Shown here: positions 1 through 64,000 of the stretch, piece by piece
Layout: every line of letters starts with the position of its first letter
Position numbering within the stretch: the first letter of the stretch is position 1
Assembly: GCF_031195445.1 (NCBI RefSeq)
Contig: NZ_CP133480.1
Coordinates: 62,001 to 126,000 of the forward strand
DNA from: Acuticoccus sp. MNP-M23
Lineage (GTDB): Bacteria; Pseudomonadota; Alphaproteobacteria; Rhizobiales; Amorphaceae
DNA: 64,000 nucleotides
Reading direction: 5' to 3'
Program-made: the position numbers and the translations under genes
The notes under the pieces: generated by a model
What the model saw: only the letters and a program-made list of their open reading frames with translations
Database searches by the model: none
Told to the model about the DNA's origin: nothing

Positions 1-123
1 CGTTTCGGTCACGGGCACCTTCTCAAGTCACGGAACGGATCTGGTTTGGCGACACAAACCGCATTCCGCCCTGGAAGGCCAGCACCGATGCCGAGAAAGA
101 CCGCCGCAGCGGCGCCGGCACCG
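1..123 (-). other. Intergenic leader; possible start of a minus-strand gene at the window edge
   Basis: This stretch lies downstream of the 160-residue gene that ends at 124. On the minus strand a GTG codon at 12-10 follows a purine-rich AGAAGG-like sequence at a plausible Shine-Dalgarno distance, and it would begin M-T-E-T before the window ends. In many alphaproteobacteria the alaC-type aminotransferase is followed by homoserine dehydrogenase (hom), so this may be the first four codons of hom. Four codons cannot establish identity; the idea rests on synteny only. Confidence 0.2.
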
Positions 124-606
124 TCAGGGCCGCGTGATGGAACTGCCGTCGCAAAACCGGCTGCCAGCAAGGCGCGCGGCCTCCTCCGGTGCGAGGGCGC
201 CCATGGCGTGGGCGTCGGCGTCGGTCTCGACCCAGACGAAGACCTTGCCCTCGGCGCCGAACAGCGCCGTGCCGATAGCAGACATTTCGTCGAGGCAGTC
301 GGGTGTTGCCTTGTCGATCCGGGCCGCGGCGGCGTCGGCGGCCTTCGGGCCGAGCGGAGGCACATCATGGGCGAGCGCGAGGCGGCGGAGCTGCCAGACG
401 AAATCGTCTCCGCTCACCTTCCAGTCGAAGAAGACGATCCGGTCGGCGTTGTCGCAGATTTCGGAGATCGCCCAGTAGAGGCCGGCGCCACCGGCCGCCT
501 CGGCATCGCTGGCGTCCGCCACGGCGGACGCCATTGCGCCGGCAAGATCATCGCCGGCGAGGGTCGTCATGGCCGCGGTGAAGGCGGCGCGCTTGTCGTC
601 GCTCAT
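124..606 (-). CDS. Conserved hypothetical protein, 160 aa (DUF6630-like)
   Basis: This is a small, acidic, alanine-rich soluble protein without a signal peptide or membrane segment. A central patch reading IVFFDWK, followed by a helical stretch, resembles the DUF6630 type of uncharacterised protein; I make that comparison from memory and weakly. The gene starts only 7 bp after the stop of the upstream aminotransferase on the same strand, so the two are probably cotranscribed. No catalytic motif is visible. The function is unknown. Confidence 0.7.
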   Translation of the reverse strand: MSDDKRAAFTAAMTTLAGDDLAGAMASAVADASDAEAAGGAGLYWAISEICDNADRIVFFDWKVSGDDFVWQLRRLALAHDVPPLGPKAADAAAARIDKATPDCLDEMSAIGTALFGAEGKVFVWVETDADAHAMGALAPEEAARLAGSRFCDGSSITRP

Positions 607-612
607 CGGGTG

Positions 613-1821
613 TCAGCGGGCCGCACTGCTCAGCGGCACCACGTTGTGGTGACGGTCGATGAACCGCTTCACGCTGCGTGCCGCCTGGCGGATCCGCTGC
701 TCGTTCTCCACCAGCGCGATGCGCACGTGCGTATCGCCGTTTTCGCCGAAGCCGATGCCGGGGGCGACGGCAACGTGCGCCTCCTCCAGTAGCTGCTTGG
801 AGAATTCGAGGCTGCCGAGGTGTTCGAGCCCGGCCGGGATCGGCGCCCAGGCAAACATGGAGGCTTTGGGCGACGGGATCTTCCACCCGGCGCGCGAGAA
901 GGAATCCACCAGCGCATCGCGGCGCTTCTTGTAGGTCTCGCGAATCTCGACAATCGGCTCGTCGCCGCCGTTGAGGGCCGCGGCCGCGGCCACCTGGATC
1001 GGCGTGAAGGCGCCATAGTCCAGATAACTCTTCACGCGGGCGAGCGCTGCGCAAAGCTGTGCGTTGCCGACGCAAAAGCCCATCCGCCAGCCGGGCATGG
1101 AAAAGGTCTTCGACATGGAGGTGAATTCGACCGCCACGTCCTTGGCACCCTCGACCTGGAGGATGGAGGGGGGCGGATCGCCCTCGAAATAGATTTCCGA
1201 GTAGGCAAGGTCCGACAGGACGAAGATCTCGTGCTTTTTCGCGAACGCCACAACGTCCTTGAAGAAGCTGAGTTCGGCCGTGTGCGCACCGGGGTTGGAC
1301 GGGTAGCACAGCACCATGGCAATGGGCTTGGGCACCGAGTGGACCACCGCCCGCTCCAGCGCGTGGAACAGCTCAGGACCGGGTTCGGCCGGCATCGAGC
1401 GGATCGAGCCGCCGGCCATCAAAAAGCCGAACGCGTGGATCGGGTAGGACGGGTTGGGCGTCAGCACCACGTCGCCAGGCGCGGTGATCGCCTGCGCCAT
1501 GTTGGCAAAGCCTTCCTTGGAGCCGAGCGTCGCGACGACCTCGGTGTCCGGGTCGAGCTTCACGCCGAAGCGGCGGCCGTAGTAGGCCGCCTGCGCACGG
1601 CGCAGCCCCGGAATGCCCTTGGAGGCTGAATAGCGGTTGGTGCGCGGGTTGCTGACGGTCTCGACCAGCTTGTCGACAATCGCCTGGGGCGTGGGCAGGT
1701 CGGGGTTGCCCATGCCAAGGTCGATGATGTCCGCACCCTTGGCCCGGGCGCCGGCCTTGAGGCGATTGACCTCTTCGAACACGTACGGCGGCAAGCGCCT
1801 GATCTTGTGAAAATTCTGCAT
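613..1821 (-). CDS. alaC: PLP-dependent aminotransferase, AlaC/LL-DAP-aminotransferase-like
   Basis: This 402-residue class I/II fold-type I aminotransferase probably interconverts alanine (or a related amino acid) and its 2-oxo acid with glutamate/2-oxoglutarate in the cytoplasm. Visible signatures are the N-terminal IDLGMGNPDLPTP segment, SDLAYSEI near residue 203 (Asp204 and Tyr207 contact PLP), and the Schiff-base lysine Lys238 in SMSKTFSMPGWRMGF. Length matches the family (about 400). Alphaproteobacterial relatives lie directly upstream of hom, and the possible gene start at the window edge would fit this. The start ATG at 1821 has a GGAG about 10 bp upstream. Exact substrate cannot be fixed: alanine, LL-diaminopimelate and methionine-related activities occur in this family. 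Confidence 0.88.
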   Translation of the reverse strand: MQNFHKIRRLPPYVFEEVNRLKAGARAKGADIIDLGMGNPDLPTPQAIVDKLVETVSNPRTNRYSASKGIPGLRRAQAAYYGRRFGVKLDPDTEVVATLGSKEGFANMAQAITAPGDVVLTPNPSYPIHAFGFLMAGGSIRSMPAEPGPELFHALERAVVHSVPKPIAMVLCYPSNPGAHTAELSFFKDVVAFAKKHEIFVLSDLAYSEIYFEGDPPPSILQVEGAKDVAVEFTSMSKTFSMPGWRMGFCVGNAQLCAALARVKSYLDYGAFTPIQVAAAAALNGGDEPIVEIRETYKKRRDALVDSFSRAGWKIPSPKASMFAWAPIPAGLEHLGSLEFSKQLLEEAHVAVAPGIGFGENGDTHVRIALVENEQRIRQAARSVKRFIDRHHNVVPLSSAAR

Positions 1822-1859
1822 GGCACGAACACTCCGGGATACGCAGGATGTAGTCGCTT

Positions 1860-2405
1860 CTACTGTGCCGGCGCAACACTTTCGCCGGTAAAGGGTGTAA
1901 CGCCGACAGGACGGGGCAACGGCGCTTCGGGGTCGATGGGGACGCCAGGGTTTTCAGCCGGTGCCGCGGTTGTGGGTGCCGTCGCCGGTGCCGCGGTGGC
2001 GGGCAAGGCCGCCGGCGCCGGATTTCCCGTTTGCGGACGGCCGGATGCGGCAATCTGCGCCCGTGCTTCGGCAACATGGTTGCGTCCGCGCGCGGCAATT
2101 GCGGCGGCCGAACTTGTGGTGCTGATGGAGCGTGCAGCTGCTGCGGTGCGCGCGCCCCTGCCCGCCAGCGCGGCCTCGTCGGCAGCAACGGCTGCGGCAG
2201 GGCGCGGAAGGCCCGGCACGGTTGCGGGATCGGCCAGAATGTTGGGGAAACCGTCGGCATTGCGGGCAGCGGCCTGGTTTGGCAGCACGGTGGCCGGCCG
2301 CTCCGGCAGCGGGATCAGCGGCGCGCCCGGATCCTGCACGCAGCCGCCAACATTCGCGCTGAGCAGCACGATAGTCACGCATTGGGCTGTTCTTATCAAC
2401 GACAC
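1860..2405 (-). CDS. Putative lipoprotein, 181 aa, alanine-rich
   Basis: The protein begins with a short hydrophobic signal (residues 8-21) ending in a lipobox-like V-G-G-C, so Cys22 would be lipidated and the protein anchored in the cell envelope. The remainder is low-complexity: alanine-, threonine- and proline-rich with no recognisable fold. The start appears to be GTG at 2405; no upstream ATG fits. It lies 38 bp upstream of alaC on the same strand and is divergent from phaC. The function is unknown. The compositional bias makes annotation by similarity unreliable, but the signal plus lipobox argues that the frame is real. Confidence 0.65.
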   Translation of the reverse strand: MSLIRTAQCVTIVLLSANVGGCVQDPGAPLIPLPERPATVLPNQAAARNADGFPNILADPATVPGLPRPAAAVAADEAALAGRGARTAAAARSISTTSSAAAIAARGRNHVAEARAQIAASGRPQTGNPAPAALPATAAPATAPTTAAPAENPGVPIDPEAPLPRPVGVTPFTGESVAPAQ

Positions 2406-2490
2406 CCTGTCAAACCCGCCCTAACTTAATAGTCGGCCTCACGAACTCGTGCGCCTATCATGCACCAAACCGACACACGGATCTCGTCCC

Positions 2491-4374
2491 ATGAGCCAAT
2501 CGCAAAAGAAAGAACAGCCCCTTAAGACGGGCGACGGGCGGACGCGGAACGATAGCGAACGTGACCAGCCGGGCACACCGCGCGACCCTATTCTCAATTA
2601 CATCGTCGAAAACCCGGAAGCCTTCGCCGAAAATATCGCGAAGATGCTGAGCCACGCCAACTCCGCGCTGACCGCCTACGTCAAGCCGATGCAGGACGGC
2701 GAGGTGAAGTCGGACTATACGGACGAGCTGACCGAGTGGACGCGCACCCTGTCGCGCGTCGGCCACTACTGGCTTGCCGATCCGCGCCGAGCGTTCGAGG
2801 CGCAGACCCGCCTCGCCACCGAGTGGATGAGCCTTTACGCTCATTCCCTTCAGCGCATGTCGGGTGAGCCCACGGCCCCGGTGGCGGAACCGGACCCCGC
2901 GGACAAGCGCTTCAAGGACCCCGACTGGTCGGGCGTGCAATTCTTCGACTTTTTGAAGCAGGGCTACCTCATCACCACCCGCTGGGCCGAAAAGCTGGTC
3001 TCGGAAACCGATGACCTCGACCCGCACACCCGCCAGAAGGCCGAATTCTACGTGCGGCAGCTGTCGGCCGCGCTGTCCCCGTCCAACTTCATCCTCACCA
3101 ACCCCGAGCTTTTGCGCGAGACGGCCACCCAGTCGGGCGAGAACCTTGCCAAGGGCATGCAGATGCTGGCCGAGGATGTGGCACGGGGCCACGGCGAGCT
3201 GCGCCTGCGCCAGAGCGATCCGGACAAGTTTGCCGTCGGCGTCAACATGGCGCTGACACCGGGCAAGGTGATTGCCCAGAACGACGTGTGCCAGGTGATC
3301 CAGTACGATGCGGCCACCGAGGATGTGGCAAAGGAGCCGATCCTCATCGTCCCGCCCTGGATCAACAAATTCTACATCCTCGACCTCAACGAGGAAAAAT
3401 CGCTGATCAAGTGGCTGGTCGGTCAGGGGCACACCGTCTTCGTCTGCTCCTGGGTGAACCCGAACGAGCACCACGCCGACAAGGACTTCACCCACTACAT
3501 GCGTGAAGGCATCCTGTTTGCGCTGGAAACCGCGCTGCTGGCGGCAGATGCGGAAAAGATGGACGTTGTCGGCTACTGCGTCGGCGGCACCCTCCTTGCC
3601 ATGTCGCTCGCCTACATGGCGCGCAACGGCGACAAGCGGGCCAACTCGGCAACCTTCCTCACCGCGCAGGTGGACTTCACCCATGCCGGCGACTTGAAAG
3701 TATTTGTCGACAAGGACCAGCTGGAGACGCTGGAAAAGAAGATGCGTGCCAAGGGTTATCTCGATGGTGCGGCGATGGCCTCGGCGTTCAACATGCTGCG
3801 CGCCAACGATCTGATCTGGCCCTACGTCATCAACAACTACATCCGCGGCAAGGAACCGTTCCCGTTCGACCTCTTGTACTGGAATTCCGATTCCACGCGG
3901 ATGCCGGCGGCCAACCACGCCTTCTACCTGCGCAACTTCTACCTTGAAAACCTGTTCGCCAAGGGCGAGCTGACGGTCGACGGTCTTACCCTCTCGCCGG
4001 GCGACATCACGGTCCCCATCTTCAACGTCGCCACCAAGGAAGACCACATTGCGCCGGCGCAATCCGTTTTCCGCGGCAACGCGATGTTCGGCGGAACGGC
4101 CGATTTCGTGCTGACGGGGTCCGGCCACATTGCCGGGATCGTCAACCCGCCGGCCCGCAACAAGTACCAGGTGTGGACCGGCGGCGAGAGCGGACAGGGG
4201 CTGGAGCACTGGGTGGCCACCGCAAAGGAAACCCCCGGCTCCTGGTGGCCGTTGTGGGACGAATGGCTGACGGCCCACAGAAGCGGCGAGCGGGTGCCTG
4301 CCCGCACGCCTGGCGGCGGCCATTTCACCCCGCTGGAGGACGCCCCCGGCAGCTACGTCAAGAAGCGCTACTGA
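2491..4374 (+). CDS. phaC: Class I poly(3-hydroxyalkanoate) synthase
   Basis: PhaC polymerises (R)-3-hydroxyacyl-CoA, typically 3-hydroxybutyryl-CoA, into PHB at the granule surface. From ATG 2491 the protein is 627 residues, within the usual class I range (about 560-650). An N-terminal PhaC_N region precedes an alpha/beta-hydrolase core. The lipase-like box reads VVGYCVGG with the nucleophile at Cys363. The rest of the triad is Asp518 (KEDHIAP) and His546 (GSGHIAG). An in-frame GTG at 2449 would add 14 residues, but the ATG gives MSQSQKK, typical of the family. The gene is unlinked to phaA, phaB and phaR, which lie 10-15 kb away. The class I call fits the single-subunit length and absence of phaE or granule genes beside it. 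Confidence 0.96.
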   Translation: MSQSQKKEQPLKTGDGRTRNDSERDQPGTPRDPILNYIVENPEAFAENIAKMLSHANSALTAYVKPMQDGEVKSDYTDELTEWTRTLSRVGHYWLADPRRAFEAQTRLATEWMSLYAHSLQRMSGEPTAPVAEPDPADKRFKDPDWSGVQFFDFLKQGYLITTRWAEKLVSETDDLDPHTRQKAEFYVRQLSAALSPSNFILTNPELLRETATQSGENLAKGMQMLAEDVARGHGELRLRQSDPDKFAVGVNMALTPGKVIAQNDVCQVIQYDAATEDVAKEPILIVPPWINKFYILDLNEEKSLIKWLVGQGHTVFVCSWVNPNEHHADKDFTHYMREGILFALETALLAADAEKMDVVGYCVGGTLLAMSLAYMARNGDKRANSATFLTAQVDFTHAGDLKVFVDKDQLETLEKKMRAKGYLDGAAMASAFNMLRANDLIWPYVINNYIRGKEPFPFDLLYWNSDSTRMPAANHAFYLRNFYLENLFAKGELTVDGLTLSPGDITVPIFNVATKEDHIAPAQSVFRGNAMFGGTADFVLTGSGHIAGIVNPPARNKYQVWTGGESGQGLEHWVATAKETPGSWWPLWDEWLTAHRSGERVPARTPGGGHFTPLEDAPGSYVKKRY

Positions 4375-4460
4375 GCGTCGGGGCGCACCGATAACGCGCC
4401 TCGTTCTGCCGCACCTCGCCAGACACCCGCAAATGTCGGCTGACATGGAGTTGCCCGCCA

Positions 4461-5099
4461 ATGGCCAAGCTCGACCATCTCATCGTCATTGCGCCATCTC
4501 TTGGCGAGGGGGTCACGCATGTCCGCAAATGCCTCGACATCGACGTGCCGTTCGAGTCGCACCAAGCCGACATGGCCACCCACAACCTCCGGCTTCAGTT
4601 GGGCAGCTCGGCCTACCTGGAGATTGTTGCACTCGACCCGAAGGCGGCACCACCCGGCCGGCGGCGCTGGTTCGGCCTCGACAACGAGGACAACGTCCGT
4701 GCCGACTGGAACAAGGGCCGCCGCCTCAGGAGCTGGGTGGCGCGGTCGAACCGGATCGCATCGGCGCTTGCCGCCCACGGGTCCGTTCTGGGTGCCGAAG
4801 TGCGCCTTCCCGCCAAGGCTCCGACCTTCGCGATCACCATTCCGGACGACGGTTCTCTGCCCCTTGATGGCGCTGCCCCCACCCTCGTCGATTACCGGGG
4901 CGACCCGCCCTCGATGACCCATATTCCCGACCTCAGGGCGCGTCTCCGGTCGTTCACCCTCGAACACCCGGACCCGGACACCATTGCCGCGCTCTACCGC
5001 GACCTCTTGATTGAGAACCCGCCCAAGATCATCAAGGCTGAAGAGGTCCGGTACCGCGCGCTCATCGAGACACCTGCCGGACTGAAAGAGCTGACCTGA
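4461..5099 (+). CDS. VOC/glyoxalase-like domain protein, 212 aa
   Basis: The protein begins LDHLIVIAPSLGEGV, the beta-alpha-beta entry of a vicinal-oxygen-chelate module, and continues with HNLRLQLGSSAYLEIVALDP, which matches the Glyoxalase_3 (PF13468) style of fold. The His and Glu in this pattern would be metal ligands. Such proteins are found in many proteobacteria without an assigned substrate. It lies between phaC and the cysteine synthase gene on the same strand, 86 bp after phaC. The ATG at 4461 is the natural start. True glyoxalase I activity is not implied. Confidence 0.82.
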   Translation: MAKLDHLIVIAPSLGEGVTHVRKCLDIDVPFESHQADMATHNLRLQLGSSAYLEIVALDPKAAPPGRRRWFGLDNEDNVRADWNKGRRLRSWVARSNRIASALAAHGSVLGAEVRLPAKAPTFAITIPDDGSLPLDGAAPTLVDYRGDPPSMTHIPDLRARLRSFTLEHPDPDTIAALYRDLLIENPPKIIKAEEVRYRALIETPAGLKELT

Positions 5100-5133
5100 C
5101 GAAGGCGCAGCGAAGACACAAAGGATTTTGAAG

Positions 5134-6180
5134 ATGAGCCCCCGCCCCGGCGCCGAAATGATCGACCTCATCGGAAACACGCCCCTGGTGCGCCTCAAAC
5201 GTGCATCGGAGGAAACCGGCTGCGAAATCCTCGGCAAGGCCGAATTCATGAACCCCGGCCAGTCGGTGAAGGACCGCGCGGCTCTGTTCATCATTCGCGA
5301 TGCCGTGGCGCGCGGTGCGCTGAAGCCCGGCGGCACCATTGTGGAAGGCACGGCCGGCAATACCGGCATCGGCCTTTCGCTGGTGGGCAACGCGCTGGGC
5401 TTCAAGAGCGTCATCGTCATTCCCGAGACGCAGAGCGAGGAAAAGAAAGAGGCGCTGCGGCTGGCGGGTGCAAAGCTCGTGGAAGTGCCGGCCGCGCCTT
5501 ACAAGAACCCCAACAATTTCGTCCGCCTGTCCGGCCGCCTTGCCGAGCAGCTGGCGAACGAACTGCCGAACGGCGCCATCTGGGCCAACCAGTTCGACAA
5601 TGTCGCCAACCGGCAGGCCCACATCGAGGGCACCGGCCCGGAAATCTGGGATGAAACCGGCGGCAAGGTGGACGGCTTCGTCTGCGCGGTCGGCTCCGGC
5701 GGCACGCTCGCCGGCATCGGCATGACGCTGAAGGAGCGCAACAAGGACATCAAGATCGGCCTTGCCGACCCGATGGGCGCCGCGCTCTACAACTATTACG
5801 CCAATGGCGAGCTGGCCTCTTCCGGCTCCTCGATTGCCGAAGGCATCGGACAGGGCCGGATCACCGCCAACCTCGAAGGCGCGCCGGTGGACATGCCGTT
5901 CCAGATCCCCGATGCGGAAGGCGTCCCCATCGTCTACCAGCTCCTGCGCGAAGAGGGGCTGGTGCTGGGGCTGTCATCCGGCATCAACGTGGCCGGCGCG
6001 ATCCGCATGGCGCGCGAGATGGGCCCCGGCCACACCATCGTGACTATTCTGTGCGATTACGGCCACCGCTACGCCTCAAAGCTCTTCAACCCCGCCTTCA
6101 TGCGCGAGAAGGGCCTCCCCGTGCCGACGTGGCTCGAAGAACAGCCGGACTTCGACGTCCCGTTCGAGACTGCGGCGTAA
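5134..6180 (+). CDS. cysK: Cysteine synthase A (O-acetylserine sulfhydrylase family)
   Basis: This fold-type II PLP enzyme is expected to form L-cysteine from O-acetyl-L-serine and sulfide in the cytoplasm. The PLP lysine is Lys46 in NPGQSVKDRAA, and the substrate/cofactor loop is EGTAGNTGIGL near residue 71. The GSGGTLAGIG phosphate loop lies around residue 190. At 348 residues from ATG 5134 it is slightly longer than the classical enzyme (about 310), typical of an alphaproteobacterial CysK subgroup. A TTG at 5128 is in frame, but the ATG two codons later is preferred. The last codons converge on tyrC with a 16-bp gap. Some relatives use other O-activated serines, so the substrate is inferred from the family. 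Confidence 0.9.
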   Translation: MSPRPGAEMIDLIGNTPLVRLKRASEETGCEILGKAEFMNPGQSVKDRAALFIIRDAVARGALKPGGTIVEGTAGNTGIGLSLVGNALGFKSVIVIPETQSEEKKEALRLAGAKLVEVPAAPYKNPNNFVRLSGRLAEQLANELPNGAIWANQFDNVANRQAHIEGTGPEIWDETGGKVDGFVCAVGSGGTLAGIGMTLKERNKDIKIGLADPMGAALYNYYANGELASSGSSIAEGIGQGRITANLEGAPVDMPFQIPDAEGVPIVYQLLREEGLVLGLSSGINVAGAIRMAREMGPGHTIVTILCDYGHRYASKLFNPAFMREKGLPVPTWLEEQPDFDVPFETAA

Positions 6181-6196
6181 AGGGCCGAGACGGCGG

Positions 6197-7132
6197 TCAC
6201 TCGCCGCCGCGAGGCTCCTGCGGGCGGCCGAAGTTGGGGGCCGCCGTGTCCTGCCCTGCTCCGACGATGCTGCGTCGGATGGCTCTGGTGCGGGTGAAGG
6301 TGTCGAACAGCTGCTCGCCGTCGCCCCAGCGGATCGCCCGCTGGAGCATCGCAAGATCCTCCGAGAAGCGGCCCAGCGCCTCCAGCACCGCCTCGCGGTT
6401 GTGGAGGAACACGTCGCGCCACATGGTGGGGTCGGACGCCGCAAGCCGGGTAAAGTCGCGAAAACCGCCGGCAGAGAACTTGATCACCTCCGCCTCGGTC
6501 ACCTCTTCCATGTCGCTGGCGGTGCGCACGATGTTGTAGGCGATGAGGTGCGGCAGGTGCGAGGTGAGCGCCAGCACCAGATCGTGCCGCGTCACCTCCA
6601 TCATTTCGATGTTTGCACCGAACGCCTGCCACATGCCGGAGACGATTTCCGTCGCCTCCGGGTCGGTCTCCGGGGTTGGCGTGATGATGCACCAGCGGTG
6701 GTTGAAGAGGCTGGGAAAGCCCGCGCCGGGACCGGAGTTTTCAGAGCCGGCAATGGGGTGGCCGGCGACGAACCGCGCCGAGGCCGGCAGCGTCGCCGCC
6801 ATCGCGTCAATGACGGCGCCCTTCACCGAGCCGGTGTCCGTGACGATGGCGCCAGCCTTCAGCGCCGGGCCGATAGCGGTGCCGACAGCTGCCATGGCGC
6901 CCACCGGCACCGAGAGGATGACAATGTCGGCGTCTGCCACGGCAGCCGCGGCGTCCCCGTGATAGGTGGTGCCGAGCCCCAGCGCTTCGGCCTCCTGCAA
7001 GGCGTCCGCGTTGCGATCGGCAACGGCGATGGCGCCGTCGAAGCCGCAATCGCGCAACGCCAGCGCGAGGGAGGCCCCGATCAGGCCGATGCCGACGATC
7101 GCGACGGACTGGAATCGGAATGGCTCGGTCAT
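6197..7132 (-). CDS. tyrC: Prephenate/arogenate dehydrogenase family protein
   Basis: TyrA/TyrC-type enzymes oxidatively decarboxylate prephenate or arogenate with NAD(P)+ on the way to tyrosine. The N-terminal Rossmann motif VAIVGIGLIGASLA sits at residues 10-23, an Asp-rich NAD-binding strand follows, and the GHPIAGSENSGP segment around residue 120 is a hallmark of the family. Length, 311, is typical. The gene is third in a minus-strand set with hisC (36 bp upstream) and a chorismate mutase gene, so chorismate to prephenate to tyrosine is covered apart from the transamination step. HisC homologues can supply that transamination. NAD versus NADP, and prephenate versus arogenate, cannot be decided here. 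Confidence 0.92.
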   Translation of the reverse strand: MTEPFRFQSVAIVGIGLIGASLALALRDCGFDGAIAVADRNADALQEAEALGLGTTYHGDAAAAVADADIVILSVPVGAMAAVGTAIGPALKAGAIVTDTGSVKGAVIDAMAATLPASARFVAGHPIAGSENSGPGAGFPSLFNHRWCIITPTPETDPEATEIVSGMWQAFGANIEMMEVTRHDLVLALTSHLPHLIAYNIVRTASDMEEVTEAEVIKFSAGGFRDFTRLAASDPTMWRDVFLHNREAVLEALGRFSEDLAMLQRAIRWGDGEQLFDTFTRTRAIRRSIVGAGQDTAAPNFGRPQEPRGGE

Positions 7133-7168
7133 GGTCGTCTTTGTCTTTAACGGTGGAGGGCAAGCCGC

Positions 7169-8269
7169 CTAGCTGGCGGACAGGCTCTCCCTGTAGGCCT
7201 GGAGAGCGGCGATGGTGGCCTCGTTGGCCTCGTCGTCGCCAATTGTCATCCGCAGCATCTGCGGCAGGCCGTAGCCCGCCACGCGGCGCAGGATGATGCC
7301 GCGCGCACCAAGGAAGGCGTCCGCCGCCGCGGCATCGGCACCATCGACCGATGCAAAATCGATCAGCACGAAGTTGCCGACGCTGGGCGGCACACGGAAG
7401 CCGATGGCCTCGATCCGCGTGGTCAGCTCCGGCAGCCAGCGGTCGTTGTGGGCAATCGCGCGCTCCACGTGGGCACGGTCGCCGATGGCGGCAACGCCGG
7501 CCGCAATGGCCGCTGCGTTGACGTTGAACGGCCCGCGCACCCTGTGCAGCGTGTCGATGATCTCCGTCGAGGCGTAGGCCCAGCCGATCCGCAGCGCGGC
7601 AAGGCCGTGAATTTTGGAGAAGGTGCGCGTCATGATGGTGTCCTGCCGCGTGGCGGCAAGCTCGATCCCGGCTTCGTAGTCGTTCTTGCGCACGTATTCG
7701 GCGTAGGCGGCGTCGATCACCAGAAGCACGCCCTCCGGCAGTGCGTCGCGCAGGCGTCGCACCTCGGTGGCGCTGGTGTAGCTCCCCGTCGGGTTATTGG
7801 GGTTGGCGAGAAAGACGAGTTTGGTGCGCGGCGTGACGGCATCGAGGATCTTGTCGACGTCTGCGGCAAGGTCGGTCTCGTCCACGACCACCGGCGTACC
7901 GCCGGCCGCCAGCGTCGCGATCCGGTACATCAGGAAGGCGTGCTGGGTGAACACCGCCTCATCCCCCGGCGACAGGTAGGCGTTGGCGATCAGGCCCAGT
8001 ATCTCGTCGGAGCCGTTGCCGCAGACAATATTGGCAGCGTTGAGGCCGTAGGTCTTCGCAATCGCCTCACGCAGCGCGGCAGCACCGCCGTCGGGGTAGC
8101 GCTCCAGCGCGGAGGCTGCGGCGATGAAGGCGTCGCGCGCGGCCGGGCTGGGGCCGAGCGGGTTCTCGTTGGAGGAGAGCTTGTGCTCCTTGCCCGCATG
8201 GCCCGCTGAGGCGCGGCCCGGCACATAAGGCGCAATCTTGAGGACGGAAGGACGGGGCTGTGGGCTCAT
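7169..8269 (-). CDS. hisC: Histidinol-phosphate aminotransferase
   Basis: HisC is a PLP fold-type I enzyme converting imidazole-acetol phosphate plus glutamate to histidinol phosphate; in this operon type it often also handles aromatic 2-oxo acids. Signatures are [13 protein letters not shown] at residues 30-42, CGNGSDEI near 83-90, ANPNNPTGS near 155-163, and the Schiff-base Lys219 in [16 protein letters not shown]. Length, 366 residues, is normal. Its ATG overlaps the TGA of the chorismate mutase gene by 4 bp (ATGA), indicating translational coupling. The context between chorismate mutase and tyrC argues for a role in tyrosine/phenylalanine formation as well as histidine. Confidence 0.94.
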
Positions 8270-8964
8270 GAAGCACTCGTTCGCGCGACGGGAATTTCGA
8301 TGGGAAAGGGGTGAAAGCGTCCAAGGACGGTATCGTCCGCGCCAATGTCACCGGCCGGAATGATGTGCGGCGTACCGTCTCGCATCACCGCGGCTTCGGG
8401 ACCGGTGCCGGGGGAGACATTGCTGCCGCCCACGATGAGAACGGTGCCGCCGGCGGAGGTGCGGCAACGGCCGATCACATGGGCAGGCGCAGTCTCGCTG
8501 TCCGCCGCAGCGGTGCTCGCAGCGAGCGGCCGCCACCAGTCGCCTTCGAGCGGGACGACCGCGACGTCGCCGGCGCCGAGCGCGGAAACCGCTGCGCTGC
8601 CGGTGGCGTGGCTGAGCACCGAAACCGGGCCGTAGAGAAACAGCGCGACATCCAGCGCATCGGCCGTATGGATCGCAAACCCGCGTTGCACCTGGCAGGC
8701 CGCGCTGATCAGCGTGCGCCAGAAGTGGGCCAGCATCTCGGTGGGCAACGCGCCCTTGTGAAGGGCAAGGCGGTTCTCGATCACCGCGGCCTCGCGCGCC
8801 GGGCGGATCACGCTTTCGTCCGGCCCCTTGGCCTTGCCGATTTCCTCGACAATCTCGAACCGTTCGCGCAACAGGCGGTGGAGCCCCGTGTCCACGGCAT
8901 CGAGCCGGGAACGCAGGGCCGCAAGGCGGCTCAGCGAATCGTCGTTTGAGGCAGGCGTCGTCAT
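8266..8964 (-). CDS. Chorismate mutase domain protein with C-terminal extension
   Basis: Residues about 10-95 form an AroQ-type all-helical chorismate mutase: [30 protein letters not shown]-like spacing of Arg, Asp, Arg and Lys, then [16 protein letters not shown] and a third helix near [12 protein letters not shown]. It should rearrange chorismate to prephenate. The remaining ~135 residues hold an alternating beta-strand and loop region with no motif I recognise; similar extensions occur in the rhizobial homologues next to hisC. No prephenate dehydratase signature is visible. The gene is first of the set with hisC and tyrC and is divergent from metX, sharing a 205-bp intergenic region. Confidence 0.85.
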
Positions 8965-9169
8965 GGGAACCGTCAGTCTTGCGAAGGCCCGAGCGATAGC
9001 CCCTCACCGCGCCCGAGGCAAAGAAAACATTGACCAGGGCGCCAAGGCTCGCCTACCCGAAGGGTTCGCGGGTATAGCCCCGGATGCAGATTGAAGCACC
9101 GGCCAGAGGCGTTACCTGTCCAAGAAGACCTGTGTACAAGCAGAGTGCCGCGTAAGTTGGGAGTCGTGA

Positions 9170-10396
9170 ATGGCTGAGACCGCCGTGGACGGCAGCGCCG
9201 CCCGGCCGGATTCCGCCGAGGCGGATCTGGAGGCGCGTCGACGTTCCGAAGTGGACCATCCGTCCAGCCTGGTGGCCCGGTTCGACAACGATCCGCTGAC
9301 GCTGGACGCCGGCGTCTCGCTGCCCTCGTGGCAGATTGCCTACCAGACCTACGGCACGCTCGATGCCGCGCGCAGCAACGCGATCCTCCTGTGTCATGCG
9401 CTGACCGGCGACCAGCATGCCGCCAACCGCCACCCCGTCACCGGCCGTGCCGGCTGGTGGGACGCGCTGGTTGGCCCCGGCAAGCCGGTGGATACCGATC
9501 ATTTCTTCGTCATCTGCGCCAATGTCCTGGGCGGCTGCTCCGGCACCACCGGGCCCGCGTCCACCGACCCCGAAACCGGCAAGCCCTACGGCCTTTCCAT
9601 GCCGGTGGTGACGGTTGCCGACATGGTGCGCGCGCAGGAACGCCTCATCCGCCATCTGGGCATCGACACGCTGTTTGCCGTGGTCGGCGGCTCCATGGGT
9701 GGAATGCAGGTTCTGGAATGGGGGGCGAGCTTCGGCGACCGCGTCTTTGCGGCTCTCCCCATTGCCACCGGGTCGCGGCATTCGCCGCAGAACATCGCCT
9801 TCCACGAAGTCGGCCGGCAGTCGATCATGGCCGATCCCGACTGGCGCGGCGGCCGCTACCTGGAAGAGGGCCTGAAGCCGCGCAAGGGCCTGTCGGTGGC
9901 GCGCATGGCCGCCCACATCACCTACGTCTCGGAAGCCGCGCTGCACCGCAAGTTCGGCCGCGCGCTGCAGGACCGCGAGAACGTGACGTTCGGTTTTGAC
10001 GCCGACTTCCAGATCGAGAGCTACCTGCGCTATCAGGGGTCGACCTTCGTCGACCGGTTCGACGCCAACGCCTACCTCTACCTCACCCGCGCGATGGATT
10101 ATTTCGACCTCGCGCGTCAGCACAACGGCCGTGTCGCCAATGCCTTCCGCGGCACGCACACGCGGTGGTGCGTCGTCTCCTTCACATCGGACTGGCTGTT
10201 TCCCACCACCGAAAGCCGGACCATCGTCCACGCGCTGAACGCCACCGGCGCACAGGTTTCCTTCGTGGAGATCGAGAGCGACAAGGGCCACGACGCATTC
10301 CTGCTGGAAGAGCCCGAATTCCATCGCGCGGTGCGCGGCTTCCTCACCGGCGCGGCGCTGGCGCGGGGCATCGAGCCGCCGGTCGCTGCAAACTGA
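9170..10396 (+). CDS. metX: Homoserine O-acetyltransferase
   Basis: MetX acylates L-homoserine with acetyl-CoA (some homologues use succinyl-CoA), the committed step of methionine synthesis. It is a 408-residue alpha/beta hydrolase. The oxyanion-hole region reads ALTGDQHA near residue 77. The nucleophile is Ser175 in [10 protein letters not shown], and the triad is completed by Asp341 (SFTSDWLFP) and His374 (SDKGHDAFL). ATG 9170 has a GGGAG upstream. metW starts 8 bp after the stop, the usual metXW pair. Acetyl versus succinyl specificity cannot be settled by eye. I found no SAM-II riboswitch in the 205-bp leader. Confidence 0.95.
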
Positions 10397-10403
10397 GAGC
10401 CGA

Positions 10404-11030
10404 ATGACCGAGACCATCGCCCCCGCCCCGCAACGCCGCCTCGACTACGATGTGATCCGCGAACTCGTCGCCAAGGGCAGCCGCATCCTTGATGTCGGCT
10501 GCGGCGACGGCGCGCTGATGGCGCTGCTGGAAAGCTCGCACGGGGTGCGGGCGAGCGGCATCGAGATCGACCAGAAGAACGTCAACAACGCTGTGGCGCT
10601 GGGCCTTTCCGTGGTCCAGGGCGACGCTGACACCGACCTTGCCAACTACCCTGACGATGCGTTCGATTATGTGATCCTCAGCCAGACGCTTCAGGCCACG
10701 CGCGACCCGCGCAAGGTGCTGGAAAACCTCCTGCGGATCGGCCGGTCCTGCATTGTCTCTTTCCCCAATTTTGGGTTCTGGGGCGTCCGGTTGCAGCTCC
10801 TCGTCCAGGGCGAGATGCCCACCACCGGCCTTTTGCCCGACATGTGGTGGTCCACCTCCAACATCCATTTCTGCACCATTCGGGACTTTGTGGTCCTGTG
10901 CGACGAGATGGGCGTGACGGTGGAACGGCCCATCGCGCTCAATGCCAGCGGCAAGCGCATTCCGTTCAACGCGCCGTGGTGGTTCTGGAACCTGTTCGGC
11001 GAACAGGCGGTGTTCCTGCTGCGCCGGTGA
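10404..11030 (+). CDS. metW: Methionine biosynthesis protein MetW
   Basis: MetW is a class I methyltransferase-like protein that accompanies MetX and is needed for full homoserine acylation activity in several proteobacteria. Motif I is ILDVGCGDGALMALL (about residues 30-44), with QTLQATRDPRKVLENLLRIG downstream and the characteristic SFPNFGFWGVRLQLL segment. Length, 208, equals the family norm. It begins 8 bp after metX on the same strand and is clearly cotranscribed. It converges with a minus-strand methyltransferase gene at 11046. Confidence 0.95.
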   Translation: MTETIAPAPQRRLDYDVIRELVAKGSRILDVGCGDGALMALLESSHGVRASGIEIDQKNVNNAVALGLSVVQGDADTDLANYPDDAFDYVILSQTLQATRDPRKVLENLLRIGRSCIVSFPNFGFWGVRLQLLVQGEMPTTGLLPDMWWSTSNIHFCTIRDFVVLCDEMGVTVERPIALNASGKRIPFNAPWWFWNLFGEQAVFLLRR

Positions 11031-11045
11031 CGCCCGCGTCGCCTT

Positions 11046-11789
11046 TCAGCGCCCCGATGTCGTGACCTGCGTGGCGGGCTTGGGCACGAGCCCGGGCACA
11101 CGCCGCGCGCGGGACTTGTGGCCGGCGTGGATACCGCGGACCACGGTCTTCTGCGCCTCCATGGACAGAACGCCGGCAAAGCGCGGCAAAATGGCGCTGC
11201 CGATCTTCTCCCAGGCATGGGTCGAGCCCAGAATGAAGCGGCGCCGGCTGGGCGGCACATAGAGAAAGCGCCGCGAAGCCGCCGGCTCCAGAAACGCCCC
11301 TTCCAGAAGCTGTTGCAACTGCATCCGCGAGAATGGACGCCCAAGGCCGAACGGCGTGTAGTCGGCGCGCGCCCAGGCGCCCGTGCGATAGGGCACCACC
11401 ACCAGAACCCGCCCCGTCGGCATCAGAACGCGCCACACCTCGCGCAGGAGGGCGGCCGGATCCCGCGTCACCTCCAGCACATGAACGAGGAGCAGCTTGT
11501 CGACCGAGTTGTCAGCGAGGGGCAGGTTGTCCTCGAAGCCGAGGCAGGTCAGGTTCGGCCCCTCCGGTGGCCAGTGCAGCACCCCTTCGGAGGCCGGCAT
11601 CACCGCCACCACGCGCTCCGCTTCTCCCAGGAAGGGGCGCAGATAGGGCGTGGCATGACCCACACCCACCACCCGGTCCGCCGAGACGTTTGGCCATGTG
11701 GCGCGGATTTCATGCGCGATGATCTTGCGGGCGATGCGGCCAAGAGGCGTCAAGTAGAAATCGCGCAGTTGAACCACATCGAGGTGCAT
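11046..11789 (-). CDS. SAM-dependent methyltransferase domain protein
   Basis: This 247-residue protein has a Methyltransf_11-type core: a degenerate glycine motif VVGVGHATPYL near residue 40, DNSVDKLLLVHVLEVTRDP (post-I/motif IV and the helix after it), and VLMPTGRVLVVVPYRTGAWAR (motif VI region). The C-terminal 90 residues are basic. Rhizobiales commonly carry this gene divergent from gloB, exactly as here (111 bp apart). The substrate is unknown, and the imperfect motif I leaves open whether it is catalytic. Confidence 0.82.
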   Translation of the reverse strand: MHLDVVQLRDFYLTPLGRIARKIIAHEIRATWPNVSADRVVGVGHATPYLRPFLGEAERVVAVMPASEGVLHWPPEGPNLTCLGFEDNLPLADNSVDKLLLVHVLEVTRDPAALLREVWRVLMPTGRVLVVVPYRTGAWARADYTPFGLGRPFSRMQLQQLLEGAFLEPAASRRFLYVPPSRRRFILGSTHAWEKIGSAILPRFAGVLSMEAQKTVVRGIHAGHKSRARRVPGLVPKPATQVTTSGR

Positions 11790-11900
11790 CGCTTTTCGTC
11801 CTTTTTATATGTTGGGCCAACGTCTTGCGTTCGTGTGGCATAGCCGCGTGACGTACCCAATTGCCCATGCTAACGCAGCGCCAGGATTTTGGAGATTCTG

Positions 11901-12656
11901 ATGACCGACGTTCGTCTCGTCCCTTGTCTGTCGGACAACTATGCCGTTCTCGTCCACTCCGGCGACGAAACTTTGCTCGTCGATGCGCCGGACGCCGACG
12001 CCATCCAGGCGGCGCTCGCCGAAACCGGATGGACGCTCACCACAATTCTCATCACCCACCACCATGCCGACCATGTGAAGGCGCTGGCTGCCGTGCGCGG
12101 CAACGCCCATGTGGTCGGCCCCAGGGGCGAAGCCCACCGGATCGACGGCCTCGACCAGACGGTGGCGGACGGCGAGACCTTTAGCGCCGGCCCGTTCGAG
12201 ATCCTCGCGGTCGAAACGCCCGGCCACACAGCCGCACCCGCCTCCTATGTAATGAATGCCGAAGGGATCGCGTTCACCGGCGATACGCTTTTTGCCATGG
12301 GTTGCGGGCGCCTGTTCGAGGGGGATGCCGCCACCATGTGGGCGTCGATGCGCAAGCTGCGCGATGTGGTCACCGACGAGACGCGCATCTATTGCGGCCA
12401 CGAATACACCCTGAAGAACGCGCAATACGCCCACAGCGTCCTGCCTGACGATGCCGCCGTGGCCGAGCGTCTGGCTTCGGTCGAAGCAGACCGCGCCGAA
12501 GACAAGCCCACCGTGCCGAGTGTCATGGCGGTGGAGAAGGCGACCAACCCGTTCCTGCGGGCCGACGACCCTGCCGTTGCCCGCGCGCTCGGCATGGAGG
12601 GTGCCGCTCCCGAGGCCGTTTTTGCAACTCTTCGCGAAGGACGGGACACGTTTTGA
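11901..12656 (+). CDS. gloB: Hydroxyacylglutathione hydrolase (glyoxalase II)
   Basis: GloB hydrolyses S-D-lactoylglutathione to D-lactate and glutathione, completing methylglyoxal detoxification. The metallo-beta-lactamase metal motif THHHADH gives His53, His55, Asp57 and His58. Further ligands lie in PGHTA and FTGDTLF. The C-terminal glyoxalase II cap with YCGHEYTLKNAQYA and KATNPFLRAD is present, which separates it from generic beta-lactamase-fold hydrolases. ATG 11901 gives 251 residues; a TTG at 11889 is the only upstream alternative. Its stop overlaps the TTG start of the next gene. Confidence 0.94.
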   Translation: MTDVRLVPCLSDNYAVLVHSGDETLLVDAPDADAIQAALAETGWTLTTILITHHHADHVKALAAVRGNAHVVGPRGEAHRIDGLDQTVADGETFSAGPFEILAVETPGHTAAPASYVMNAEGIAFTGDTLFAMGCGRLFEGDAATMWASMRKLRDVVTDETRIYCGHEYTLKNAQYAHSVLPDDAAVAERLASVEADRAEDKPTVPSVMAVEKATNPFLRADDPAVARALGMEGAAPEAVFATLREGRDTF

Positions 12657-13096
12657 CCACCGCCAAAGACCTGATCGCCAAGCTGAACCTCAAGCCGCAC
12701 CCCGAGGGCGGCTATTTTGCCGAGACCTTCCGCGACGCGCCGAACGGCGACCGGGGCTATTCCACCGCCATCTACTATCTGCTGGAGGCTGGCGACCTGT
12801 CGGCCTGGCACCGGGTGAACGACGCTGCCGAAGTCTGGCACTTTTATGCCGGCGATCCGCTGGTGATCACGCTTTCGCCGGACGGGCATGATGCCACCTC
12901 GATCCACCTCGGCTCCGACGTGATGGCCGGGCAACAGCCACAGGTGGTGGTGCCGGCCGGCCATTGGCAAACCGCCGAAACCCTTGGCCGCTTCACCCTG
13001 GTCGGCTGTACCGTGGCACCGGGCTTCGAGTTTGCCGGCTTTGAAATGGCCCCGGCGGACTGGCGGCCGACGCCTCGTGACACTACCTCGCGCTAG
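12653..13096 (+). CDS. Cupin protein of the DUF985 family
   Basis: The 147-residue protein starts LIAKLNLKPHPEGGYFAETFRD and continues with STAIYYLLEAGDLSAWHRV, the standard opening of DUF985 cupins, which bind small ligands or metal in a double-stranded beta-helix. GHWQTAETLGRFTLVGCTVAPGFEF forms the second half. The probable start is the TTG at 12653, which overlaps the gloB stop by 4 bp (TTGA), so translation is likely coupled to gloB. This gene pair is frequent in Rhizobiales. The enzymatic role is unproven; sugar-phosphate or nucleotide-sugar epimerase-like functions have been discussed for related cupins. Confidence 0.88.
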   Translation: MTTAKDLIAKLNLKPHPEGGYFAETFRDAPNGDRGYSTAIYYLLEAGDLSAWHRVNDAAEVWHFYAGDPLVITLSPDGHDATSIHLGSDVMAGQQPQVVVPAGHWQTAETLGRFTLVGCTVAPGFEFAGFEMAPADWRPTPRDTTSR

Positions 13097-13174
13097 GCTA
13101 TACAGAACCTGCTCCCTCCAGGCCGCCGTGCGCGGCCGCAGCGCACTCCCCGGCGCCAATACAGGTAATTTCTC

Positions 13175-14110
13175 ATGATCCTTGCTTTGCAGATCATCGG
13201 GGGCTTCGTCGCTCTCCTGATCGGCGGCGAACTTCTGGTGCGCGGCGCGTCGGCCATTGCCGTGCGGCTCGGCATCTCGCCGCTGGTGGTGGGCGTGGTG
13301 ATTGTCGGCTTCGGCACGTCCGCGCCGGAGCTGGTGACCTGCGTGCGGGCAGCGCTCGCCGGCTCGCCCGGCATTGCGATGGGCAACATCGTCGGCTCCA
13401 ACATCGCCAACATCCTGCTCATCCTGGGCGCCGCAGCGCTGATGCGCCCGTTCATCACATCGCGCGATGCGGTGATCCGCGATGGCTCCATCGTCATCAT
13501 CACCGCAATCGCCTTTGGTGCAGCGGCATGGACGGGGCTGATCGAGCGCTGGATGGGCGCAATCTTCGTGGTCGCGCTGGTGGCCTACATCATCTACACG
13601 ATCCGCGCAGACCGCCGGAAACCATCCGAGATCGAGGATGTGCCCGCGGCAGACAGCACCCCCCTTATCCTCTCGATCGTCTATCTTCTCGCAGGCCTCG
13701 TGCTTGTCCTCGTCGGCGCCGAATATCTGGTGAAGGGCGCTGTGGCCGTCGCAACGCTTTACAACGTGTCGGAGGAGATCATCGGCCTCACGCTGGTAGC
13801 AGTCGGCACGTCCCTGCCCGAGCTTGCGACCTCCATCATGGCCGCCATCCGCCGCCATTCGGAAATCGCGCTCGGCAATGTCCTCGGCTCCAACGTCTAC
13901 AACACCATCGGGATCGGCGGGATCACGGCGCTGGTCTCCCCCATCCCCGTCTCGAACGGCATGCGCACATTCGATGTGCCGATGATGGTGCTGATATCCA
14001 TCATGCTGGTGGTGGTTGTCGCGACCGGGCGCCGGGTCACACGGTGGGAGGGCGCCGCGCTTCTCGCGCTGTACGTGGGCTTCATCGGTCTTCAGGCCCA
14101 ATCCGCCTGA
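13175..14110 (+). CDS. Calcium/sodium antiporter, CaCA family (YrbG-like)
   Basis: This is an inner-membrane cation exchanger of 311 residues with about ten transmembrane helices in two inverted halves. The two alpha-repeats are clear: GFGTSAPELV with GNIVGSNIANI in the first half, and AVGTSLPELATS with GNVLGSNVYNT in the second. The paired Glu residues in GTSAPEL and GTSLPEL are the ion ligands in this family. YrbG genes sometimes neighbour lpt genes; here it stands alone after the gloB-cupin pair. The substrate ion is inferred from the family and not proven by sequence. Confidence 0.92.
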   Translation: MILALQIIGGFVALLIGGELLVRGASAIAVRLGISPLVVGVVIVGFGTSAPELVTCVRAALAGSPGIAMGNIVGSNIANILLILGAAALMRPFITSRDAVIRDGSIVIITAIAFGAAAWTGLIERWMGAIFVVALVAYIIYTIRADRRKPSEIEDVPAADSTPLILSIVYLLAGLVLVLVGAEYLVKGAVAVATLYNVSEEIIGLTLVAVGTSLPELATSIMAAIRRHSEIALGNVLGSNVYNTIGIGGITALVSPIPVSNGMRTFDVPMMVLISIMLVVVVATGRRVTRWEGAALLALYVGFIGLQAQSA

Positions 14111-14116
14111 CTGGAC

Positions 14117-14144
14117 GCGCCGCTGGCAGCAATGCCGGCGGCGC
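14117..14144. terminator. Hairpin terminator between antiporter gene and phaB (convergent)
   Basis: An 11-bp GC-rich stem (14117-14127 pairing with 14134-14144, one G-T pair) with a 6-nt loop AGCAAT lies in the 42-bp gap between two convergent genes. No long T run follows, so efficiency is uncertain. Confidence 0.6.
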
Positions 14145-14152
14145 CCCCGCTG

Positions 14153-14878
14153 TCAGGCCGCCATGTACTGGCCGCCGTTGATCGTCATCGTTGCGCCGGT
14201 GATGAACGCCGCATCGTCGGACGCCAGATAGGCACACAGCTTGCCGATCTCCTCGGCCTGGCCAAGGCGCCCCACCGGAATCCCGCCAATGATGCTCTGC
14301 AGCACCTTCTCGGGCACCGCCGCCACCATGTCGGTGTCGATGTAGCCGGGGCAGACACAATTGACGGTGATGCCCTTCTTCGCCCCCTCCTGCGCCAGCG
14401 CCTTGGTGAACCCGATCACGCCGGCCTTGGCCGCCGAATAGTTCACCTGCCCCATCTGCCCCTTCTGTCCGTTGATCGAAGAGATGTTGATGACCCGGCC
14501 GAAGCCCCGGTCGCGCATCCCGTTGATCACCGGCCGTGTCACGGCAAACAGCGAGGAGAGGTTGGTCTGCACCACGGCGTTCCACTGATCGAAACTCATC
14601 CGGTGGAACACGCCGTCGCGGGTGATGCCGGCGTTGTTGACGACGATGTCGATGGGGCCGACCTCGGCCTCCACCTCGGCAAGCTTCGCCTCGCAGACGG
14701 CGGGATCGCCGACGTCGAATTTCTTCACCGCAATGCCGGTCTCTTCCTTGAAGGCGTTCGCCTTCTCGTCGTTGCCCGCATAGTTGGCGACGACGGTGTG
14801 GCCGCCCTCTTTCAGCGCCTTTGAAATTGCGGCGCCGATCCCGCGGGTTCCGCCTGTAACCAGTGCGATCCGTCCCAT
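14153..14878 (-). CDS. phaB: Acetoacetyl-CoA reductase (NADPH)
   Basis: PhaB reduces acetoacetyl-CoA to (R)-3-hydroxybutyryl-CoA, the monomer for PhaC. It is a 241-residue short-chain dehydrogenase. The cofactor loop TGGTRGIGA lies near residues 9-17, NNAG near 81-84, and the catalytic triad is Ser134, Tyr147 and Lys151 in SSINGQKGQMGQVNYSAAK. The stretch INGQKGQMGQ(V/T)NYSAAKAG is diagnostic for acetoacetyl-CoA reductases over FabG. ATG 14878 is chosen because GGGAGG lies 5 bp upstream; a TTG immediately before it is in frame. phaA lies 1.2 kb away on the same strand, separated by an opposite-strand catalase gene. Confidence 0.94.
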   Translation of the reverse strand: MGRIALVTGGTRGIGAAISKALKEGGHTVVANYAGNDEKANAFKEETGIAVKKFDVGDPAVCEAKLAEVEAEVGPIDIVVNNAGITRDGVFHRMSFDQWNAVVQTNLSSLFAVTRPVINGMRDRGFGRVINISSINGQKGQMGQVNYSAAKAGVIGFTKALAQEGAKKGITVNCVCPGYIDTDMVAAVPEKVLQSIIGGIPVGRLGQAEEIGKLCAYLASDDAAFITGATMTINGGQYMAA

Positions 14879-15049
14879 CAAATCCTCCCTGTATCGTTTC
14901 TGCTCGCTGGCAAATTCACTTCCAGTTGGGACACTTGCGCAGGAGCCGTCAATCGTGCGGCGCAGCGTAGCGCGCGCGTTTTCACACAGGCCGCCGGCTG
15001 GCCGGGCGCGCCGTTGATAGGATTTACCTCTTGAAGGGTGGCAAGCTTC

Positions 15050-15074
15050 GGAACCTATCCCTAAGCGGATTGTT
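15050..15074 (+). promoter_or_regulatory. Candidate EcfG (general stress sigma factor) promoter
   Basis: GGAAC at 15050-15054, 16 bp, then TGTT at 15071-15074. The alphaproteobacterial general-stress consensus is GGAAC-N16/17-CGTT, so there is one mismatch. It sits 33 bp upstream of a manganese catalase gene, a typical stress-regulon member. The distance and the target gene both fit; no transcription data are available. Confidence 0.5.
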
Positions 15075-15106
15075 CAGTTTGCGAACCCAGAACCTGGAGC
15101 GCGCCG

Positions 15107-15964
15107 ATGTTCTTCCACTCTTCAAAGCTGCAATACGAGGTAAAAGTCGACACACCCAACCCGCTGTTCGCAAAAATGTTGCAGCAGGCGATCGGTGGCG
15201 TCGAAGGCGAAATTCGCGTGGCGATGCAATACTTTTTCCAGGCCATGGGTGCGCGCGGCCCGGCCAAATACCGCGACATGCTGATCGCGACCGCAACCGA
15301 GGAACTGTCCCACATCGAGTTTCTCGGCCACGCCGTCGCGCTCAACCTGGAAGGCGCGCCGACCTCGATGCAGGACGACGCGGCCAAGGACCCGGTTGTG
15401 AATGCAATCCTTGGCGGGATGAACCCGCGGCACATCCTGTCGTCCGGTCTTTCCGCAATGCCGGTCAACTCAAACGGCATCCCGTTCGACATGAGCCACG
15501 TCTACGCCACCGGCAATATCGGCGCCGACATGCTGGCCAACGCGACGGCGGAGGCCGGCGGCCGCGTTCTCGCCGCCCGCCTCTACAACATGACGGACGA
15601 TCCCGGGATGAAGGACCTCCTGTCCTTCCTGATCGCCCGCGACACGATGCACCAGCAGCAGTGGCTCGCGGTGATCGAGGAACTCGGCGGCCTGGAAGCG
15701 GCCCTGCCGATCCCCAACTCGGTGCCGGAAGACCACGAGGCGATGGCGCACTCCTACGTCTTCCTCAACACATCGCTCGACAAGGACGCCCCGGAAGGGC
15801 GCTGGACGTCCGGCCCGTCGCTGGATGGCCGCGGCGAGTTCTCGGTGGCGCCGGCCGAGCCGATGGGCCAAGCCCCGTCGCTGGGCGATGCGCCGCCGGA
15901 CTCCGGCGCGCAGACCGAGCAGATGGCGGCCCCGCCCAAGCGGCGCGCACCAAAGAAGAAGTAG
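15107..15964 (+). CDS. Manganese (non-heme) catalase
   Basis: The 285-residue protein is a di-manganese catalase, disproportionating hydrogen peroxide. Ferritin-like four-helix ligands are visible: Glu in EGEIRVAMQYFFQA, Glu and His in TEELSHIEFLGHA, and Glu/His in the second half (TAEAGGRVLAARLYN and ARDTMHQQQW). The C-terminal 40 residues are a Pro/Ala tail ending in a basic cluster RRAPKKK. It is encoded between phaB and phaA but on the opposite strand, and is preceded by a candidate stress promoter. It shares a bidirectional terminator with phaA. Mn catalases are scattered among alphaproteobacteria, often stress-induced. Confidence 0.92.
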   Translation: MFFHSSKLQYEVKVDTPNPLFAKMLQQAIGGVEGEIRVAMQYFFQAMGARGPAKYRDMLIATATEELSHIEFLGHAVALNLEGAPTSMQDDAAKDPVVNAILGGMNPRHILSSGLSAMPVNSNGIPFDMSHVYATGNIGADMLANATAEAGGRVLAARLYNMTDDPGMKDLLSFLIARDTMHQQQWLAVIEELGGLEAALPIPNSVPEDHEAMAHSYVFLNTSLDKDAPEGRWTSGPSLDGRGEFSVAPAEPMGQAPSLGDAPPDSGAQTEQMAAPPKRRAPKKK

Positions 15965-15974
15965 GACACGAAAA

Positions 15975-16004
15975 AGCCGCGCGCCCTCCCGGGGGCGCGC
16001 GGCT
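15975..16004. terminator. Bidirectional rho-independent terminator between catalase gene and phaA
   Basis: A perfect 12-bp stem (15975-15986 with 15993-16004) with a 6-nt loop lies between convergent genes. A CTCTCCTTTT tract follows on the plus strand and five T residues follow on the minus strand (AAAAA at 15971-15975 on plus), so it can stop transcription from both sides. Confidence 0.85.
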
Positions 16005-16032
16005 CTCTCCTTTTCGGCAGTGGCGGCTGGCC

Positions 16033-17217
16033 TCAGCCCATGCGCTCGACGCAGAGCGCAACGCCCATGCCGCCGCCGATGCACAGCGTGGCAAGGCCCT
16101 TGTTCGCGCCGCGACGCGCCATTTCGAACAGAAGCGTGTTGAGGACGCGGTTGCCCGATGCGCCGATCGGGTGCCCGATGGCAATGGCGCCGCCGTTGAC
16201 GTTCACGATGTCGTCAGCCCAGCCCATGTCCTTGTTGACCGCGCAGGCCTGTGCGGCAAACGCCTCGTTGGCTTCCACAAGGTCGAGATCGCCAACCGAC
16301 CAGCCGGCCTTTTCCAGCGCCTTGCGCGAGGCCGGGATCGGGCCGGAGCCCATCACCTTGGGGTCGACGCCCGCGGTCGCCCAGGACACGATGCGCGCCA
16401 TCGGCGTAATGCCGCGCTTTGACGCATTGGCCTCGCTCATCAGCACCATCGCCGCTCCGCCGTCGTTGATGCCCGACGCGTTGCCCGCCGTCACGGTGCC
16501 GGCCTTGTCGAACGCCGGGCGCAGCTTGGCAACGCCCTCAAGCGTTGCGCCGTGGCGGATGTACTCGTCGGCGTCGACGACGGTGTCGCCCTTGCGGCCC
16601 TTCACCGTGACCGGAACGATCTCGTCCTGGAAGCGGCCGGCCTTCTGGGCCTCTTCGGCCTTGTTCTGGGAGCGGACGGCGAACTCGTCCTGCTGCTCAC
16701 GGGTGATCTGCCATTCCCGCGCCACGTTCTCGGCCGTCACGCCCATGTGGTAGCCGTTGAAATGGTCCCACAGGCCGTCCTTGATCATGGTGTCGATCAT
16801 CTTCATGTCGCCCATCTTCTGGCCGGCACGAAGGTAGGCGGCGTGGGGGGAGAGCGTCATGTTCTCCTGCCCGCCGGCAACCACGATATCCGCGTCGCCG
16901 GTGAGGATCTGCTGCATGCCGAGCGCGACGGCACGCAGGCCCGAGCCGCACACCTGGTTCAGCACCCACGCGGTGGTGTTGTCCGGAATGCCGGCCTGCA
17001 TGGAGGCCTGGCGGGCGGGGTTCATGCCGGCAGCGGCCGTCAGCACCTGACCCATGATGACTTCGTTGACCTCGTCCGGCGCGACACCGGCACGCTCCAG
17101 CGCGCCTTTGATGGCGGTGGCGCCGAGCTCGGTCGCCGGAGTGGTTGCAAATGCGCCGTTGAAGGCGCCGACGGGGGTGCGGGCTGCCCCTGCGATCACC
17201 ACACTCTCACTCGCCAT
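16033..17217 (-). CDS. phaA: Acetyl-CoA C-acetyltransferase (beta-ketothiolase)
   Basis: PhaA condenses two acetyl-CoA into acetoacetyl-CoA, the first step of PHB synthesis; the reverse is thiolysis. The 394-residue length is exact for biosynthetic thiolases. Catalytic residues are Cys90 in [11 protein letters not shown], His349 in GHPIGASG and Cys379 in CIGGGMG. The covering-loop sequence [10 protein letters not shown] is also present. It is divergent from phaR (255 bp apart), consistent with PhaR-controlled expression, and shares a terminator with the catalase gene. It should supply PhaB encoded 1.2 kb downstream on the same strand. Confidence 0.95.
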
Positions 17218-17472
17218 AGAAATTCTCCTCGCTCTTGTCGTCGGTCTTGCTTCTGGTGCGCAGCTTGGCGCGACCCGCCAACGTGCCTAGGGTTTGAGCG
17301 GACTACAACGCCCCGCCTCAGGTACTGTCAACCAGACCGCGAGCCCTCTCGTTCGCATTTGCAGCAATTCGACTCGCGCCGCCCGCAAATTCGATCTAGT
17401 CAAAGTGAACGAACAGCCGTGCGGTGCGCTCGATCCGGCGCATCTCTGGCGTGGCCGAACCATGAGGCGAGT

Positions 17473-18150
17473 ATGTCCACCGAAACGCAGACGACTGTCA
17501 TCAAGAAGTATGCAAATCGGCGTCTCTACAATACGCGCACGAGTGCGTACGTTACGCTCGACACCCTGGCAGAAATGGTCAGAAACGATGAAAACTTCGT
17601 CGTTCAGGACGCCAAGACGAACGAAGATATTACGCGCGGCGTACTGGGCCAGATAATATTTGATGCCGAAAGCCGCGGCTCCGGCCTGCTGCCCATCTCT
17701 TTCCTGCGCCAGTTGATTACCTTTTATGGCGGCCAGCTCCAGGGGCTTGTGCCGACATATCTGGAGCACTCACTGTCCTCGTTCACCCGCGAGCAGGAAA
17801 AACTTGGCCGCCACATCAACCAGACCATCGGCGTACAGGCGTTCTCTGCCGTCGAAGATCAGGTGCGCCGCAACATGGATATCTTCCAGCGGTCGATGCG
17901 GATGTTCATGCCTTATGGTGCAGCAGGCGAGCAAGCCGAACAGGCAAACGCGCAGCACGCCAACCCGGCCCCTGCCCCGGCCAAGGACGAGCTTCTGGCC
18001 AAGGACGTCGCGGCGCTGCGCGATGAGCTGGCGTCGATGCAGGCGAAGATTGCCAAGCTGAGCGGCAGCGAAGACCCCGCCGCTGCGAACCATAGCCCTG
18101 CCAATGACGAAGCCGGCGACGGCAGCCTGACCGCCCCCGAAAAGAGCTGA
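17473..18150 (+). CDS. phaR: Polyhydroxyalkanoate synthesis repressor PhaR
   Basis: PhaR binds DNA and PHB granules and represses phasin or PHB genes until polymer appears. The first 65 residues (IKKYANRRLYNTRTSAYVTLD, then LAEMV, FVVQDAKTNEDITR) are the PHB/PHA accumulation regulator DNA-binding domain, followed by the PHB_acc repeat region with QLITFYGGQLQGLVPTYLE. The C-terminal 50 residues are Ala/Pro-rich with a short coiled-coil (ELASMQAKIAKLSG). ATG 17473 gives 225 residues; the same frame is open far upstream but this start opens the conserved domain. It is divergent from phaA and ends before a strong terminator. Confidence 0.95.
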   Translation: MSTETQTTVIKKYANRRLYNTRTSAYVTLDTLAEMVRNDENFVVQDAKTNEDITRGVLGQIIFDAESRGSGLLPISFLRQLITFYGGQLQGLVPTYLEHSLSSFTREQEKLGRHINQTIGVQAFSAVEDQVRRNMDIFQRSMRMFMPYGAAGEQAEQANAQHANPAPAPAKDELLAKDVAALRDELASMQAKIAKLSGSEDPAAANHSPANDEAGDGSLTAPEKS

Positions 18151-18191
18151 CGCCGCCCGGCCGGGCAATACCCGCATCACGCAAACGCAAG

Positions 18192-18223
18192 AAAGGCTGC
18201 CCGGATGACACCGGGCAGCCTTT
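18192..18223. terminator. Strong rho-independent terminator after phaR
   Basis: A perfect 13-bp stem, AAAGGCTGCCCGG (18192-18204) pairing with CCGGGCAGCCTTT (18211-18223), has a 6-nt loop and is followed by TTTCTTTCTT-type pyrimidines. It lies between convergent phaR and the minus-strand membrane-protein gene. Confidence 0.92.
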
Positions 18224-18274
18224 CTTTCTTACCTTGAGGGCTGACGCCGTCCCTGCGGGCTGACGCGTAGCCGG

Positions 18275-18712
18275 TCAGTCCGGCACGGCATCCATGCGCG
18301 AGTGCGATGCGACCATCGAGATCGAAACGGTGGCGAGCGTATCCACCAGCGTGATCACCATCAGGAGGAAGAAGATCGACGTGCCGGCGAAGCTGACCGT
18401 GAGGAACAGGACGATGTAGGCGCACAGCACCAGCACCATGACCATGTTCCCGATCACGGTGGTGCGCGTGGTCGATGCAGAGCGCAGCATCGAGAACAGC
18501 AGGAACATCAGCGCGATCACGATGAGCAGATCGCCGTAGGTGAGCGCCCAGCTCTGACCGGACACCAGCGTGACGCCGGCAACGACCTTGTCCCAGAACG
18601 GGTGCAGCGCGACCTGTCCGGGCTCCACCACATAATTGGAGTGGTCGTACAGGAAAATAGCCGCGAAGCCGTAAAGGACCAGCGGGATCAGAGTGAACGG
18701 GATCATGCCCAT
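18275..18712 (-). CDS. Small integral membrane protein, 145 aa, unknown function
   Basis: From the MGMIPFTLIPL start at 18712 the protein has four likely transmembrane helices: about residues 3-20, 50-72, 85-107 and 110-130. An N-terminal stretch (YDHSNYVVEPGQVALHPFWDK) lies between helices one and two, probably outside. An in-frame start at 18781 would add 23 polar residues not in keeping with a membrane protein, so the later start is preferred. No family motif is recognised, though similar small proteins with four helices lie near phaR in related genomes as far as I recall. The function is unknown. Confidence 0.72.
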   Translation of the reverse strand: MGMIPFTLIPLVLYGFAAIFLYDHSNYVVEPGQVALHPFWDKVVAGVTLVSGQSWALTYGDLLIVIALMFLLFSMLRSASTTRTTVIGNMVMVLVLCAYIVLFLTVSFAGTSIFFLLMVITLVDTLATVSISMVASHSRMDAVPD

Positions 18713-18861
18713 GGATGGTGTCCTTGTGTTCTGGACTTGTGTTCTGAACGAAACGTCGGTGCGCGACTGGGAACGATGCAAACGCGCACGTCTAACAGCA
18801 GAAGTCTTTCACCCATCCACGGGTTCCGACGCACCCCGCTTCAGGGCGCGCCGGTTTGCGA

Positions 18862-19044
18862 TCAATCGTCCTGCGCAGGCATGACCTGACGGCCGCGGTA
18901 GCGGCCGCTCTTCAGGTCGATGTGGTGCGGGCGCTTCAGCTCGCCCGAGTCCTTGTCCTCGACATAGGTCGGGGCCTTCAGCGCGTCCGTCGAACGACGG
19001 AAACCGCGCTTCATGGAACTGACTTTCCGCTTGGGGACAGCCAT
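18862..19044 (-). CDS. rpmF: 50S ribosomal protein L32
   Basis: L32 is a small component of the large ribosomal subunit. The 60-residue protein begins [20 protein letters not shown], the family signature, and ends with [15 protein letters not shown]. It lacks the CxxC zinc-ribbon cysteines, as is normal in alphaproteobacteria. It is preceded on the same strand by mtgA, and then the divergent ispA; rpmF-mtgA-ispA is a common rhizobial order. A good AGGAGAG-like ribosome binding site precedes the ATG at 19044. Confidence 0.97.
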
Positions 19045-19190
19045 GGTCTCTCCTCTCGCCGCGCACCGCGGCGCAACAACACGTTTGAATAGGGGCGCGC
19101 GCCCGGAAAAAGGACGCCAAGCACGCCGGACCCGGCCCTATACTGCGAGGGCGCCCCAATTGCAACGCCAACGCGCCGCAAGACAGCCCC

Positions 19191-19871
19191 TCACGGGCGA
19201 ATCCGGTCCGACAGACAGGTAAACACCCATGGCGCGCGGTCAAGCTCCCGCTTCACATGGGCGATCACCGCGCGCTGCCGGGGGCCGGGTTTGGCCGGAT
19301 TGCGGGCAGCAGGCGCGGGAAGCACGGTGGCCAGCGCCAGGGCCTGGGTGCGCGTCACATCCGCCGCCGAGACGCCGAACGTGCGCTGTGCCGCGGCCTC
19401 CACGCCGTATATTCCGCGGCCCCAATGGGCGACGTTGAGGTAGATCTCGATGATCCGATCCTTCGACAGGACAAGGTCCATCCAGAAGGCGAGCGGCACT
19501 TCCACCGCCTTGCGCAGATAGTTGCGGTCGGGCCACAGGAACAGCGTCTTGACCACCTGCATGGTGATGGTGCTTGCCCCGCGCGCTTTCTCGCCATCCA
19601 GCGCATCCTTGATGACGATCCGCATCTGCCGGAGATCCACACCGTAGTGGAGGCAGAAGCGTGCGTCCTCCGCCATGATGACCGCGCGCACCAGTTCCGG
19701 CGCGACGTCTTCCAGCGCCACCCAGCGCTGGTCCACCGTTTCACCCTTCCATTTCAACCGCTCGACCGGCAGGGACGCCGGCGTCACGAACGCATAGAGC
19801 ACCGTGAGGACCAGCGGAATCGAGACGATAAGCGCGGTAACGGTGATGAAGATCTTGAAAAGTCGTCGCAT
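19191..19871 (-). CDS. mtgA: Monofunctional biosynthetic peptidoglycan transglycosylase
   Basis: MtgA polymerises lipid II into glycan strands in the periplasm while tethered to the inner membrane. The 226-residue protein has one N-terminal membrane helix (about residues 5-27) and then a GT51 domain. The catalytic Glu is in MAEDARFCLHYGVD, followed by GASTITMQVVKTLFLWPDRNYLRKAVE and KDRIIEIYLNVAHWGRGIYGVEAAA, all diagnostic of the family. No transpeptidase domain is present. It lies upstream of rpmF on the same strand. Confidence 0.95.
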   Translation of the reverse strand: MRRLFKIFITVTALIVSIPLVLTVLYAFVTPASLPVERLKWKGETVDQRWVALEDVAPELVRAVIMAEDARFCLHYGVDLRQMRIVIKDALDGEKARGASTITMQVVKTLFLWPDRNYLRKAVEVPLAFWMDLVLSKDRIIEIYLNVAHWGRGIYGVEAAAQRTFGVSAADVTRTQALALATVLPAPAARNPAKPGPRQRAVIAHVKRELDRAPWVFTCLSDRIRP

Positions 19872-19955
19872 TTCGCCTCTCCAGCGGTGCAGGCATAGCC
19901 CGCCCTGACGCCTTCACCTATGGTTGGAACCGGGGAAACGACAAGGGTGAACAGC

Positions 19956-20843
19956 GTGACGAGCTTTGCCGACCACCTTGCGGCCGCGGCTGCAGCGACC
20001 GATGACGTGCTGCTGAAAACACTCGCCACGGTGGAAAGTGATGAGCATTGCCCGCCCCGTCTGGTGGCTGCCACACGGCATGCCCTCCTGGGCGGCGGCA
20101 AGCGTTTCCGCCCCTTTCTAGTGATCGAGTGCGCACGGGCATGCGGCGCGTCCGACCTGTCTGCGGCCACAGCCGTGGGCGCTGCGTTCGAGTGCCTCCA
20201 CGCCTACAGCCTTGTCCACGACGATCTTCCCGCCATGGATGACGATGATTTGCGCCGCGGCCGCCCCACTGTCCACAAGGCGTTTGACGAGGCGACCGCC
20301 ATCCTCGTCGGCGACGGCTTGCAGGCGCTCGCATTTCAGATCATCACCACGCCCCCGGTTCCCACGGCAGCCGCCGGCCCCCTCGCCCGCCTTCTGGCCG
20401 AGGCCTCCGGATTTTCCGGCATGGTGGGCGGCCAGTACCGCGATCTCAACGCCATCGGCCTCGATGCCGCCGGCGTCCGGCTCATGCAGTCCATGAAAAC
20501 CGGCGCGCTCATCCGGGCAGCCTGCGAGGCGGGCGCGATCACCGCCGGCGCCGCGCCTGATGTCTGCGCAGGCTATTCCGCGTTCGGCGCCCGGCTGGGC
20601 GAAGCCTTCCAGCTTGCCGACGATCTCCTCGACGTTGAGGGGACGGCGGAAGAGACCGGAAAACGCGTCGGCAAGGACGAAGGCGGCGGCAAGGCCACCA
20701 TTCCGCAGCTGGTGGGGGTCGAGACCGCCCGCGCCCGTCTTGCGGAGACGGTTGAAGACGCAGCCGGACAGCTGGAAGCACTGGGCGCAGACGGCGGCGT
20801 GCTGGCCGAGGCATGCCGCTTTGTTGCGGAGCGGCGTTCCTGA
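19956..20843 (+). CDS. ispA: Farnesyl diphosphate synthase (polyprenyl synthetase)
   Basis: IspA joins isopentenyl diphosphate to dimethylallyl/geranyl diphosphate to give farnesyl diphosphate. The first aspartate-rich motif is HDDLPAMDDDDLRRGRP and the second is LADDLLDVEG. GGGKRFRP near residue 45 binds diphosphate. FARM-region residues upstream of the first motif (ECLHAYSLV) fit a C15 enzyme. GTG 19956 is preferred because AAGGGTG lies 6 bp upstream, giving 295 residues, the typical length; an ATG at 19920 would add 12 residues. dxs, often downstream in proteobacteria, is not here. Confidence 0.92.
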   Translation: MTSFADHLAAAAAATDDVLLKTLATVESDEHCPPRLVAATRHALLGGGKRFRPFLVIECARACGASDLSAATAVGAAFECLHAYSLVHDDLPAMDDDDLRRGRPTVHKAFDEATAILVGDGLQALAFQIITTPPVPTAAAGPLARLLAEASGFSGMVGGQYRDLNAIGLDAAGVRLMQSMKTGALIRAACEAGAITAGAAPDVCAGYSAFGARLGEAFQLADDLLDVEGTAEETGKRVGKDEGGGKATIPQLVGVETARARLAETVEDAAGQLEALGADGGVLAEACRFVAERRS

Positions 20844-20918
20844 CCCTTCGCTGAACAACCGCCTCAGAAGACGTTCAGCCGACATTGCCGATCCTCCATA
20901 TGACAGAAGGAGGACACC

Positions 20919-21431
20919 GTGAGAAATCTGTTAATTGCTGCCGCGGGACTGGCGGCCGCGCTGGTGGCCGGGACCGCAGCCATTGCCGCGGTGCCCGCCG
21001 CAACCGCCGCCGAAGACAACTACCAGCCAACCCGGATCGACCGATACGACGCGTCCGGCATGCCGCTGGAGAGTGCGCCGGTCACGCCGCGCGTTTCTGC
21101 AAGCCTCGATACCCGGCTTCGGGGCAGAACGGCTGCGGCCGGCGAACGTCAGCAACTGGCCTATTCGCAGCCGAGGCGCCATCGGCGACACAGCCGACGC
21201 TACCGGCCGCCGCATCGCCCCTACTACCGGCCGCGGCGCTACCGTCCGCACCGCCCCTATTACCGGCCGCCGCCCGTAGCCTACCGCCGGCCATACTATG
21301 CGCCGCCGCCCGTTTACCGCCGGGGACCGCGCTGCGTGACGCGGGTGGTGCGGGTGACACCGCGTGGCCGCGTCGTCCGGATCGTGCCGGGGTGCGGCCC
21401 GCGCGGCAGGCGCCACTGGCGCCGCTACTGA
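20919..21431 (+). CDS. Secreted Arg/Pro/Tyr-rich basic protein, 170 aa
   Basis: A signal peptide (residues 1 to about 30, alanine-rich core, likely cleavage after the Ala-Thr-Ala-Ala run) leads to an acidic-polar linker. Then comes a low-complexity segment from about residue 85 to 135 built on short RPYYRP and RYRP-like repeats. The last 35 residues contain two cysteines (RCVTRVVRV and VPGCGPRG) that may pair. GTG 20919 has AGGAGG 6 bp upstream. Rhizobial genomes hold many such small exported PY/R-rich proteins, of unknown role (cell-wall or polyanion binding is a guess). It converges with leuC. Confidence 0.72.
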   Translation: MRNLLIAAAGLAAALVAGTAAIAAVPAATAAEDNYQPTRIDRYDASGMPLESAPVTPRVSASLDTRLRGRTAAAGERQQLAYSQPRRHRRHSRRYRPPHRPYYRPRRYRPHRPYYRPPPVAYRRPYYAPPPVYRRGPRCVTRVVRVTPRGRVVRIVPGCGPRGRRHWRRY

Positions 21432-21442
21432 CGGCAGAGCAT

Positions 21443-21468
21443 GCGGCGCGCCCACCGGGCTGCGCCGC
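21443..21468. terminator. Probable convergent terminator
   Basis: GCGGCGC (21443-21449) pairs with GCGCCGC (21462-21468), with further partial pairing across an internal mismatch towards the loop. It lies in the 46-bp gap between the convergent secreted-protein gene and leuC. No T run follows. Confidence 0.45.
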
Positions 21469-21477
21469 ACCGCCGTA

Positions 21478-22878
21478 TCAGATCGTGCGCACGTCCACGA
21501 AGTGCCCGGCAATGGCCGCCGCCGCCGCCATCTGCGGCGAAACCAGGTGGGTGCGCGAACGAAGACCCTGCCGCCCTTCGAAGTTGCGGTTGGATGTCGA
21601 GGCGCAACGCTCTTCGGGGTTCAGCCGGTCGGCGTTCATGCCCAGGCACATGGAGCACCCCGGCTCGCGCCACTCGAATCCAGCATCGATGAAGATCCTG
21701 TCGAGACCCTCGGCCTCCGCCTGCGCCTTGACGAGACCGGACCCCGGCACGATCAGCCCGGAGACCCGCTCCGCCATCGTCTTGCCGCGGACAATTTCGG
21801 CCACCGCGCGCAGATCCTCGATCCGGCCGTTGGTGCACGAGCCGATGAACACCTTGTCGATGGGAATTTCAGTCATCGGCGTGCCGGGCGTCAGACCCAT
21901 GTATTTGAGCGCCCGCTCCACCGACCGGCGCTTGTCCGGATGCGCAATATCGGCCGGATTCGGCACCGAGCCCTCGATGGACACCACCGTTTCCGGCGAC
22001 GTGCCCCAGGTGACCACCGGCGGCAGGTTGGCCGCGTCTAGTTTCACTTCCACGTCGAACACCGCGTCCGGATCGCTGGGAAGCGTCTTCCAGTAGGCCA
22101 CCGCCTGATCCCACGCAGCGCCCTTCGGCGCCTTGGGGCGACCTTCGATGTAGGCGTAGGTGGTCTCGTCCGGCGCCACCATGCCGGCGCGTGCGCCCGC
22201 CTCGATGGACATGTTGCAAACCGTCATCCGCCCTTCCATGGACAGGGCGCGAATGGCGCTGCCGGCAAACTCGATCACATGGCCGGTGCCGCCGGCGGTG
22301 CCGATATGGCCGATGATCGACAGGACGATGTCCTTGGCCGTCAGCCAGGGCGGGGCCACACCATCGACGGTGATGCGCATGTTCTTCGATTTGCGGGCAA
22401 CCAGCGTCTGGGTCGCCAGCACATGCTCCACCTCGGAGGTGCCGATACCCTGCGCCAGTGCACCGAATGCGCCGTGGGTGGAGGTGTGGCTGTCGCCGCA
22501 CACGATGGTCATGCCAGGCAGCGTAAAACCCTGCTCGGGGCCCACGATGTGGACAATCCCCTGCCGGACATCGAGCTCGTTGAAATATTCCACGCCGAAG
22601 GCAGCGGCATTTTCGGCCAGTGTTTCCACCTGGAGACGCGACTCGGGATCGTCGATCCCCTCGCTGCGGTCGGTGGTGGGGACGTTGTGGTCGACCACCG
22701 CGAGCGTGCGCTGGGGCGCATGAACCTTGCGACCGGCCAGGCGCAGACCCTCGAAGGCCTGAGGCGACGTCACTTCGTGGACGAGATGGCGATCGATGTA
22801 GACGAGCGCGGTGCCGTCATCGGAGATCTCGACCAGATGGTCGTCCCAGATCTTGTCGTACAGCGTGCGGCCGGCCAT
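21478..22878 (-). CDS. leuC: 3-isopropylmalate dehydratase large subunit
   Basis: LeuC with LeuD isomerises 2- to 3-isopropylmalate in leucine synthesis. This aconitase-fold subunit carries the [4Fe-4S] cysteines at about Cys348 (GSCTNGR) and Cys408/Cys411 ([10 protein letters not shown]). Other family blocks are [17 protein letters not shown] and [12 protein letters not shown] 22878 gives 466 residues and is preferred to the ATG three codons earlier because a GAGGGA lies at proper distance. leuD is not adjacent within the window, as is common in Rhizobiales where leuC and leuD are separated. Confidence 0.96.
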
Positions 22879-22969
22879 TTCGATCATTCCCTCGACACGT
22901 TTTTAGATGCCCTTCAATTGCCAAGTCGCATCGCCGTTGACAAGGCGCTGTTCTCACAGGAGATCCCAT

Positions 22970-23368
22970 TTGGACGCCGACCAACTATGCAGGCAGTACC
23001 TGAAGGCGATCGAAGCCGGCGACTTCACAGCCGTCCTGGGCTTCTTTTCGGTGCAAGCCAGGGTGGTCTCTCCGCTCTACGGCACCCAGCCGGCAGATCT
23101 GTATTTTGCAAAATTGTTCAGCGATTCCCAGCGGTCCACATGCCGGATAATCCGGGTCCTCACGTCGCCCGCACCGGACACGGCCATCGCCTTGCAGTTC
23201 TTTTATTGCTGGACGTTGCAAAGCGGCGCGGTCCTCGAATTCGAGGTAGTCAACATTCTGGAAATGAACGCAGACGGCAACGTCAGCAAGCTGACCGTGC
23301 TGTATGACACGGCACCGCTGCGTGCGCTCCATGAGCCCGCGGCGCGCCGGCATGAACCCGACACCTAG
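22970..23368 (+). CDS. SnoaL/NTF2-like domain protein, 132 aa
   Basis: The sequence begins DADQLCRQYLKAIEAGDFTAVLGFF and continues with alternating beta strands (ALQFFYCWTLQSG, VLEFEVVNILEMNADGNVSKLTVLYD), the cone-shaped NTF2-like fold of SnoaL-type proteins. No catalytic residue set can be assigned. TTG 22970 is the likely start: CAGGAG lies 7 bp upstream and the domain begins immediately. It is divergent from leuC (91 bp) and converges on ptsN, with a 4-bp overlap of the two stop regions. The ligand is unknown. Confidence 0.7.
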   Translation: MDADQLCRQYLKAIEAGDFTAVLGFFSVQARVVSPLYGTQPADLYFAKLFSDSQRSTCRIIRVLTSPAPDTAIALQFFYCWTLQSGAVLEFEVVNILEMNADGNVSKLTVLYDTAPLRALHEPAARRHEPDT

Positions 23369-23826
23369 TTTGCGCTGACCGGCGTGCGGGTGAGGTAATA
23401 ATGCGTATCGCCGCGCGAGGTGGCCGCGCGCAGCTCATCGGCAAGACCCGGCGCGCGCAACACCCGGGCAATCTTGGCAAGGGCCTTGAGGTGGTCGGCC
23501 CCGGCATCCTCGGGCGCCAGCAGCGCGAAGATCAGGTCCACCGGCTCATCGTCCAGCGAATCGAAGCCGACCGCACTTTTCAGACGGAAAAACACGCCCA
23601 CGATCTCGTCGAGGTCGGCCAGCTTGCCGTGGGGGATGGCAACGCCATGCCCCACGCCGGTCGATCCCAGTCGCTCCCGCTCCAGAAGCGTGTCGAAAAT
23701 CGCACGCTCCGGCATCCCGGTCCGCTTGGCGAGCGCGACGCTCACCTCCTGGATCGCATGTTTCTTGGAGTGAACGTCGACGTCGATGAAAACGGCGTCC
23801 TGGCTGATGAGTGCGCCGATGTCCAT
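23365..23826 (-). CDS. ptsN: Nitrogen-regulatory PTS enzyme IIA (EIIANtr)
   Basis: PtsN is the phosphoacceptor at the end of the PTSNtr relay (EINtr-NPr-EIIANtr) and regulates potassium, nitrogen and other processes. The 153-residue protein is a PTS_EIIA_2 domain with the active-site histidine at His66 in GVAIPHGKL, inside the family pattern GVGHGVAIPH. ATG 23826 is 8 bp after the hpf stop, and the gene is the last of lptB-rpoN-hpf-ptsN. The same frame stays open far upstream, overlapping hpf, but this start begins the domain. Confidence 0.95.
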   Translation of the reverse strand: MDIGALISQDAVFIDVDVHSKKHAIQEVSVALAKRTGMPERAIFDTLLERERLGSTGVGHGVAIPHGKLADLDEIVGVFFRLKSAVGFDSLDDEPVDLIFALLAPEDAGADHLKALAKIARVLRAPGLADELRAATSRGDTHYYLTRTPVSAN

Positions 23827-23834
23827 GACAGTCG

Positions 23835-24446
23835 CTAACCAGCCGTTCCCGGACTCTGGACGGCGGCCGTGCCGGACACCATCGACGGGTCGATCCAGCC
23901 CACGTTCCCGTCCGCCCTGCGGAACACGACGTTGAGCGTCTTGTTCGCCGCGTTCATGAACATGAGGGCCGGCGTTTCGGTCAGGTCCAGCTCCAGCACC
24001 GCCATGCCGACGGTCATGGTCTTGATCTTGGTGGGGGTTTCGGCAACCACCAGCGGTGCGTAGTTGGCTTCCAGCTCGTCCTCGTCGTCCGGGGTCTCGA
24101 TCTGGAATTCCATCGCGGCGGCGGCCACTTCGCCGGCGCTGGGGCCGCCGGTGTGGTGCGCCTTCAGGCGGCGCTTGTAGCGGCGGAGGCGCTTGTCGAT
24201 CTTCTCGGCAGCCCCCTCGAAGGCGTGGGTCGCATCGCCGGCATTGCCGGATGCGCGCAGGATGATCCCCGTGTCGAGGTGGACCATGCAATCGGCATCG
24301 AAGCCAGCGGCCGATTTTTTCAGCGTGACCTGACCGGTATATTTCCCGTCGAAATATTTTGCGACGGACTCGGACAAGCGATCGTCGATGCGCTGCCTCA
24401 GCGCATCACCCACGTCCATGTGTTTTCCGGAAATCGTCAACGGCAT
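23835..24446 (-). CDS. hpf: Ribosome hibernation-promoting factor, long form
   Basis: Long HPF dimerises 70S ribosomes to inactive 100S particles in stationary phase. The N-terminal HPF/YfiA domain (residues 1-105) begins MPLTISGKHMDVGDALRQRI and contains basic helix KIDKRLRRYKRRLKAHH. A linker leads to the C-terminal dimerisation domain at about 145-200, with VVAETPTKIKTMTVGMAVLELDLTE, then MFMNAANKTLNVVFRRADGNVGWID. ATG 24446 gives 203 residues, normal for the long form. It sits between rpoN and ptsN. Confidence 0.95.
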   Translation of the reverse strand: MPLTISGKHMDVGDALRQRIDDRLSESVAKYFDGKYTGQVTLKKSAAGFDADCMVHLDTGIILRASGNAGDATHAFEGAAEKIDKRLRRYKRRLKAHHTGGPSAGEVAAAAMEFQIETPDDEDELEANYAPLVVAETPTKIKTMTVGMAVLELDLTETPALMFMNAANKTLNVVFRRADGNVGWIDPSMVSGTAAVQSPGTAG

Positions 24447-24584
24447 AGCAGGCAGCCTTCTGTCCCGACCCAGGGAGTATAAACGTCTTTCGCCGGCGCG
24501 GAAGGCCGACCTCACACGCCGATTGCTGGGTGGGCCGATCGGGTGCGCATGGCGCGGCCTTCTATGGCCGTGCCACGCGCCGTG

Positions 24585-25949
24585 TCAACGCCGGCCTGCG
24601 CTGGAGCTGAAGCCGCCATGCCGGGCCATGCGCCGACGCTCCACCGATGAGGGGATGTTCATGGCCTCGCGATATTTGGCCACAGTCCGGCGGGCGATCA
24701 CGATGCCGGAGTCCTTCAGCGTCTTCACGATCTCGTCGTCCGACCGTACGCTCGCCACCGTTTCGCTCTCCACGAGGAAGCGGATCTTTGCACGGACGGA
24801 ATCGGCGGAAACGCTGCCGTCTGCGGCATCAATAGCCACCGCAAAGAAGGCGCGGAACGGGAAAACGCCGCGCGGCGACGTCAGCGCCTTGTTGGACACC
24901 ACACGGCTGACGGTGGATTCGTGCATGCCGATGTCCTCGGCAATTTCGCGCAGGGTGAGCGGGCTCACATGCTGCGCCTTGCCCTCGAAGAAGGCACGCT
25001 GGCGGGTGACGATGGCGCTTGCCACCTTCACGATGGTGCGGGCGCGCTGATCGAGGCTGCGGGTCAGCCAGTGCGCCGAGCGCATGCACTGGTTGGCAAA
25101 GCTGGTGGCCGGCCCTGCCCCGCAGGACGTGATTTCAGCATGATATTCTGAATCGATCAGCACCTTCGGCAGACGCTGCGTGTCGAGAATGACCTTGAAG
25201 CCGCCGTTGCCCAGAGGCTGGACGATGACGTCCGGCTCCATGATCTGCACCGGGGTTGTGTCGAATGTCCGGCCGGGCCGCGGGTCCAGCGTGCGGATAC
25301 GTGCGGCGACAGCCAGGACGTCCGCCTCGCTGCAGCCGGCAAGGTCGGCCATCCGCTTCACGTCCCGCTTGGCGAGGATCTGCAAGTTGGCGAGAACGCA
25401 TTTCGCCACCGCGCACAGCGCGCCCCGGTCAGCCAGCTGCAAGGCCAGGCATTCTTCCAGCGACCGCGCGAAGAGACCTGCCGGCTCGATGGTCTGAAGC
25501 CGGGTCAGCGTATTTTCCACAACGCTGCGCGAGACGCCCAGCGCCTGCAGCGCCGCCTCCACCACGTCCTCGTCCAGTCGCCCGTCCTCGTCGAGCGAGT
25601 TGATGAGGTAGCTGGCTATTCCGCTTTCCTCCGGCGTGAAGCCGAGACCCACGCTTTCGCGATGGCAATGGGTGCTGAGCGAGGTGCGCTCGGCCACGGC
25701 TGACATCGGATCGTTCATGAAATCGCGGGAAACCTCCCGCTTGGCCGTGATCCGGCCATCGCCGCGCGGGGCGGGCCTCGTGTCGGCCCGAGCCGCGAGG
25801 GTCAGAAGCGGGTTCTGGTCCACCTCTTCACGGACGGCGGCCTCAAGCTCCAGATTGGACATTTGCAGGAGCTTGATGGCCTGCATCAACTGCGGCGTCA
25901 TCGCGAGGGTCTGACGCTGTGATTGGACGAGCCTGAGCTGCGGTGTCAC
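24585..25949 (-). CDS. rpoN: RNA polymerase sigma-54 factor
   Basis: RpoN directs RNA polymerase to -24/-12 promoters and needs AAA+ activators. The N-terminal glutamine-rich activator-interaction region (TPQLRLVQSQRQTLAMTPQL, then MQAIKLLQMSNLELEAAV) and acidic EVDQNPLL are present. The core-binding region follows, then the helix-turn-helix LREIAEDIGMHESTVSRVVS, and the RpoN box ARRTVAKYRE near the C terminus. GTG 25949 gives 454 residues and starts at the conserved block; a TTG at 26015 would add 22 residues and overlap lptB. It follows lptB and precedes hpf-ptsN, the classic order. Confidence 0.94.
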   Translation of the reverse strand: MTPQLRLVQSQRQTLAMTPQLMQAIKLLQMSNLELEAAVREEVDQNPLLTLAARADTRPAPRGDGRITAKREVSRDFMNDPMSAVAERTSLSTHCHRESVGLGFTPEESGIASYLINSLDEDGRLDEDVVEAALQALGVSRSVVENTLTRLQTIEPAGLFARSLEECLALQLADRGALCAVAKCVLANLQILAKRDVKRMADLAGCSEADVLAVAARIRTLDPRPGRTFDTTPVQIMEPDVIVQPLGNGGFKVILDTQRLPKVLIDSEYHAEITSCGAGPATSFANQCMRSAHWLTRSLDQRARTIVKVASAIVTRQRAFFEGKAQHVSPLTLREIAEDIGMHESTVSRVVSNKALTSPRGVFPFRAFFAVAIDAADGSVSADSVRAKIRFLVESETVASVRSDDEIVKTLKDSGIVIARRTVAKYREAMNIPSSVERRRMARHGGFSSSAGRR

Positions 25950-26011
25950 GAAAATTCCATCGGTTGGCGCGTTCCTTGCATGCTTAATCAATAAACATTG
26001 AAACGCTGCTG

Positions 26012-26782
26012 TCAAAGACGGAATTTGTCTCCGAGGTACAAGCGCCGCACATCGGGGTGCGCGACGATCTCTTCCGGCGTGCCCTCGGTCAGCACAGACC
26101 CCGACGCAATGATCGTCGCACGGTCGATAAGTCCCAGTGTTTCCCGCACATTATGGTCGGTGATGAGAACGCCGATGCCGCGGTTGGTGAGGTGCCGCAC
26201 CAGCGCCTGAATATCAGACACCGCAATGGGATCGACGCCGGCAAAAGGCTCGTCCAGCAGCATGAAGTCGGGCCGGGAGGCCAGTGCGCGGGCAATTTCC
26301 ACCCGCCGCCGCTCTCCGCCGGAGAGTGACGTGGCCGGTGCATCGGCAAGCCGGGTGAGGCCGAACTCGGATAACAGCTCGTCGAGTGCGGCGCGCCGGG
26401 CAGCGCGGGTCGGCTCGGTCAGCTCCAGGATGGCCATCACGTTCTGCGCCACCGTCAACCCGCGGAAGATCGACGCTTCCTGCGGCAGATAGCCGATCCC
26501 GAGCCGCGCGCGGCGATACATCGGCAGCGCGGTCACGTCGAACCCGTCGATGGTGATGGCGCCCGCATCCGGCCTGATGAGGCCCGTAATCATGTAAAAC
26601 ACGGTGGTCTTGCCGGCGCCGTTGGGACCGAGGAGCCCGACAGTCTCTCCCTGACGCAGCGAGAGCGACACGTTTTCCACGACCGTGCGCTTGCCATAGG
26701 TCTTGGCGAGCGCCGTCACCACGAGACCGCGGGTCGCGTCGGTGCCGCTCACGGTCGTCTTCCGATTGACGGACTGGTCCAT
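26012..26782 (-). CDS. lptB: LPS export ABC transporter ATP-binding protein
   Basis: LptB powers LptFG extraction of lipopolysaccharide from the inner membrane and delivery through LptC-LptA-LptDE. Walker A is GPNGAGKTT, Q-loop region YLPQEASIFRGLTV, signature LSGGERRR, Walker B FMLLDEPFAGVDP, and the H-loop LITDHNVRETL; the DHNVRETL and YLGDKFRL end are typical of LptB. ATG 26782 follows AGAGG; a GTG at 26806 would add 8 residues. lptC and lptA, which normally precede lptB in this operon, are absent here; the next gene upstream encodes an O-antigen-ligase-like protein. Confidence 0.93.
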   Translation of the reverse strand: MDQSVNRKTTVSGTDATRGLVVTALAKTYGKRTVVENVSLSLRQGETVGLLGPNGAGKTTVFYMITGLIRPDAGAITIDGFDVTALPMYRRARLGIGYLPQEASIFRGLTVAQNVMAILELTEPTRAARRAALDELLSEFGLTRLADAPATSLSGGERRRVEIARALASRPDFMLLDEPFAGVDPIAVSDIQALVRHLTNRGIGVLITDHNVRETLGLIDRATIIASGSVLTEGTPEEIVAHPDVRRLYLGDKFRL

Positions 26783-27007
26783 TCCACCTCTTCCGGTCGC
26801 ACTCACGCCGATCCTTTACCCCGTCGCGGTGCGCGAACCAAAGCGCAAAACCGCAGCGCGGAGGATCCGGGCGATGCAAGGTCAGCCGGCGACCCGGCGC
26901 GCGGCCGCAAACAGGCGCCTAATTTTTAGGCATGACGTGCGATCTGCCGCAACCAACCTTCAAAAGGCGGACCCGCGCGGCTGGTTGAGGGCTGCGCAAC
27001 CGCACGC

Positions 27008-28396
27008 TCAGACCTGCCCTTTGATTTGCCAGGAGGCGTGCGCCACCACCAGCACCACCAGAAACTGGCCGAGGAACATGTCGGGGAAAAACAGGCTCGA
27101 TTCCATCATGTTGCTGAACAGGACGGAGACGAAGTAGATGGCGAACCAGGCGTTGCCGGCAACGCTCCATCGGTCCGGCTCGCGTTTTGCGATGGACCGG
27201 CCGATTTTTGCGAACACGTCGACGATGAAGACCGTCACGACGCCGGCAAAAAGAAACCCGCCGGTCACGACGAGATCCAGATAGCCGTTGTGGAACTGGC
27301 GCAGGATCAGATAATTCTCCTCAACGCCGTTCCAGAAGCCGAGATAATTCCACAGCGGGTGGTAAATCGGCAGCAGGGACCACTGCGCGCCATAGCCATA
27401 GCCCAGCCACGGCGCCTTCCCGATATGTTGCTCGGCCGCTGCCCAGAGCTGATCGCGCGCCGAGAATGTCGGGTCGCCGGTGACGATCTCGGCCCAGTCC
27501 GCGCCGGTGAGGTCGAAGGCGCCGGTGGCAAACACGATCCCGCTAACGATCGACACGAAAACGATCACCGCCACCGCGGCGACGGTCCGGCTGTACCAGA
27601 TGAGGAGGTACGCCGGCAGGAACGCGAAGATGCACACCAGCGTCAGCCCCAGCGCCGTCTTCGATACGGTGAGGGCCAGAAACAGGAGCGCGAGCAGGGT
27701 GAGGCCGATCACCGCCCAGAAGCCGGCCGGATGGCGCACACCAATGGCCGCGCAGGCAAAGGTGATTGCCATTGCCTGCGACACCATGCCCGCAACATTC
27801 TTCGAGGTGTGCATCGCCTGAAGGCCGATGGGTGACCAGGCCACCCCCGGCTGCACCACCGTGTAGGCAAAATTGCCCAGAAGAACGAAGGCGAAGGCCG
27901 CAACCACCGTCACCATGAACTGCTTCGGCGTGCGCAGGATGGCGGTGACACCGAGGGCGACCAGAAGCACGATGAAATAGACGAAGAACCGCTTCACCGT
28001 GATTGACGGGTAGACCGACCACACCGCCGTCAGAAGCATCGTGGCGTAGACCAGCACCAGCGACCACACGCGCGCCAGAAGAAGCGTGATCCGCCGCCAT
28101 TCCAGCATCACCAGCGGCACGGCCATGCAGGCAAACACCACAAACACCAGCTGGCGCAGCGCATTGCCCTGCGCCGAAAGGCCGTCCCCGCCAAGAAACG
28201 GGCCGAAGCCGATCATGGCAAACACGGTGGAAAGGAACAGGAGGATCCGCGCGATCCACACTGCAGTGCCGCGCAGCCAGTTGTCCTGCGCCTGCTGCTG
28301 GACGGTTTCCCGCGTCGAAAGATGGTCGAGCCATGTGGGGCCGCCCTGCGGCGTCTGCAGGCGCTGGCGGCGACCGTAGGGCGAACTTTCCGCCAT
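27008..28396 (-). CDS. O-antigen ligase/polymerase family membrane protein
   Basis: The 462-residue polytopic protein has about eleven transmembrane helices and the Wzy_C (O-antigen ligase, WaaL/ExoQ-like) arrangement. A large periplasmic loop lies at roughly residues 290-380 and contains GKAPWLGYGYGAQW and EENYLILRQFHNGYLDLVV. The Arg and His (RQFHNGYLD) there are the functional residues of the family. Such proteins either polymerise exopolysaccharide repeats or ligate O-antigen to lipid A core. The first 40 residues are cytoplasmic and polar. It lies upstream of lptB on the same strand, 225 bp apart. Ligase versus polymerase cannot be decided. Confidence 0.82.
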   Translation of the reverse strand: MAESSPYGRRQRLQTPQGGPTWLDHLSTRETVQQQAQDNWLRGTAVWIARILLFLSTVFAMIGFGPFLGGDGLSAQGNALRQLVFVVFACMAVPLVMLEWRRITLLLARVWSLVLVYATMLLTAVWSVYPSITVKRFFVYFIVLLVALGVTAILRTPKQFMVTVVAAFAFVLLGNFAYTVVQPGVAWSPIGLQAMHTSKNVAGMVSQAMAITFACAAIGVRHPAGFWAVIGLTLLALLFLALTVSKTALGLTLVCIFAFLPAYLLIWYSRTVAAVAVIVFVSIVSGIVFATGAFDLTGADWAEIVTGDPTFSARDQLWAAAEQHIGKAPWLGYGYGAQWSLLPIYHPLWNYLGFWNGVEENYLILRQFHNGYLDLVVTGGFLFAGVVTVFIVDVFAKIGRSIAKREPDRWSVAGNAWFAIYFVSVLFSNMMESSLFFPDMFLGQFLVVLVVAHASWQIKGQV

Positions 28397-28671
28397 GCTT
28401 TTCCGTCTTCCCTGTTCGCTTGCAAGCGTCGGCAGATGGCCCCCGCATCGGGGGCGGCGAACTCAAGTCTAGCCGCACTGGCGCCGATGGAACAACGCAG
28501 GCTGCCTGAAGGCTTGCGAAGTATCCCTCCCACCGTCTGTTGATGGCGATCCGCCCTTCGTGTCCGCTGGCGGCTTTGCGCACCGGCGCCGGTGCGCTAG
28601 CACTCTATCGTGCGCGGCAGAGGCCGCGACGCGGCGTGCGCACGAGTGTCATCCAGAAAGGAACGGGCCCG
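28397..28671. other. 275-bp divergent intergenic region
   Basis: This is the longest gap in the window, between the minus-strand O-antigen ligase-like gene and plus-strand yciB. It is GC-rich with a few short open frames that have no coding character. I see no convincing RNA gene, terminator or operator in it; promoters for both genes presumably lie here. Confidence 0.5.
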
Positions 28672-29298
28672 ATGGTAGAGCGTAAACAATCCGGCATCTT
28701 GAAACTTGTGCTGGAATTGGGGCCGCTTGCCACCTTCTTTCTGGTCAATTCACGGGCCGAAGCGTGGGATCTGGGCCGTTTCCTGCCCACGGCCGACCTG
28801 CCGGCCGACCAGGTGCCCATCATGGCCGCCACTTGCGCCTTCATGGTGGCCACCGTCATTTCTCTCTCGGTCTCGTTGGCGGTCTACCGCCGGGTGCCGA
28901 TCATGCCGCTGGTTTCCGGCGCAATCGTGATCCTGTTTGGCGGGCTGACGCTGTATCTGCAGAACGACACGTTCATCAAGATGAAGCCGACCATCGTCAA
29001 CCTGATCTTCGCCGCAGCGCTGCTCGGCGGTCTCTTCATCTTCAAGCGGCCGCTTCTGGGGCTGGTGTTCGACAGTGTCTTCAAGCTTGATGCGGAGGGC
29101 TGGTGGAAACTGTCCCTGCGCTGGGGGCTGTTCTTCCTGGTCCTCGCTGCGCTGAACGAGATTGTGTGGCGCAATTTCTCCACCGACACCTGGGTGGCTT
29201 TCAAGGTCTTCGGTACCATGCCGCTGACGGTGCTGTTCACGCTCACGCAGCTCCCCCTCCTCCAGCGCCATGCGCTGCCGGACGAAAGCGCCAGCTGA
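28672..29298 (+). CDS. yciB: Inner membrane septation protein YciB/IspZ
   Basis: YciB is an inner-membrane protein linked to cell division and envelope synthesis. The 208-residue protein has five to six transmembrane helices. Family landmarks are [36 protein letters not shown], the Pro-Leu helix [26 protein letters not shown] and [23 protein letters not shown] 28672 begins the typical MVERKQSG start. It stands alone on the plus strand. Confidence 0.94.
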
Positions 29299-29435
29299 CC
29301 ACACTGCGGCGGCCGGCTTCCGCCTGTCTGTGATTCAGGACACGCTTTTCCCGCTTTGACGGCACCACCTTCGGGGAAGCACGAGAGGCTGAAAATTTTT
29401 TGCCAGCGGTCGTGCAGCCAGGGGAGCACGACACC

Positions 29436-30041
29436 ATGACAGACACAGAGACCGAAACCGAAACGCCGCAGCTCAACCGGAGCGTCGTCACCTTCGCACG
29501 CGGCCGGCTCGGCCAGCAGGTGGAACGCGGGGAATGCTGGGACCTTGCGGAGGAAGCACTGCGCAGTGCCGGCGCCCGGCGGTCCGGCGCACTGGGTTCG
29601 CTCGGGGACGATGCGGACTATGTGTGGGGCACGCCCATCACCAACATGCGACTTCTGAAACCGGGCGACATCATCCAGATGCGCAACTTCGCCGAGCACA
29701 ACGAGAGCCGCGTGGAGGTGACGTTTGCCGATGGTTCCGGCTGGTTCGAGGAAGGCGGCGGCAGCACCACCCGCGCTCACCACACGGTGGTCGTGGCGAG
29801 CGCGCCGGACGCCAGCGGCCGCGTGGAGGTGCTGGAACAGAATTTCGGGACCATCGGCCGCAGGGTGCAGCTCAACACCATGCATTTGCGGGACCATCAG
29901 GTTCCCGCCGTCACCACCCACGAAAGCCGCGAGCGCGATGACACCCACACCAGGGAACGCGCCACAATTGTCACCACGATAAAGTGGCGCGTGACGGGCA
30001 CCTTGTGGGCCTACCGGCCCATCGCCCTTCAAGAAGAATAG
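29436..30041 (+). CDS. Predicted cysteine-peptidase-fold protein, 201 aa (BBC1/AIM3-like)
   Basis: The sequence carries a CHAP/NlpC-like pattern: Cys in GQQVERGECWDLAEEALRSAGA and His in TTRAHHTVVVASAPD, with an Asn/Gln-rich strand (EVLEQNFGTIGRRVQL) after it. The PGDIIQMRNF block between them is also usual for papain-like NlpC/CHAP domains. This pattern resembles the BBC1/AIM3 cysteine-proteinase-fold domain in eukaryotes. No signal peptide is seen, so action inside the cell is implied. ATG 29436 has GGGGAG 9 bp upstream. The gene is between yciB and a DUF1127 gene. Activity is inferred from fold pattern only. Confidence 0.62.
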   Translation: MTDTETETETPQLNRSVVTFARGRLGQQVERGECWDLAEEALRSAGARRSGALGSLGDDADYVWGTPITNMRLLKPGDIIQMRNFAEHNESRVEVTFADGSGWFEEGGGSTTRAHHTVVVASAPDASGRVEVLEQNFGTIGRRVQLNTMHLRDHQVPAVTTHESRERDDTHTRERATIVTTIKWRVTGTLWAYRPIALQEE

Positions 30042-30056
30042 GTCGAGGCCGGAGGA

Positions 30057-30278
30057 TCACCAGCGCCCGGCCGGCAGATCGAACGGCGAGCGCCTCGCCT
30101 CCCGCCGCACATCGGCCGGGGTGAGGCCGAGATCGGCCAGCGCGCGCTCGTCCAGCCGCATGAGCGACCGCCGCTCACTCCACACATCGAGCCACCGGCG
30201 AACGCGGCGTGCCGCCGCTGCCGGCCCCGGCAAACTCTTGCGGATGGACCGCCGGCGGCCGGTCAGAATGGTCTGCAT
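30057..30278 (-). CDS. DUF1127 small basic protein, 73 aa
   Basis: The C-terminal segment LMRLDERALADLGLTPADVRREA is the DUF1127 signature, preceded by an Arg-rich helix (RRVRRWLDVWSERR). Some members of this family regulate phosphate, nitrogen or RNA metabolism in alphaproteobacteria; most are uncharacterised. Ends with the usual aromatic C terminus (PFDLPAGRW). ATG 30278 gives the typical compact length; upstream extension in the frame has no similarity. It is divergent from an ArsR-type regulator gene 106 bp away. Confidence 0.85.
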   Translation of the reverse strand: MQTILTGRRRSIRKSLPGPAAAARRVRRWLDVWSERRSLMRLDERALADLGLTPADVRREARRSPFDLPAGRW

Positions 30279-30384
30279 CACGCTGTCTCCTTGCTGATGG
30301 GAGGGAAGCGTAGAATTGTTGCCGGTGCGGATGCTTCGATGCCGGTCGAACCATCGGGGTGCAAAACCATGCGAGGGTCGGCTC

Positions 30385-31089
30385 ATGAAGGAAGGTGCAG
30401 ACATCGCCGGGATTGCATCGCTGATCGGCGATCCCGCCCGCGCAAACATCCTGACAGCGCTCCTCAGCGGCAAGGCACTGACGCCCGGCGAACTTGCGCG
30501 CGAAGCCGGCATCACCCCGCAAACCGCCTCGTCCCACCTGGCAAAGCTGGAAGCCGGCGGCCTGACCCTCACCCGCCGGCAGGGCCGCCACCGCTATGTC
30601 ACGCTGGCCGGCAGCGATGTGGCGAGCGTGCTCGAACAGCTCACCAGCCTTGCTGCCGGTTCCGGGCGGCTGCGCACCCGTCCCGGCCCGCGCGATCCGG
30701 ACATGCGGGCCGCCCGCGTCTGCTACAACCACCTTGCCGGTGCCCGGGCCGTGCAGCTTTATGACAGCCTTTGCCGCCGCGGCGCGCTCACAGTCGGCGC
30801 GGACGGCATTACCCTCACCGCCTCTGGCCATGCGCTGGTGGAGGGCATGGACATCGACCTTGCCGCGCTGAAGGCGGCGCGCGCCCCATTGTGCCGCGAA
30901 TGTCTGGACTGGAGCGAGCGGCGGACCCATCTGGCGGGCAGCCTCGGCCGTGCGCTGTTTTCGTCAATGGAAGAACGCGGCTGGCTGAAGCGCATCGAGG
31001 GCTCGCGCACCGTGCGCTTCACCAGAGCCGGGGCGGCCGCATTCGATGCGGCCTTTCCGCCGCCGGACGCACCGGCGGCGGCGGGCTGA
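30385..31089 (+). CDS. ArsR-family winged-helix transcriptional regulator
   Basis: Residues about 8-90 form a winged helix: IASLIGDPARANILTALLSGKALTPGELAREAGITPQ-type ArsR opening, then the recognition helix TASSHLAKLEAGGL and wing RRQGRHRYVTLA. The C-terminal half (about 110-225) has a second domain with APLCRECLDWSERRTHLAG, seen in a common subgroup of alphaproteobacterial ArsR-like regulators. The CxxC there could bind metal or sense redox, but no classical ArsR metal-site motif (ELCVCDL) is visible in the winged helix. The target is unknown. It is convergent with acs. Confidence 0.85.
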   Translation: MKEGADIAGIASLIGDPARANILTALLSGKALTPGELAREAGITPQTASSHLAKLEAGGLTLTRRQGRHRYVTLAGSDVASVLEQLTSLAAGSGRLRTRPGPRDPDMRAARVCYNHLAGARAVQLYDSLCRRGALTVGADGITLTASGHALVEGMDIDLAALKAARAPLCRECLDWSERRTHLAGSLGRALFSSMEERGWLKRIEGSRTVRFTRAGAAAFDAAFPPPDAPAAAG

Positions 31090-31102
31090 CGTCAATGCGG
31101 CG

Positions 31103-33058
31103 TCAGGCGTGCTCTTTGCGGTTCTGGCGGTTCTCGATCAGGTCTTCCACCACTTCCGGCTCGGCAAGCGTGGAGATATCGCCCAGCGCGCCATAATCGT
31201 CCTCGGCGATCTTGCGCAGGATGCGGCGCATGATCTTGCCCGAACGGGTTTTGGGCAGGCCGGGCGCCCACTGGATGTGATCCGGTTTGGCAATGGGGCC
31301 AATGTCGGAGCGCACCCAGTCGACCAGCTCCTTGCGCAACGCGTCCGACGGTTCCTTGCTTCCCATCAGGGTCACATAGCAGTAGATCCCCTGCCCCTTG
31401 ATGTCGTGCGGAAAGCCGACCACCGCAGCCTCCGACACGGCAGGATGCGCCACCAGCGCGGACTCGATCTCCGCCGTGCCCATCCGGTGACCGGAGACGT
31501 TGAGCACGTCGTCCACCCGGCCGGTGATCCAGTAATAGCCGTCCTCGTCGCGCCGGCAGCCGTCACCGGTGAAGTAGTTGCCTTTGTATTGCTGGAAGTA
31601 GGTGTCCATGAAGCGCTGGTGGTCGCCATACACCGTGCGCATCTGGCCCGGCCACGAATCGGTGATGACGAGCACCCCCTCGGCCGCGCCTTTCAGCGGG
31701 TCGCCCCCCTGCGGGTCGAGCACCGCAGGCTTGACGCCGAAGAACGGCATGCAAGCCGACCCCGGCTTCAGCGGTGTGGCGCCGGGGAATGGGGTGAGCA
31801 TGTGCCCCCCGGTCTCGGTCTGCCAGAAGGTGTCGATCACCGGGCAGCGCTTGCCCCCCACAACCTCGTAGTACCAGCGCCAGGCCTCCGGGTTGATGGG
31901 CTCGCCCACGGTGGCCAGAATGCGCAACGAAGACAGGTCGTGCCGGGTCACGAAGTCGTCGCCCTTGCCCATCAGCGCGCGGATTGCGGTCGGCGCGGTG
32001 TAGAAGGTCGCGACATTGTGGCGGTCGCACACATCCCACAGGCGGCCTGCGTCCGGGTAGGTGGGCGTGCCCTCGAACATCAGCGTGGTGGCGGCGTTCG
32101 CAAGCGGTCCGTACACAATATAGGTGTGGCCGGTGACCCAGCCCACATCCGCGGTGCACCAGTAGACCTCGCCGGGGCGGTAGTCGAACGTCAGCTGGTG
32201 GGTCATGGCGGCATAGACCATGTAACCGCCGGTGGTGTGGACCACGCCCTTCGGCTTGCCGGTGGACCCGGAGGTGTAGAGGATGAACAGCTCATCCTCG
32301 GCGTTCATCTCTTCGGGCGGACAGTCGTTGCTGACCTGGGCCTGCATTTCGTGCAGCCAGTAATCGCGCCCGTCCGTCCATTCGATCTCCTGGCCGGTGC
32401 GCTTGACCACCAGGCACTTCACGCTGGCGTCGCATTTGGCCAGCGCCTTGTCGGCATTGTCCTTCAGCGCCGTCTGGCGACCGCCGCGGGGGGCGCCATC
32501 TGCGGTGATGACGAGCGTTGCGCCACAGTCGTTCACGCGGTTGGCGAGGCTGTCCGGCGAAAAACCGGCAAACACAACCGAATGGACCGCACCGATCCGC
32601 GCGCACGCCAGCATCGCATACGCCGCTTCCGGGATCATCGGCATATAGATGATGACCCGGTCGCCTTTGGAGACGCCCAGCGTCTTCAGCACGTTGGCGA
32701 ACTTGCACACATGGGCGTGGAGCTGCTGGTAGCTGATGTGCTGCGCGTCCGCCTCGGGGTCGTCCGGTTCCCAGATGATTGCGGTCTTGTCACCATGCTC
32801 GGCCAGATGCCGGTCGATGCAGTTGGCACTGGCGTTGAGGGTGCCATCCTCGAACCAGCGGATCGAAACGTCCGGATACATGAAGTTGACGTTCTTCACG
32901 GTGTCGAACGGCTTCATCCAGTCGATCCGCGCCAGCGCCTCGTCTCGCCAGAAGCCTTCGTTGTCGGAGATGGAACGGGCGTACATCTCCTTGTAGCGCG
33001 CAGCATCGACGCGCGCGGTTTCGGCAATGGCTTTTGGGACCGCAATGGATTCCGTCAT
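31103..33058 (-). CDS. acs: Acetyl-CoA synthetase
   Basis: Acs activates acetate to acetyl-CoA via acetyl-adenylate. The 651-residue protein has the AMP-binding P-loop [26 protein letters not shown], the acetate-pocket Trp region ([10 protein letters not shown]) and the A10 lysine Lys608 in [11 protein letters not shown], the residue usually controlled by acetylation. Length matches E. coli Acs (652). ATG 33058 is preferred to one eight codons upstream. It is divergent from a TRAP transporter operon (169-bp gap). Its product feeds the TCA cycle and PHB synthesis (phaA, 14 kb away). Confidence 0.96.
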
Positions 33059-33227
33059 GATGTTGTTTCCCCCAACTGGCAAAGGCTTGTTGCGTCAGAG
33101 TTAGCCGGTTTGGGCTTGTGCCGTCCACATGCACGGCGGTTGAAACACCTTAGTTTTGTTCTAGCTTCGCTTTCTGCTTTAACTAGCAAACCAACGTTCA
33201 GAAACTGGTACGGAGGATACAATCACA

Positions 33228-34229
33228 ATGCTTTATCGCACTCTCGGCGCCCTTGCCCTCGGGCTTGCGGTTTCGGCTGGTCCAGCTCAGGCGCAGAGCG
33301 AAGACTATCTGCTGGCAACCGCGTCGACCGGCGGCACCTACTACCCTGTCGGCGTTGCGCTGGCGACACTGGTGAAGGTGAAGCTGCAACCGTCCGACAA
33401 AATCGGCATGAGCGCCATCAACTCGGCAGGCTCCGGCGAAAACGTGGCGCTCCTGCGCGACGACGAGGTTCAGTTCGGCATTCTGCAGGGGCTTTACGGC
33501 GCCTATGCGGCAACCGGCACGGGGCCCATCGAGTCCGAAGGCCCGCAGGAAAACCTGCGCTCCATCACCATGCTCTGGCCCAACGTCGAGCATTTTGTGG
33601 TGAAGAGCGACTTCGTGGACAGCGGCACCGTGTCCGATCTTGAGGGCATGAAGGGCAAGACCATGTCGATGGGCGCCCAGAACTCGGGCACACTCGGCTC
33701 CAACAGCACCATCGTTGGCAACCTCGGCATGAACATGGAAGAGGATTTCGACCTCGCCTACATGGGCTACACGCCCTCCGTGGATGCCCTGCAAAATGGC
33801 GGCATCGACGGCATGTCGATCCCGGCCGGTCCGCCGGTTTCTGCAATTTCCGCAGCGTTCGCCAACATGGGCGACGACATTGCGATCCTCTCGTTCACCG
33901 AAGAGCAGCGCAAGGCCGCCAATGGCGACTTTGACGACCTGTGGACCGCCTACACCATCCCCGCCGGCCTTTATCCCGGCGTCGACAAGGACGTGGTGAC
34001 CATCGCGCAGCCGAACTTCCTCGCGGTCAACGCAAGCGTGCCGGAAGAAACCGTCTACAAGATCACCAAGACGATCTTCGAGAACCTGCCCTTCCTGCAG
34101 GCGATTCACCCGGCCACCAAGGCAATGAGCCCGGAAACGGCCACCGCAGGCCTGCCGCTGAAGCTGCACCCCGGCGCCCTGCGCTACTTTGAGGAAGCCG
34201 GCGTTCCGGTTGCCGACCGCCTGAAATAA
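33228..34229 (+). CDS. TRAP transporter substrate-binding protein, TAXI family
   Basis: A Sec signal peptide (residues 1-23, ending AQAQS) precedes a mature protein with the TAXI hallmark ATASTGGTYYPVGVALATLV, followed by SAGSGENVALLRDDEVQFGILQG and LYPGVDKDVVTIAQPNFLAVN. TAXI-TRAP systems import glutamate, 2-oxoacids or other small acids, and their substrates are poorly known. ATG 33228 has a GGAGGA upstream. A strong hairpin separates it from the permease gene. Proximity to acs hints at organic acid use but does not prove it. Confidence 0.92.
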   Translation: MLYRTLGALALGLAVSAGPAQAQSEDYLLATASTGGTYYPVGVALATLVKVKLQPSDKIGMSAINSAGSGENVALLRDDEVQFGILQGLYGAYAATGTGPIESEGPQENLRSITMLWPNVEHFVVKSDFVDSGTVSDLEGMKGKTMSMGAQNSGTLGSNSTIVGNLGMNMEEDFDLAYMGYTPSVDALQNGGIDGMSIPAGPPVSAISAAFANMGDDIAILSFTEEQRKAANGDFDDLWTAYTIPAGLYPGVDKDVVTIAQPNFLAVNASVPEETVYKITKTIFENLPFLQAIHPATKAMSPETATAGLPLKLHPGALRYFEEAGVPVADRLK

Positions 34230-34252
34230 CCACCGCAGGACTGAACGATGTA

Positions 34253-34283
34253 CGGGAGGGCTGGCGGTTGTCCGGCCCTCCCG
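34253..34283 (+). terminator. Intercistronic hairpin, TAXI binding protein to TRAP permease
   Basis: A 12-bp stem (34253-34264 with 34272-34283, one G-T pair) and a 7-nt loop lie 24 bp after the binding-protein stop. There is no T tract, so it more likely protects the 3' end of the binding-protein message or attenuates transcription than terminates fully. Confidence 0.7.
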
Positions 34284-34406
34284 GCGACGAGATGGCACCG
34301 GCTGCCGATGCGGCGGTCCGGTGCCACTGTCCGGATAGCGAGCCCGCCCGACTTCCCTTTCTAAACCGACGACAGCAACAACAAGAGCGTGCCCAGGGAG
34401 CCTTCG

Positions 34407-36689
34407 TTGACGAAACAGGACGAACACGGTCAGGCCGGCTCCGCCGGGGACGAGGCCTCCATCGAAGATGCCGGCCGGATCCGCGCGGCCGAGGGATGGT
34501 TTGACACCACGCTTTTCTGGCTCGCCATCGCCATTGCAGCATTCCACATCGTCGCCAACACGCTGGGCACGCCGCTGCAGGACATGCTGGTGGCCGCCGC
34601 AAACGCGGTGCCGGCCACGGCGCCCGTCTTGCGCCCACTGGGTCTGTGGTTCGGCGACATGGCCACCTTGTCCACCCTCACCCTGTGCGCGGTCCATTTT
34701 GCTGGTTTCGGCCTCCTGTGCGCGCTGCGCTATCCCATGATGCGGGCAGAAAGCGCTGGCGCGGCGCGGCTCGTCTTCGCGCTCGACATCATCATCGGCC
34801 TTGCCGTTGCCGCCTCCGCACTGGGCCTCGCGGCCAGCGAAAACGCCATCTACGACCGCGGCGTGCGCCTCAATGCGCTGGAGTGGGCGATGATCGTCAC
34901 CGTGGTGGTGGGCGCCATCGAGTTCACCCGCCGCACCACGGGGTGGATCATCCCGATCCTCATCGTCATCACCGTCACCTACCCCACCGTGTGGGGCGCG
35001 GAGATTCCGGGGGTCTTCCGCTTTGCCGGCCTCTCCTTCGAAACGGTGGCGTTCCGCTCGATCTATTCGGACGAGGGGATGTTCGGCCTCATCGGCCAGA
35101 TCTCGGCAACCTTCGTCTTCATGTTCATCCTGTTCGGCGCCTTCCTCATCCGCTCGGGCGCTGGCGAGTTCATTGTCGACCTCGCGCGCGCGGCCGCCGG
35201 CCGCTTCACCGGGGGCCCCGGCTTTGTGGCGGTGATCGCATCCGGCCTCACCGGCACCATCTCGGGCTCGGCCATCGCCAACACGGTCTCCACCGGCGTC
35301 ATCACCATCCCCTTGATGAAGCGGTCCGGCTTCCCGGCGAAATTCTCGGCAGGCGTCGAGGCGGCGTCCTCCACCGGCGGTCAGGTGATGCCGCCGATCA
35401 TGGGTGCCGGGGCGTTCGTAATGGCGACCTACACGCAGATCCCCTACCTCGAGATCGTTGCCGTCGCGCTCCTTCCCGCGCTGGTCTATTTCGGCTCCAT
35501 CGCCTTCTTCGTGCGGATCGAGGCCAAACGATCCAACGTGGTCGCCTCCTCCGACGGCGAGCGGATGATGGACGTTCTCAAGCGCGGCGGTCCGTCCTTT
35601 CTCATCCCGATCACGACCCTTATCGGCCTTTTGATGTGGGGCTTCACGCCCACCTATGCGGCCGGCTTTGCGATCCTGTCTGTGATCGGCGCGTCGTGGC
35701 TGACGCCCAACAAGATGGGCGTGCGTGCCATCCTTGAAGCGATGGCGCTCGGCTCGCGCAACATGATCACCACCGCCGTCCTGCTGATCGCGGTGGGGCT
35801 GGTGGTCAACGTCATCGCCATGACCGGCATCGGCAACACCTTCTCGCTGATGATCGCGGACTGGGCGGGCGGCAACCTCCTGGTCGCGCTGACGCTGATT
35901 GCGCTGGCGTCCCTGGTCCTTGGCATGGGACTGCCGGTGACGGCGTCCTACATCGTGCTGGCCACCCTCTCCGCCCCGGCGCTCCAGCAGCTCATCCTCG
36001 CCAACGTGATGCCGTCCGACGTGATCGACGCGGCCACCATTGCCGACATGATCGCCGGCACCCTCAACGATGCGGTGAAGCCGTTCTTCCTGCTGGCCGA
36101 CCCTTCGAGCTTCCCGGCCCTTGCCGCGCCGATGCCGGAGACGGACGCCCGCGCGCTCTACGCATCCCTTCCGCCCGAAGTGCTGACGCAGATCTACCAG
36201 GCCGCCCGCGGCACGATCGACCCTGCCATTGTGCTGGGGGCGCTCCTGTCGGCGCACATGGCCATTTTCTGGCTGAGCCAGGATTCCAACGTGACGCCGC
36301 CGGTCTGCCTCACGGCATTTGCGGCGGCCGCCATCGCAAAGACGCCGCCGATGGCCACCGGCCTCGTTGCCTGGAAGATCGCCAAGGGCCTCTACCTGAT
36401 GCCGATCCTCTTCGTTTACACCAACTTCCTCACCGGCACGCCGCTGGAGGTCGGGTTCATCTTCGTGGTTGCGCTGTTCGCCATGGCGGCCTTCGGCGCC
36501 GCGCTGGAAGGCTATTTCGAAGCGCCCATCCCCTGGTACGGGCGGGTCGGGCTGATGGCGGGCGGCGTTGCGCTGATCTACCCCGGCTCGCATGTTCTGA
36601 ACATTGCGGCACTGGTGGCGGTGGTCGGCCTTCTGGCGCTCAACTGGTCGGCGGCAAAGCGCAGGCCCCCGCACCCCGCCGCGGCATAA
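34407..36689 (+). CDS. TRAP transporter permease, fused 4TM/12TM
   Basis: This 760-residue protein combines the small (DctQ-like) and large (DctM-like) membrane subunits in one chain, the usual form partnering TAXI binding proteins. Helices fill residues 35-180 (small part) and about 190-740. DctM hallmark GTISGSAIANTVSTGVITIPLMKRSGFPAKFSAGVEA-type sequence and VMPPIMGAGAFVMA are present, as is LVLGMGLPVTASYIVLA in the second half. TTG 34407 is preferred because AGGGAG ends 6 bp upstream; a GTG at 34389 is in frame. It follows the binding-protein gene by 177 bp containing the hairpin. Confidence 0.92.
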   Translation: MTKQDEHGQAGSAGDEASIEDAGRIRAAEGWFDTTLFWLAIAIAAFHIVANTLGTPLQDMLVAAANAVPATAPVLRPLGLWFGDMATLSTLTLCAVHFAGFGLLCALRYPMMRAESAGAARLVFALDIIIGLAVAASALGLAASENAIYDRGVRLNALEWAMIVTVVVGAIEFTRRTTGWIIPILIVITVTYPTVWGAEIPGVFRFAGLSFETVAFRSIYSDEGMFGLIGQISATFVFMFILFGAFLIRSGAGEFIVDLARAAAGRFTGGPGFVAVIASGLTGTISGSAIANTVSTGVITIPLMKRSGFPAKFSAGVEAASSTGGQVMPPIMGAGAFVMATYTQIPYLEIVAVALLPALVYFGSIAFFVRIEAKRSNVVASSDGERMMDVLKRGGPSFLIPITTLIGLLMWGFTPTYAAGFAILSVIGASWLTPNKMGVRAILEAMALGSRNMITTAVLLIAVGLVVNVIAMTGIGNTFSLMIADWAGGNLLVALTLIALASLVLGMGLPVTASYIVLATLSAPALQQLILANVMPSDVIDAATIADMIAGTLNDAVKPFFLLADPSSFPALAAPMPETDARALYASLPPEVLTQIYQAARGTIDPAIVLGALLSAHMAIFWLSQDSNVTPPVCLTAFAAAAIAKTPPMATGLVAWKIAKGLYLMPILFVYTNFLTGTPLEVGFIFVVALFAMAAFGAALEGYFEAPIPWYGRVGLMAGGVALIYPGSHVLNIAALVAVVGLLALNWSAAKRRPPHPAAA

Positions 36690-36764
36690 GCGGCTCCTCG
36701 CACAAACGCGATTTGCCGGCGGCCCGGCAATATGATCGGTGTTCCCGCAAGAGGGGACACCGCC

Positions 36765-38123
36765 ATGGCCAATGCCTTTGGATTGCCGACAAGCCTGTTC
36801 CGCCACCTCGGGGTGCGCGAGGGCGAGACGGCGAGGATGCCGGCCCGCGTCGCCAGGCTCATCGTCGCCGAAGAGGAGCAGTCCGAGCGGCTGATCGGCT
36901 GGGTCCAGCTCTCGATCACCCTGATCTTCGCCGCGCTCTACACCGTTGCGCCCCGGCCGAGCGACGCCGCGGACGCAATGCTGGAGCCGGTGCCGATCGT
37001 GCTTGGCGCGTACGGCGCATTCACGATTCTGCGGCTTGTTGCCGCCTATCGCGGCTTCGTGCCGGGCTGGCTGCTGGTCATCTCGATGATGGCCGACGTG
37101 GTGCTTCTTTATGCGCTGATCTGGACCTTTCACCTCGCCTACGGCCAGCCGCCGGCGTTCTATCTGAAGGTGCCGACGTTCGCCTACATCTTCGTGTTCA
37201 TCGCGATCCGCGCGCTGCGGTTCGATCCGCGGTTCGTGCTCAGCCAGGGCATCTTTGCTGCGGCCGGCTGGCTTTTCATGCTGCTATACGCCGTCCACGC
37301 GGGCGGCTCGGCCATCATCACCCGCTCCTTTTCCGACTATCTCACCCAAAATCTCGTGCTCGTCGGCGCGGAGCTGGACAAGATCCTCACCATTCTCGTC
37401 TGCGCCGGCGTCCTATCGGTTGCGCTTTACCGGGCACGGCGCACGTTGTTCGATGCGGTGCGCGAAGGAGCCGCACGGCGCGACATGGACCGCTTTTTCA
37501 GCGCTGGCGTTGCCGACGAGATCGCCATGGCCGAGACGGTGGCCGCCCCCGGCGATGCCGTCGCCCGCGACGCCGCCATCATGATGCTGGACCTGCGTGG
37601 CTTCACCGCCTTTGCCGGCCAGCACCCGCCCGAAACGGTGGTGGCCGTGCTCACCGAATATCACCGCCGCATCCTGCCGCTGATTGCCGAGAATGGCGGC
37701 GTGGTCGACAAGTTTCTGGGCGACGGCATCATGGCCACTTTCGGCGCCCTGAAACCGTCGGAAACCGCGGCGGCGGACGCGGTGCGCACCCTCGTTGCCA
37801 TCACCGAAGCTGGGCGCGACTGGGACGGACATCTTGCCGCTGGCGGGTTTGCACCGATGCCCATCAACGGCAGCGCGGCAGCGGGCAAGGTGGTGGCCGC
37901 CATGCTCGGCAGCGACACGCGACTGGAATTCACCGTGATCGGCCGCGCGGCGAACCTTGCCGCGAAGCTGGAGAAGTACAACAAGGAGGCCGGTTCGCGT
38001 GCGCTGACCGACGCTGCAACCCTTGCAGCGGCCAGCGCGCAGGGGCTGCACGTCGACGCAACGCCGCTGGGTTCGCGGGATCTTGCGGGCGGCGGGCACG
38101 TTGATGTGATGCAACTGGGATAA
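36765..38123 (+). CDS. Membrane class III adenylate/guanylate cyclase
   Basis: An N-terminal region with about six transmembrane helices (residues 45-222) leads to a class III cyclase domain (about 268-440) in the cytoplasm. Metal-binding Asp276 (MMLDLRGFTAF) and Asp320 (KFLGDGIMATFG) are both present, as is Lys316 (base-recognition position) and Asn397 (transition-state position). The motif usually read IGDxVNxAARLE is IGRAANLAAKLE, so the Asp is Arg394 and the catalytic Arg is Lys401; Lys is common in rhizobial cyclases, Arg394 less so. ATG 36765 has AAGAGGGG 8 bp upstream. Catalytic competence is probable, but base preference is open. Confidence 0.85.
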   Translation: MANAFGLPTSLFRHLGVREGETARMPARVARLIVAEEEQSERLIGWVQLSITLIFAALYTVAPRPSDAADAMLEPVPIVLGAYGAFTILRLVAAYRGFVPGWLLVISMMADVVLLYALIWTFHLAYGQPPAFYLKVPTFAYIFVFIAIRALRFDPRFVLSQGIFAAAGWLFMLLYAVHAGGSAIITRSFSDYLTQNLVLVGAELDKILTILVCAGVLSVALYRARRTLFDAVREGAARRDMDRFFSAGVADEIAMAETVAAPGDAVARDAAIMMLDLRGFTAFAGQHPPETVVAVLTEYHRRILPLIAENGGVVDKFLGDGIMATFGALKPSETAAADAVRTLVAITEAGRDWDGHLAAGGFAPMPINGSAAAGKVVAAMLGSDTRLEFTVIGRAANLAAKLEKYNKEAGSRALTDAATLAAASAQGLHVDATPLGSRDLAGGGHVDVMQLG

Positions 38124-38135
38124 TGGGAGCCGGCG

Positions 38136-39089
38136 ATGGGCTATCTAATGGACGGCAAGTGGAACACCGGCTCGCCGAATTTTGCCAACGATTCCGGTGA
38201 GTTCGACCGGAAGGAATCTTCTTTCCGCAACTTCGTGACAGCGGACGGCTCGCCCGGTCCCAGCGGCGAAGGCGGCTTCAAGGCCGAAGCTGGCCGCTAT
38301 CACCTTTACGTCGCGCTTGCCTGTCCGTGGGCCCACCGCACCCTCATCCTGCGCCGCCGCAAGGGGCTGGAAGACAAGATCGGCCTGTCAATCGTCCACT
38401 GGTTCATGGGCGATGACGGCTGGTCGTTCGACCAGACCGACGGCACCATCCCCGACACCGTCAACGGTGCCGATTTCATGCGCGACGTCTACCTGAAGGC
38501 CGACCCGTCCTACACCGGCCGCGTCACCGTCCCGGTGTTGTGGGACAAGGAGCGCGGCACCATCGTCAGCAACGAATCGGCCGAGATCATCCGCATGTTT
38601 GCCGATGCGTTCGACGATGTCGGCGCCAAGCCCGGCGACTACCGGCCGGCAGCCCTTGCCGACGAGATCGATCAGGTGAACGAGCGCGTCTACGACACGG
38701 TCAACAACGGGGTCTACAAATCCGGCTTTGCCACCAAGCAGGACGCCTACGAAAAGAACGTGAAGGCCCTGTTCGCCTCGCTGGACTGGCTGGAGACGCG
38801 GCTTGAGGGCCACGACTATCTGGTCGGCGACCAGCTGACCGAGGCCGATGTGCGCCTTTACACCACGCTCGTGCGGTTCGATGCCGTCTACCACGGCCAC
38901 TTCAAGTGCAACGTGCGCCGGATTGCCGACTACCCCAACCTCCAGCGCTATCTGTCGGCGCTCTACCGGCAGGACGGGTTTGGCGACACGACCGACTTCA
39001 CCCACATCAAGAACCACTATTATCAAAGCCACCCTTCGGTGAACCCGACACGGATCGTCCCCGTCGGCCCGGATCTCTCGTTCGCCTGA
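38136..39089 (+). CDS. Glutathionyl-hydroquinone reductase-like glutathione S-transferase
   Basis: This 317-residue omega/xi-class GST has the CPWAH motif (LACPWAHRTL, active Cys63) and the family segments YTGRVTVPVLWDK, SNESAEIIRMF and the C-terminal HIKNHYYQSHPSVNPTRIVP. Xi-class enzymes reduce glutathionyl-hydroquinones or similar conjugates. YqjG/PcpF-like proteins have exactly this length. ATG 38136 starts 12 bp after the cyclase stop, so cotranscription is plausible. It precedes YqaA and dsbB, an order common in Rhizobiales. Confidence 0.92.
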   Translation: MGYLMDGKWNTGSPNFANDSGEFDRKESSFRNFVTADGSPGPSGEGGFKAEAGRYHLYVALACPWAHRTLILRRRKGLEDKIGLSIVHWFMGDDGWSFDQTDGTIPDTVNGADFMRDVYLKADPSYTGRVTVPVLWDKERGTIVSNESAEIIRMFADAFDDVGAKPGDYRPAALADEIDQVNERVYDTVNNGVYKSGFATKQDAYEKNVKALFASLDWLETRLEGHDYLVGDQLTEADVRLYTTLVRFDAVYHGHFKCNVRRIADYPNLQRYLSALYRQDGFGDTTDFTHIKNHYYQSHPSVNPTRIVPVGPDLSFA

Positions 39090-39132
39090 GCCAGGCGCAC
39101 CAACCGTCCGCCTGCGACCGGAAAGACAACAG

Positions 39133-39711
39133 ATGCTTCGCAAGACCTACGACAAGGTGATGGCGCTGGGCGCGAGCCGGCGGGCCGTCCCGGCGCTGTT
39201 CGGGATCTCGTTTGCGGAAAGCTCGTTCTTTCCGATCCCGCCGGACCTGCTCCTGATCCCCATGGTGCTGGCCAACCGCGTCCGGTGGATTTTCTACGCC
39301 ACCGTCTGCACCGTGGCGTCGGTGCTGGGCGGGATGCTCGGTTACGCCATCGGCGCGCTACTGTTCCAACAGGTCGCCATGCCGATCCTCGAGCTTTACG
39401 GCTATGCCGGGCGGTTCGACGAATTCATCAGCTGGTTCAACGCATCCGGCGCATGGGTGGTGTTCCTGGCGGGCATCACCCCGTTTCCCTACAAGGTCAT
39501 CACCATTGCGTCCGGCGCGGCGGGACTGTCCATGCCGGTGTTTCTTGTCGCAAGCCTCTTGTCCCGCGGCATTCGCTTCTTTGTGGTGGCTGCACTCCTT
39601 TACTGGTTCGGCCCGCCCATCCGCACCTTCGTCGAAAAGCGTCTGGCGCTGGTGTTCACGGTATTCGGCATTCTCGCTGTTCTCGGCATTCTGGCGGTAA
39701 AACTTCTATGA
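39133..39711 (+). CDS. yqaA: YqaA-family (DedA-like) inner membrane protein
   Basis: A 192-residue integral membrane protein with about five helices and a VTT/SNARE-associated-type core, as in DedA relatives. Landmarks are SFFPIPPDLLLIPMVLA and VVFLAGITPFPYKVITIASGAAG, with the conserved glycine/proline-rich re-entrant segments. DedA relatives influence lipid scrambling, proton force or envelope stress tolerance. Its TGA overlaps the dsbB ATG (ATGA), indicating translational coupling. Confidence 0.9.
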   Translation: MLRKTYDKVMALGASRRAVPALFGISFAESSFFPIPPDLLLIPMVLANRVRWIFYATVCTVASVLGGMLGYAIGALLFQQVAMPILELYGYAGRFDEFISWFNASGAWVVFLAGITPFPYKVITIASGAAGLSMPVFLVASLLSRGIRFFVVAALLYWFGPPIRTFVEKRLALVFTVFGILAVLGILAVKLL

Positions 39712-40208
39712 TTATTTCCGGTCGGCCCTTCGCGCTTTCTTCGCTTCTGGTGATGCTTGCCGCCATCGGCACAGCATGGGGCTTTCAGCTTATCGGCGGC
39801 TATGTCCCGTGCGCGCTCTGCCTGGAGCAGCGGCTCGGCTACTATGCCGCCATTCCCCTTGCCATCATCGGCTTCCTCATCTACCCGCGCATGCCCGCTT
39901 TGGCGCGCATTGCGTTTGCGGTGGCTGCCGCCGCCATGGTCTGGAGTGCGGGGCTCGGCGTCTACCATGCCGGGGCGGAGTGGGGCTTCTGGCCAGGTCC
40001 GGCAGATTGCGGCGGCGGGGAACAGGTGCGCGATGCGTCCAACCTTCTGGCCGCCATCGAAGGCACGCGCCTTGTGAGCTGCACCGAAGCCGCAGGCCGT
40101 TTCCTCGGCATCTCCTTTGCCGGCTGGAACGCGGTTGCCGCGGGGATGGCAGCGCTGCTTCTCCTCAGGGCCGCTCTTTTCGCCCCCCCGAGCACACGAC
40201 CGCGCTGA
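39708..40208 (+). CDS. dsbB: Disulfide bond formation protein DsbB
   Basis: DsbB passes electrons from DsbA to quinone and so renews periplasmic disulfide formation. The 166-residue protein has four transmembrane helices and both redox pairs: Cys35-x-x-Cys38 in VPCALCLEQR, and Cys101 (PADCGGG) with Cys125 (RLVSCTEA). ATG 39708 overlaps the yqaA stop. No DsbA gene is in the window. Confidence 0.95.
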   Translation: MIISGRPFALSSLLVMLAAIGTAWGFQLIGGYVPCALCLEQRLGYYAAIPLAIIGFLIYPRMPALARIAFAVAAAAMVWSAGLGVYHAGAEWGFWPGPADCGGGEQVRDASNLLAAIEGTRLVSCTEAAGRFLGISFAGWNAVAAGMAALLLLRAALFAPPSTRPR

Positions 40209-40223
40209 GCCCGGAGACGCGCA

Positions 40224-40619
40224 ATGCCCCAATTGCCAGACCTCGATGCCTTCGCCGCCATGGCGGAGGCGGAGTATGCCTCGCTGCCGGAGAGCTTCCG
40301 CGCCCTTTGCGCCGACCTTGAAGTGCGTGTTGCCGAGTGGCCGGACCCGGAGGCGCTTGCCGCGGTGGAGCTGGAAGAACCGCTCGACCTTCTCGGCCTT
40401 TTCGAGGGTGCGGGTCTGTTCAGCGATGGCGCGACACCACCGACCGGCGTTTTTCCCAACCGCGTCTGGCTATTTCGCGAGCCGATCCTCGCCTTCACCG
40501 CGGACGGGGACGACCCGCTGATTGCCGTCGTGCGCCACGTGCTCGTCCACGAGATCGGCCACCATTTCGGCCTGTCCGACGAAGACATGTACGCCATCGA
40601 CGATGCACCGGATTACTGA
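40224..40619 (+). CDS. Small zinc metallopeptidase family protein (zincin-like)
   Basis: The 131-residue protein contains HEIGHHFGLSDEDM, an HExxH zinc motif with a third downstream acidic ligand, the hallmark of the DUF1025/MmcQ-adjacent minimal zincin family found in many bacteria. The family segments LPESFRALCADLEVRVAEWP and LYRE-like WLFREPILAF match. There is no signal peptide, so it is cytoplasmic. It starts 15 bp after dsbB. No substrate is known; peptidase activity is inferred. Confidence 0.88.
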   Translation: MPQLPDLDAFAAMAEAEYASLPESFRALCADLEVRVAEWPDPEALAAVELEEPLDLLGLFEGAGLFSDGATPPTGVFPNRVWLFREPILAFTADGDDPLIAVVRHVLVHEIGHHFGLSDEDMYAIDDAPDY

Positions 40620-40674
40620 CGGCTGCCGCCGAACGCGCTAGAAGCGGTATTCCAACAAGCGAAAGCCGCCCCGT

Positions 40675-41544
40675 GTGAACCCCCAGATTGTTCTCTGTTC
40701 CGATGCGCTGACGGCAACGATCTGCCCGGCGCAAGGGGGCGCGCTGGCGGCCCTCGATGCTCTCCACAATGGTGAGCGTCATCCTTTGCTGCGACAAAAT
40801 TCGCCGGATGCGGAGAATTTTGCACCGGGTCTGATGGTCCTCGCCCCGTTCTCCAACCGCATTGCAGATGGTTTCGCATTCGAGGGCACTCGGCACGATC
40901 TGGCGGTCAACCGCGACGGGGAACGCTACCCGATCCACGGCGATGCCTTCCAGAAGGTCTGGTCGGTGGAGCGGGCAAACGGGACCGAGGCCGTGCTGTC
41001 GCTGGACGGCGCCTTCGGCCCCTGGCGTTACCGTGCCAGGCTCACCTACACCCTCGAGGGCTCGTCCCTCGCCATGCGCTTGGCGATGACCAACACCGGC
41101 CCGCGGTTGCCATTCGGCGGCGGCTTCCATCCCTGGTTCTTCCGTGACGAGGCGACCCGGCTCGCCTTCCGCGCCAATGCCGTCTGGCTGGAGACGGCGG
41201 ACCATTTGCCCGACCGGATGCTGCAGCTGGGCGAGACGCCGGAATGGGACTTTGCCGCCGGGCGCACCGTGCCGGCCTGCTTCCTCAACAACGCCTTCAC
41301 CGGATGGGACGGCCATGCCCGCGTGGAACAGCCCTCGCAGGGGCTGGCCACCATCGTCACCGCCGCAGCGCCGCTTGACGTGCTGATTGTCCACACCCGC
41401 GAGGGTGCCCCGTTCATCTGCGCCGAGCCGGTGTCCCACGCGGTGGATGCGCACAACGCGCCGGGCCAGCCGGGGCTCGTCCCGCTGGACACTGGCGAGA
41501 CGCTTGATCTTGCAATGTCGATTGCGTGGACCGCGCTCGACTGA
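40675..41544 (+). CDS. Aldose 1-epimerase family protein
   Basis: GalM-type epimerases interconvert alpha and beta anomers of aldoses. The 289-residue beta-sandwich protein has the substrate/catalytic His pair region RYPIHGDAFQKVW (first His) and GGGFHPWFFRDEATRL (second His), and a Glu in the C-terminal block (EPVSHAVDAHN). Start is GTG 40675, which lies just after an AAGCCGCC-type stretch; no better ATG is near. Specific sugar unknown. It precedes an esterase gene on the same strand by 48 bp. Confidence 0.88.
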   Translation: MNPQIVLCSDALTATICPAQGGALAALDALHNGERHPLLRQNSPDAENFAPGLMVLAPFSNRIADGFAFEGTRHDLAVNRDGERYPIHGDAFQKVWSVERANGTEAVLSLDGAFGPWRYRARLTYTLEGSSLAMRLAMTNTGPRLPFGGGFHPWFFRDEATRLAFRANAVWLETADHLPDRMLQLGETPEWDFAAGRTVPACFLNNAFTGWDGHARVEQPSQGLATIVTAAAPLDVLIVHTREGAPFICAEPVSHAVDAHNAPGQPGLVPLDTGETLDLAMSIAWTALD

Positions 41545-41592
41545 GAAACAACGCGGCCGGAAAACCGGCCCGCCCTTGAGGAGTGAGTGTCC

Positions 41593-42432
41593 ATGTGGAT
41601 CGAGATGGCAGCCGCCGACCTGGCCGCGGAGCGCAAGGCGCGCGAGGAAAACGGCAGGATCGCCGCCGACGCCGCGCCGAAGATGGCGTCCGAAACGAAC
41701 GTGACGTTCGAAACCCCGGCGGGTGCCCTCCCCGCCATCCGCCTCGTTCCGGAGGGTGCGGACGACAGTGCCCCAGCCGATGTGTTCGTCCATGGTGGCG
41801 GCTGGGTGTTCGGCTCTGCGCGGCAGAGCATCGGCACCGCGCGGCGCATGGCCGCCCAGTCACGCCGCACGATCCTGTCGGTGGATTATCTCCTGGCACC
41901 GGAAACGCCGTGGCCGGCGGCGGCCGATCAGGTTGGCGCGCTGTTCGACCAGCTTGCTGCCGAAGGCGGTCTCCATGCAGTGGCGGGAAGCAGTGCCGGC
42001 GCGCAGATCGCGCTGGCTGCCATGCGCCGGCAGGCCGACCGCGGCGGCGCGCTGCCCAGGGGTGCCCTCCTTTTTAACGGTGCGTTCGCGATGACGGCGG
42101 ACAGCTGGAGCCATGCTGCCTTCGGCGGCGGCTCGGACCTGCTGACCACCGCTGCAATGACCGCCTATATTGCGGCCTACGGCGCCGGCGCGGACGGTGA
42201 CATGACGATTGCCGACATGTTCGGCCTGCCGCCGCTATGGCTGTCGCTGGGCGACCAGGACCCGTTGATCGAGGACTCGCTGGCGGTGTTCCAGCGCGCG
42301 CTGGCCGCGGGCACCAAGGTGCACCTCGACATCATTCCGGGTGTGGGGCACGGATTTGCCAACAATTTCCACGATTTGCCGCGGGTGGACCTTGCCATCA
42401 CCGACGCGATGGACTGGCTCGGCAGGCTCTGA
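41593..42432 (+). CDS. Alpha/beta hydrolase, hormone-sensitive-lipase-like esterase
   Basis: The 279-residue protein has the HSL-type oxyanion motif VHGGGWVFGS, the nucleophile elbow AGSSAGAQIAL (GxSxG with Ser), Asp in LGDQDPLIEDS and His in GVGHGFANNF. It should hydrolyse carboxyl esters of small substrates, unidentified. ATG 41593 has GAGGAG 9 bp upstream; a GTG two codons earlier is possible. It converges with the GntR gene. Confidence 0.9.
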   Translation: MWIEMAAADLAAERKAREENGRIAADAAPKMASETNVTFETPAGALPAIRLVPEGADDSAPADVFVHGGGWVFGSARQSIGTARRMAAQSRRTILSVDYLLAPETPWPAAADQVGALFDQLAAEGGLHAVAGSSAGAQIALAAMRRQADRGGALPRGALLFNGAFAMTADSWSHAAFGGGSDLLTTAAMTAYIAAYGAGADGDMTIADMFGLPPLWLSLGDQDPLIEDSLAVFQRALAAGTKVHLDIIPGVGHGFANNFHDLPRVDLAITDAMDWLGRL

Positions 42433-42447
42433 GCCGCCCGCCCCGGT

Positions 42448-43134
42448 TCACCCCACCGCGCTGACGGCAAAGCGGAACAGTGAGCGGATGTGCGCCGCCA
42501 CCGCGCGGCGCGTGGCCTTGGCATCGCCCGCCTCCAGCGCGTCGAGGATCAGCTCGTGCTCGCGCGAATCGGGTTCCAGGCGGTCGACCAGCCGGTCGAT
42601 TTCGAAGAGCTGGGTGGTGACGCGCAGCGACAGGATGATCCGCGTCATCACTTCGTTGCCGCAATGGTCGATGAACAGCCGGTGGACCTCGTCGTCCGAC
42701 CGCCAGTGGGCCAGCATGTCGTAGGGGCGGCTGGCCCGCACGCTCTCCAGCGCCTGCCGCGCGTGGGCGATGGACGCCTCCGGCACGCTGCCGGCAGCCA
42801 GCGCCGCAGCCTCCGCCTCCAGCGTCTCGCGCACGCGCAGGCTCTGGAGATATTCCTTCAGCTCGACCTGCCGCACGATGTGGCTGCGGTTGGCCACCTT
42901 GCGCAACAGTCCTTCTGCCTCCAGCCGCTGCATGGCGTGGCGCAGCGGCGTGCGCGATACGCCGAGCCGCGCGGCCAGGTGCTGCTCCACAAGCGGCTCC
43001 CCCGCGCGCAGCTCACGCTCGCGGATGAGAAGGCTGAGCGACTGGTAGGCCTGGTCCGACAGCGTGCCCCGCGGCCGGATGGCGGCCGGCGGAAGGTCTG
43101 GCCCGTTTTCGTCTCTGCGCGCGTCAACACTCAT
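42448..43134 (-). CDS. GntR-family (FCD/FadR-type) transcriptional regulator
   Basis: A winged helix (residues about 20-85) contains SLLIRERELRAGEPLVEQHLAARLGVSRTPLRHAMQRL-type GntR sequence, and the C-terminal FCD domain (about 90-225) has DEVHRLFIDHCGNEV and VAAHIRSLF, giving the Asp/His metal or acid-binding pocket typical of regulators of amino acid, hydroxy-acid or sugar-acid use. ATG 43134 has GAGG 9 bp upstream; a TTG at 43149 is in frame. It is divergent from the M20-like/ABC/oxidoreductase operon and likely represses it and itself; two GTATAC palindromes lie in the intergenic region. Confidence 0.9.
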   Translation of the reverse strand: MSVDARRDENGPDLPPAAIRPRGTLSDQAYQSLSLLIRERELRAGEPLVEQHLAARLGVSRTPLRHAMQRLEAEGLLRKVANRSHIVRQVELKEYLQSLRVRETLEAEAAALAAGSVPEASIAHARQALESVRASRPYDMLAHWRSDDEVHRLFIDHCGNEVMTRIILSLRVTTQLFEIDRLVDRLEPDSREHELILDALEAGDAKATRRAVAAHIRSLFRFAVSAVG

Positions 43135-43182
43135 GATGCCCAGCCTCAAAACCGCTGGATCGCGGTTGCCTGTACGGCAAGT

Positions 43183-43309
43183 GTATACTGGCGAACACGC
43201 AACCGCGAGAGAAAACCCACAGTTTCCGCGGTTTTCTGAGACATGCCTTCGACTTGTGCCGAAAATTCACGCTTTGCCTAGAAAAGTGACTTGACCTCAG
43301 ATTGTATAC
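43183..43309. promoter_or_regulatory. Candidate GntR operators (two GTATAC sites) in divergent promoter region
   Basis: GTATAC occurs at 43183-43188 in AAGTGTATACTGG, and again at 43304-43309 in GATTGTATACCGAG, one near each divergent gene. FadR/FCD regulators often bind short palindromes of the TTGTATACAA kind. Each site matches the core. A TTGACC (43291-43296) just before the second site could be a -35 element. Confidence 0.45.
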
Positions 43310-43348
43310 CGAGTGTGTTCTATTCGTGCAATTTGGTGGAGAGATACG

Positions 43349-44641
43349 ATGGCGGACGGTGTTGCAGACGAGACCATGGAGACCAGGGCGCTCGCGCTTC
43401 TGCGGTCCCTCGTTGCCGCGCAGCCCCAGGGCGAAGCCGCCGTGCAGGCCATCATCGCCGAACGCCTGAAGGCCGCGGGCTGCACCGTGGAAGAACTCAC
43501 CTACGAGCCGGGCAAGGTGGAGCTTGTGGGCGAGTTTGCGTCCGACGCGGTGCGCAACGCCGAAACCCGCACCGCCATCGTCGGTCGCCTCCCCGGCGCT
43601 GAGGGCAAGGCCAGCCTGATGATGTTCGCCCACCCGGATGGCGAGCCCGCAGACGACACGTCAGGCTGGACCCACCCCGCCTTCGAAGGCACCGTCGACG
43701 GCGGCAAGCTTTATGGCTGGGGTGTCGCGGACGACCTCGCGGGCTGCGCCTCCGCGGTGCTTGCCATTGAGGAAGCGGCGAAGACGCCGGGCCTTGGCGA
43801 GATCATCTTCGCCTCCACGCCCAGCAAGCGCCACGCCCGCGGCGTCTCGGCGCTGATGCGCAAGGGGCTGACGGCGGATGCCTCGCTCTACCTCCACCCA
43901 GCCGAATCCGGCGTCGGCATGCGCGAAATCAAGACCGTCGCGTCCGGCCAGCTTGAATTCAAGGTGACGGTGGAAGGCGGCCTGCCATCCACGACCGAGC
44001 CCGGCCACACCGCCTTCTCCCACCTTGCCGACAACGCGGTCGACAAGTTCGTCCTCCTCCACACCGCGCTGAAAGCGCTGGCGGCGGACCGGGCGAACCG
44101 CATCCGCCATCCGCTGATCGAGGCCGAAGTCGGCCGCGCCACCAACCTTCATATCTCCACGGTCGCCTGCGGGCCGATGAAGAAATTCTCCCGCCTCAAC
44201 ACCCTGCTCGAGTTCGGCGGTGCCATCGCCTTCCCCCCCGGCGAGACGCTGGACGAGGTGAAGGCCGAGGTGGAAGGCGCCATCGCCAAGGCTGCCGCGG
44301 ACGACAAGTGGCTCGCCGAGCACCCGCCCGTCGTCACCTGGATGAGCGGCGTCACCGGCGCCGAAGTCGGCATGGACAGCCCGCTGTGGGAAGTGTCGAG
44401 CGCGGCGGTGGAGCGCATCACCGGCCAGCCGCCGCACGTCAACCCGATGCACACCTCCAGCGACATCCGCAACCCGATGGTGCAGGCCGGTATCCCCTGC
44501 GTCGGCCTTGGCTGCCTGTGCGGCGATCTCTCCCAGAATGGCCGCCACGACGAGTGGGTCGATGCCGCCGACTTCATCCGGATGGTCGACGTGGCCGCCG
44601 CCGTGACGACCGACTGGTGCAGCCGCCCCCGCGGCGCCTGA
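43349..44641 (+). CDS. M20-family-like hydrolase (metallopeptidase fold), atypical active site
   Basis: The 430-residue protein matches the M20/M25/M40 (acetylornithine deacetylase/aminoacylase) layout: MMFAHPDGEP with the metal pair His95 and Asp97, GWGVADDLAG with Asp128/Asp129, a dimerisation-domain section at about 195-320, and NGRHDEWVDAADF with His400 near the end. The usual catalytic/metal Glu-Glu pair after the bridging Asp (normally in an xEExG-type stretch) is missing; that place reads ASTPSKRHARG (residues 156-165). Either the family variant uses other residues or activity differs. ATG 43349 follows GGAGAG. First gene of the operon divergent from GntR. Probable role: hydrolysis of an N-acyl amino acid, amide or peptide. 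Confidence 0.82.
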   Translation: MADGVADETMETRALALLRSLVAAQPQGEAAVQAIIAERLKAAGCTVEELTYEPGKVELVGEFASDAVRNAETRTAIVGRLPGAEGKASLMMFAHPDGEPADDTSGWTHPAFEGTVDGGKLYGWGVADDLAGCASAVLAIEEAAKTPGLGEIIFASTPSKRHARGVSALMRKGLTADASLYLHPAESGVGMREIKTVASGQLEFKVTVEGGLPSTTEPGHTAFSHLADNAVDKFVLLHTALKALAADRANRIRHPLIEAEVGRATNLHISTVACGPMKKFSRLNTLLEFGGAIAFPPGETLDEVKAEVEGAIAKAAADDKWLAEHPPVVTWMSGVTGAEVGMDSPLWEVSSAAVERITGQPPHVNPMHTSSDIRNPMVQAGIPCVGLGCLCGDLSQNGRHDEWVDAADFIRMVDVAAAVTTDWCSRPRGA

Positions 44642-44696
44642 CCTCCAGAGTGCCCCCAGCGGGCCGCCCAACGACGACAACGCAAAGGACTTAGAG

Positions 44697-45536
44697 ATGG
44701 CACTACGACACCTTCTCCTCGCCGCGGCCAGCACGCTGGCGTTCGCCGGCGCGGCCCACGCGCAGGACTGCCCGGCCGACCTTCCGGTGGTGGAAGACGG
44801 CAAGCTCACCATGTCGATCAACGCCACCATCCCGCCGACGCAGTACATCGACGAATCGGGCGAAATTGTCGGCCTCAACCGCGAGCTGGGCGACGAACTC
44901 GCCAAGCGCCTCTGCCTTGAGCCGGAATACAAGAACGTCTCGTTCGAAGTGCAGATCCCCGGCCTCGCCTCCGACCGCTGGGACATGATCAACACCGGCC
45001 TCTACTACACCCCCGAGCGCGCCAAGATCATGAAGCTCGTCCCCTACCGGGTGAACGCGCTGGCGCTGATTGCGCAGGCGAACAACCCCCTCGGCCTCAC
45101 CGGCCCGGAAGACCTTGCCGGCCATGTGGTGGGCGTCGAGATCGCCGGCTTTGAAGAAAAGAAGCTGCGCGAACTCAACGACTCGCAGGTCGCCAAGGGC
45201 CTGGATCCGATGGATATCCGCGTCTTCAACACCTATGGCGACACGTTCCTGGCGCTGGGCGCAGGCCAGCTCGACGCCGTGTTCGCCGGCGACAGCATCG
45301 GCACCTACTACCAGGAGCAGGGCCGCTTCACGAAGCCGGTGACCGGCCTCCTCCCCGGCACCCCGTCTGCCTTCGCCACCGACGAGATGGCGCTCGGCGA
45401 AGCGATCAGGGATGCCCTCACCGCAATGAGCGAGGACGGCAGCTACCAGGAGATCATGAAGAAATTCGGCGCCACCACCATCGACGCATGGTCCGAATAT
45501 CCGGGCGGCTTCGAGGTCTTCTACACCCCCGAGTAA
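44697..45536 (+). CDS. Amino acid ABC transporter substrate-binding protein
   Basis: A signal peptide (residues 1-22, ending GAAHAQ) is followed by an SBP_bac_3 fold: TMSINATIPPTQYIDESGEIVGLNRELGDELAKRL, IPGLASDRWDMINTGLYYTPERA and a second-lobe segment VGVEIAGFEEKKLRELNDSQ. The 279-residue length suits polar amino acid or opine binders (HisJ/ArtI class). ATG 44697 has AAAGGA upstream. A hairpin follows it before the permease gene. The ligand is not identifiable from sequence. Confidence 0.93.
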   Translation: MALRHLLLAAASTLAFAGAAHAQDCPADLPVVEDGKLTMSINATIPPTQYIDESGEIVGLNRELGDELAKRLCLEPEYKNVSFEVQIPGLASDRWDMINTGLYYTPERAKIMKLVPYRVNALALIAQANNPLGLTGPEDLAGHVVGVEIAGFEEKKLRELNDSQVAKGLDPMDIRVFNTYGDTFLALGAGQLDAVFAGDSIGTYYQEQGRFTKPVTGLLPGTPSAFATDEMALGEAIRDALTAMSEDGSYQEIMKKFGATTIDAWSEYPGGFEVFYTPE

Positions 45537-45551
45537 GCCTTCGCCGTTGAC

Positions 45552-45576
45552 GCGCGGGAGGGCTGACCTCCCGCGC
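45552..45576 (+). terminator. Intercistronic hairpin, amino acid binding protein to permease
   Basis: A perfect 10-bp stem GCGCGGGAGG (45552-45561) pairing with CCTCCCGCGC (45567-45576), 5-nt loop, no long T tract. It sits 15 bp after the binding-protein stop. It probably sets a higher mRNA level for the binding protein than for the permease. Confidence 0.75.
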
Positions 45577-45626
45577 CCCTTGTTCGGGAGGCAGCCCTCC
45601 CCTGTTGCTTGAGAGAGGCGCCGGTC

Positions 45627-46367
45627 ATGAACTGGAGCTGGGACCACTTCTTCCGCTACCTCACCAGCCCGTTCCTGCTGGAAGGGGTGATCAACACGGT
45701 GTGGCTGGCGATCGTCGCCATGATCATCGGCGTCTCGCTGGGCGTTGTGCTCGCCTTCATGCGCATGTCGAAGAGCCGGATCCTGCGCTTCGTCTCCGGC
45801 GTCTACATCTGGCTGTGGCGCGGCACGCCGCTCCTCGTCCAGCTCGTCATCATCTACACCGGGCTGCCGCAGCTCGGCATCCGCCTCGGCGTGATCGAAA
45901 GCGCCATCCTCGCGCTTTCCCTGCACGAAGGCGCCTACTTCGCCGAAATTGCCCGCTCCGGCATCATGTCGGTCGGCAAGGGGCAGGAGGATGCCTCCCG
46001 CGCGCTGGGCATGACGTGGTGGCAGCGGATGAAGATCGTCATCATTCCGCAGGCGACCCGCATCATCATTCCGCCGCTCGGCAACCAGTTCAACCTGATG
46101 CTGAAGACAACCTCGCTCGCCTCCGTCATCTCGATGGAAGAGCTGCTGCGCCATGCCCAGCAGCTGGCGCAGATCGAGTTCCGCGTCCTCGAAGTCTATT
46201 TCTGCGCGGCCATCTGGTACCTCTTCCTCACCACCGTCTGGGGCCAGGTGCAGATCCGCCTCGAAGCGCACTACGACCGCCCCTTCGGCCCGGCGGGCGG
46301 CGACGACCGCTCCACCCGCCAGAAGGTTCTCGACAAGTTCCGCGGCCCTGCCGCCACCCAGGCATGA
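45627..46367 (+). CDS. Amino acid ABC transporter permease
   Basis: A 246-residue HisMQ/GlnP-type permease with about five helices. EAA loop reads [34 protein letters not shown], the ATPase contact. [22 protein letters not shown] is the typical N-terminal helical region of polar amino acid permeases. ATG 45627 has GAGAGAGG 8 bp upstream; a TTG at 45609 is in frame. Only one permease gene is present, so the transporter would be a homodimer. Stop overlaps the ATPase start (ATGA). Confidence 0.94.
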
Positions 46368-47206
46368 CGGAGACCGCCATGGAAAACGTCGCGCCCAATC
46401 TCAACGTCCGCACCCCGCGCGCTGCCCGCACGCTCGGCGAGCCCATTGTCGTCGCCGACCGCGTGTCGAAAAGCTTTCACGGGGTCCCCGTGCTGCACGA
46501 GGTGTCGCTCACGGTGCGGCAGGGCGAGGTGGTGGTTCTGGCCGGCCGCTCGGGGTCCGGCAAGTCGACCTTCCTGCGCTGCATCGACCAGCTGGAAACC
46601 ATCGATGGCGGCACGATCCACGCCTGCGGCCATCTGATGGGCTTTCGCGAGGGCAAGGGCGGCAAGCTGACCCCGCTGAAGGACCGCGAGGTTGCAAGGC
46701 AGCGGCGTGATCTCGGCATGGTGTTCCAGTCGTTCAACCTCTTCCCGCACCTCACCGTGCTCGACAACATCACCGTCTCGCCCGTAAAGATCATGGGCGC
46801 CGACAAGGCGGCGACCACGGCTCACGCCCGCGAGCTTCTTGAGCGCGTCGGCCTGCCGGACAAGGCGGACGCCTACCCCGGCCAGCTCTCCGGCGGGCAG
46901 CAGCAGCGCGTCGCCATTGCCCGCGCGCTGGCGATGAAGCCCAAGGTGATGCTGTTCGACGAGCCCACCTCCGCGCTCGACCCCGAAATGATCTCCGAAG
47001 TGCTCGACGTGATGATCGACCTTTCCACCGAGGGGATGACGATGATCGTCGTCACCCACGAGATGGGTTTTGCGCGTGCTGCCGCCGACCGCACGCTCCT
47101 GATGCACGACGGTCGCATTGTGGAAGACGCGCCGCCCGAAGAGTTCTTCACCAATCCCAAAAGCGAGCACACCAAGCTCTTCCTCTCCAAGATCCTGCAG
47201 CACTGA
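46364..47206 (+). CDS. Amino acid ABC transporter ATP-binding protein
   Basis: The 280-residue ATPase of the HisP/GlnQ class has Walker [11 protein letters not shown]-loop [18 protein letters not shown], signature [15 protein letters not shown], Walker [16 protein letters not shown] and H-loop VVTHEMGFA. An N-terminal 25-residue extension precedes the core, slightly longer than usual. ATG 46364 overlaps the permease stop. The PTE-family gene begins 2 bp after it, so all are on one message. Confidence 0.95.
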
Positions 47207-47208
47207 GC

Positions 47209-48231
47209 ATGGGCGTCGTTCGCACCGTATGCGGGGACGTGGCGCCGGAGGCGATCGGCCCGGCCATGTTCCACGAACACGTCCTGTTCGACATCGTGCC
47301 GCCGGGCGCCCCCGGAGACCGGAGCGCCGCGATAACGCCCGCCAACCGCTGGCAGATCGACTACCGCTCCAACGAAACCCCGGCCAACGCGCACCAACAG
47401 GACGTCGACGTTGCGGCTGAAGAACTGCGCGCGTTCTCTGCCGACGGCGGCGCGCTGATCGTCGACCAGTCCGTCGCGGGGCTGGCGCGCGATGCTGCGG
47501 GGCTGGCGCGGGCCAGCGAAGCGTCCGGCGTGCATGTGGTGGCGGCAGCCGGCACCTACACCGCGCCATTTCTCTCGGCCGAAACCATTGCGGCCAGCGC
47601 CGAGATGCTGGCCGACCGCTTTACGGCCGAAATCACCACCGGGCTCGATGGCACGACCGTTCGCGCCGGGCTCATCGGCGAGATCGGCTGCTCCTGGCCG
47701 ATGGTGCCCGTTGAAGCGCGCGCGCTGGAGGCCGCGGCAGGCGCGCAGGCGCGCACCGGCGCGGCCATCAGCGTTCACCCCGGCCGGCATCCGGACGCGT
47801 GCGGTGCCATTCTCGATATTCTGGAGGGTGCCGGCGCCGACCTTTCGCGCGTGGTCCTTTGCCATATGGACCGCACCTGTCCGGACGGAACGGGTATCCG
47901 TCCGCTGCTGGAGCGCGGCGCCTGCGTGGAATGGGATTTCTTCGGCATCGAGCAATCGCACTACTGGATGGGCGCGGTAGAGCTTCCCACCGATCTTGCG
48001 CGCCTGCGCTTCATTGCCGCCCACGCAGACGCGGGCTTCGGCGACCAGATCACCATCAGCCACGACATCTGCACCAAGACGCGGCTGACCCGCTGGGGCG
48101 GCCACGGCTACGGCCACATCCTGCGCAACGTGCGCCCGCTGATGGCCCGCCTCGGCTTTTCCGACTCTCTCATCGCCGCGCTTTGCCGCGACACGCCCCT
48201 CAGGCTTTTGACACTCAAGGAGGCCGTCTGA
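47209..48231 (+). CDS. Phosphotriesterase-family (PTE/PHP) metal-dependent hydrolase
   Basis: A TIM-barrel amidohydrolase of 340 residues. Metal ligands are visible in order: His22 and His24 (FHEHVLFD), the bridging residue Glu158 (LIGEIGCS), His190 (ISVHPGRH), His219 (LCHMDRTC) and Asp286 (ISHDICTKT). The bridging residue is Glu, not carboxylated Lys, as in the PHP subgroup of E. coli YhfV type. C-terminal GGHGYGHIL is also characteristic. PTE-family enzymes cleave lactones, phosphoesters or N-acyl bonds. Here it is likely a lactonase or amidase in amino acid breakdown. ATG 47209; the stop overlaps the next ATG (TGATG). Confidence 0.88.
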   Translation: MGVVRTVCGDVAPEAIGPAMFHEHVLFDIVPPGAPGDRSAAITPANRWQIDYRSNETPANAHQQDVDVAAEELRAFSADGGALIVDQSVAGLARDAAGLARASEASGVHVVAAAGTYTAPFLSAETIAASAEMLADRFTAEITTGLDGTTVRAGLIGEIGCSWPMVPVEARALEAAAGAQARTGAAISVHPGRHPDACGAILDILEGAGADLSRVVLCHMDRTCPDGTGIRPLLERGACVEWDFFGIEQSHYWMGAVELPTDLARLRFIAAHADAGFGDQITISHDICTKTRLTRWGGHGYGHILRNVRPLMARLGFSDSLIAALCRDTPLRLLTLKEAV

Positions 48232-49124
48232 TGGCCCGGTTTCGCGGTACCTATACCGTCATGATCACAGCGTTCGATGCCAGCGGCGCGCTCGACCTCG
48301 ACGCCCTGGCGCGGTTCACCAACTGGCAGATCGACGAAGGCATCCACGGCCTCATCCCGCTTGGCTCCACAGGTGAGTTCCTGTCCCTCACCCCGGCCGA
48401 ACGCGAGGCTGTCGCAAAATGCGTCATCGACACGGCAGCGGGCCGCGTGCCTGTGCTGATAGGCGCCGGGGCCGAGCGCACCGAGGACGTGATGGACAAT
48501 GCAAGAATGTCGCGCGACCTTGGCGCCGACGGGATCATGGTGATCCCCCCCTTCTACTCCACGCCCACCCGGCCCGAGCTTTACCGGCACTACGAGCGCA
48601 TTGCCGGCGCCACCGATCTGCCGGTGATGATCTACAACAACCCCGCCACCGCCAACGTGGACCTGACGCCGGAGATCGTCGCCGAACTCAGCCAGATCGA
48701 GCACATCGACTACATCAAAGAATCCACCATGGACGTGACGCGGGTGCGCGACATCATCGACCTTTGCGGCGAGCGGATGACCGTGTTCGGTGGCATCATG
48801 GGGTATGAATCATTTTGCAACGGGGCTGAGGGCTGGGTCGCGGTGGGCTCCAACCTTCTGCCGCGCGCCTGCGCCGACCTCTTCACGCTGACCGCCGACA
48901 AGGGCGACCATGCGGCCGCCCGCGCCCTTTACGCGGAGATCCTGCCGGTGATCCGCCTTGTGGGCGGGCACCGCTATGTGGCCGCCACCAAGGCTGCGCT
49001 GGCGTTGATGGACCTTGGCGTCGGCGAGCCGCGTGCACCGCGCCTGCCGGTCCCCGCCGAAGAGATGGAGATGGTGCTGTCCGCCATGCGGGCAACCGGG
49101 CTCCTCCCCCAGCGCGCCGCCTGA
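48231..49124 (+). CDS. Dihydrodipicolinate synthase/N-acetylneuraminate lyase-family protein
   Basis: This class I aldolase-fold protein has 297 residues with Schiff-base Lys163 (YIKESTMD), Tyr135 (MIYNNP) and the GSTGEF loop at residues 45-50. The family includes DapA, NanA, KdgD and Delta1-pyrroline-4-hydroxy-2-carboxylate deaminase (LhpC/HypD). DapA itself for lysine would normally be alone, and another DapA-like gene lies at the window end. In this operon, immediately before an LhpFEB-like fused oxidase, a role as lyase or deaminase on a cyclic imine or 2-oxo acid is more likely. The start overlaps the PTE gene stop. Confidence 0.88.
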   Translation: MARFRGTYTVMITAFDASGALDLDALARFTNWQIDEGIHGLIPLGSTGEFLSLTPAEREAVAKCVIDTAAGRVPVLIGAGAERTEDVMDNARMSRDLGADGIMVIPPFYSTPTRPELYRHYERIAGATDLPVMIYNNPATANVDLTPEIVAELSQIEHIDYIKESTMDVTRVRDIIDLCGERMTVFGGIMGYESFCNGAEGWVAVGSNLLPRACADLFTLTADKGDHAAARALYAEILPVIRLVGGHRYVAATKAALALMDLGVGEPRAPRLPVPAEEMEMVLSAMRATGLLPQRAA

Positions 49125-49125
49125 C

Positions 49126-51969
49126 TTGCCGCAAGGCTTCACCTTCACGTTCGGCGGCGTGCCGGTTGCAGCGCGCCCCGGCGACAGCATTGCCGCCGCG
49201 CTGGAGGCCGCCGGCATTCGTGCTCTCGGCACCAGCCGCGCCGGGCGCGCACGCACCCATTTCTGCGGCATGGGCGCCTGCCAGGACTGTGTGGTGGCAG
49301 TGGATGGCGCCCTGTCGCGCCGGGCATGCCTCACCACCGCAAGACCCGGCATGGTCGTGGTCCCCCAGCACGACGGCCAAACGATGCCGGCGCCCGTCCC
49401 GGTCGAAACGACACCGGCTGAGAATCTGTCTTGCGACTGTCTGGTGATCGGCGCCGGACCGGCCGGCCTTTCGGCTGCAATCGGCGCGGCTGAGGCCGGG
49501 CTCTCGGTTACGGTGCTGGACGAGCGCGGCGAACCCGGCGGCCAGTATTTCAAGCCCCCCAGCGACGGGCATCGCGGCAATGAGGCACGCGACCGGCAGC
49601 ACCGGCGCGGCGATACGCTTCGCGCGCGCTTTGCAACCAGCGGCGCAACGCTGTTTGCCGGAGAAACCGTGTGGTTTGCGCGCGAAATGCCCGGGCACGG
49701 ATTTCAGGTACGCACTGTGTCGGGGGTCCGGCAGCGCGTGTTCGCCGCAAAGGCGGTGCTGGTCGCCGCTGGCGCCATGGAGCGGCCTGCCATCGTCCCC
49801 GGATGGACTTTGCCCGGCGTCATGACCATCGGCGCCGCGCAGACCCTTGCGCGCCGATACGGCATTGCGCCGGGCGGGCGAGTTCTGGTGGCCGGCAACG
49901 GTCCGCTCGGCCTGCAACTGGCCGCCGAACTCATCGACCTTGGCGCCAACGTGGTTGCGGTGGTGGAGCGTGCCCCCTTCCGCACCACAGCCCTTGCCCG
50001 GCTTGCGCTTGCCGATCCGGGCCTGGCACGCGATGGCGCCGCGTATCTCCTGAAACTGCGGCGTGCGGGCGTACCGCTCCTGTCCGGCTGGTCGGTCGAG
50101 GCGCTGGAGGGGCACGACGAGGTGCAGATCGCACACTTGGCCGGCGAAGGCCGGACCCGAACCATCGCAGTGGACTCGGTTGCCATGGGCGACGGCTTTC
50201 AGCCCCAGATGGAGCTTGCCCGCCTTCTCGGCGTCCCCCTCGGCGACACGCCGCAAGGCGCGGCGCCAATCCGCGGCGACGATGGCGCGACCGCCGTTCC
50301 CGGCGTCTTTCTCATCGGCGATGCGGCGGGGCTTGGCGGCGCCCAGGCTGCGCTTGCCGAGGGCAGCCTCGCCGGTGCCGCCGCTGCCCGCTATCTCGGC
50401 CGCACCGCGGCGGACGACGGCAGCGCACGAAAGCGGCTTCAAAAGGCCCGCCGCTTTCAGGCCGCCTTGTGGCGTGCCTATGCGGCGCCTGCGCTGCCCG
50501 CGCCTTCTGGCGATACGCTGGTGTGCCGCTGCGAGCATGTGACCGCAGGCGAGATCGCGGACGCCATCATCGCCGGCGCGCGCGATCCGGGCGCCGTCAA
50601 GCGCGCAACGCGCTGCGCCATGGGGCGCTGCCAGGGCCGCATCTGCACGGGCGCACTCCTGAAAATTCTCGAACGAAAGGGCGCTGCCGCGCCGCCTCAG
50701 GCGTTGTTTGCGCCGCAGGTGCCCGCACGTCCCATTCCCGCCGCCGCGCTAGTGGTCGAAAAGCCGGAATGGGCCGGGCACCGCGAAAGCAGCCCCGCCG
50801 CCCGCCCCGCCGTGGAACCGGACGTGCCGCTTGAGGTTCACACCGCCGATCTGGTGGTGATCGGCGCCGGCGTCACCGGAATGTCGGCCGCGCTGTTTGC
50901 CGCCAGAACCGGCGCGCGCGTGCTGGTGCTCGACCGCGGGCGGATCAATGGCGAGGCCTCCGGCGGCAATGCCGGCAGCCTTCACCTGCAGCTCCTGTCC
51001 TGGGACTTTGGCGCCAAGGCGCTGGCCGGCGGGTCGCCCGCACTTCTGACGCTGCCGCTCCAGAAGGAATCCATCGCACTGTGGGGTGAGCTGGAAGACC
51101 AGCTTGGCGCCGACTTCGAGATGCGCGTCACCGGCGGACTGATGGTGGCCGAAGACGAAACCCAGATGGCCTTTCTGCGCGACAAGGCGGCAGCCGAAGG
51201 GCGCCACGGCATCCACACCGAAGTTGTCGGCCGCGACGAGATCCGCACGCTAGTCCCCGCCATCTCGGAGCGGATGGTGGCCGGCGCCTGGTGCCCCGGC
51301 GAGGGCAAGATCAACCCGCTGGCCGCAACGGCCGCCCTGGCGCGCGCAGCTAAAGCAGCGGGCGTGACGGTGGAGGAGCTGACACCCGTCACCGCCCTCA
51401 ACGCCGATGGCGAATTCTACCGCGTCGCGACACCGCGCGGCACGATCGAAGCCCGCCGCGTGCTGGTTGCCGCGGGCGGATGGTCCGCGCACATCACCCG
51501 GCTTCTGGGGGTCGACGTGCCGGTGCGGGGCGCGCCGCTCCAGATGGTAGTGACCGAGACGGCGCCGCCGCTGGTGCCCTGCCTTCTGGCCCATGCCGAC
51601 CGCCACCTCACCATGAAGCAGAGCGACGCCGGCACGCTGCTCATCGGCGGCGCATGGACCGCCCGCACAGGTCCCACCGGCCAGCCCCAAGTGCTACCGG
51701 AAAGCCTTGAGGGCAATTTGTGGGTGGCCGCGCGCACCATTCCGGCGGTCGCCGGCCTCTCGGTGGTCCGCAGCTGGGCAGCCATGAACATCGACATCGA
51801 TACCGCGCCACTCTTGAGCGCTCTGCCCGGCCATCCGCGCGTGGTGGTGGCGGCAACCGCCAACGGCTACACGCTCGGGCCGTTCATGGGGCGCGAGGCG
51901 GCGGCCGCCGTTCTCTCCGGCCGCCTCCGCCAGGATCTTGGCGGCCTGACGCTGGACCGCTTCGGCTGA
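49126..51969 (+). CDS. Triple-fusion amino acid dehydrogenase: 2Fe-2S, FAD/BFD and DAO modules (HcnA-HcnB-HcnC-like)
   Basis: A 947-residue protein joining modules that are normally separate subunits. Residues 5-85: Fer2_4 [2Fe-2S] domain with Cys47, Cys52, Cys55 and Cys68. Residues 100-460: FAD/NAD oxidoreductase (GAGPAG near 109). Residues 465-520: BFD-like [2Fe-2S] region, Cys467, Cys469, Cys497, Cys502 and Cys507 in CRCEHV and CAMGRCQGRIC. Residues 575-947: DadA/DAO-type FAD domain (GAGVTG near 580, ending GYTLGPFMG). Counterparts are HcnA/HcnB/HcnC (glycine to HCN) and LhpF/LhpE/LhpB (D-hydroxyproline dehydrogenase), and opine oxidases. TTG 49126 begins 1 bp after the DapA-like gene stop; no Shine-Dalgarno site is seen, so translation is coupled. 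The order matches HcnA, HcnB, HcnC. Substrate unknown. Confidence 0.9.
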   Translation: MPQGFTFTFGGVPVAARPGDSIAAALEAAGIRALGTSRAGRARTHFCGMGACQDCVVAVDGALSRRACLTTARPGMVVVPQHDGQTMPAPVPVETTPAENLSCDCLVIGAGPAGLSAAIGAAEAGLSVTVLDERGEPGGQYFKPPSDGHRGNEARDRQHRRGDTLRARFATSGATLFAGETVWFAREMPGHGFQVRTVSGVRQRVFAAKAVLVAAGAMERPAIVPGWTLPGVMTIGAAQTLARRYGIAPGGRVLVAGNGPLGLQLAAELIDLGANVVAVVERAPFRTTALARLALADPGLARDGAAYLLKLRRAGVPLLSGWSVEALEGHDEVQIAHLAGEGRTRTIAVDSVAMGDGFQPQMELARLLGVPLGDTPQGAAPIRGDDGATAVPGVFLIGDAAGLGGAQAALAEGSLAGAAAARYLGRTAADDGSARKRLQKARRFQAALWRAYAAPALPAPSGDTLVCRCEHVTAGEIADAIIAGARDPGAVKRATRCAMGRCQGRICTGALLKILERKGAAAPPQALFAPQVPARPIPAAALVVEKPEWAGHRESSPAARPAVEPDVPLEVHTADLVVIGAGVTGMSAALFAARTGARVLVLDRGRINGEASGGNAGSLHLQLLSWDFGAKALAGGSPALLTLPLQKESIALWGELEDQLGADFEMRVTGGLMVAEDETQMAFLRDKAAAEGRHGIHTEVVGRDEIRTLVPAISERMVAGAWCPGEGKINPLAATAALARAAKAAGVTVEELTPVTALNADGEFYRVATPRGTIEARRVLVAAGGWSAHITRLLGVDVPVRGAPLQMVVTETAPPLVPCLLAHADRHLTMKQSDAGTLLIGGAWTARTGPTGQPQVLPESLEGNLWVAARTIPAVAGLSVVRSWAAMNIDIDTAPLLSALPGHPRVVVAATANGYTLGPFMGREAAAAVLSGRLRQDLGGLTLDRFG

Positions 51970-51977
51970 GCTGCGGC

Positions 51978-53120
51978 TTACGAGACGAACACGTCTTCGC
52001 CCTTGCCGTCCGGCATCTGTTCGGGCCGCTGGCAAGAGGTGGTCATCTGGATGCGGCTGTCCTCGCTCGCGGCCCGTTCCAGCCCCTCCATCACCTCAAG
52101 CACATGAAGCGCAAGGCTTCCGTTCGCCCTGTGCGGCCGGCCTGACTGAATGGCGGCGGCCATGTCGAACACGCCCACCATCCGGTAGTCGGCCGCCTGC
52201 CGTCCGTCGCGCATCTCGCGGTTGGGATCGCCGAAGGGAAGCGCGTTGTCGGTCATGTCCACAAAGTCCCCCGCGCGGTCGGACACGAGAACCGGGCCGC
52301 CGAAGAAGTTGGGGTCCGGGTTCTGGATCGTGCCCTCGGTGCCATAAAGCTCAATGGGCGGACGGCCGTGCTTCCACACGTCCCACGATGCGGTGAGCGC
52401 CACGTTCGCCCCGCCGGCAAACGAAAGGATGCCGTTGACGGTGGTGAACACCTCCACCGGAATATCCTCGCCCTTGCGCGGACCGGAGCCGACGATCCGC
52501 ACCGACCGCGGCCGGCTTGCATGGGCGATGACACTGGCGACAGGGCCAAGGCAGTTGACCAGCTGAGTGATGGGATAGCAGCCGATATCGAGCACCGGCC
52601 CGCCGCCACGCTGGTAGAAGAAGAACGGATTGGGATGCCAAAGCTCCGCACCCGGCGTGGCGAAGGTGGCCGCACCGCCGGTGATGGTGCCGACGCGCCC
52701 GGCGTCGATCAGCTTGCGCACGCTCTGGTGGCCGCGGCCCAGAAACGTATCCGGCGCACCTCCAATGCGCACGCCTGCGGCATCGGCCTTCGCGGTCGTC
52801 TCCTTCGCTTGCGCAAAACTCACCGCAAACGGCTTTTCGGTATAGACGTGCTTGCCCGCCGCGATGATCGCGCCGTTGACCTCGGCGTGAGCCGCCGGGA
52901 TCGTGAGGTTGATGACAATCGCAATCTCCGGGTCGGCCAGAAGGTCGGCCACGGTGCTGGCGCGAACGTCGTAGGTTTCGGCCTTGGCTCTGGCGGCGTC
53001 CATGTTGGCATCGGCCACGGCGGCGACCCGCACCAGCGCGGAGCGCGCGGCGCCCTTCAGGTAGGCATCGGAGATGTTGCCGCAGCCGATGACGCCGAGT
53101 TTGACGGTTTCCATGGCCAT
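51978..53120 (-). CDS. Gfo/Idh/MocA-family dehydrogenase
   Basis: The 380-residue protein starts METVKLGVIGCGNISDAYLKGA with a Rossmann GxGxxx motif, then the family EKPFA segment (VYTEKPFAVSF; catalytic Lys), and GGPVLDIGCYPITQLVNCLG with the Asp/His-type active site helix. Such enzymes oxidise sugars or inositols, or reduce the reverse, with NAD(P). Its start overlaps the stop of the isomerase gene (TGATG). It is last in the LacI-regulated sugar operon, so it probably oxidises the imported sugar. It converges with the 947-residue flavoprotein gene. Confidence 0.92.
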   Translation of the reverse strand: MAMETVKLGVIGCGNISDAYLKGAARSALVRVAAVADANMDAARAKAETYDVRASTVADLLADPEIAIVINLTIPAAHAEVNGAIIAAGKHVYTEKPFAVSFAQAKETTAKADAAGVRIGGAPDTFLGRGHQSVRKLIDAGRVGTITGGAATFATPGAELWHPNPFFFYQRGGGPVLDIGCYPITQLVNCLGPVASVIAHASRPRSVRIVGSGPRKGEDIPVEVFTTVNGILSFAGGANVALTASWDVWKHGRPPIELYGTEGTIQNPDPNFFGGPVLVSDRAGDFVDMTDNALPFGDPNREMRDGRQAADYRMVGVFDMAAAIQSGRPHRANGSLALHVLEVMEGLERAASEDSRIQMTTSCQRPEQMPDGKGEDVFVS

Positions 53121-53890
53121 CAGCCGAAATTCCGGAGGATGAATTCGCGGCCCGTGCGCGCAAAGCGCACCGCGTCGGACGGCTTGTCGTGCTCCAGCAC
53201 CATCCACTTCACCCCGTGTGACTGGGCCTCGGCCCAGAGCATCGGCCAGTCCATGGTGCCATCACCAATGTCGGCCCAGCCATCCTCGTCCACATTCTCG
53301 CCAACGCGGGCAATGTCCTTCACGTGGACCGCGGTGACCCGCGCCCGCTCTGCCGCCATGATGGCGGCAGGGTCGGCTCCGCCGCGCACCAGCCAGGCAA
53401 GATCAGCCTCGAACGTCAGCGGCGAACCTGCGGCGCCGGCAAAGAGTTCGGCCAGCGGCGTGGAGCCGGTCTGGTAGGGCACCAGCTCCCAGTTGTGATT
53501 GTGGTAGCCGAGCGCGATGCCGTGGTCCGCCATCCGCTCCGCCGCGGTGCCAAGCTCTGCGCCCAGCGCGCGCCAGAATTCGGCGGGGCGGCCTTCGCGG
53601 TCCTCCGGCGGCACGGCAGGCATGTAGAGCTCTTCGATGCCGATGGTCCGGGCCTGCTCCACCACCCAGTCGAATTTTTCGCGCAGGTCAGCAAGGTTTA
53701 CGTGCCCCGTGGGTGCCGCCATGCCGTGCGCATCGAGGGCGGCACGAACTGAAGCCGCATCGGCAAGGTGGCGGCCGACCGTTTCGACGCGCTTGAAGCC
53801 GAGGTCCGCCAGCGCGTCCAGCTGGGCGGCCAGCTCGCCATACTCGCGCAGGGAATAGAGTTGGATGGAAAGTTCGTCAGCGATTGTCAC
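53120..53890 (-). CDS. Sugar phosphate isomerase/epimerase-family TIM barrel protein
   Basis: The 256-residue protein has the AP-endonuclease-2/xylose-isomerase-like TIM barrel: IQLYSLREYGELAAQLDALADLGFKRVETVG at the start, ALGYHNHNWELV (His metal ligand and Glu), and FEADLAWLVRGGAD. The motif GxHNHxxE is typical of sugar isomerase/epimerase and inosose dehydratase relatives that bind divalent metal. Start is GTG 53890. It lies between the ABC ATPase and MocA genes. Paired isomerase and MocA dehydrogenase genes are common in 3-keto-sugar or inositol pathways. Confidence 0.9.
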   Translation of the reverse strand: MTIADELSIQLYSLREYGELAAQLDALADLGFKRVETVGRHLADAASVRAALDAHGMAAPTGHVNLADLREKFDWVVEQARTIGIEELYMPAVPPEDREGRPAEFWRALGAELGTAAERMADHGIALGYHNHNWELVPYQTGSTPLAELFAGAAGSPLTFEADLAWLVRGGADPAAIMAAERARVTAVHVKDIARVGENVDEDGWADIGDGTMDWPMLWAEAQSHGVKWMVLEHDKPSDAVRFARTGREFILRNFG

Positions 53891-53920
53891 AGGGGTAGAC
53901 CTTGTTTGAGGCGCGGCGGT

Positions 53921-54997
53921 TCAGAGCCGGCGGCCTGACGCGGTATCGAAAAGGTTGAGACGGTCGAGGTCAGCCGCGAGGGTGACCGGCTGGCCGACGG
54001 CAGGCGCAGTGTCGCCGGGCACCCGCATTTGCAGGGCAACGGCCCCCTTGCGAACCCAGACCAGCGCGTCAGCGCCCAGCGGCTCCACAATGTCGACCTT
54101 GAAGCCGTCCCACCCGGTATCGCCAAGCGCCAGGTGTTCCGGGCGGACGCCGAGCGTCACCTTCTGACCAGGTGCCGGGGCAGTGTCGCAAATGGAGGCC
54201 GGCAATGCCGCGGTGACGGTGTCGCTCTCAAACACCGGTCCGCTGTCGCCGTGCGCAATGGTGCCCTCGATGAAGTTCATCTTCGGGCTGCCGACAAAGC
54301 CCGCGACGAAGAGGTTGGCGGGGCGGTGGTAGAGTTCGGCCGGGGCGCCGAGCTGCTGGATCTCGCGATCCTTCATCACGGCAATGCGGTCCGCCAGCGT
54401 CAGCGCCTCGATCTGGTCGTGGGTGACATAGATCATGGTGGTGGAGCCAAGCTCCATGTGGAGGCGCTTGATTTCAAGGCGAAGTTCGTTGCGGAGCTGC
54501 GCGTCGAGGTTGGAAAGCGGCTCATCGAAGAGGAAGACCTTGGCGTCGCGCACCAGCGCACGGCCGATGGCAACGCGCTGGCGCTGGCCACCGGAGAGCT
54601 GGTCGGGCCGCCTGTCGAGAAGATGCGTGATCTGTAGCATCTCGGCCGCTTCGGCGACGCGCTTCTCGATCTCGGGCTTGGCGGTCTTCGCCATCTTCAG
54701 CCCGAACGACATGTTCTGCCGCACCGTCATCCGCGGGTAGAGCGCATAGGACTGGAACACCATGGCGATGGACCGATCCTTGGGCTCCTCCCAGGTGACG
54801 TTGCGGTCGTCGATAAGGATCTTGCCGTCCTCGACATCGAGAAGGCCGGCGATGCAGTTGAGAAGGGTGGACTTGCCGCAGCCGGACGGGCCGAGGAGGA
54901 CGATGAATTCCCCCGCCGCAATGTCCAGCGAAAGCTTGTCGATGACTGTGAGCGCCCCGAAGGCGACCGAAACGTCCTGTACGGAAACAGCAGCCAT
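53921..54997 (-). CDS. Sugar ABC transporter ATP-binding protein (UgpC/MsmK type)
   Basis: The 358-residue ATPase has Walker A GPSGCGKST, Q-loop MVFQSYALYPRMTVRQN, signature LSGGQRQRVAIGRAL, Walker B FLFDEPLSNLDAQLR and H-loop THDQIEAL. Residues 245-358 form an OB/TOBE-type regulatory domain (LGVRPEHLALG), as in MalK/UgpC. It sits 4 bp after the permease gene stop and serves the carbohydrate transporter. Confidence 0.95.
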   Translation of the reverse strand: MAAVSVQDVSVAFGALTVIDKLSLDIAAGEFIVLLGPSGCGKSTLLNCIAGLLDVEDGKILIDDRNVTWEEPKDRSIAMVFQSYALYPRMTVRQNMSFGLKMAKTAKPEIEKRVAEAAEMLQITHLLDRRPDQLSGGQRQRVAIGRALVRDAKVFLFDEPLSNLDAQLRNELRLEIKRLHMELGSTTMIYVTHDQIEALTLADRIAVMKDREIQQLGAPAELYHRPANLFVAGFVGSPKMNFIEGTIAHGDSGPVFESDTVTAALPASICDTAPAPGQKVTLGVRPEHLALGDTGWDGFKVDIVEPLGADALVWVRKGAVALQMRVPGDTAPAVGQPVTLAADLDRLNLFDTASGRRL

Positions 54998-55000
54998 CGG

Positions 55001-55915
55001 TCAGCCCTTCACCGCGCCGGCGGCGATGCCGCGCACGAACCAGCGCCCGGAGATGAAGTAGACCGCAAGTGGCACAAGCGCCGTCATGAGGGTGGCGGCC
55101 ATATTGAGGTTGTACTCCTTCTCGCCAAAGTTGGAGTTGACGATGTTGTTGAGCTGAACGGTCATCGGAAGGTTTTCGCGGCCGGCGAAGGTGAGGCCGA
55201 ACAGAAAGTCGTTCCAGATGCCGGTGACCTGGAGGATCGCGCCGACGATGATCATCGGTGTCGACATCGGCAGGACGACGCGCAGAAAGATCTGCCAGAA
55301 GCCGCCGCCGTCGACCCGTGCGGCCTTGAAGAGTTCTATCGGCAGCCCGGCGTAATAGTTGCGGAACAGCAGCGTCATCAGCGGAAGACCGAAGATGACG
55401 TGAACGATGACGACGCACAGCAGCGAGTTGTAGATGCCGGTTGCCGCGAACATGCGCACCAGCGGGTAGAGGAACACCTGGTAGGGGATGAACGCGCCGA
55501 GCAGCAGCAGCGCGAAGATGACGTTGGCCCCCTTCACCCGCCAGAACGACAGCGCGTAGCCGGTGATTGCGCCAAGAGCGAGGGATGCAATCACCGACGG
55601 GATGAGGATCTGCACCGAGTTCAGGAACCCAACCGAAATGCCCTCGCATTCAAGCCCGGTGCAGGCGCCTGACCACGCCTTGGTCCAAGCCGCAAACGTC
55701 AACTCCATCGGCAGTGCGAAGATGTTGCCGAGGCGGATCTCGTCCATGGACTTGAGGCTGGTGACAATCATGATCCACAGCGGGATGAGGAAGAACGCCG
55801 CCGCAATGACGAGAAACGCATAGATGCCGACGCGGGCTGCGGTGAGACGGCGGGGGCGCCGGCCTGCCGGCTCCTGCGCTGCGCGTCCTGCGGTATTTTC
55901 AGTGGCGGCGGTCAT
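55001..55915 (-). CDS. Carbohydrate ABC transporter permease (MalG type)
   Basis: A 304-residue inner-membrane protein with six helices; the EAA loop reads ELFKAARVDGGGFWQIFLRVVLPMS. N-terminal basic region (RRPRRLTAARV) precedes helix one. ATG 55915 overlaps the MalF-type stop (TGATG). The same frame is open further upstream, but overlap and family length support this start. It follows the other permease gene on the same message. Confidence 0.93.
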   Translation of the reverse strand: MTAATENTAGRAAQEPAGRRPRRLTAARVGIYAFLVIAAAFFLIPLWIMIVTSLKSMDEIRLGNIFALPMELTFAAWTKAWSGACTGLECEGISVGFLNSVQILIPSVIASLALGAITGYALSFWRVKGANVIFALLLLGAFIPYQVFLYPLVRMFAATGIYNSLLCVVIVHVIFGLPLMTLLFRNYYAGLPIELFKAARVDGGGFWQIFLRVVLPMSTPMIIVGAILQVTGIWNDFLFGLTFAGRENLPMTVQLNNIVNSNFGEKEYNLNMAATLMTALVPLAVYFISGRWFVRGIAAGAVKG

Positions 55916-56832
55916 CAGCGGCGCCCTCCGTCGCGAATGTAGCGGGCGTACATCCATGGGGCGAGAATGATGGCGACGGTGATCAGCATCAGCGTTGCCG
56001 CGGAGGTGGCAAGGCCGATGTTCGCGCGCTCGAACAGGTGGTCCATCACGAACTTTGCCGGCACTTCGGAGGCAATGCCCGGCCCGCCCCCGCTCATGGC
56101 GACCACGAGGTCGTAAAGGCGGGCAACGCCGGTGGCCAGAAGCACCACGGCCGTGACAATCATCGGCCCCAGAAGCGGCAGGATGACGGAGAGGTACATG
56201 CGCCAGGGCGGAATGCCGTCCACGCGCGCCGCCTTCCAGAGATCCTCGTCGATGCCGCGAAGGCCCGCCAGAAGGATCGCCATCACAAGGCCCGCCCCCT
56301 GCCAGATTGCGGCCAGGACGATGGCGTAGACAACCATGTTGCGATCGACCACCCAGTCGAACTTGAACCAGCCGAAGCCGAGCTTGTGGACCGCGTTCTG
56401 CAGGCCCAGCGTGGGGTTGAAGATCCATTGCCAGACAAGGCCGGTGACCACGAAGGACATGGAGTAAGGGTAGAGGAAAATGGTGCGAAACACCGCCTCG
56501 TTGCGAACCTTCTGGTCGATGAACACCGCCATCAGGAAGCCGAGAACAAGGCAGCCGGCAATATAAAGCACGCCGAATATTGCGATATTCTCGACCGAGA
56601 CGAGAAAGCGCGAGCTGCTGACCAGCCGCTCGTACTGGCTGAAGCCCACCCAGTCGAGCTTGGGGAGCAGGCGTGAGGAGGTGAAGGAGAGGCGCACCGT
56701 CCACAGCATGCAGCCCACGTACACCACAAGGACGATCAGCGTTGTGGGTGCGAGCGCGATGGCCGCGGCGTACGGCAGGCGGCGGCGCTTGCGCGCGGGC
56801 GGCACGGGGGCCGCGTCAGTCACCGATGACAT
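55915..56832 (-). CDS. Carbohydrate ABC transporter permease (MalF type)
   Basis: A 305-residue permease with six helices; EAA loop reads LWKAARVDGIPPWRMYLSVILPLL. The basic start (ARKRRRLPYAAAIALAPTTLIV) leads to helix one. ATG 56832 is preferred; an open frame upstream to 56931 lacks similarity and would run through the intercistronic hairpin. It follows the binding-protein gene with a 58-bp gap that contains that hairpin. Confidence 0.93.
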   Translation of the reverse strand: MSSVTDAAPVPPARKRRRLPYAAAIALAPTTLIVLVVYVGCMLWTVRLSFTSSRLLPKLDWVGFSQYERLVSSSRFLVSVENIAIFGVLYIAGCLVLGFLMAVFIDQKVRNEAVFRTIFLYPYSMSFVVTGLVWQWIFNPTLGLQNAVHKLGFGWFKFDWVVDRNMVVYAIVLAAIWQGAGLVMAILLAGLRGIDEDLWKAARVDGIPPWRMYLSVILPLLGPMIVTAVVLLATGVARLYDLVVAMSGGGPGIASEVPAKFVMDHLFERANIGLATSAATLMLITVAIILAPWMYARYIRDGGRR

Positions 56833-56852
56833 CTGGTTCCCTCGGGCATGCT

Positions 56853-56882
56853 CGTGCGGCGGGGCCTCTGCCCCGCCGCACG
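56853..56882 (-). terminator. Intercistronic hairpin, sugar binding protein to permease
   Basis: A perfect 13-bp stem (56853-56865 with 56870-56882) and a 4-nt loop lie 8 bp after the stop of the minus-strand binding-protein gene. There is no T tract. It is the third such element in this window. Confidence 0.8.
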
Positions 56883-56890
56883 ACACTCGG

Positions 56891-58117
56891 TCAGTATGCC
56901 GATTCCATGGCGGAGACGAAGTTCTCGACAAAGTCGTCGGGCGTCATGGCGGGGGAGTTCCAGTATTCGGTAATCACGTCGCGCACCGAGCCGACGAGGT
57001 CGGGCGAGTAGAAGTTGTTGCTGGGCACCTGGGCCTCTGCATTCTGCAGCGCCTCCATGCCGGCCTGCGCGCAGGCGTCCATGGACGACACGTCAACATC
57101 GAGGCGGGCGGGGACGGAGCCCTTCTTCTCGTTGAAGGCAACCTGCACGCCCGGGGACAGCATCAGCGCTGCCATCTTGTCCTGCGCCGCCGCAGCAGCC
57201 GCATCGTCCACCTTGGGGAAGACGAACACGTCGCCGCCCATCATGTAACCCCCGGGCATGATGGTGCAGCCATAGTCCGTTCCGGCGGTGAGGCCGGCTG
57301 CGATGAATTCGCCCTTGGCCCAGTCGCCCATGACCTGCGCGGCGGCCTTGCCGGTCAGGACCATGTTGGTCGCCTCGTTCCAGTTGCGGCCGGGGCTGCC
57401 CTCGTCGACCAGCGCGCGCAACTGCGCAAACACTTCGGCGGCCTTGCGGAATTCGGCGCCGCGCGCAGCTTCGGTGTCCACGTCGCCGTAGATGGCCTTC
57501 ATCAGGCCCGGGCCGCCCTCTTCCAGCAGCACCGCATCGAACAGGATGTTGTCCTGCCAGTTCTGCCCGCCGTGGCCGAGCGGGATGACGCCGGCTTCCC
57601 TCAGCTTCGGCCCGGCGGCAATCAGCTCCGCAAACGACTGAGGCTGCTCGACGCCGGCATCTGCCAGCACCTTGAGGTTGGTGAACAGCCAGTTCTGGCC
57701 GTGAATGTTGACCGGAACCGCATAGAACTTCCCGTCGCGGCTGGCGGCATCGGCAAGGGCGGCGGGCAGGACGCTGCGCCAGTCGTTTTCGCCGGCGACG
57801 CTTTCAAGGTCGCGCAGGAGCCCGTTGCTCACCAGCTCGACGAACTGGCCGCCCGTGTTGAACTGCATCACGGTCGGCGGATTGCCGCCGACGATGCGGT
57901 TGACGCCGGCATTGCGCGCAGCCTGACCGCCCGCGATGGCAGTGTCGATCCAGTTGCCGCCTTCGTTGTTGAATTCGTCGGCAAAGACCTTCACGGCGGC
58001 GGACTCGCCACCGGAGGTCCACCAGTGGAGCACCTCGGCGTCCATCTGCTGAGCCTGCGCGCCGTGGGGCAGCAGGACGACGCTGGATGCAAGGAGAGCG
58101 GCACGGATGATTTTCAT
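56891..58117 (-). CDS. Sugar ABC transporter substrate-binding protein
   Basis: A signal peptide (residues 1-23, ending GAQAQ) is followed by an SBP_bac_1 fold. The segment EVLHWWTSGGESAAVKVFADEF and FYAVPVNIHGQNWLFTNLKVL, plus GDWAKGEF, closely resemble glucose/mannose-binding proteins of the GtsA type. The 408-residue length is normal. ATG 58117 has GGGAGG upstream. It is the first gene after the LacI operator, so it is expected to be the most strongly regulated. Monosaccharide is likely; identity unproven. Confidence 0.92.
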   Translation of the reverse strand: MKIIRAALLASSVVLLPHGAQAQQMDAEVLHWWTSGGESAAVKVFADEFNNEGGNWIDTAIAGGQAARNAGVNRIVGGNPPTVMQFNTGGQFVELVSNGLLRDLESVAGENDWRSVLPAALADAASRDGKFYAVPVNIHGQNWLFTNLKVLADAGVEQPQSFAELIAAGPKLREAGVIPLGHGGQNWQDNILFDAVLLEEGGPGLMKAIYGDVDTEAARGAEFRKAAEVFAQLRALVDEGSPGRNWNEATNMVLTGKAAAQVMGDWAKGEFIAAGLTAGTDYGCTIMPGGYMMGGDVFVFPKVDDAAAAAAQDKMAALMLSPGVQVAFNEKKGSVPARLDVDVSSMDACAQAGMEALQNAEAQVPSNNFYSPDLVGSVRDVITEYWNSPAMTPDDFVENFVSAMESAY

Positions 58118-58144
58118 TTTATTTTTCCTCCCTTTGTAGTTTTT

Positions 58145-58158
58145 TGTAATCGATTACA
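58145..58158. promoter_or_regulatory. LacI-family operator palindrome
   Basis: TGTAATCGATTACA is a perfect 14-bp palindrome with a central CG, the usual centre of LacI/GalR operators. It is 28 bp upstream of the binding-protein ATG on the minus strand and 68 bp upstream of lacI-type gene on the plus strand, in their shared 108-bp region. Confidence 0.8.
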
Positions 58159-58225
58159 TAGACACTAGCACAACTTATTATTTAGCGAAAGGCAAGAAAT
58201 TCCTCCCCGGATTTCAAGGAACGCG

Positions 58226-59284
58226 ATGCAACAAAAAACACGCTCAGGCTCCCGTGCTGTCACGATTTCGGATGTGGCAGACCTTGCCAAGGTTTCCACC
58301 GCCACTGTCAGCCGTGCCCTGACCGAGCCGTCGCGGGTCAGCGTCGCCACCCGCGAACGGGTGATGGCCGCCGTCGCGCAGACCGGGTACACCCCCAACG
58401 TCGCGGCGCGAAGCCTGCGTGTTGCCCGCTCCATGATGGTGCTTGTGGTGGTGCCGTACCGCATCACGCCATTTTTCAGCGTTCTGCTCCAGTCGATCGA
58501 TCGTGCTCTTGCCGCGGGCGGATACGGCATGCTGGTGGGCGACCTGAACGACCGCGAAGAGCAGGAGCCGAGGCTGGTTCGCCTTGCCGCAGCCGGTCAG
58601 GTGGATGGGATGATCCTCCTCAATGGCGGCATCCTGCAATCGGGCAGCTTGCGGATTGACGAGATGGGTGTGCCCCTTGTCGCGCTTTGCATTCCGGCAG
58701 CAGAGAGCATCCCGGCCGTGCTGGTGAACGACCGTGAGGGCAGCGCCGGGATCGCACGCCACCTTCTGGAACTCGGACACCGGCGGTTCGGCTATGTGGG
58801 CGGCCCGCCCCACAACCACAACGACATCGAGCGCTATCAGGGATTTGTCGCACCGCTGCTAGCGGCGGGTATCAAGCTGGACGAGATCGTGCGGTACGAG
58901 GGCGATTTTCACATCGCATCCGGTGCGGCCGTTGGACGCAATTTTGTGGCCCAGGAGAACCGGCCAACCGCCATTTTCTGCGCCAGTGACATGATGGCGC
59001 TTGGCTTCATGAACCAGATTCAGTCAGCCGGCATCAGCGTACCGGGCGACGTTTCGGTGGCCGGGTTCGACGGTATCGACATCGCCGACTACTGGGTGCC
59101 GGCCCTCACCACGGTGGCACAGCCGTGCGAAGCCATGGGCAAGGCAGCCGCGGCCCGCCTGCTCCATCTCCTCGGCACGCAAGACCCTGCAGGCAGTCCA
59201 ACGCCGGCGCCGCCGTTGCGCCAGGAGCTGACCGTCACCCTCCGGATATCGGCCAGCACAGGGCCTGCACCCCGCTCAGCATGA
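58226..59284 (+). CDS. LacI-family transcriptional regulator
   Basis: The 352-residue protein has a LacI helix-turn-helix at residues about 11-60 (TISDVADLAKVSTATVSRAL, then SVATRERVMAAVAQTGYTPN) and a periplasmic-binding-protein-like sugar-sensing domain after it, with VLVNDREGSAGIARHLLELGHRRFGYVGG and FCASDMMALGFMNQI. ATG 58226 has AAGGA 5 bp upstream. It is divergent from the sugar ABC operon and likely represses it, binding the palindrome at 58145. Inducer is unknown. Confidence 0.94.
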   Translation: MQQKTRSGSRAVTISDVADLAKVSTATVSRALTEPSRVSVATRERVMAAVAQTGYTPNVAARSLRVARSMMVLVVVPYRITPFFSVLLQSIDRALAAGGYGMLVGDLNDREEQEPRLVRLAAAGQVDGMILLNGGILQSGSLRIDEMGVPLVALCIPAAESIPAVLVNDREGSAGIARHLLELGHRRFGYVGGPPHNHNDIERYQGFVAPLLAAGIKLDEIVRYEGDFHIASGAAVGRNFVAQENRPTAIFCASDMMALGFMNQIQSAGISVPGDVSVAGFDGIDIADYWVPALTTVAQPCEAMGKAAAARLLHLLGTQDPAGSPTPAPPLRQELTVTLRISASTGPAPRSA

Positions 59285-59413
59285 ATAATTGGAAGTGACA
59301 GTCAACTATACGGATGGATAGGGCTTATCCTACGTTTTGCTAACAAGACTCACCAAATTTGCGCTTGGTTCCGGCAATTTGTCAGCCATATTGTGGTCAC
59401 AATAGAAGAAAAT

Positions 59414-60754
59414 ATGGCGGGTGGGCCGCACCAGATGATCGCGAAACCGCTTACCCGCTTTATCCAACCGAAACCTGAAGAGAGGCGCGCCAAGGTGTCC
59501 AACGCAATCAATGACCCCCGCATCGCCGATCTCTTCGCCCACAATGCCAACACACCAGCGGCCAGCGAAGATCCCGTAAAGCGCGCCATTCAGGTTATCC
59601 GCAAGCACCTCGGAATGGACGTCGCTTATGTCTCCGAGTTTGTGGACGACCGTATCGTGTTCCGCGAGGTGGATGCACCCGGTCTGGAGGCGATGATCAA
59701 GCCGGGGGATTCTCATTCGCTGGATGACGTCTACTGCCGGCACATCCTCGCCGGAACCATTCCCGAGCTGATGCCCGACACCAGCAAGGTGCCCGAGGCT
59801 GTCAAACTGCCGATCACGGCCGCCCTGCCAATCGGCTCCCACATCAGCGTGCCGATCCGCCTGGCGGACGGCGAATGCTACGGGATGTTCTGCTGCCTCA
59901 GCTTCGATGCCGACCAGTCGCTCAACGGGCGCGACCTTTCGATGATGAAGGCGTTTTCCGAGCTTGCCTCGTTCGAGATCGACCGCAACGTTCAGCGCGA
60001 ACGCCAGATCGCGATAAAAACCGACAGGATTTCCGAGATCCTCAATTCAGGGCTGATCGAGATCTACCATCAGCCAATCTGCGACCTCTCCACCAGAGAA
60101 CCGATCGGCTTTGAGGCGTTGAGCCGCTTTTCCAGCTCGCCTACCCGCTCGCCAGACAAATGGTTTGCCGAGGCTGACGAGGTCAACCAGCGGGTTGCGC
60201 TGGAGATCGCCGCCATCGTGAAGGCACTCCCGACGCTCCCGATGGTGCCGGAGGACACATACCTTTCCGTCAACGTGTCGCCCGAAACCCTGCTTTGCAG
60301 CGAACTGGCCGACATTCTCAGCCTTTCATCGCTCGATCGGATCGTGCTCGAAATCACCGAACAGATGCCGATCATCGACTATGACGCCATCAACGCGGCG
60401 CTGTCGCCACTGCGCAAACAGGGAATGCGCCTTGCGGTGGACGATGCCGGTGCCGGTCACGCAAGCCTCAAGCACATCTTCCAGCTCAACCCCGACATCA
60501 TCAAGTTCGACATGTCTCTGACGCGGGACCTGGACAAGGATCCGGTGCGGCAGGTCCTCATCGGTGCGCTGGTCTCGTTTTGCCGCGACACGGACACCAC
60601 AATTGTCGGCGAAGGCGTGGAAACCGAGGCCGAGCTGGACGCGCTCAGCAAGCTCGGGGTCACATCCGGGCAAGGTTATTTGCTAGGTCGCCCCGCCCCG
60701 GCCGCCCATCATGCCGCGCAGCCGGAAGAGCGAAAACTTCTGAGTTTTGCGTGA
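59414..60754 (+). CDS. GAF-EAL c-di-GMP phosphodiesterase
   Basis: The 446-residue soluble protein has an N-terminal GAF-like sensor (residues about 50-195; VIRKHLGMDVAYVSEFVDDR, SVPIRLADGECYGMFCC) and a C-terminal EAL domain. Catalytic positions are all present: Glu234 (FEALSRF), Asn287, Glu313, Asp343 and Asp344 (DDAGAG; canonical DDFGTG), Lys364, Asp366 and Glu400/Glu403. It should linearise c-di-GMP. There is no membrane helix. ATG 59414 follows AGAAGAAA; a GTG at 59393 is in frame. A diguanylate cyclase gene follows. Confidence 0.9.
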   Translation: MAGGPHQMIAKPLTRFIQPKPEERRAKVSNAINDPRIADLFAHNANTPAASEDPVKRAIQVIRKHLGMDVAYVSEFVDDRIVFREVDAPGLEAMIKPGDSHSLDDVYCRHILAGTIPELMPDTSKVPEAVKLPITAALPIGSHISVPIRLADGECYGMFCCLSFDADQSLNGRDLSMMKAFSELASFEIDRNVQRERQIAIKTDRISEILNSGLIEIYHQPICDLSTREPIGFEALSRFSSSPTRSPDKWFAEADEVNQRVALEIAAIVKALPTLPMVPEDTYLSVNVSPETLLCSELADILSLSSLDRIVLEITEQMPIIDYDAINAALSPLRKQGMRLAVDDAGAGHASLKHIFQLNPDIIKFDMSLTRDLDKDPVRQVLIGALVSFCRDTDTTIVGEGVETEAELDALSKLGVTSGQGYLLGRPAPAAHHAAQPEERKLLSFA

Positions 60755-60909
60755 ATTAACAGGCGCTTGAAGTAAAACGATCTCCGTAATTCGGCGATCA
60801 TTCAGTATTTATGCCTTCACATCGCAATCAAGCCATGCCGATATGAATTTGGCAGCTGCGTCGCGGCCCTGTTGTAAATTGCATAATTGAAAGAGAAAAT
60901 TGGCACTTC
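60755..60909. other. 155-bp AT-rich intergenic region
   Basis: This region between the EAL and GGDEF genes is clearly lower in GC than its surroundings. It has no open frame or strong hairpin; a promoter for the downstream GGDEF gene may lie here, but no clean -35/-10 pair stands out. Confidence 0.4.
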
Positions 60910-62100
60910 ATGCTTGATCTACTCCTTCCTCTCTTGCGCAACACAGGGCTTCTGGCCGTGGTTGGGCTTGTTTATGGGGTGGCAATCTCGCAGTGCCCGA
61001 AACGCTACTGGAATGTCCTGCTCGGGGTGATCTGCGGGCTCGGCGCAGTGCTCGCCATGCTCGACCCGACCGAGGTGCGCCCCGGCGTTCTGGTCGATTC
61101 ACGCACGACAATGATCATGCTGAGCGGCCTGTTCGGCGGCCCGGTCGGCGCATTGATTGCCGGCGCGATTGCCATTTCCTACCGCATCCATCTTGGCGGC
61201 ATCGGCGCTCTCGCAGGCATCACCATCATCACGATGTCTTTCCTGTTCGGCATCATCGGGCATTATCTGTTCGTCTCGGCTGACAAGAAGACCAGCATTT
61301 TCGATATTCAGCTCTTCGCGCTCTGCGCACCGCTATTGTCGCTCGGCGTCTTTGCGTTGCCAGCTCAGATCGCATGGCCGATCCTGCAGGAAACATTTGT
61401 GCCGCTGGCCGCCGTGCGCATCGTCGGCACGGTCCTCCTCGGGATGATGATCCTGCATGAACGCCACCGCGTTGATGCCGAACGGGAGGTCCGGCGGCTG
61501 GCTTTCGTGGACGAGCTCAGCGGCTTGCCGAACCGACGGTCGTTCTATCTCCACCTTGACCGCGCCTGGGCAAGGTGGAAGCGATATGCCAACCCGTTCG
61601 CCATCGTCATGGTCGACATCGACCGGTTCAAGCTGATCAATGACAATTACGGCCATCCGGCGGGTGACGAGGTCATCAAGCGGCTCGGCTTCGTGTTGTC
61701 CGAGGAAGCCCGCGAGTCGGATATTGCGGCGCGGCTCGGCGGCGAAGAATTCGCCCTCCTCCTCAGCAACACATCCAGCGATGGCGCGCTCATCATGGCA
61801 GAGCGGATCCGGCGCCGCATGGAAAACGAGCTGATCGAAGTTGACGGAAAAATCATCAACTGCACGATCAGCGCCGGGATTAGTGCCGACCTCGATGGCA
61901 AGTCGATCCGGCGCGATCCCCTCTCCAGCTCCGATCAGGCCTTGTACGAGGCCAAGCGTGGCGGGCGAAACCGGATCGCAAAAGGTTTTGCCGAGGCGGC
62001 GGGCCGCGACGGGGATGGGCAGATCGCAGCCGCGCAAAATGCCCTGCGCAACACGCTCGCCGTCAGCCGCCAGCCCGACCCCGCCGGCGTGACCGAATAG
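60910..62100 (+). CDS. Membrane diguanylate cyclase (5TM-5TMR_LYT plus GGDEF)
   Basis: Six N-terminal helices (residues about 5-180) include the 5TMR_LYT sensor signature VRPGVLVDSRTTMIMLSGLF with GGPVGALIAG, then a GGDEF domain (about 195-370). The A-site is GGEEF at 277-281, active, and the inhibitory I-site is Arg268-x-x-Asp271 with the standard five residues between. FVDELSGLPNRRSF and DIDRFKLINDNYGHPAGD are canonical. The protein should make c-di-GMP with product feedback. ATG 60910. It follows the phosphodiesterase gene in the same direction with a 155-bp gap. Confidence 0.93.
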   Translation: MLDLLLPLLRNTGLLAVVGLVYGVAISQCPKRYWNVLLGVICGLGAVLAMLDPTEVRPGVLVDSRTTMIMLSGLFGGPVGALIAGAIAISYRIHLGGIGALAGITIITMSFLFGIIGHYLFVSADKKTSIFDIQLFALCAPLLSLGVFALPAQIAWPILQETFVPLAAVRIVGTVLLGMMILHERHRVDAEREVRRLAFVDELSGLPNRRSFYLHLDRAWARWKRYANPFAIVMVDIDRFKLINDNYGHPAGDEVIKRLGFVLSEEARESDIAARLGGEEFALLLSNTSSDGALIMAERIRRRMENELIEVDGKIINCTISAGISADLDGKSIRRDPLSSSDQALYEAKRGGRNRIAKGFAEAAGRDGDGQIAAAQNALRNTLAVSRQPDPAGVTE

Positions 62101-62116
62101 ATGACCGGCCGGCGCC

Positions 62117-63046
62117 TCAATCCGGCGTTGGCACCGAACCGCTGAGGCGCGTTGCAATTTCCGCCTCGAACACGTCGATCAGAGCATCGGCGAGGGGCGC
62201 CACTGCCCTGTTGTCCGGCACGACCGCAGACAGGGTCAGGGAAACCGGCGGCACGAACGGCAACACCTTCACCTGGCGCGACGGCCAGAAGCCGGCTGAA
62301 AACTCGTCGATCAGGCCGACGCCAAACCCCTGCTCCGCCACAAGGGCCGCCGTGTTGAGGAAACGCACTTCCACCACCGGCGCATAGGGCACCCCCGCGT
62401 CGCGAAACTTGTTCTCGACCAGAAAGCCGATCCGGCTGGTAGGCTGCGGCCCCACAAGCGGCACGTCCGCAAGGTCCTGCGGGGTAACCTCATCAAGCTG
62501 CGCGATGGGGTGATCCGCCTGGCACAGGCAGACCGCCCGCACTTTTGCAAGCTTGCGAAGGCTGAGACCGTTGCGCTGCGGCGCCTCCATGGCAAAGCCG
62601 ACATCGGCCACCCCGTTCTCGACCATCTCCAGAACATTGCCGAGCGACTCGGTTTCGATACCGATTCGAACCTCTCCCCGCTGCGACAGGAAAGCGCTCA
62701 CCGCCGCCGGCACCACCGCTGTGGAGAGTTCGGCCGTGGAAACGATCCGAAGCCGGCCGGCAATACCGGCGCGCAGATCCTGCGCGCGCTGCTTTACCGC
62801 GTTCAGCTGGAGGAACAGCGGTTCTGCGGTTTCGATGAGGATCCGCGCTTCCTCCGTCGGCACCAGCCCGTTGCCGCCTCGCTCGAACAGGCGAAAGCCA
62901 AGGCGCGTTTCCATGTGTTTGAGCGCGTTGGACACGGCAGATTGCGACACGCCAAGGTCTTCCGCTGCCGCAACGGTGGTGCGGCAGTGCATGATGGCGC
63001 GGAAGATTTCCAGTTGCCGCAGGTTCATCGGGCTATCCGACACCAT
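62117..63046 (-). CDS. LysR-family transcriptional regulator
   Basis: The winged-helix domain begins NLRQLEIFRAIMHCRTTVAAAEDLGVSQSAVSNALKHME, the standard LysR motif, followed by an effector-binding domain (residues about 90-300; RLRIVSTAELSTAVVPAAV). From ATG 63046 it is 309 residues; ATG 63028 would drop six. It shares the strand with the small protein and DapA-like genes upstream, and probably regulates them. The effector is unknown. Confidence 0.92.
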   Translation of the reverse strand: MVSDSPMNLRQLEIFRAIMHCRTTVAAAEDLGVSQSAVSNALKHMETRLGFRLFERGGNGLVPTEEARILIETAEPLFLQLNAVKQRAQDLRAGIAGRLRIVSTAELSTAVVPAAVSAFLSQRGEVRIGIETESLGNVLEMVENGVADVGFAMEAPQRNGLSLRKLAKVRAVCLCQADHPIAQLDEVTPQDLADVPLVGPQPTSRIGFLVENKFRDAGVPYAPVVEVRFLNTAALVAEQGFGVGLIDEFSAGFWPSRQVKVLPFVPPVSLTLSAVVPDNRAVAPLADALIDVFEAEIATRLSGSVPTPD

Positions 63047-63056
63047 CGGCGCCCGA

Positions 63057-63353
63057 CTATTCGGTGCCGTGACAGCCATCCATGCCAGCAAATCGAAGCC
63101 GCGTGAAGTTGGAGACCCTCCCTTCGAAGGGGCCGAACCCCTTGATTGCGGCAAACTCCAGGCTTTCGTAGGCTTCCGGCCCGCTGATTTCGTAGATCGC
63201 GACGTATTTGGGGCCACCCTCGACACAAATGCGGCGCGTTGCGGACAACCAGCCAGGGCACGCCAGAATATCCGGCAAATGGACGTTGTCGTACCAGTCG
63301 TTGAATGCGGCTTCGTCTTCGGCCGCAACGTCCACCATGACGATATGGAGCAT
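63057..63353 (-). CDS. Small dimeric alpha/beta-barrel-type protein, 98 aa (EthD/DUF4286-like)
   Basis: The sequence HIVMVDVAAEDEAAFNDWYDNVHLPDILACPGWLSATRR followed by KYVAIYEISGPEAYES is a ferredoxin-like dimeric alpha/beta barrel pattern, with the NDWYDNVHLPDIL block typical of DUF4286/EthD-like proteins. Some relatives act in degradation pathways. ATG 63353 starts the fold; a GTG at 63365 overlaps the preceding gene stop (GTGA) and would add four residues. It lies between the DapA-like and LysR genes. Biochemical role unknown. Confidence 0.75.
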   Translation of the reverse strand: MLHIVMVDVAAEDEAAFNDWYDNVHLPDILACPGWLSATRRICVEGGPKYVAIYEISGPEAYESLEFAAIKGFGPFEGRVSNFTRLRFAGMDGCHGTE

Positions 63354-63361
63354 CGGCACCG

Positions 63362-64000
63362 TCACACCGTAAGCCCCGCAGCCCGCAGCGCACCGGCAAG
63401 GGCTTCCGTTTCGGCAGCGTCCAGCGCCGGTGCCGGCGCACGGCACACCGCAGACGGAATGCGCCCCAGCATCACCAGACAGGCCTTGAGCCGCGCCGTG
63501 GCAAGGTGCCCCGGCGCGCCGTAGACGATGCGGCCAAGCTCGAACAGCGCGTCGTGCAGGCGGCGGCCCTCGGCCATGTCGCCAGCGTCCACCGCCCGCT
63601 CCAGTGCCACGATCAGTTCCGGCACCACCGCGGCAAGGCTGACGAGGCTGCCGTCGCTGCCAATGGCAAAGCTCGGGAACAGATGCTCATCGCCAGAGGC
63701 CATGACTGCCACATCCGGCCGCAACGTTCGGGCAAGACGGCGGGTCCTGTCATAGGCCAGCGTCTCCCAGCTCCCCTCCTTGATGCCGACAACGGTCTCG
63801 ATCTCAAGCAGGGCGCCCAGCGTTGGTTCGGTGTACGCAGTCTTGCCAGCGCCCACCGCGCCCTGAAACAGGAACATCGGCGTGCCGGCAGCCTCGGCAA
63901 TGGCCTTGTGATGGGCAACGATCGACCGCCGGTCCGCCCCCAGCGCCCACGAAAAGGGCGGAAACACCATCACGGCGTCGGCGCCTTCCCGGGCAGCGCA
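63362..64000 (-). CDS. Dihydrodipicolinate synthase-family protein, 5' end outside window
   Basis: The reading frame continues past the window end: at least 212 codons are visible with MVFPPFSWALGADRRSIVAHH early, then VVGIKEGSWETLAYDRTRR with the Schiff-base Lys in GIKEGS, and SGDEHLFPSFAIGSDGSLVSLAAVVPELI, the C-terminal half of DapA-type aldolases. The visible part lacks the N-terminal GSTGE loop, which should lie beyond 64000. It is followed (downstream on minus) by the small barrel protein, with which it overlaps, and LysR. Substrate unknown. Confidence 0.85.
   Translation of the reverse strand, partial: CAAREGADAVMVFPPFSWALGADRRSIVAHHKAIAEAAGTPMFLFQGAVGAGKTAYTEPTLGALLEIETVVGIKEGSWETLAYDRTRRLARTLRPDVAVMASGDEHLFPSFAIGSDGSLVSLAAVVPELIVALERAVDAGDMAEGRRLHDALFELGRIVYGAPGHLATARLKACLVMLGRIPSAVCRAPAPALDAAETEALAGALRAAGLTV

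Follow-up and report, generated by a model that had tools for sequence, protein, structure and literature searches.

A fused HcnABC-like chain in Acuticoccus sp. MNP-M23, a putative amino acid dehydrogenase with a constant DHDPS-family partner gene

In Acuticoccus sp. MNP-M23 a single gene encodes HcnA-, HcnB- and HcnC-like modules in one polypeptide, and this fused architecture is a family that extends across alpha-, beta- and gammaproteobacteria and is shared with dozens of other bacteria. Sequence and fold place the protein alongside OdhABC, D-hydroxyproline dehydrogenase and archaeal L-proline dehydrogenase. The HcnABC / LhpBEF / OdhABC / L-ProDH superfamily is characterized by separate subunits, but here there is one open frame, and the protein is therefore not a standard superfamily member; it represents a variant architecture within a known enzyme class, not a separate kind of enzyme. 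The best explanation, to which we assign a probability of a little under 60%, is that it is a single-chain representative of the group formed by HcnABC and the D-hydroxyproline, opine and archaeal L-proline dehydrogenases and would oxidize an amino acid, followed by the action of a DHDPS-family lyase. Positions refer to the window, which is the whole stretch of 64,000 nucleotides that was analyzed. The fused gene and its parts are:

49126..51969, + strand: single-chain Fer2_4 / Rossmann / BFD / DAO protein, putative dehydrogenase, 947 aa (translation and Pfam)
49141..49368, + strand: Fer2_4 [2Fe-2S] domain, gamma or HcnA-like, residues 6-81, with C47, C52, C55 and C68 (Pfam, alignment)
49435..50364, + strand: Pyr_redox_2 region, alpha or HcnB-like, residues 104-413 (Pfam; profile match to 1y56_A and 2gag_A)
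50518..50673, + strand: Fer2_BFD region, residues 465-516, with C467, C469, C502 and C507 (Pfam, alignment of 40 chains)
50674..50841, + strand: linker, residues 517-572, with EKPEWAGH at 50758-50781 (residues 545-552) (alignment)
50848..51906, + strand: DAO domain, beta or HcnC-like catalytic module, residues 575-927, with R882-S-W884 as putative FMN motif (Pfam, alignment)

Translation gives a single open frame of 947 codons with a TTG start and no internal stop, as the preliminary description of this DNA had stated. The mechanical frame extends back to a TTG at 49015 (984 aa). The TTG at 49126 lies 1 base past the stop of the DHDPS-family gene and its product matches the N-terminus of relatives (e.g., L043) in an alignment, and on these two grounds it appears to be the best-fitting start. 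All four domains (Fer2_4, Pyr_redox_2, Fer2_BFD and DAO) score above the Pfam cut-offs.

Motif conservation was followed in an alignment of 40 fused chains, in which the others are 36-63% identical to the window's chain. All eight cluster cysteines (C47, C52, C55, C68, C467, C469, C502 and C507) and both ADP-binding GxGxxG motifs (G109/111/114 and G580/582/585) are kept in 40/40 chains. The proposals that Cys47/52/55/68 lie in the Fer2_4 domain and that the chain holds two FAD folds, the second with the DAO domain, are thus borne out, the latter also by the Pfam domains. The BFD cysteines had been described as a CxC plus a CxxxxCxxxxC and here the description holds in part: C467, C469, C502 and C507 are invariant in the 40 chains, but the C497 column is variable (Leu 13, Ala 12, Ile 4, Met 4) and therefore the four ligands of the second cluster are likely C467, C469, C502 and C507. 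PMC4575208 gives a set of motifs as family features, including RxW as a putative FMN site. The gamma motif C-X4-C-X2-C-X11~12-C is formed by C47, C52, C55 and C68, with a last gap of X12, and is found in 48/48 fused sequences; the alpha motif C-X-C...C-X4-C is formed by C467-X-C469 and C502-X4-C507; and RxW in the beta module is formed by R882 and W884 (40/40), with R.W also in 8 further fused rows. The middle gap of the alpha motif, which the same paper gives as X15~20, is 32 in the window's chain and 31-33 both across the 48 fused sequences and in 18 split alpha frames.

One of the questions that such a long frame raises is whether a sequencing or assembly error has joined separate genes. 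This worry was raised in the preliminary description, which pointed to about 50760, and separate-gene relatives do exist. Yet, when named records were scanned with one genome for each species, the whole chain lies in one frame at 38 of 41 related loci, and in the remaining three (L042, L062 and L066) the contig ends inside the gene. The suspected site falls on the conserved linker stretch 50758-50781, which is in frame in relatives. Along the linker, an EKPEWGGH-like stretch comes after a tail FAPx.P.[RK]P that two-gene relatives also have where their alpha protein ends; the EW..H of this stretch, which lies at the BFD-DAO junction, is found in 48/48 fused sequences and was not seen among the 18 split alpha tails listed. 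With 38 full-length one-frame loci in other records and a linker motif that is invariant across the suspected site, the artefact is rejected and its probability is negligible.

The fused form is widespread but rare. The check suggested earlier, to look for the same one-chain architecture elsewhere, finds it in many species: sources of fused loci include Rhodobacterales, Hyphomicrobiales, Acetobacteraceae, Granulosicoccus and Vibrio, and Variovorax is a betaproteobacterial carrier. In genome counts that each include the window's own genome, it was found in 2/10 genomes of the window's family (its own and G005), in 3/385 genomes of the class draw, among 7 matches, and in 4/398 genomes of the phylum draw, where the fifth match is the N-terminal half alone (E <= 1e-90 in both draws). 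A plasmid search gave 15 records at E <= 1e-60, and in 10 of them a single place covers 80% or more of the query; these matches include Azospirillum, Rhizobium, Agrobacterium vitis and Aureimonas, and a product name is shown at 6 of the 15, each time 'FAD-dependent oxidoreductase'. The contig of L042 is filed as Lentisphaeria bacterium (metagenome bin) and carries a piece that is 61% identical to the window's chain; this contig is possibly misplaced, hence it was left out of any spread beyond Proteobacteria. It had been considered that the architecture might already be common and characterized. It is indeed shared by many species, but no characterized case was found: a search of the open-licence literature, mostly titles and abstract starts, gave no described single-chain enzyme, and on that basis the fused architecture is apparently uncharacterized.

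Relatives with separate genes support the original idea that HcnA-, HcnB- and HcnC-like modules were fused. In the two-gene sets (L076, L077, L082, L083, L084 and L085) Fer2_4 is joined to the HcnB-like module and DAO is separate; the DAO gene is second, with an overlap of 8 to 17 bases, in L076, L082, L083 and L085, first in L084 and apart in L077. Three-gene sets are found in Leisingera (L086; order beta, gamma, alpha) and in Acidisoma (L087), where the genes stand in the fused order (Fer2, alpha, beta); next come a DHDPS-family gene and GntR, and genes for a dihydropyrimidinase and an ABC transporter are close by. The fused module order is seen in 5 of these 8 split sets (L076, L077 and L082-L087). 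Identity to the window's DHDPS-family protein is 28% for the Acidisoma one, versus 58% for the partner at the fused locus L063 and 62% for that at L048, and therefore the Acidisoma context is analogous but not clearly the same pathway.

Module trees were built with 40 of the 48 fused rows, 6 two-gene rows and 12 three-gene alpha rows (9 beta); near copies (L033, L035, L051, L053, L054, L056, L057 and L064) were dropped, and L009, L013, L016 and L088 were excluded. A number of the split frames are mechanical, with uncertain starts, and the label 'three-gene' for L010-L020 and for the neighbors of L041/L046/L052 means only an alpha frame without the Fer2 motif. The DAO-module tree sets all fused rows apart (SH-aLRT 80) and carries a warning about long branches meeting each other. 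For the HcnB module the tree requires 3 changes, two-gene rows falling among the fused rows at modest support, and the number stays at 3 when the two longest rows are removed; one fused clade is not rejected in this tree (AU p 0.335). A single origin of the fusion is favored, mainly from the shared linker, rather than demonstrated. Fused and split forms also occur together: in ten Acetobacteraceae loci (L046, L047, L049, L051-L054, L056, L057 and L064) the fused gene lies ~6 kb from a separate HcnB-like gene, located at about 0-2.2 kb, with a DAO-like frame beside it in nine. The fused cluster of L031 is adjoined, at about 13-18 kb, by three frames (417, 100 and 996 aa) that, from their sizes and clustering, look like a sarcosine oxidase operon.

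The fused gene follows six others in the order M20, SBP3, permease, ATPase, PTE and DHDPS, and a GntR-type gene is divergent from this operon:

42448..43149, - strand: putative GntR-type regulator, divergent (blastp cluster shared with frames annotated GntR in L067-L070)
43313..44641, + strand: M20-family peptidase/deacylase (PF01546)
44697..45536, + strand: family 3 solute-binding protein, SBP3 (PF00497)
45609..46367, + strand: amino-acid ABC transporter permease (PF00528; TIGR01726 over cut-off)
46370..47206, + strand, approximate start: amino-acid type ABC transporter ATPase (PF00005; best NCBIfam EhuA 310.9 bits, below the cut-off of 345.4)
47209..48231, + strand: phosphotriesterase-family (PTE) hydrolase (PF02126)
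48231..49124, + strand: DHDPS-family lyase, stop 1 base before the fused gene (PF00701)

Within 8 kb, the DHDPS family is present at all 49 fused loci, together with ABC ATPase (43), SBP3 (41), permease (41), M20 (35), GntR (34), DUF3830 (30), PTE (23) and HydA (12), as counted by blastp labels that were built from the same loci and are generic for ABC, permease and GntR. For the 41 loci with at least 5 kb on both sides the counts are DHDPS 41, ABC ATPase 39, SBP3 37, permease 37, GntR 31, M20 30, DUF3830 24, PTE 18 and HydA 11. The L031 row is centered on another long frame and undercounts the other neighbors; the usual set is present there. The first account of the fused gene was right about the fusion and missed the wider family and this constant partner (49/49). 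Comparing the window with L063 and L048, the fused chains are 36% and about 43-46% identical, lower than the 58-62% of their DHDPS partners. The window's DHDPS-family protein scores 192.2 against dapA TIGR00674, a near miss of the 206.15 cut-off, and shares 32% identity with L117, the best DHDPS match in the genome. In an alignment, 'PAT' stands opposite the DapA stretch 'PGR', whose Arg is a substrate-binding residue.

The genes that could cleave an amide differ: 32 of the 49 loci have M20 and/or PTE without HydA, 8 have HydA alone, 4 have both and 5 neither. DUF3830 was not found in the window operon, is present elsewhere in the genome (G000:C1:218308-218682) and returned no papers in the open-licence literature search. 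The genome also has a second cluster (L137, G000:C1:1354000-1371000), where a D-hydantoinase gene (over cut-off) is accompanied by genes for a DHDPS-family protein and an amino-acid ABC transporter and in which no frame matches the dehydrogenase modules. Downstream in the window, at 51978-58117, a converging cluster carries GFO/IDH/MocA and IolE-like genes (Pfam) and, judging from its frames, an apparent sugar ABC transporter; sugar genes of a similar kind also border the fused locus of Azospirillum (L067), perhaps by chance.

How might such a chain work? OdhABC holds 2 FAD and 1 FMN, the FMN being between alpha and beta; one [2Fe-2S], in gamma, is assigned per alpha-beta-gamma unit, although ~7.5 Fe were measured and a second motif in alpha was noted (PMC4575208). 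From this iron content and second motif, a second [2Fe-2S] cluster is likely in the fused chain, and from the retained motifs, including RxW, an FMN between its halves is likely as well. The preliminary count of two FADs and two [2Fe-2S] clusters agrees with the conserved cluster and ADP motifs but was incomplete, since it omitted the FMN suggested by OdhABC and by RxW in 40/40 chains. We infer the cofactor content, electron path, acceptor and substrate class as follows. The amino-acid ABC transporter would import the precursor, an N-acylated or cyclic amide/ureide compound, and M20 and amidohydrolase-type enzymes would probably release the amino acid from it; the amidohydrolase-type candidate is the PTE-family protein in the window and a D-hydantoinase at certain other loci. 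The FAD-bearing DAO domain would oxidize the amino acid and pass electrons to the FMN lying between it and the HcnB-like part, from where they would reach an acceptor, probably the respiratory chain, by way of the HcnB-like flavin and the [2Fe-2S] centers; this acceptor, and a dehydrogenase as opposed to an oxidase reaction, are proposed by analogy only. The fusion may, as first proposed, fix this electron flow. The resulting imine or 2-oxo acid would pass to the DHDPS-family lyase, whose gene directly precedes that of the fused chain. When hydroxyproline is degraded, a DAAO-family enzyme likewise acts before a DHDPS-family deaminase (PMC4113996), which suggests by analogy the same two-step logic for the fused enzyme and its constant partner. 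The amide-cleaving genes differ among the 49 loci and therefore the precursor may vary by locus, or this idea may be wrong.

The modules and the DHDPS-family partner are the same as in the known hydroxyproline route, and one option is that the fused enzyme serves it. However, no proline racemase/hydroxyproline epimerase family gene is in the operon; the genome's only PF05544 copy over the cut-off lies at C1:2666914, ~2.5 Mb away, and because this gene is elsewhere the option is quite unlikely. In a congener, moreover, the DHDPS-family protein encoded near an epimerase-family gene (L116) has 30% identity to the window's over 233 residues, and hydantoinase, M20 and PTE genes would not be expected in such a route. 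Somewhat less improbable, but still unlikely, is a dehydrogenase of opines or other secondary amines (N-carboxyalkyl amino acids), in which case the transporter would import the conjugate; this reading would fit the shared modules and motifs of OdhABC and the amino-acid ABC transporter that adjoins most fused loci. Yet opine cleavage to an amino acid and a 2-oxo acid has no need for a DHDPS-family lyase or an amidohydrolase, and no ornithine cyclodeaminase or opine synthase was seen among the annotated neighbors in the incomplete gene table of the plasmid loci L067-L070.

A narrower form of our main reading takes the substrate to be a D-amino acid liberated from the ring of a hydantoin or dihydropyrimidine-like compound. 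HydA-type genes in 12/49 fused loci, with both proteins tested above the NCBIfam dihydropyrimidinase (D-hydantoinase) cut-offs, and the HydA-type gene by the Acidisoma three-gene set make it possible, but the window operon has no HydA and 32/49 loci have M20 and/or PTE without it, which leaves it doubtful. Going further, we may tentatively suggest an undescribed widespread pathway in which the one-chain dehydrogenase and a dedicated DHDPS lyase act on an amino acid derived from an N-acyl or cyclic-ureide compound, with the EW..H linker holding the FMN or passing electrons and not serving as a mere tether.

The strict DHDPS-family pairing points to an uncharacterized catabolic route in Proteobacteria. 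The opine oxidases were hard to purify and preserve (PMC4575208); in an enzyme class whose other members have two or three subunits, a natural single chain fixes the stoichiometry and would ease cofactor counting, structure determination and work on the electron path.

A structure model of the fused chain was predicted with 40 sequences and without cofactors (mean pLDDT 89.3, pTM 0.89). Model confidence is lower in the linker (71, 88, 81, 62 and 72 in the blocks of 521-570) and is 65-67 at residues 611-640, a conserved loop of the DAO part. The top Foldseek rows are the L-proline dehydrogenase alpha chain 1y56_A and then heterotetrameric sarcosine oxidase alpha and beta, with 1y56_B eleventh; the longest alignment among the best 50 rows covers 609 columns of the 947-residue query. 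In the PDB profile search, 1y56_A and 2gag_A match the N-terminal half and 1y56_B and 2gag_B the DAO half.

Among known systems, HcnABC hydrogen cyanide synthase has the same module types on three chains; it is described as related to OdhABC in PMC4575208. Compared by its description there, OdhABC shares with the fused chain the gamma, alpha and beta modules, the [2Fe-2S] motifs, the two ADP motifs and RxW, and the Burkholderia thailandensis gene order C-A-B is the module order of the fused chain; in contrast, OdhABC has three chains, opine substrates and other partner genes. LhpBEF D-hydroxyproline dehydrogenase, by its description in PMC4575208 and PMC4113996, is a heteromeric enzyme of the same superfamily that is followed by a DHDPS-family enzyme, but it consists of three chains and is epimerase-linked, whereas the fused gene has no epimerase nearby. 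Heterotetrameric sarcosine oxidase (2gag/1vrq) has alpha and beta chains that match the two halves of the fused protein, yet its chains are separate and the fused protein scores 157 bits against TIGR01372 (soxA, its alpha subunit), far below the cut-off of 1164. The L-proline dehydrogenase of Pyrococcus horikoshii (1y56, PH1363/PH1364) gives the top profile matches to both halves, and its alpha chain bears an N-terminal ferredoxin-like domain in the same chain; it differs in having two chains and, according to PMC1949818, an N-terminal domain without the cysteines.
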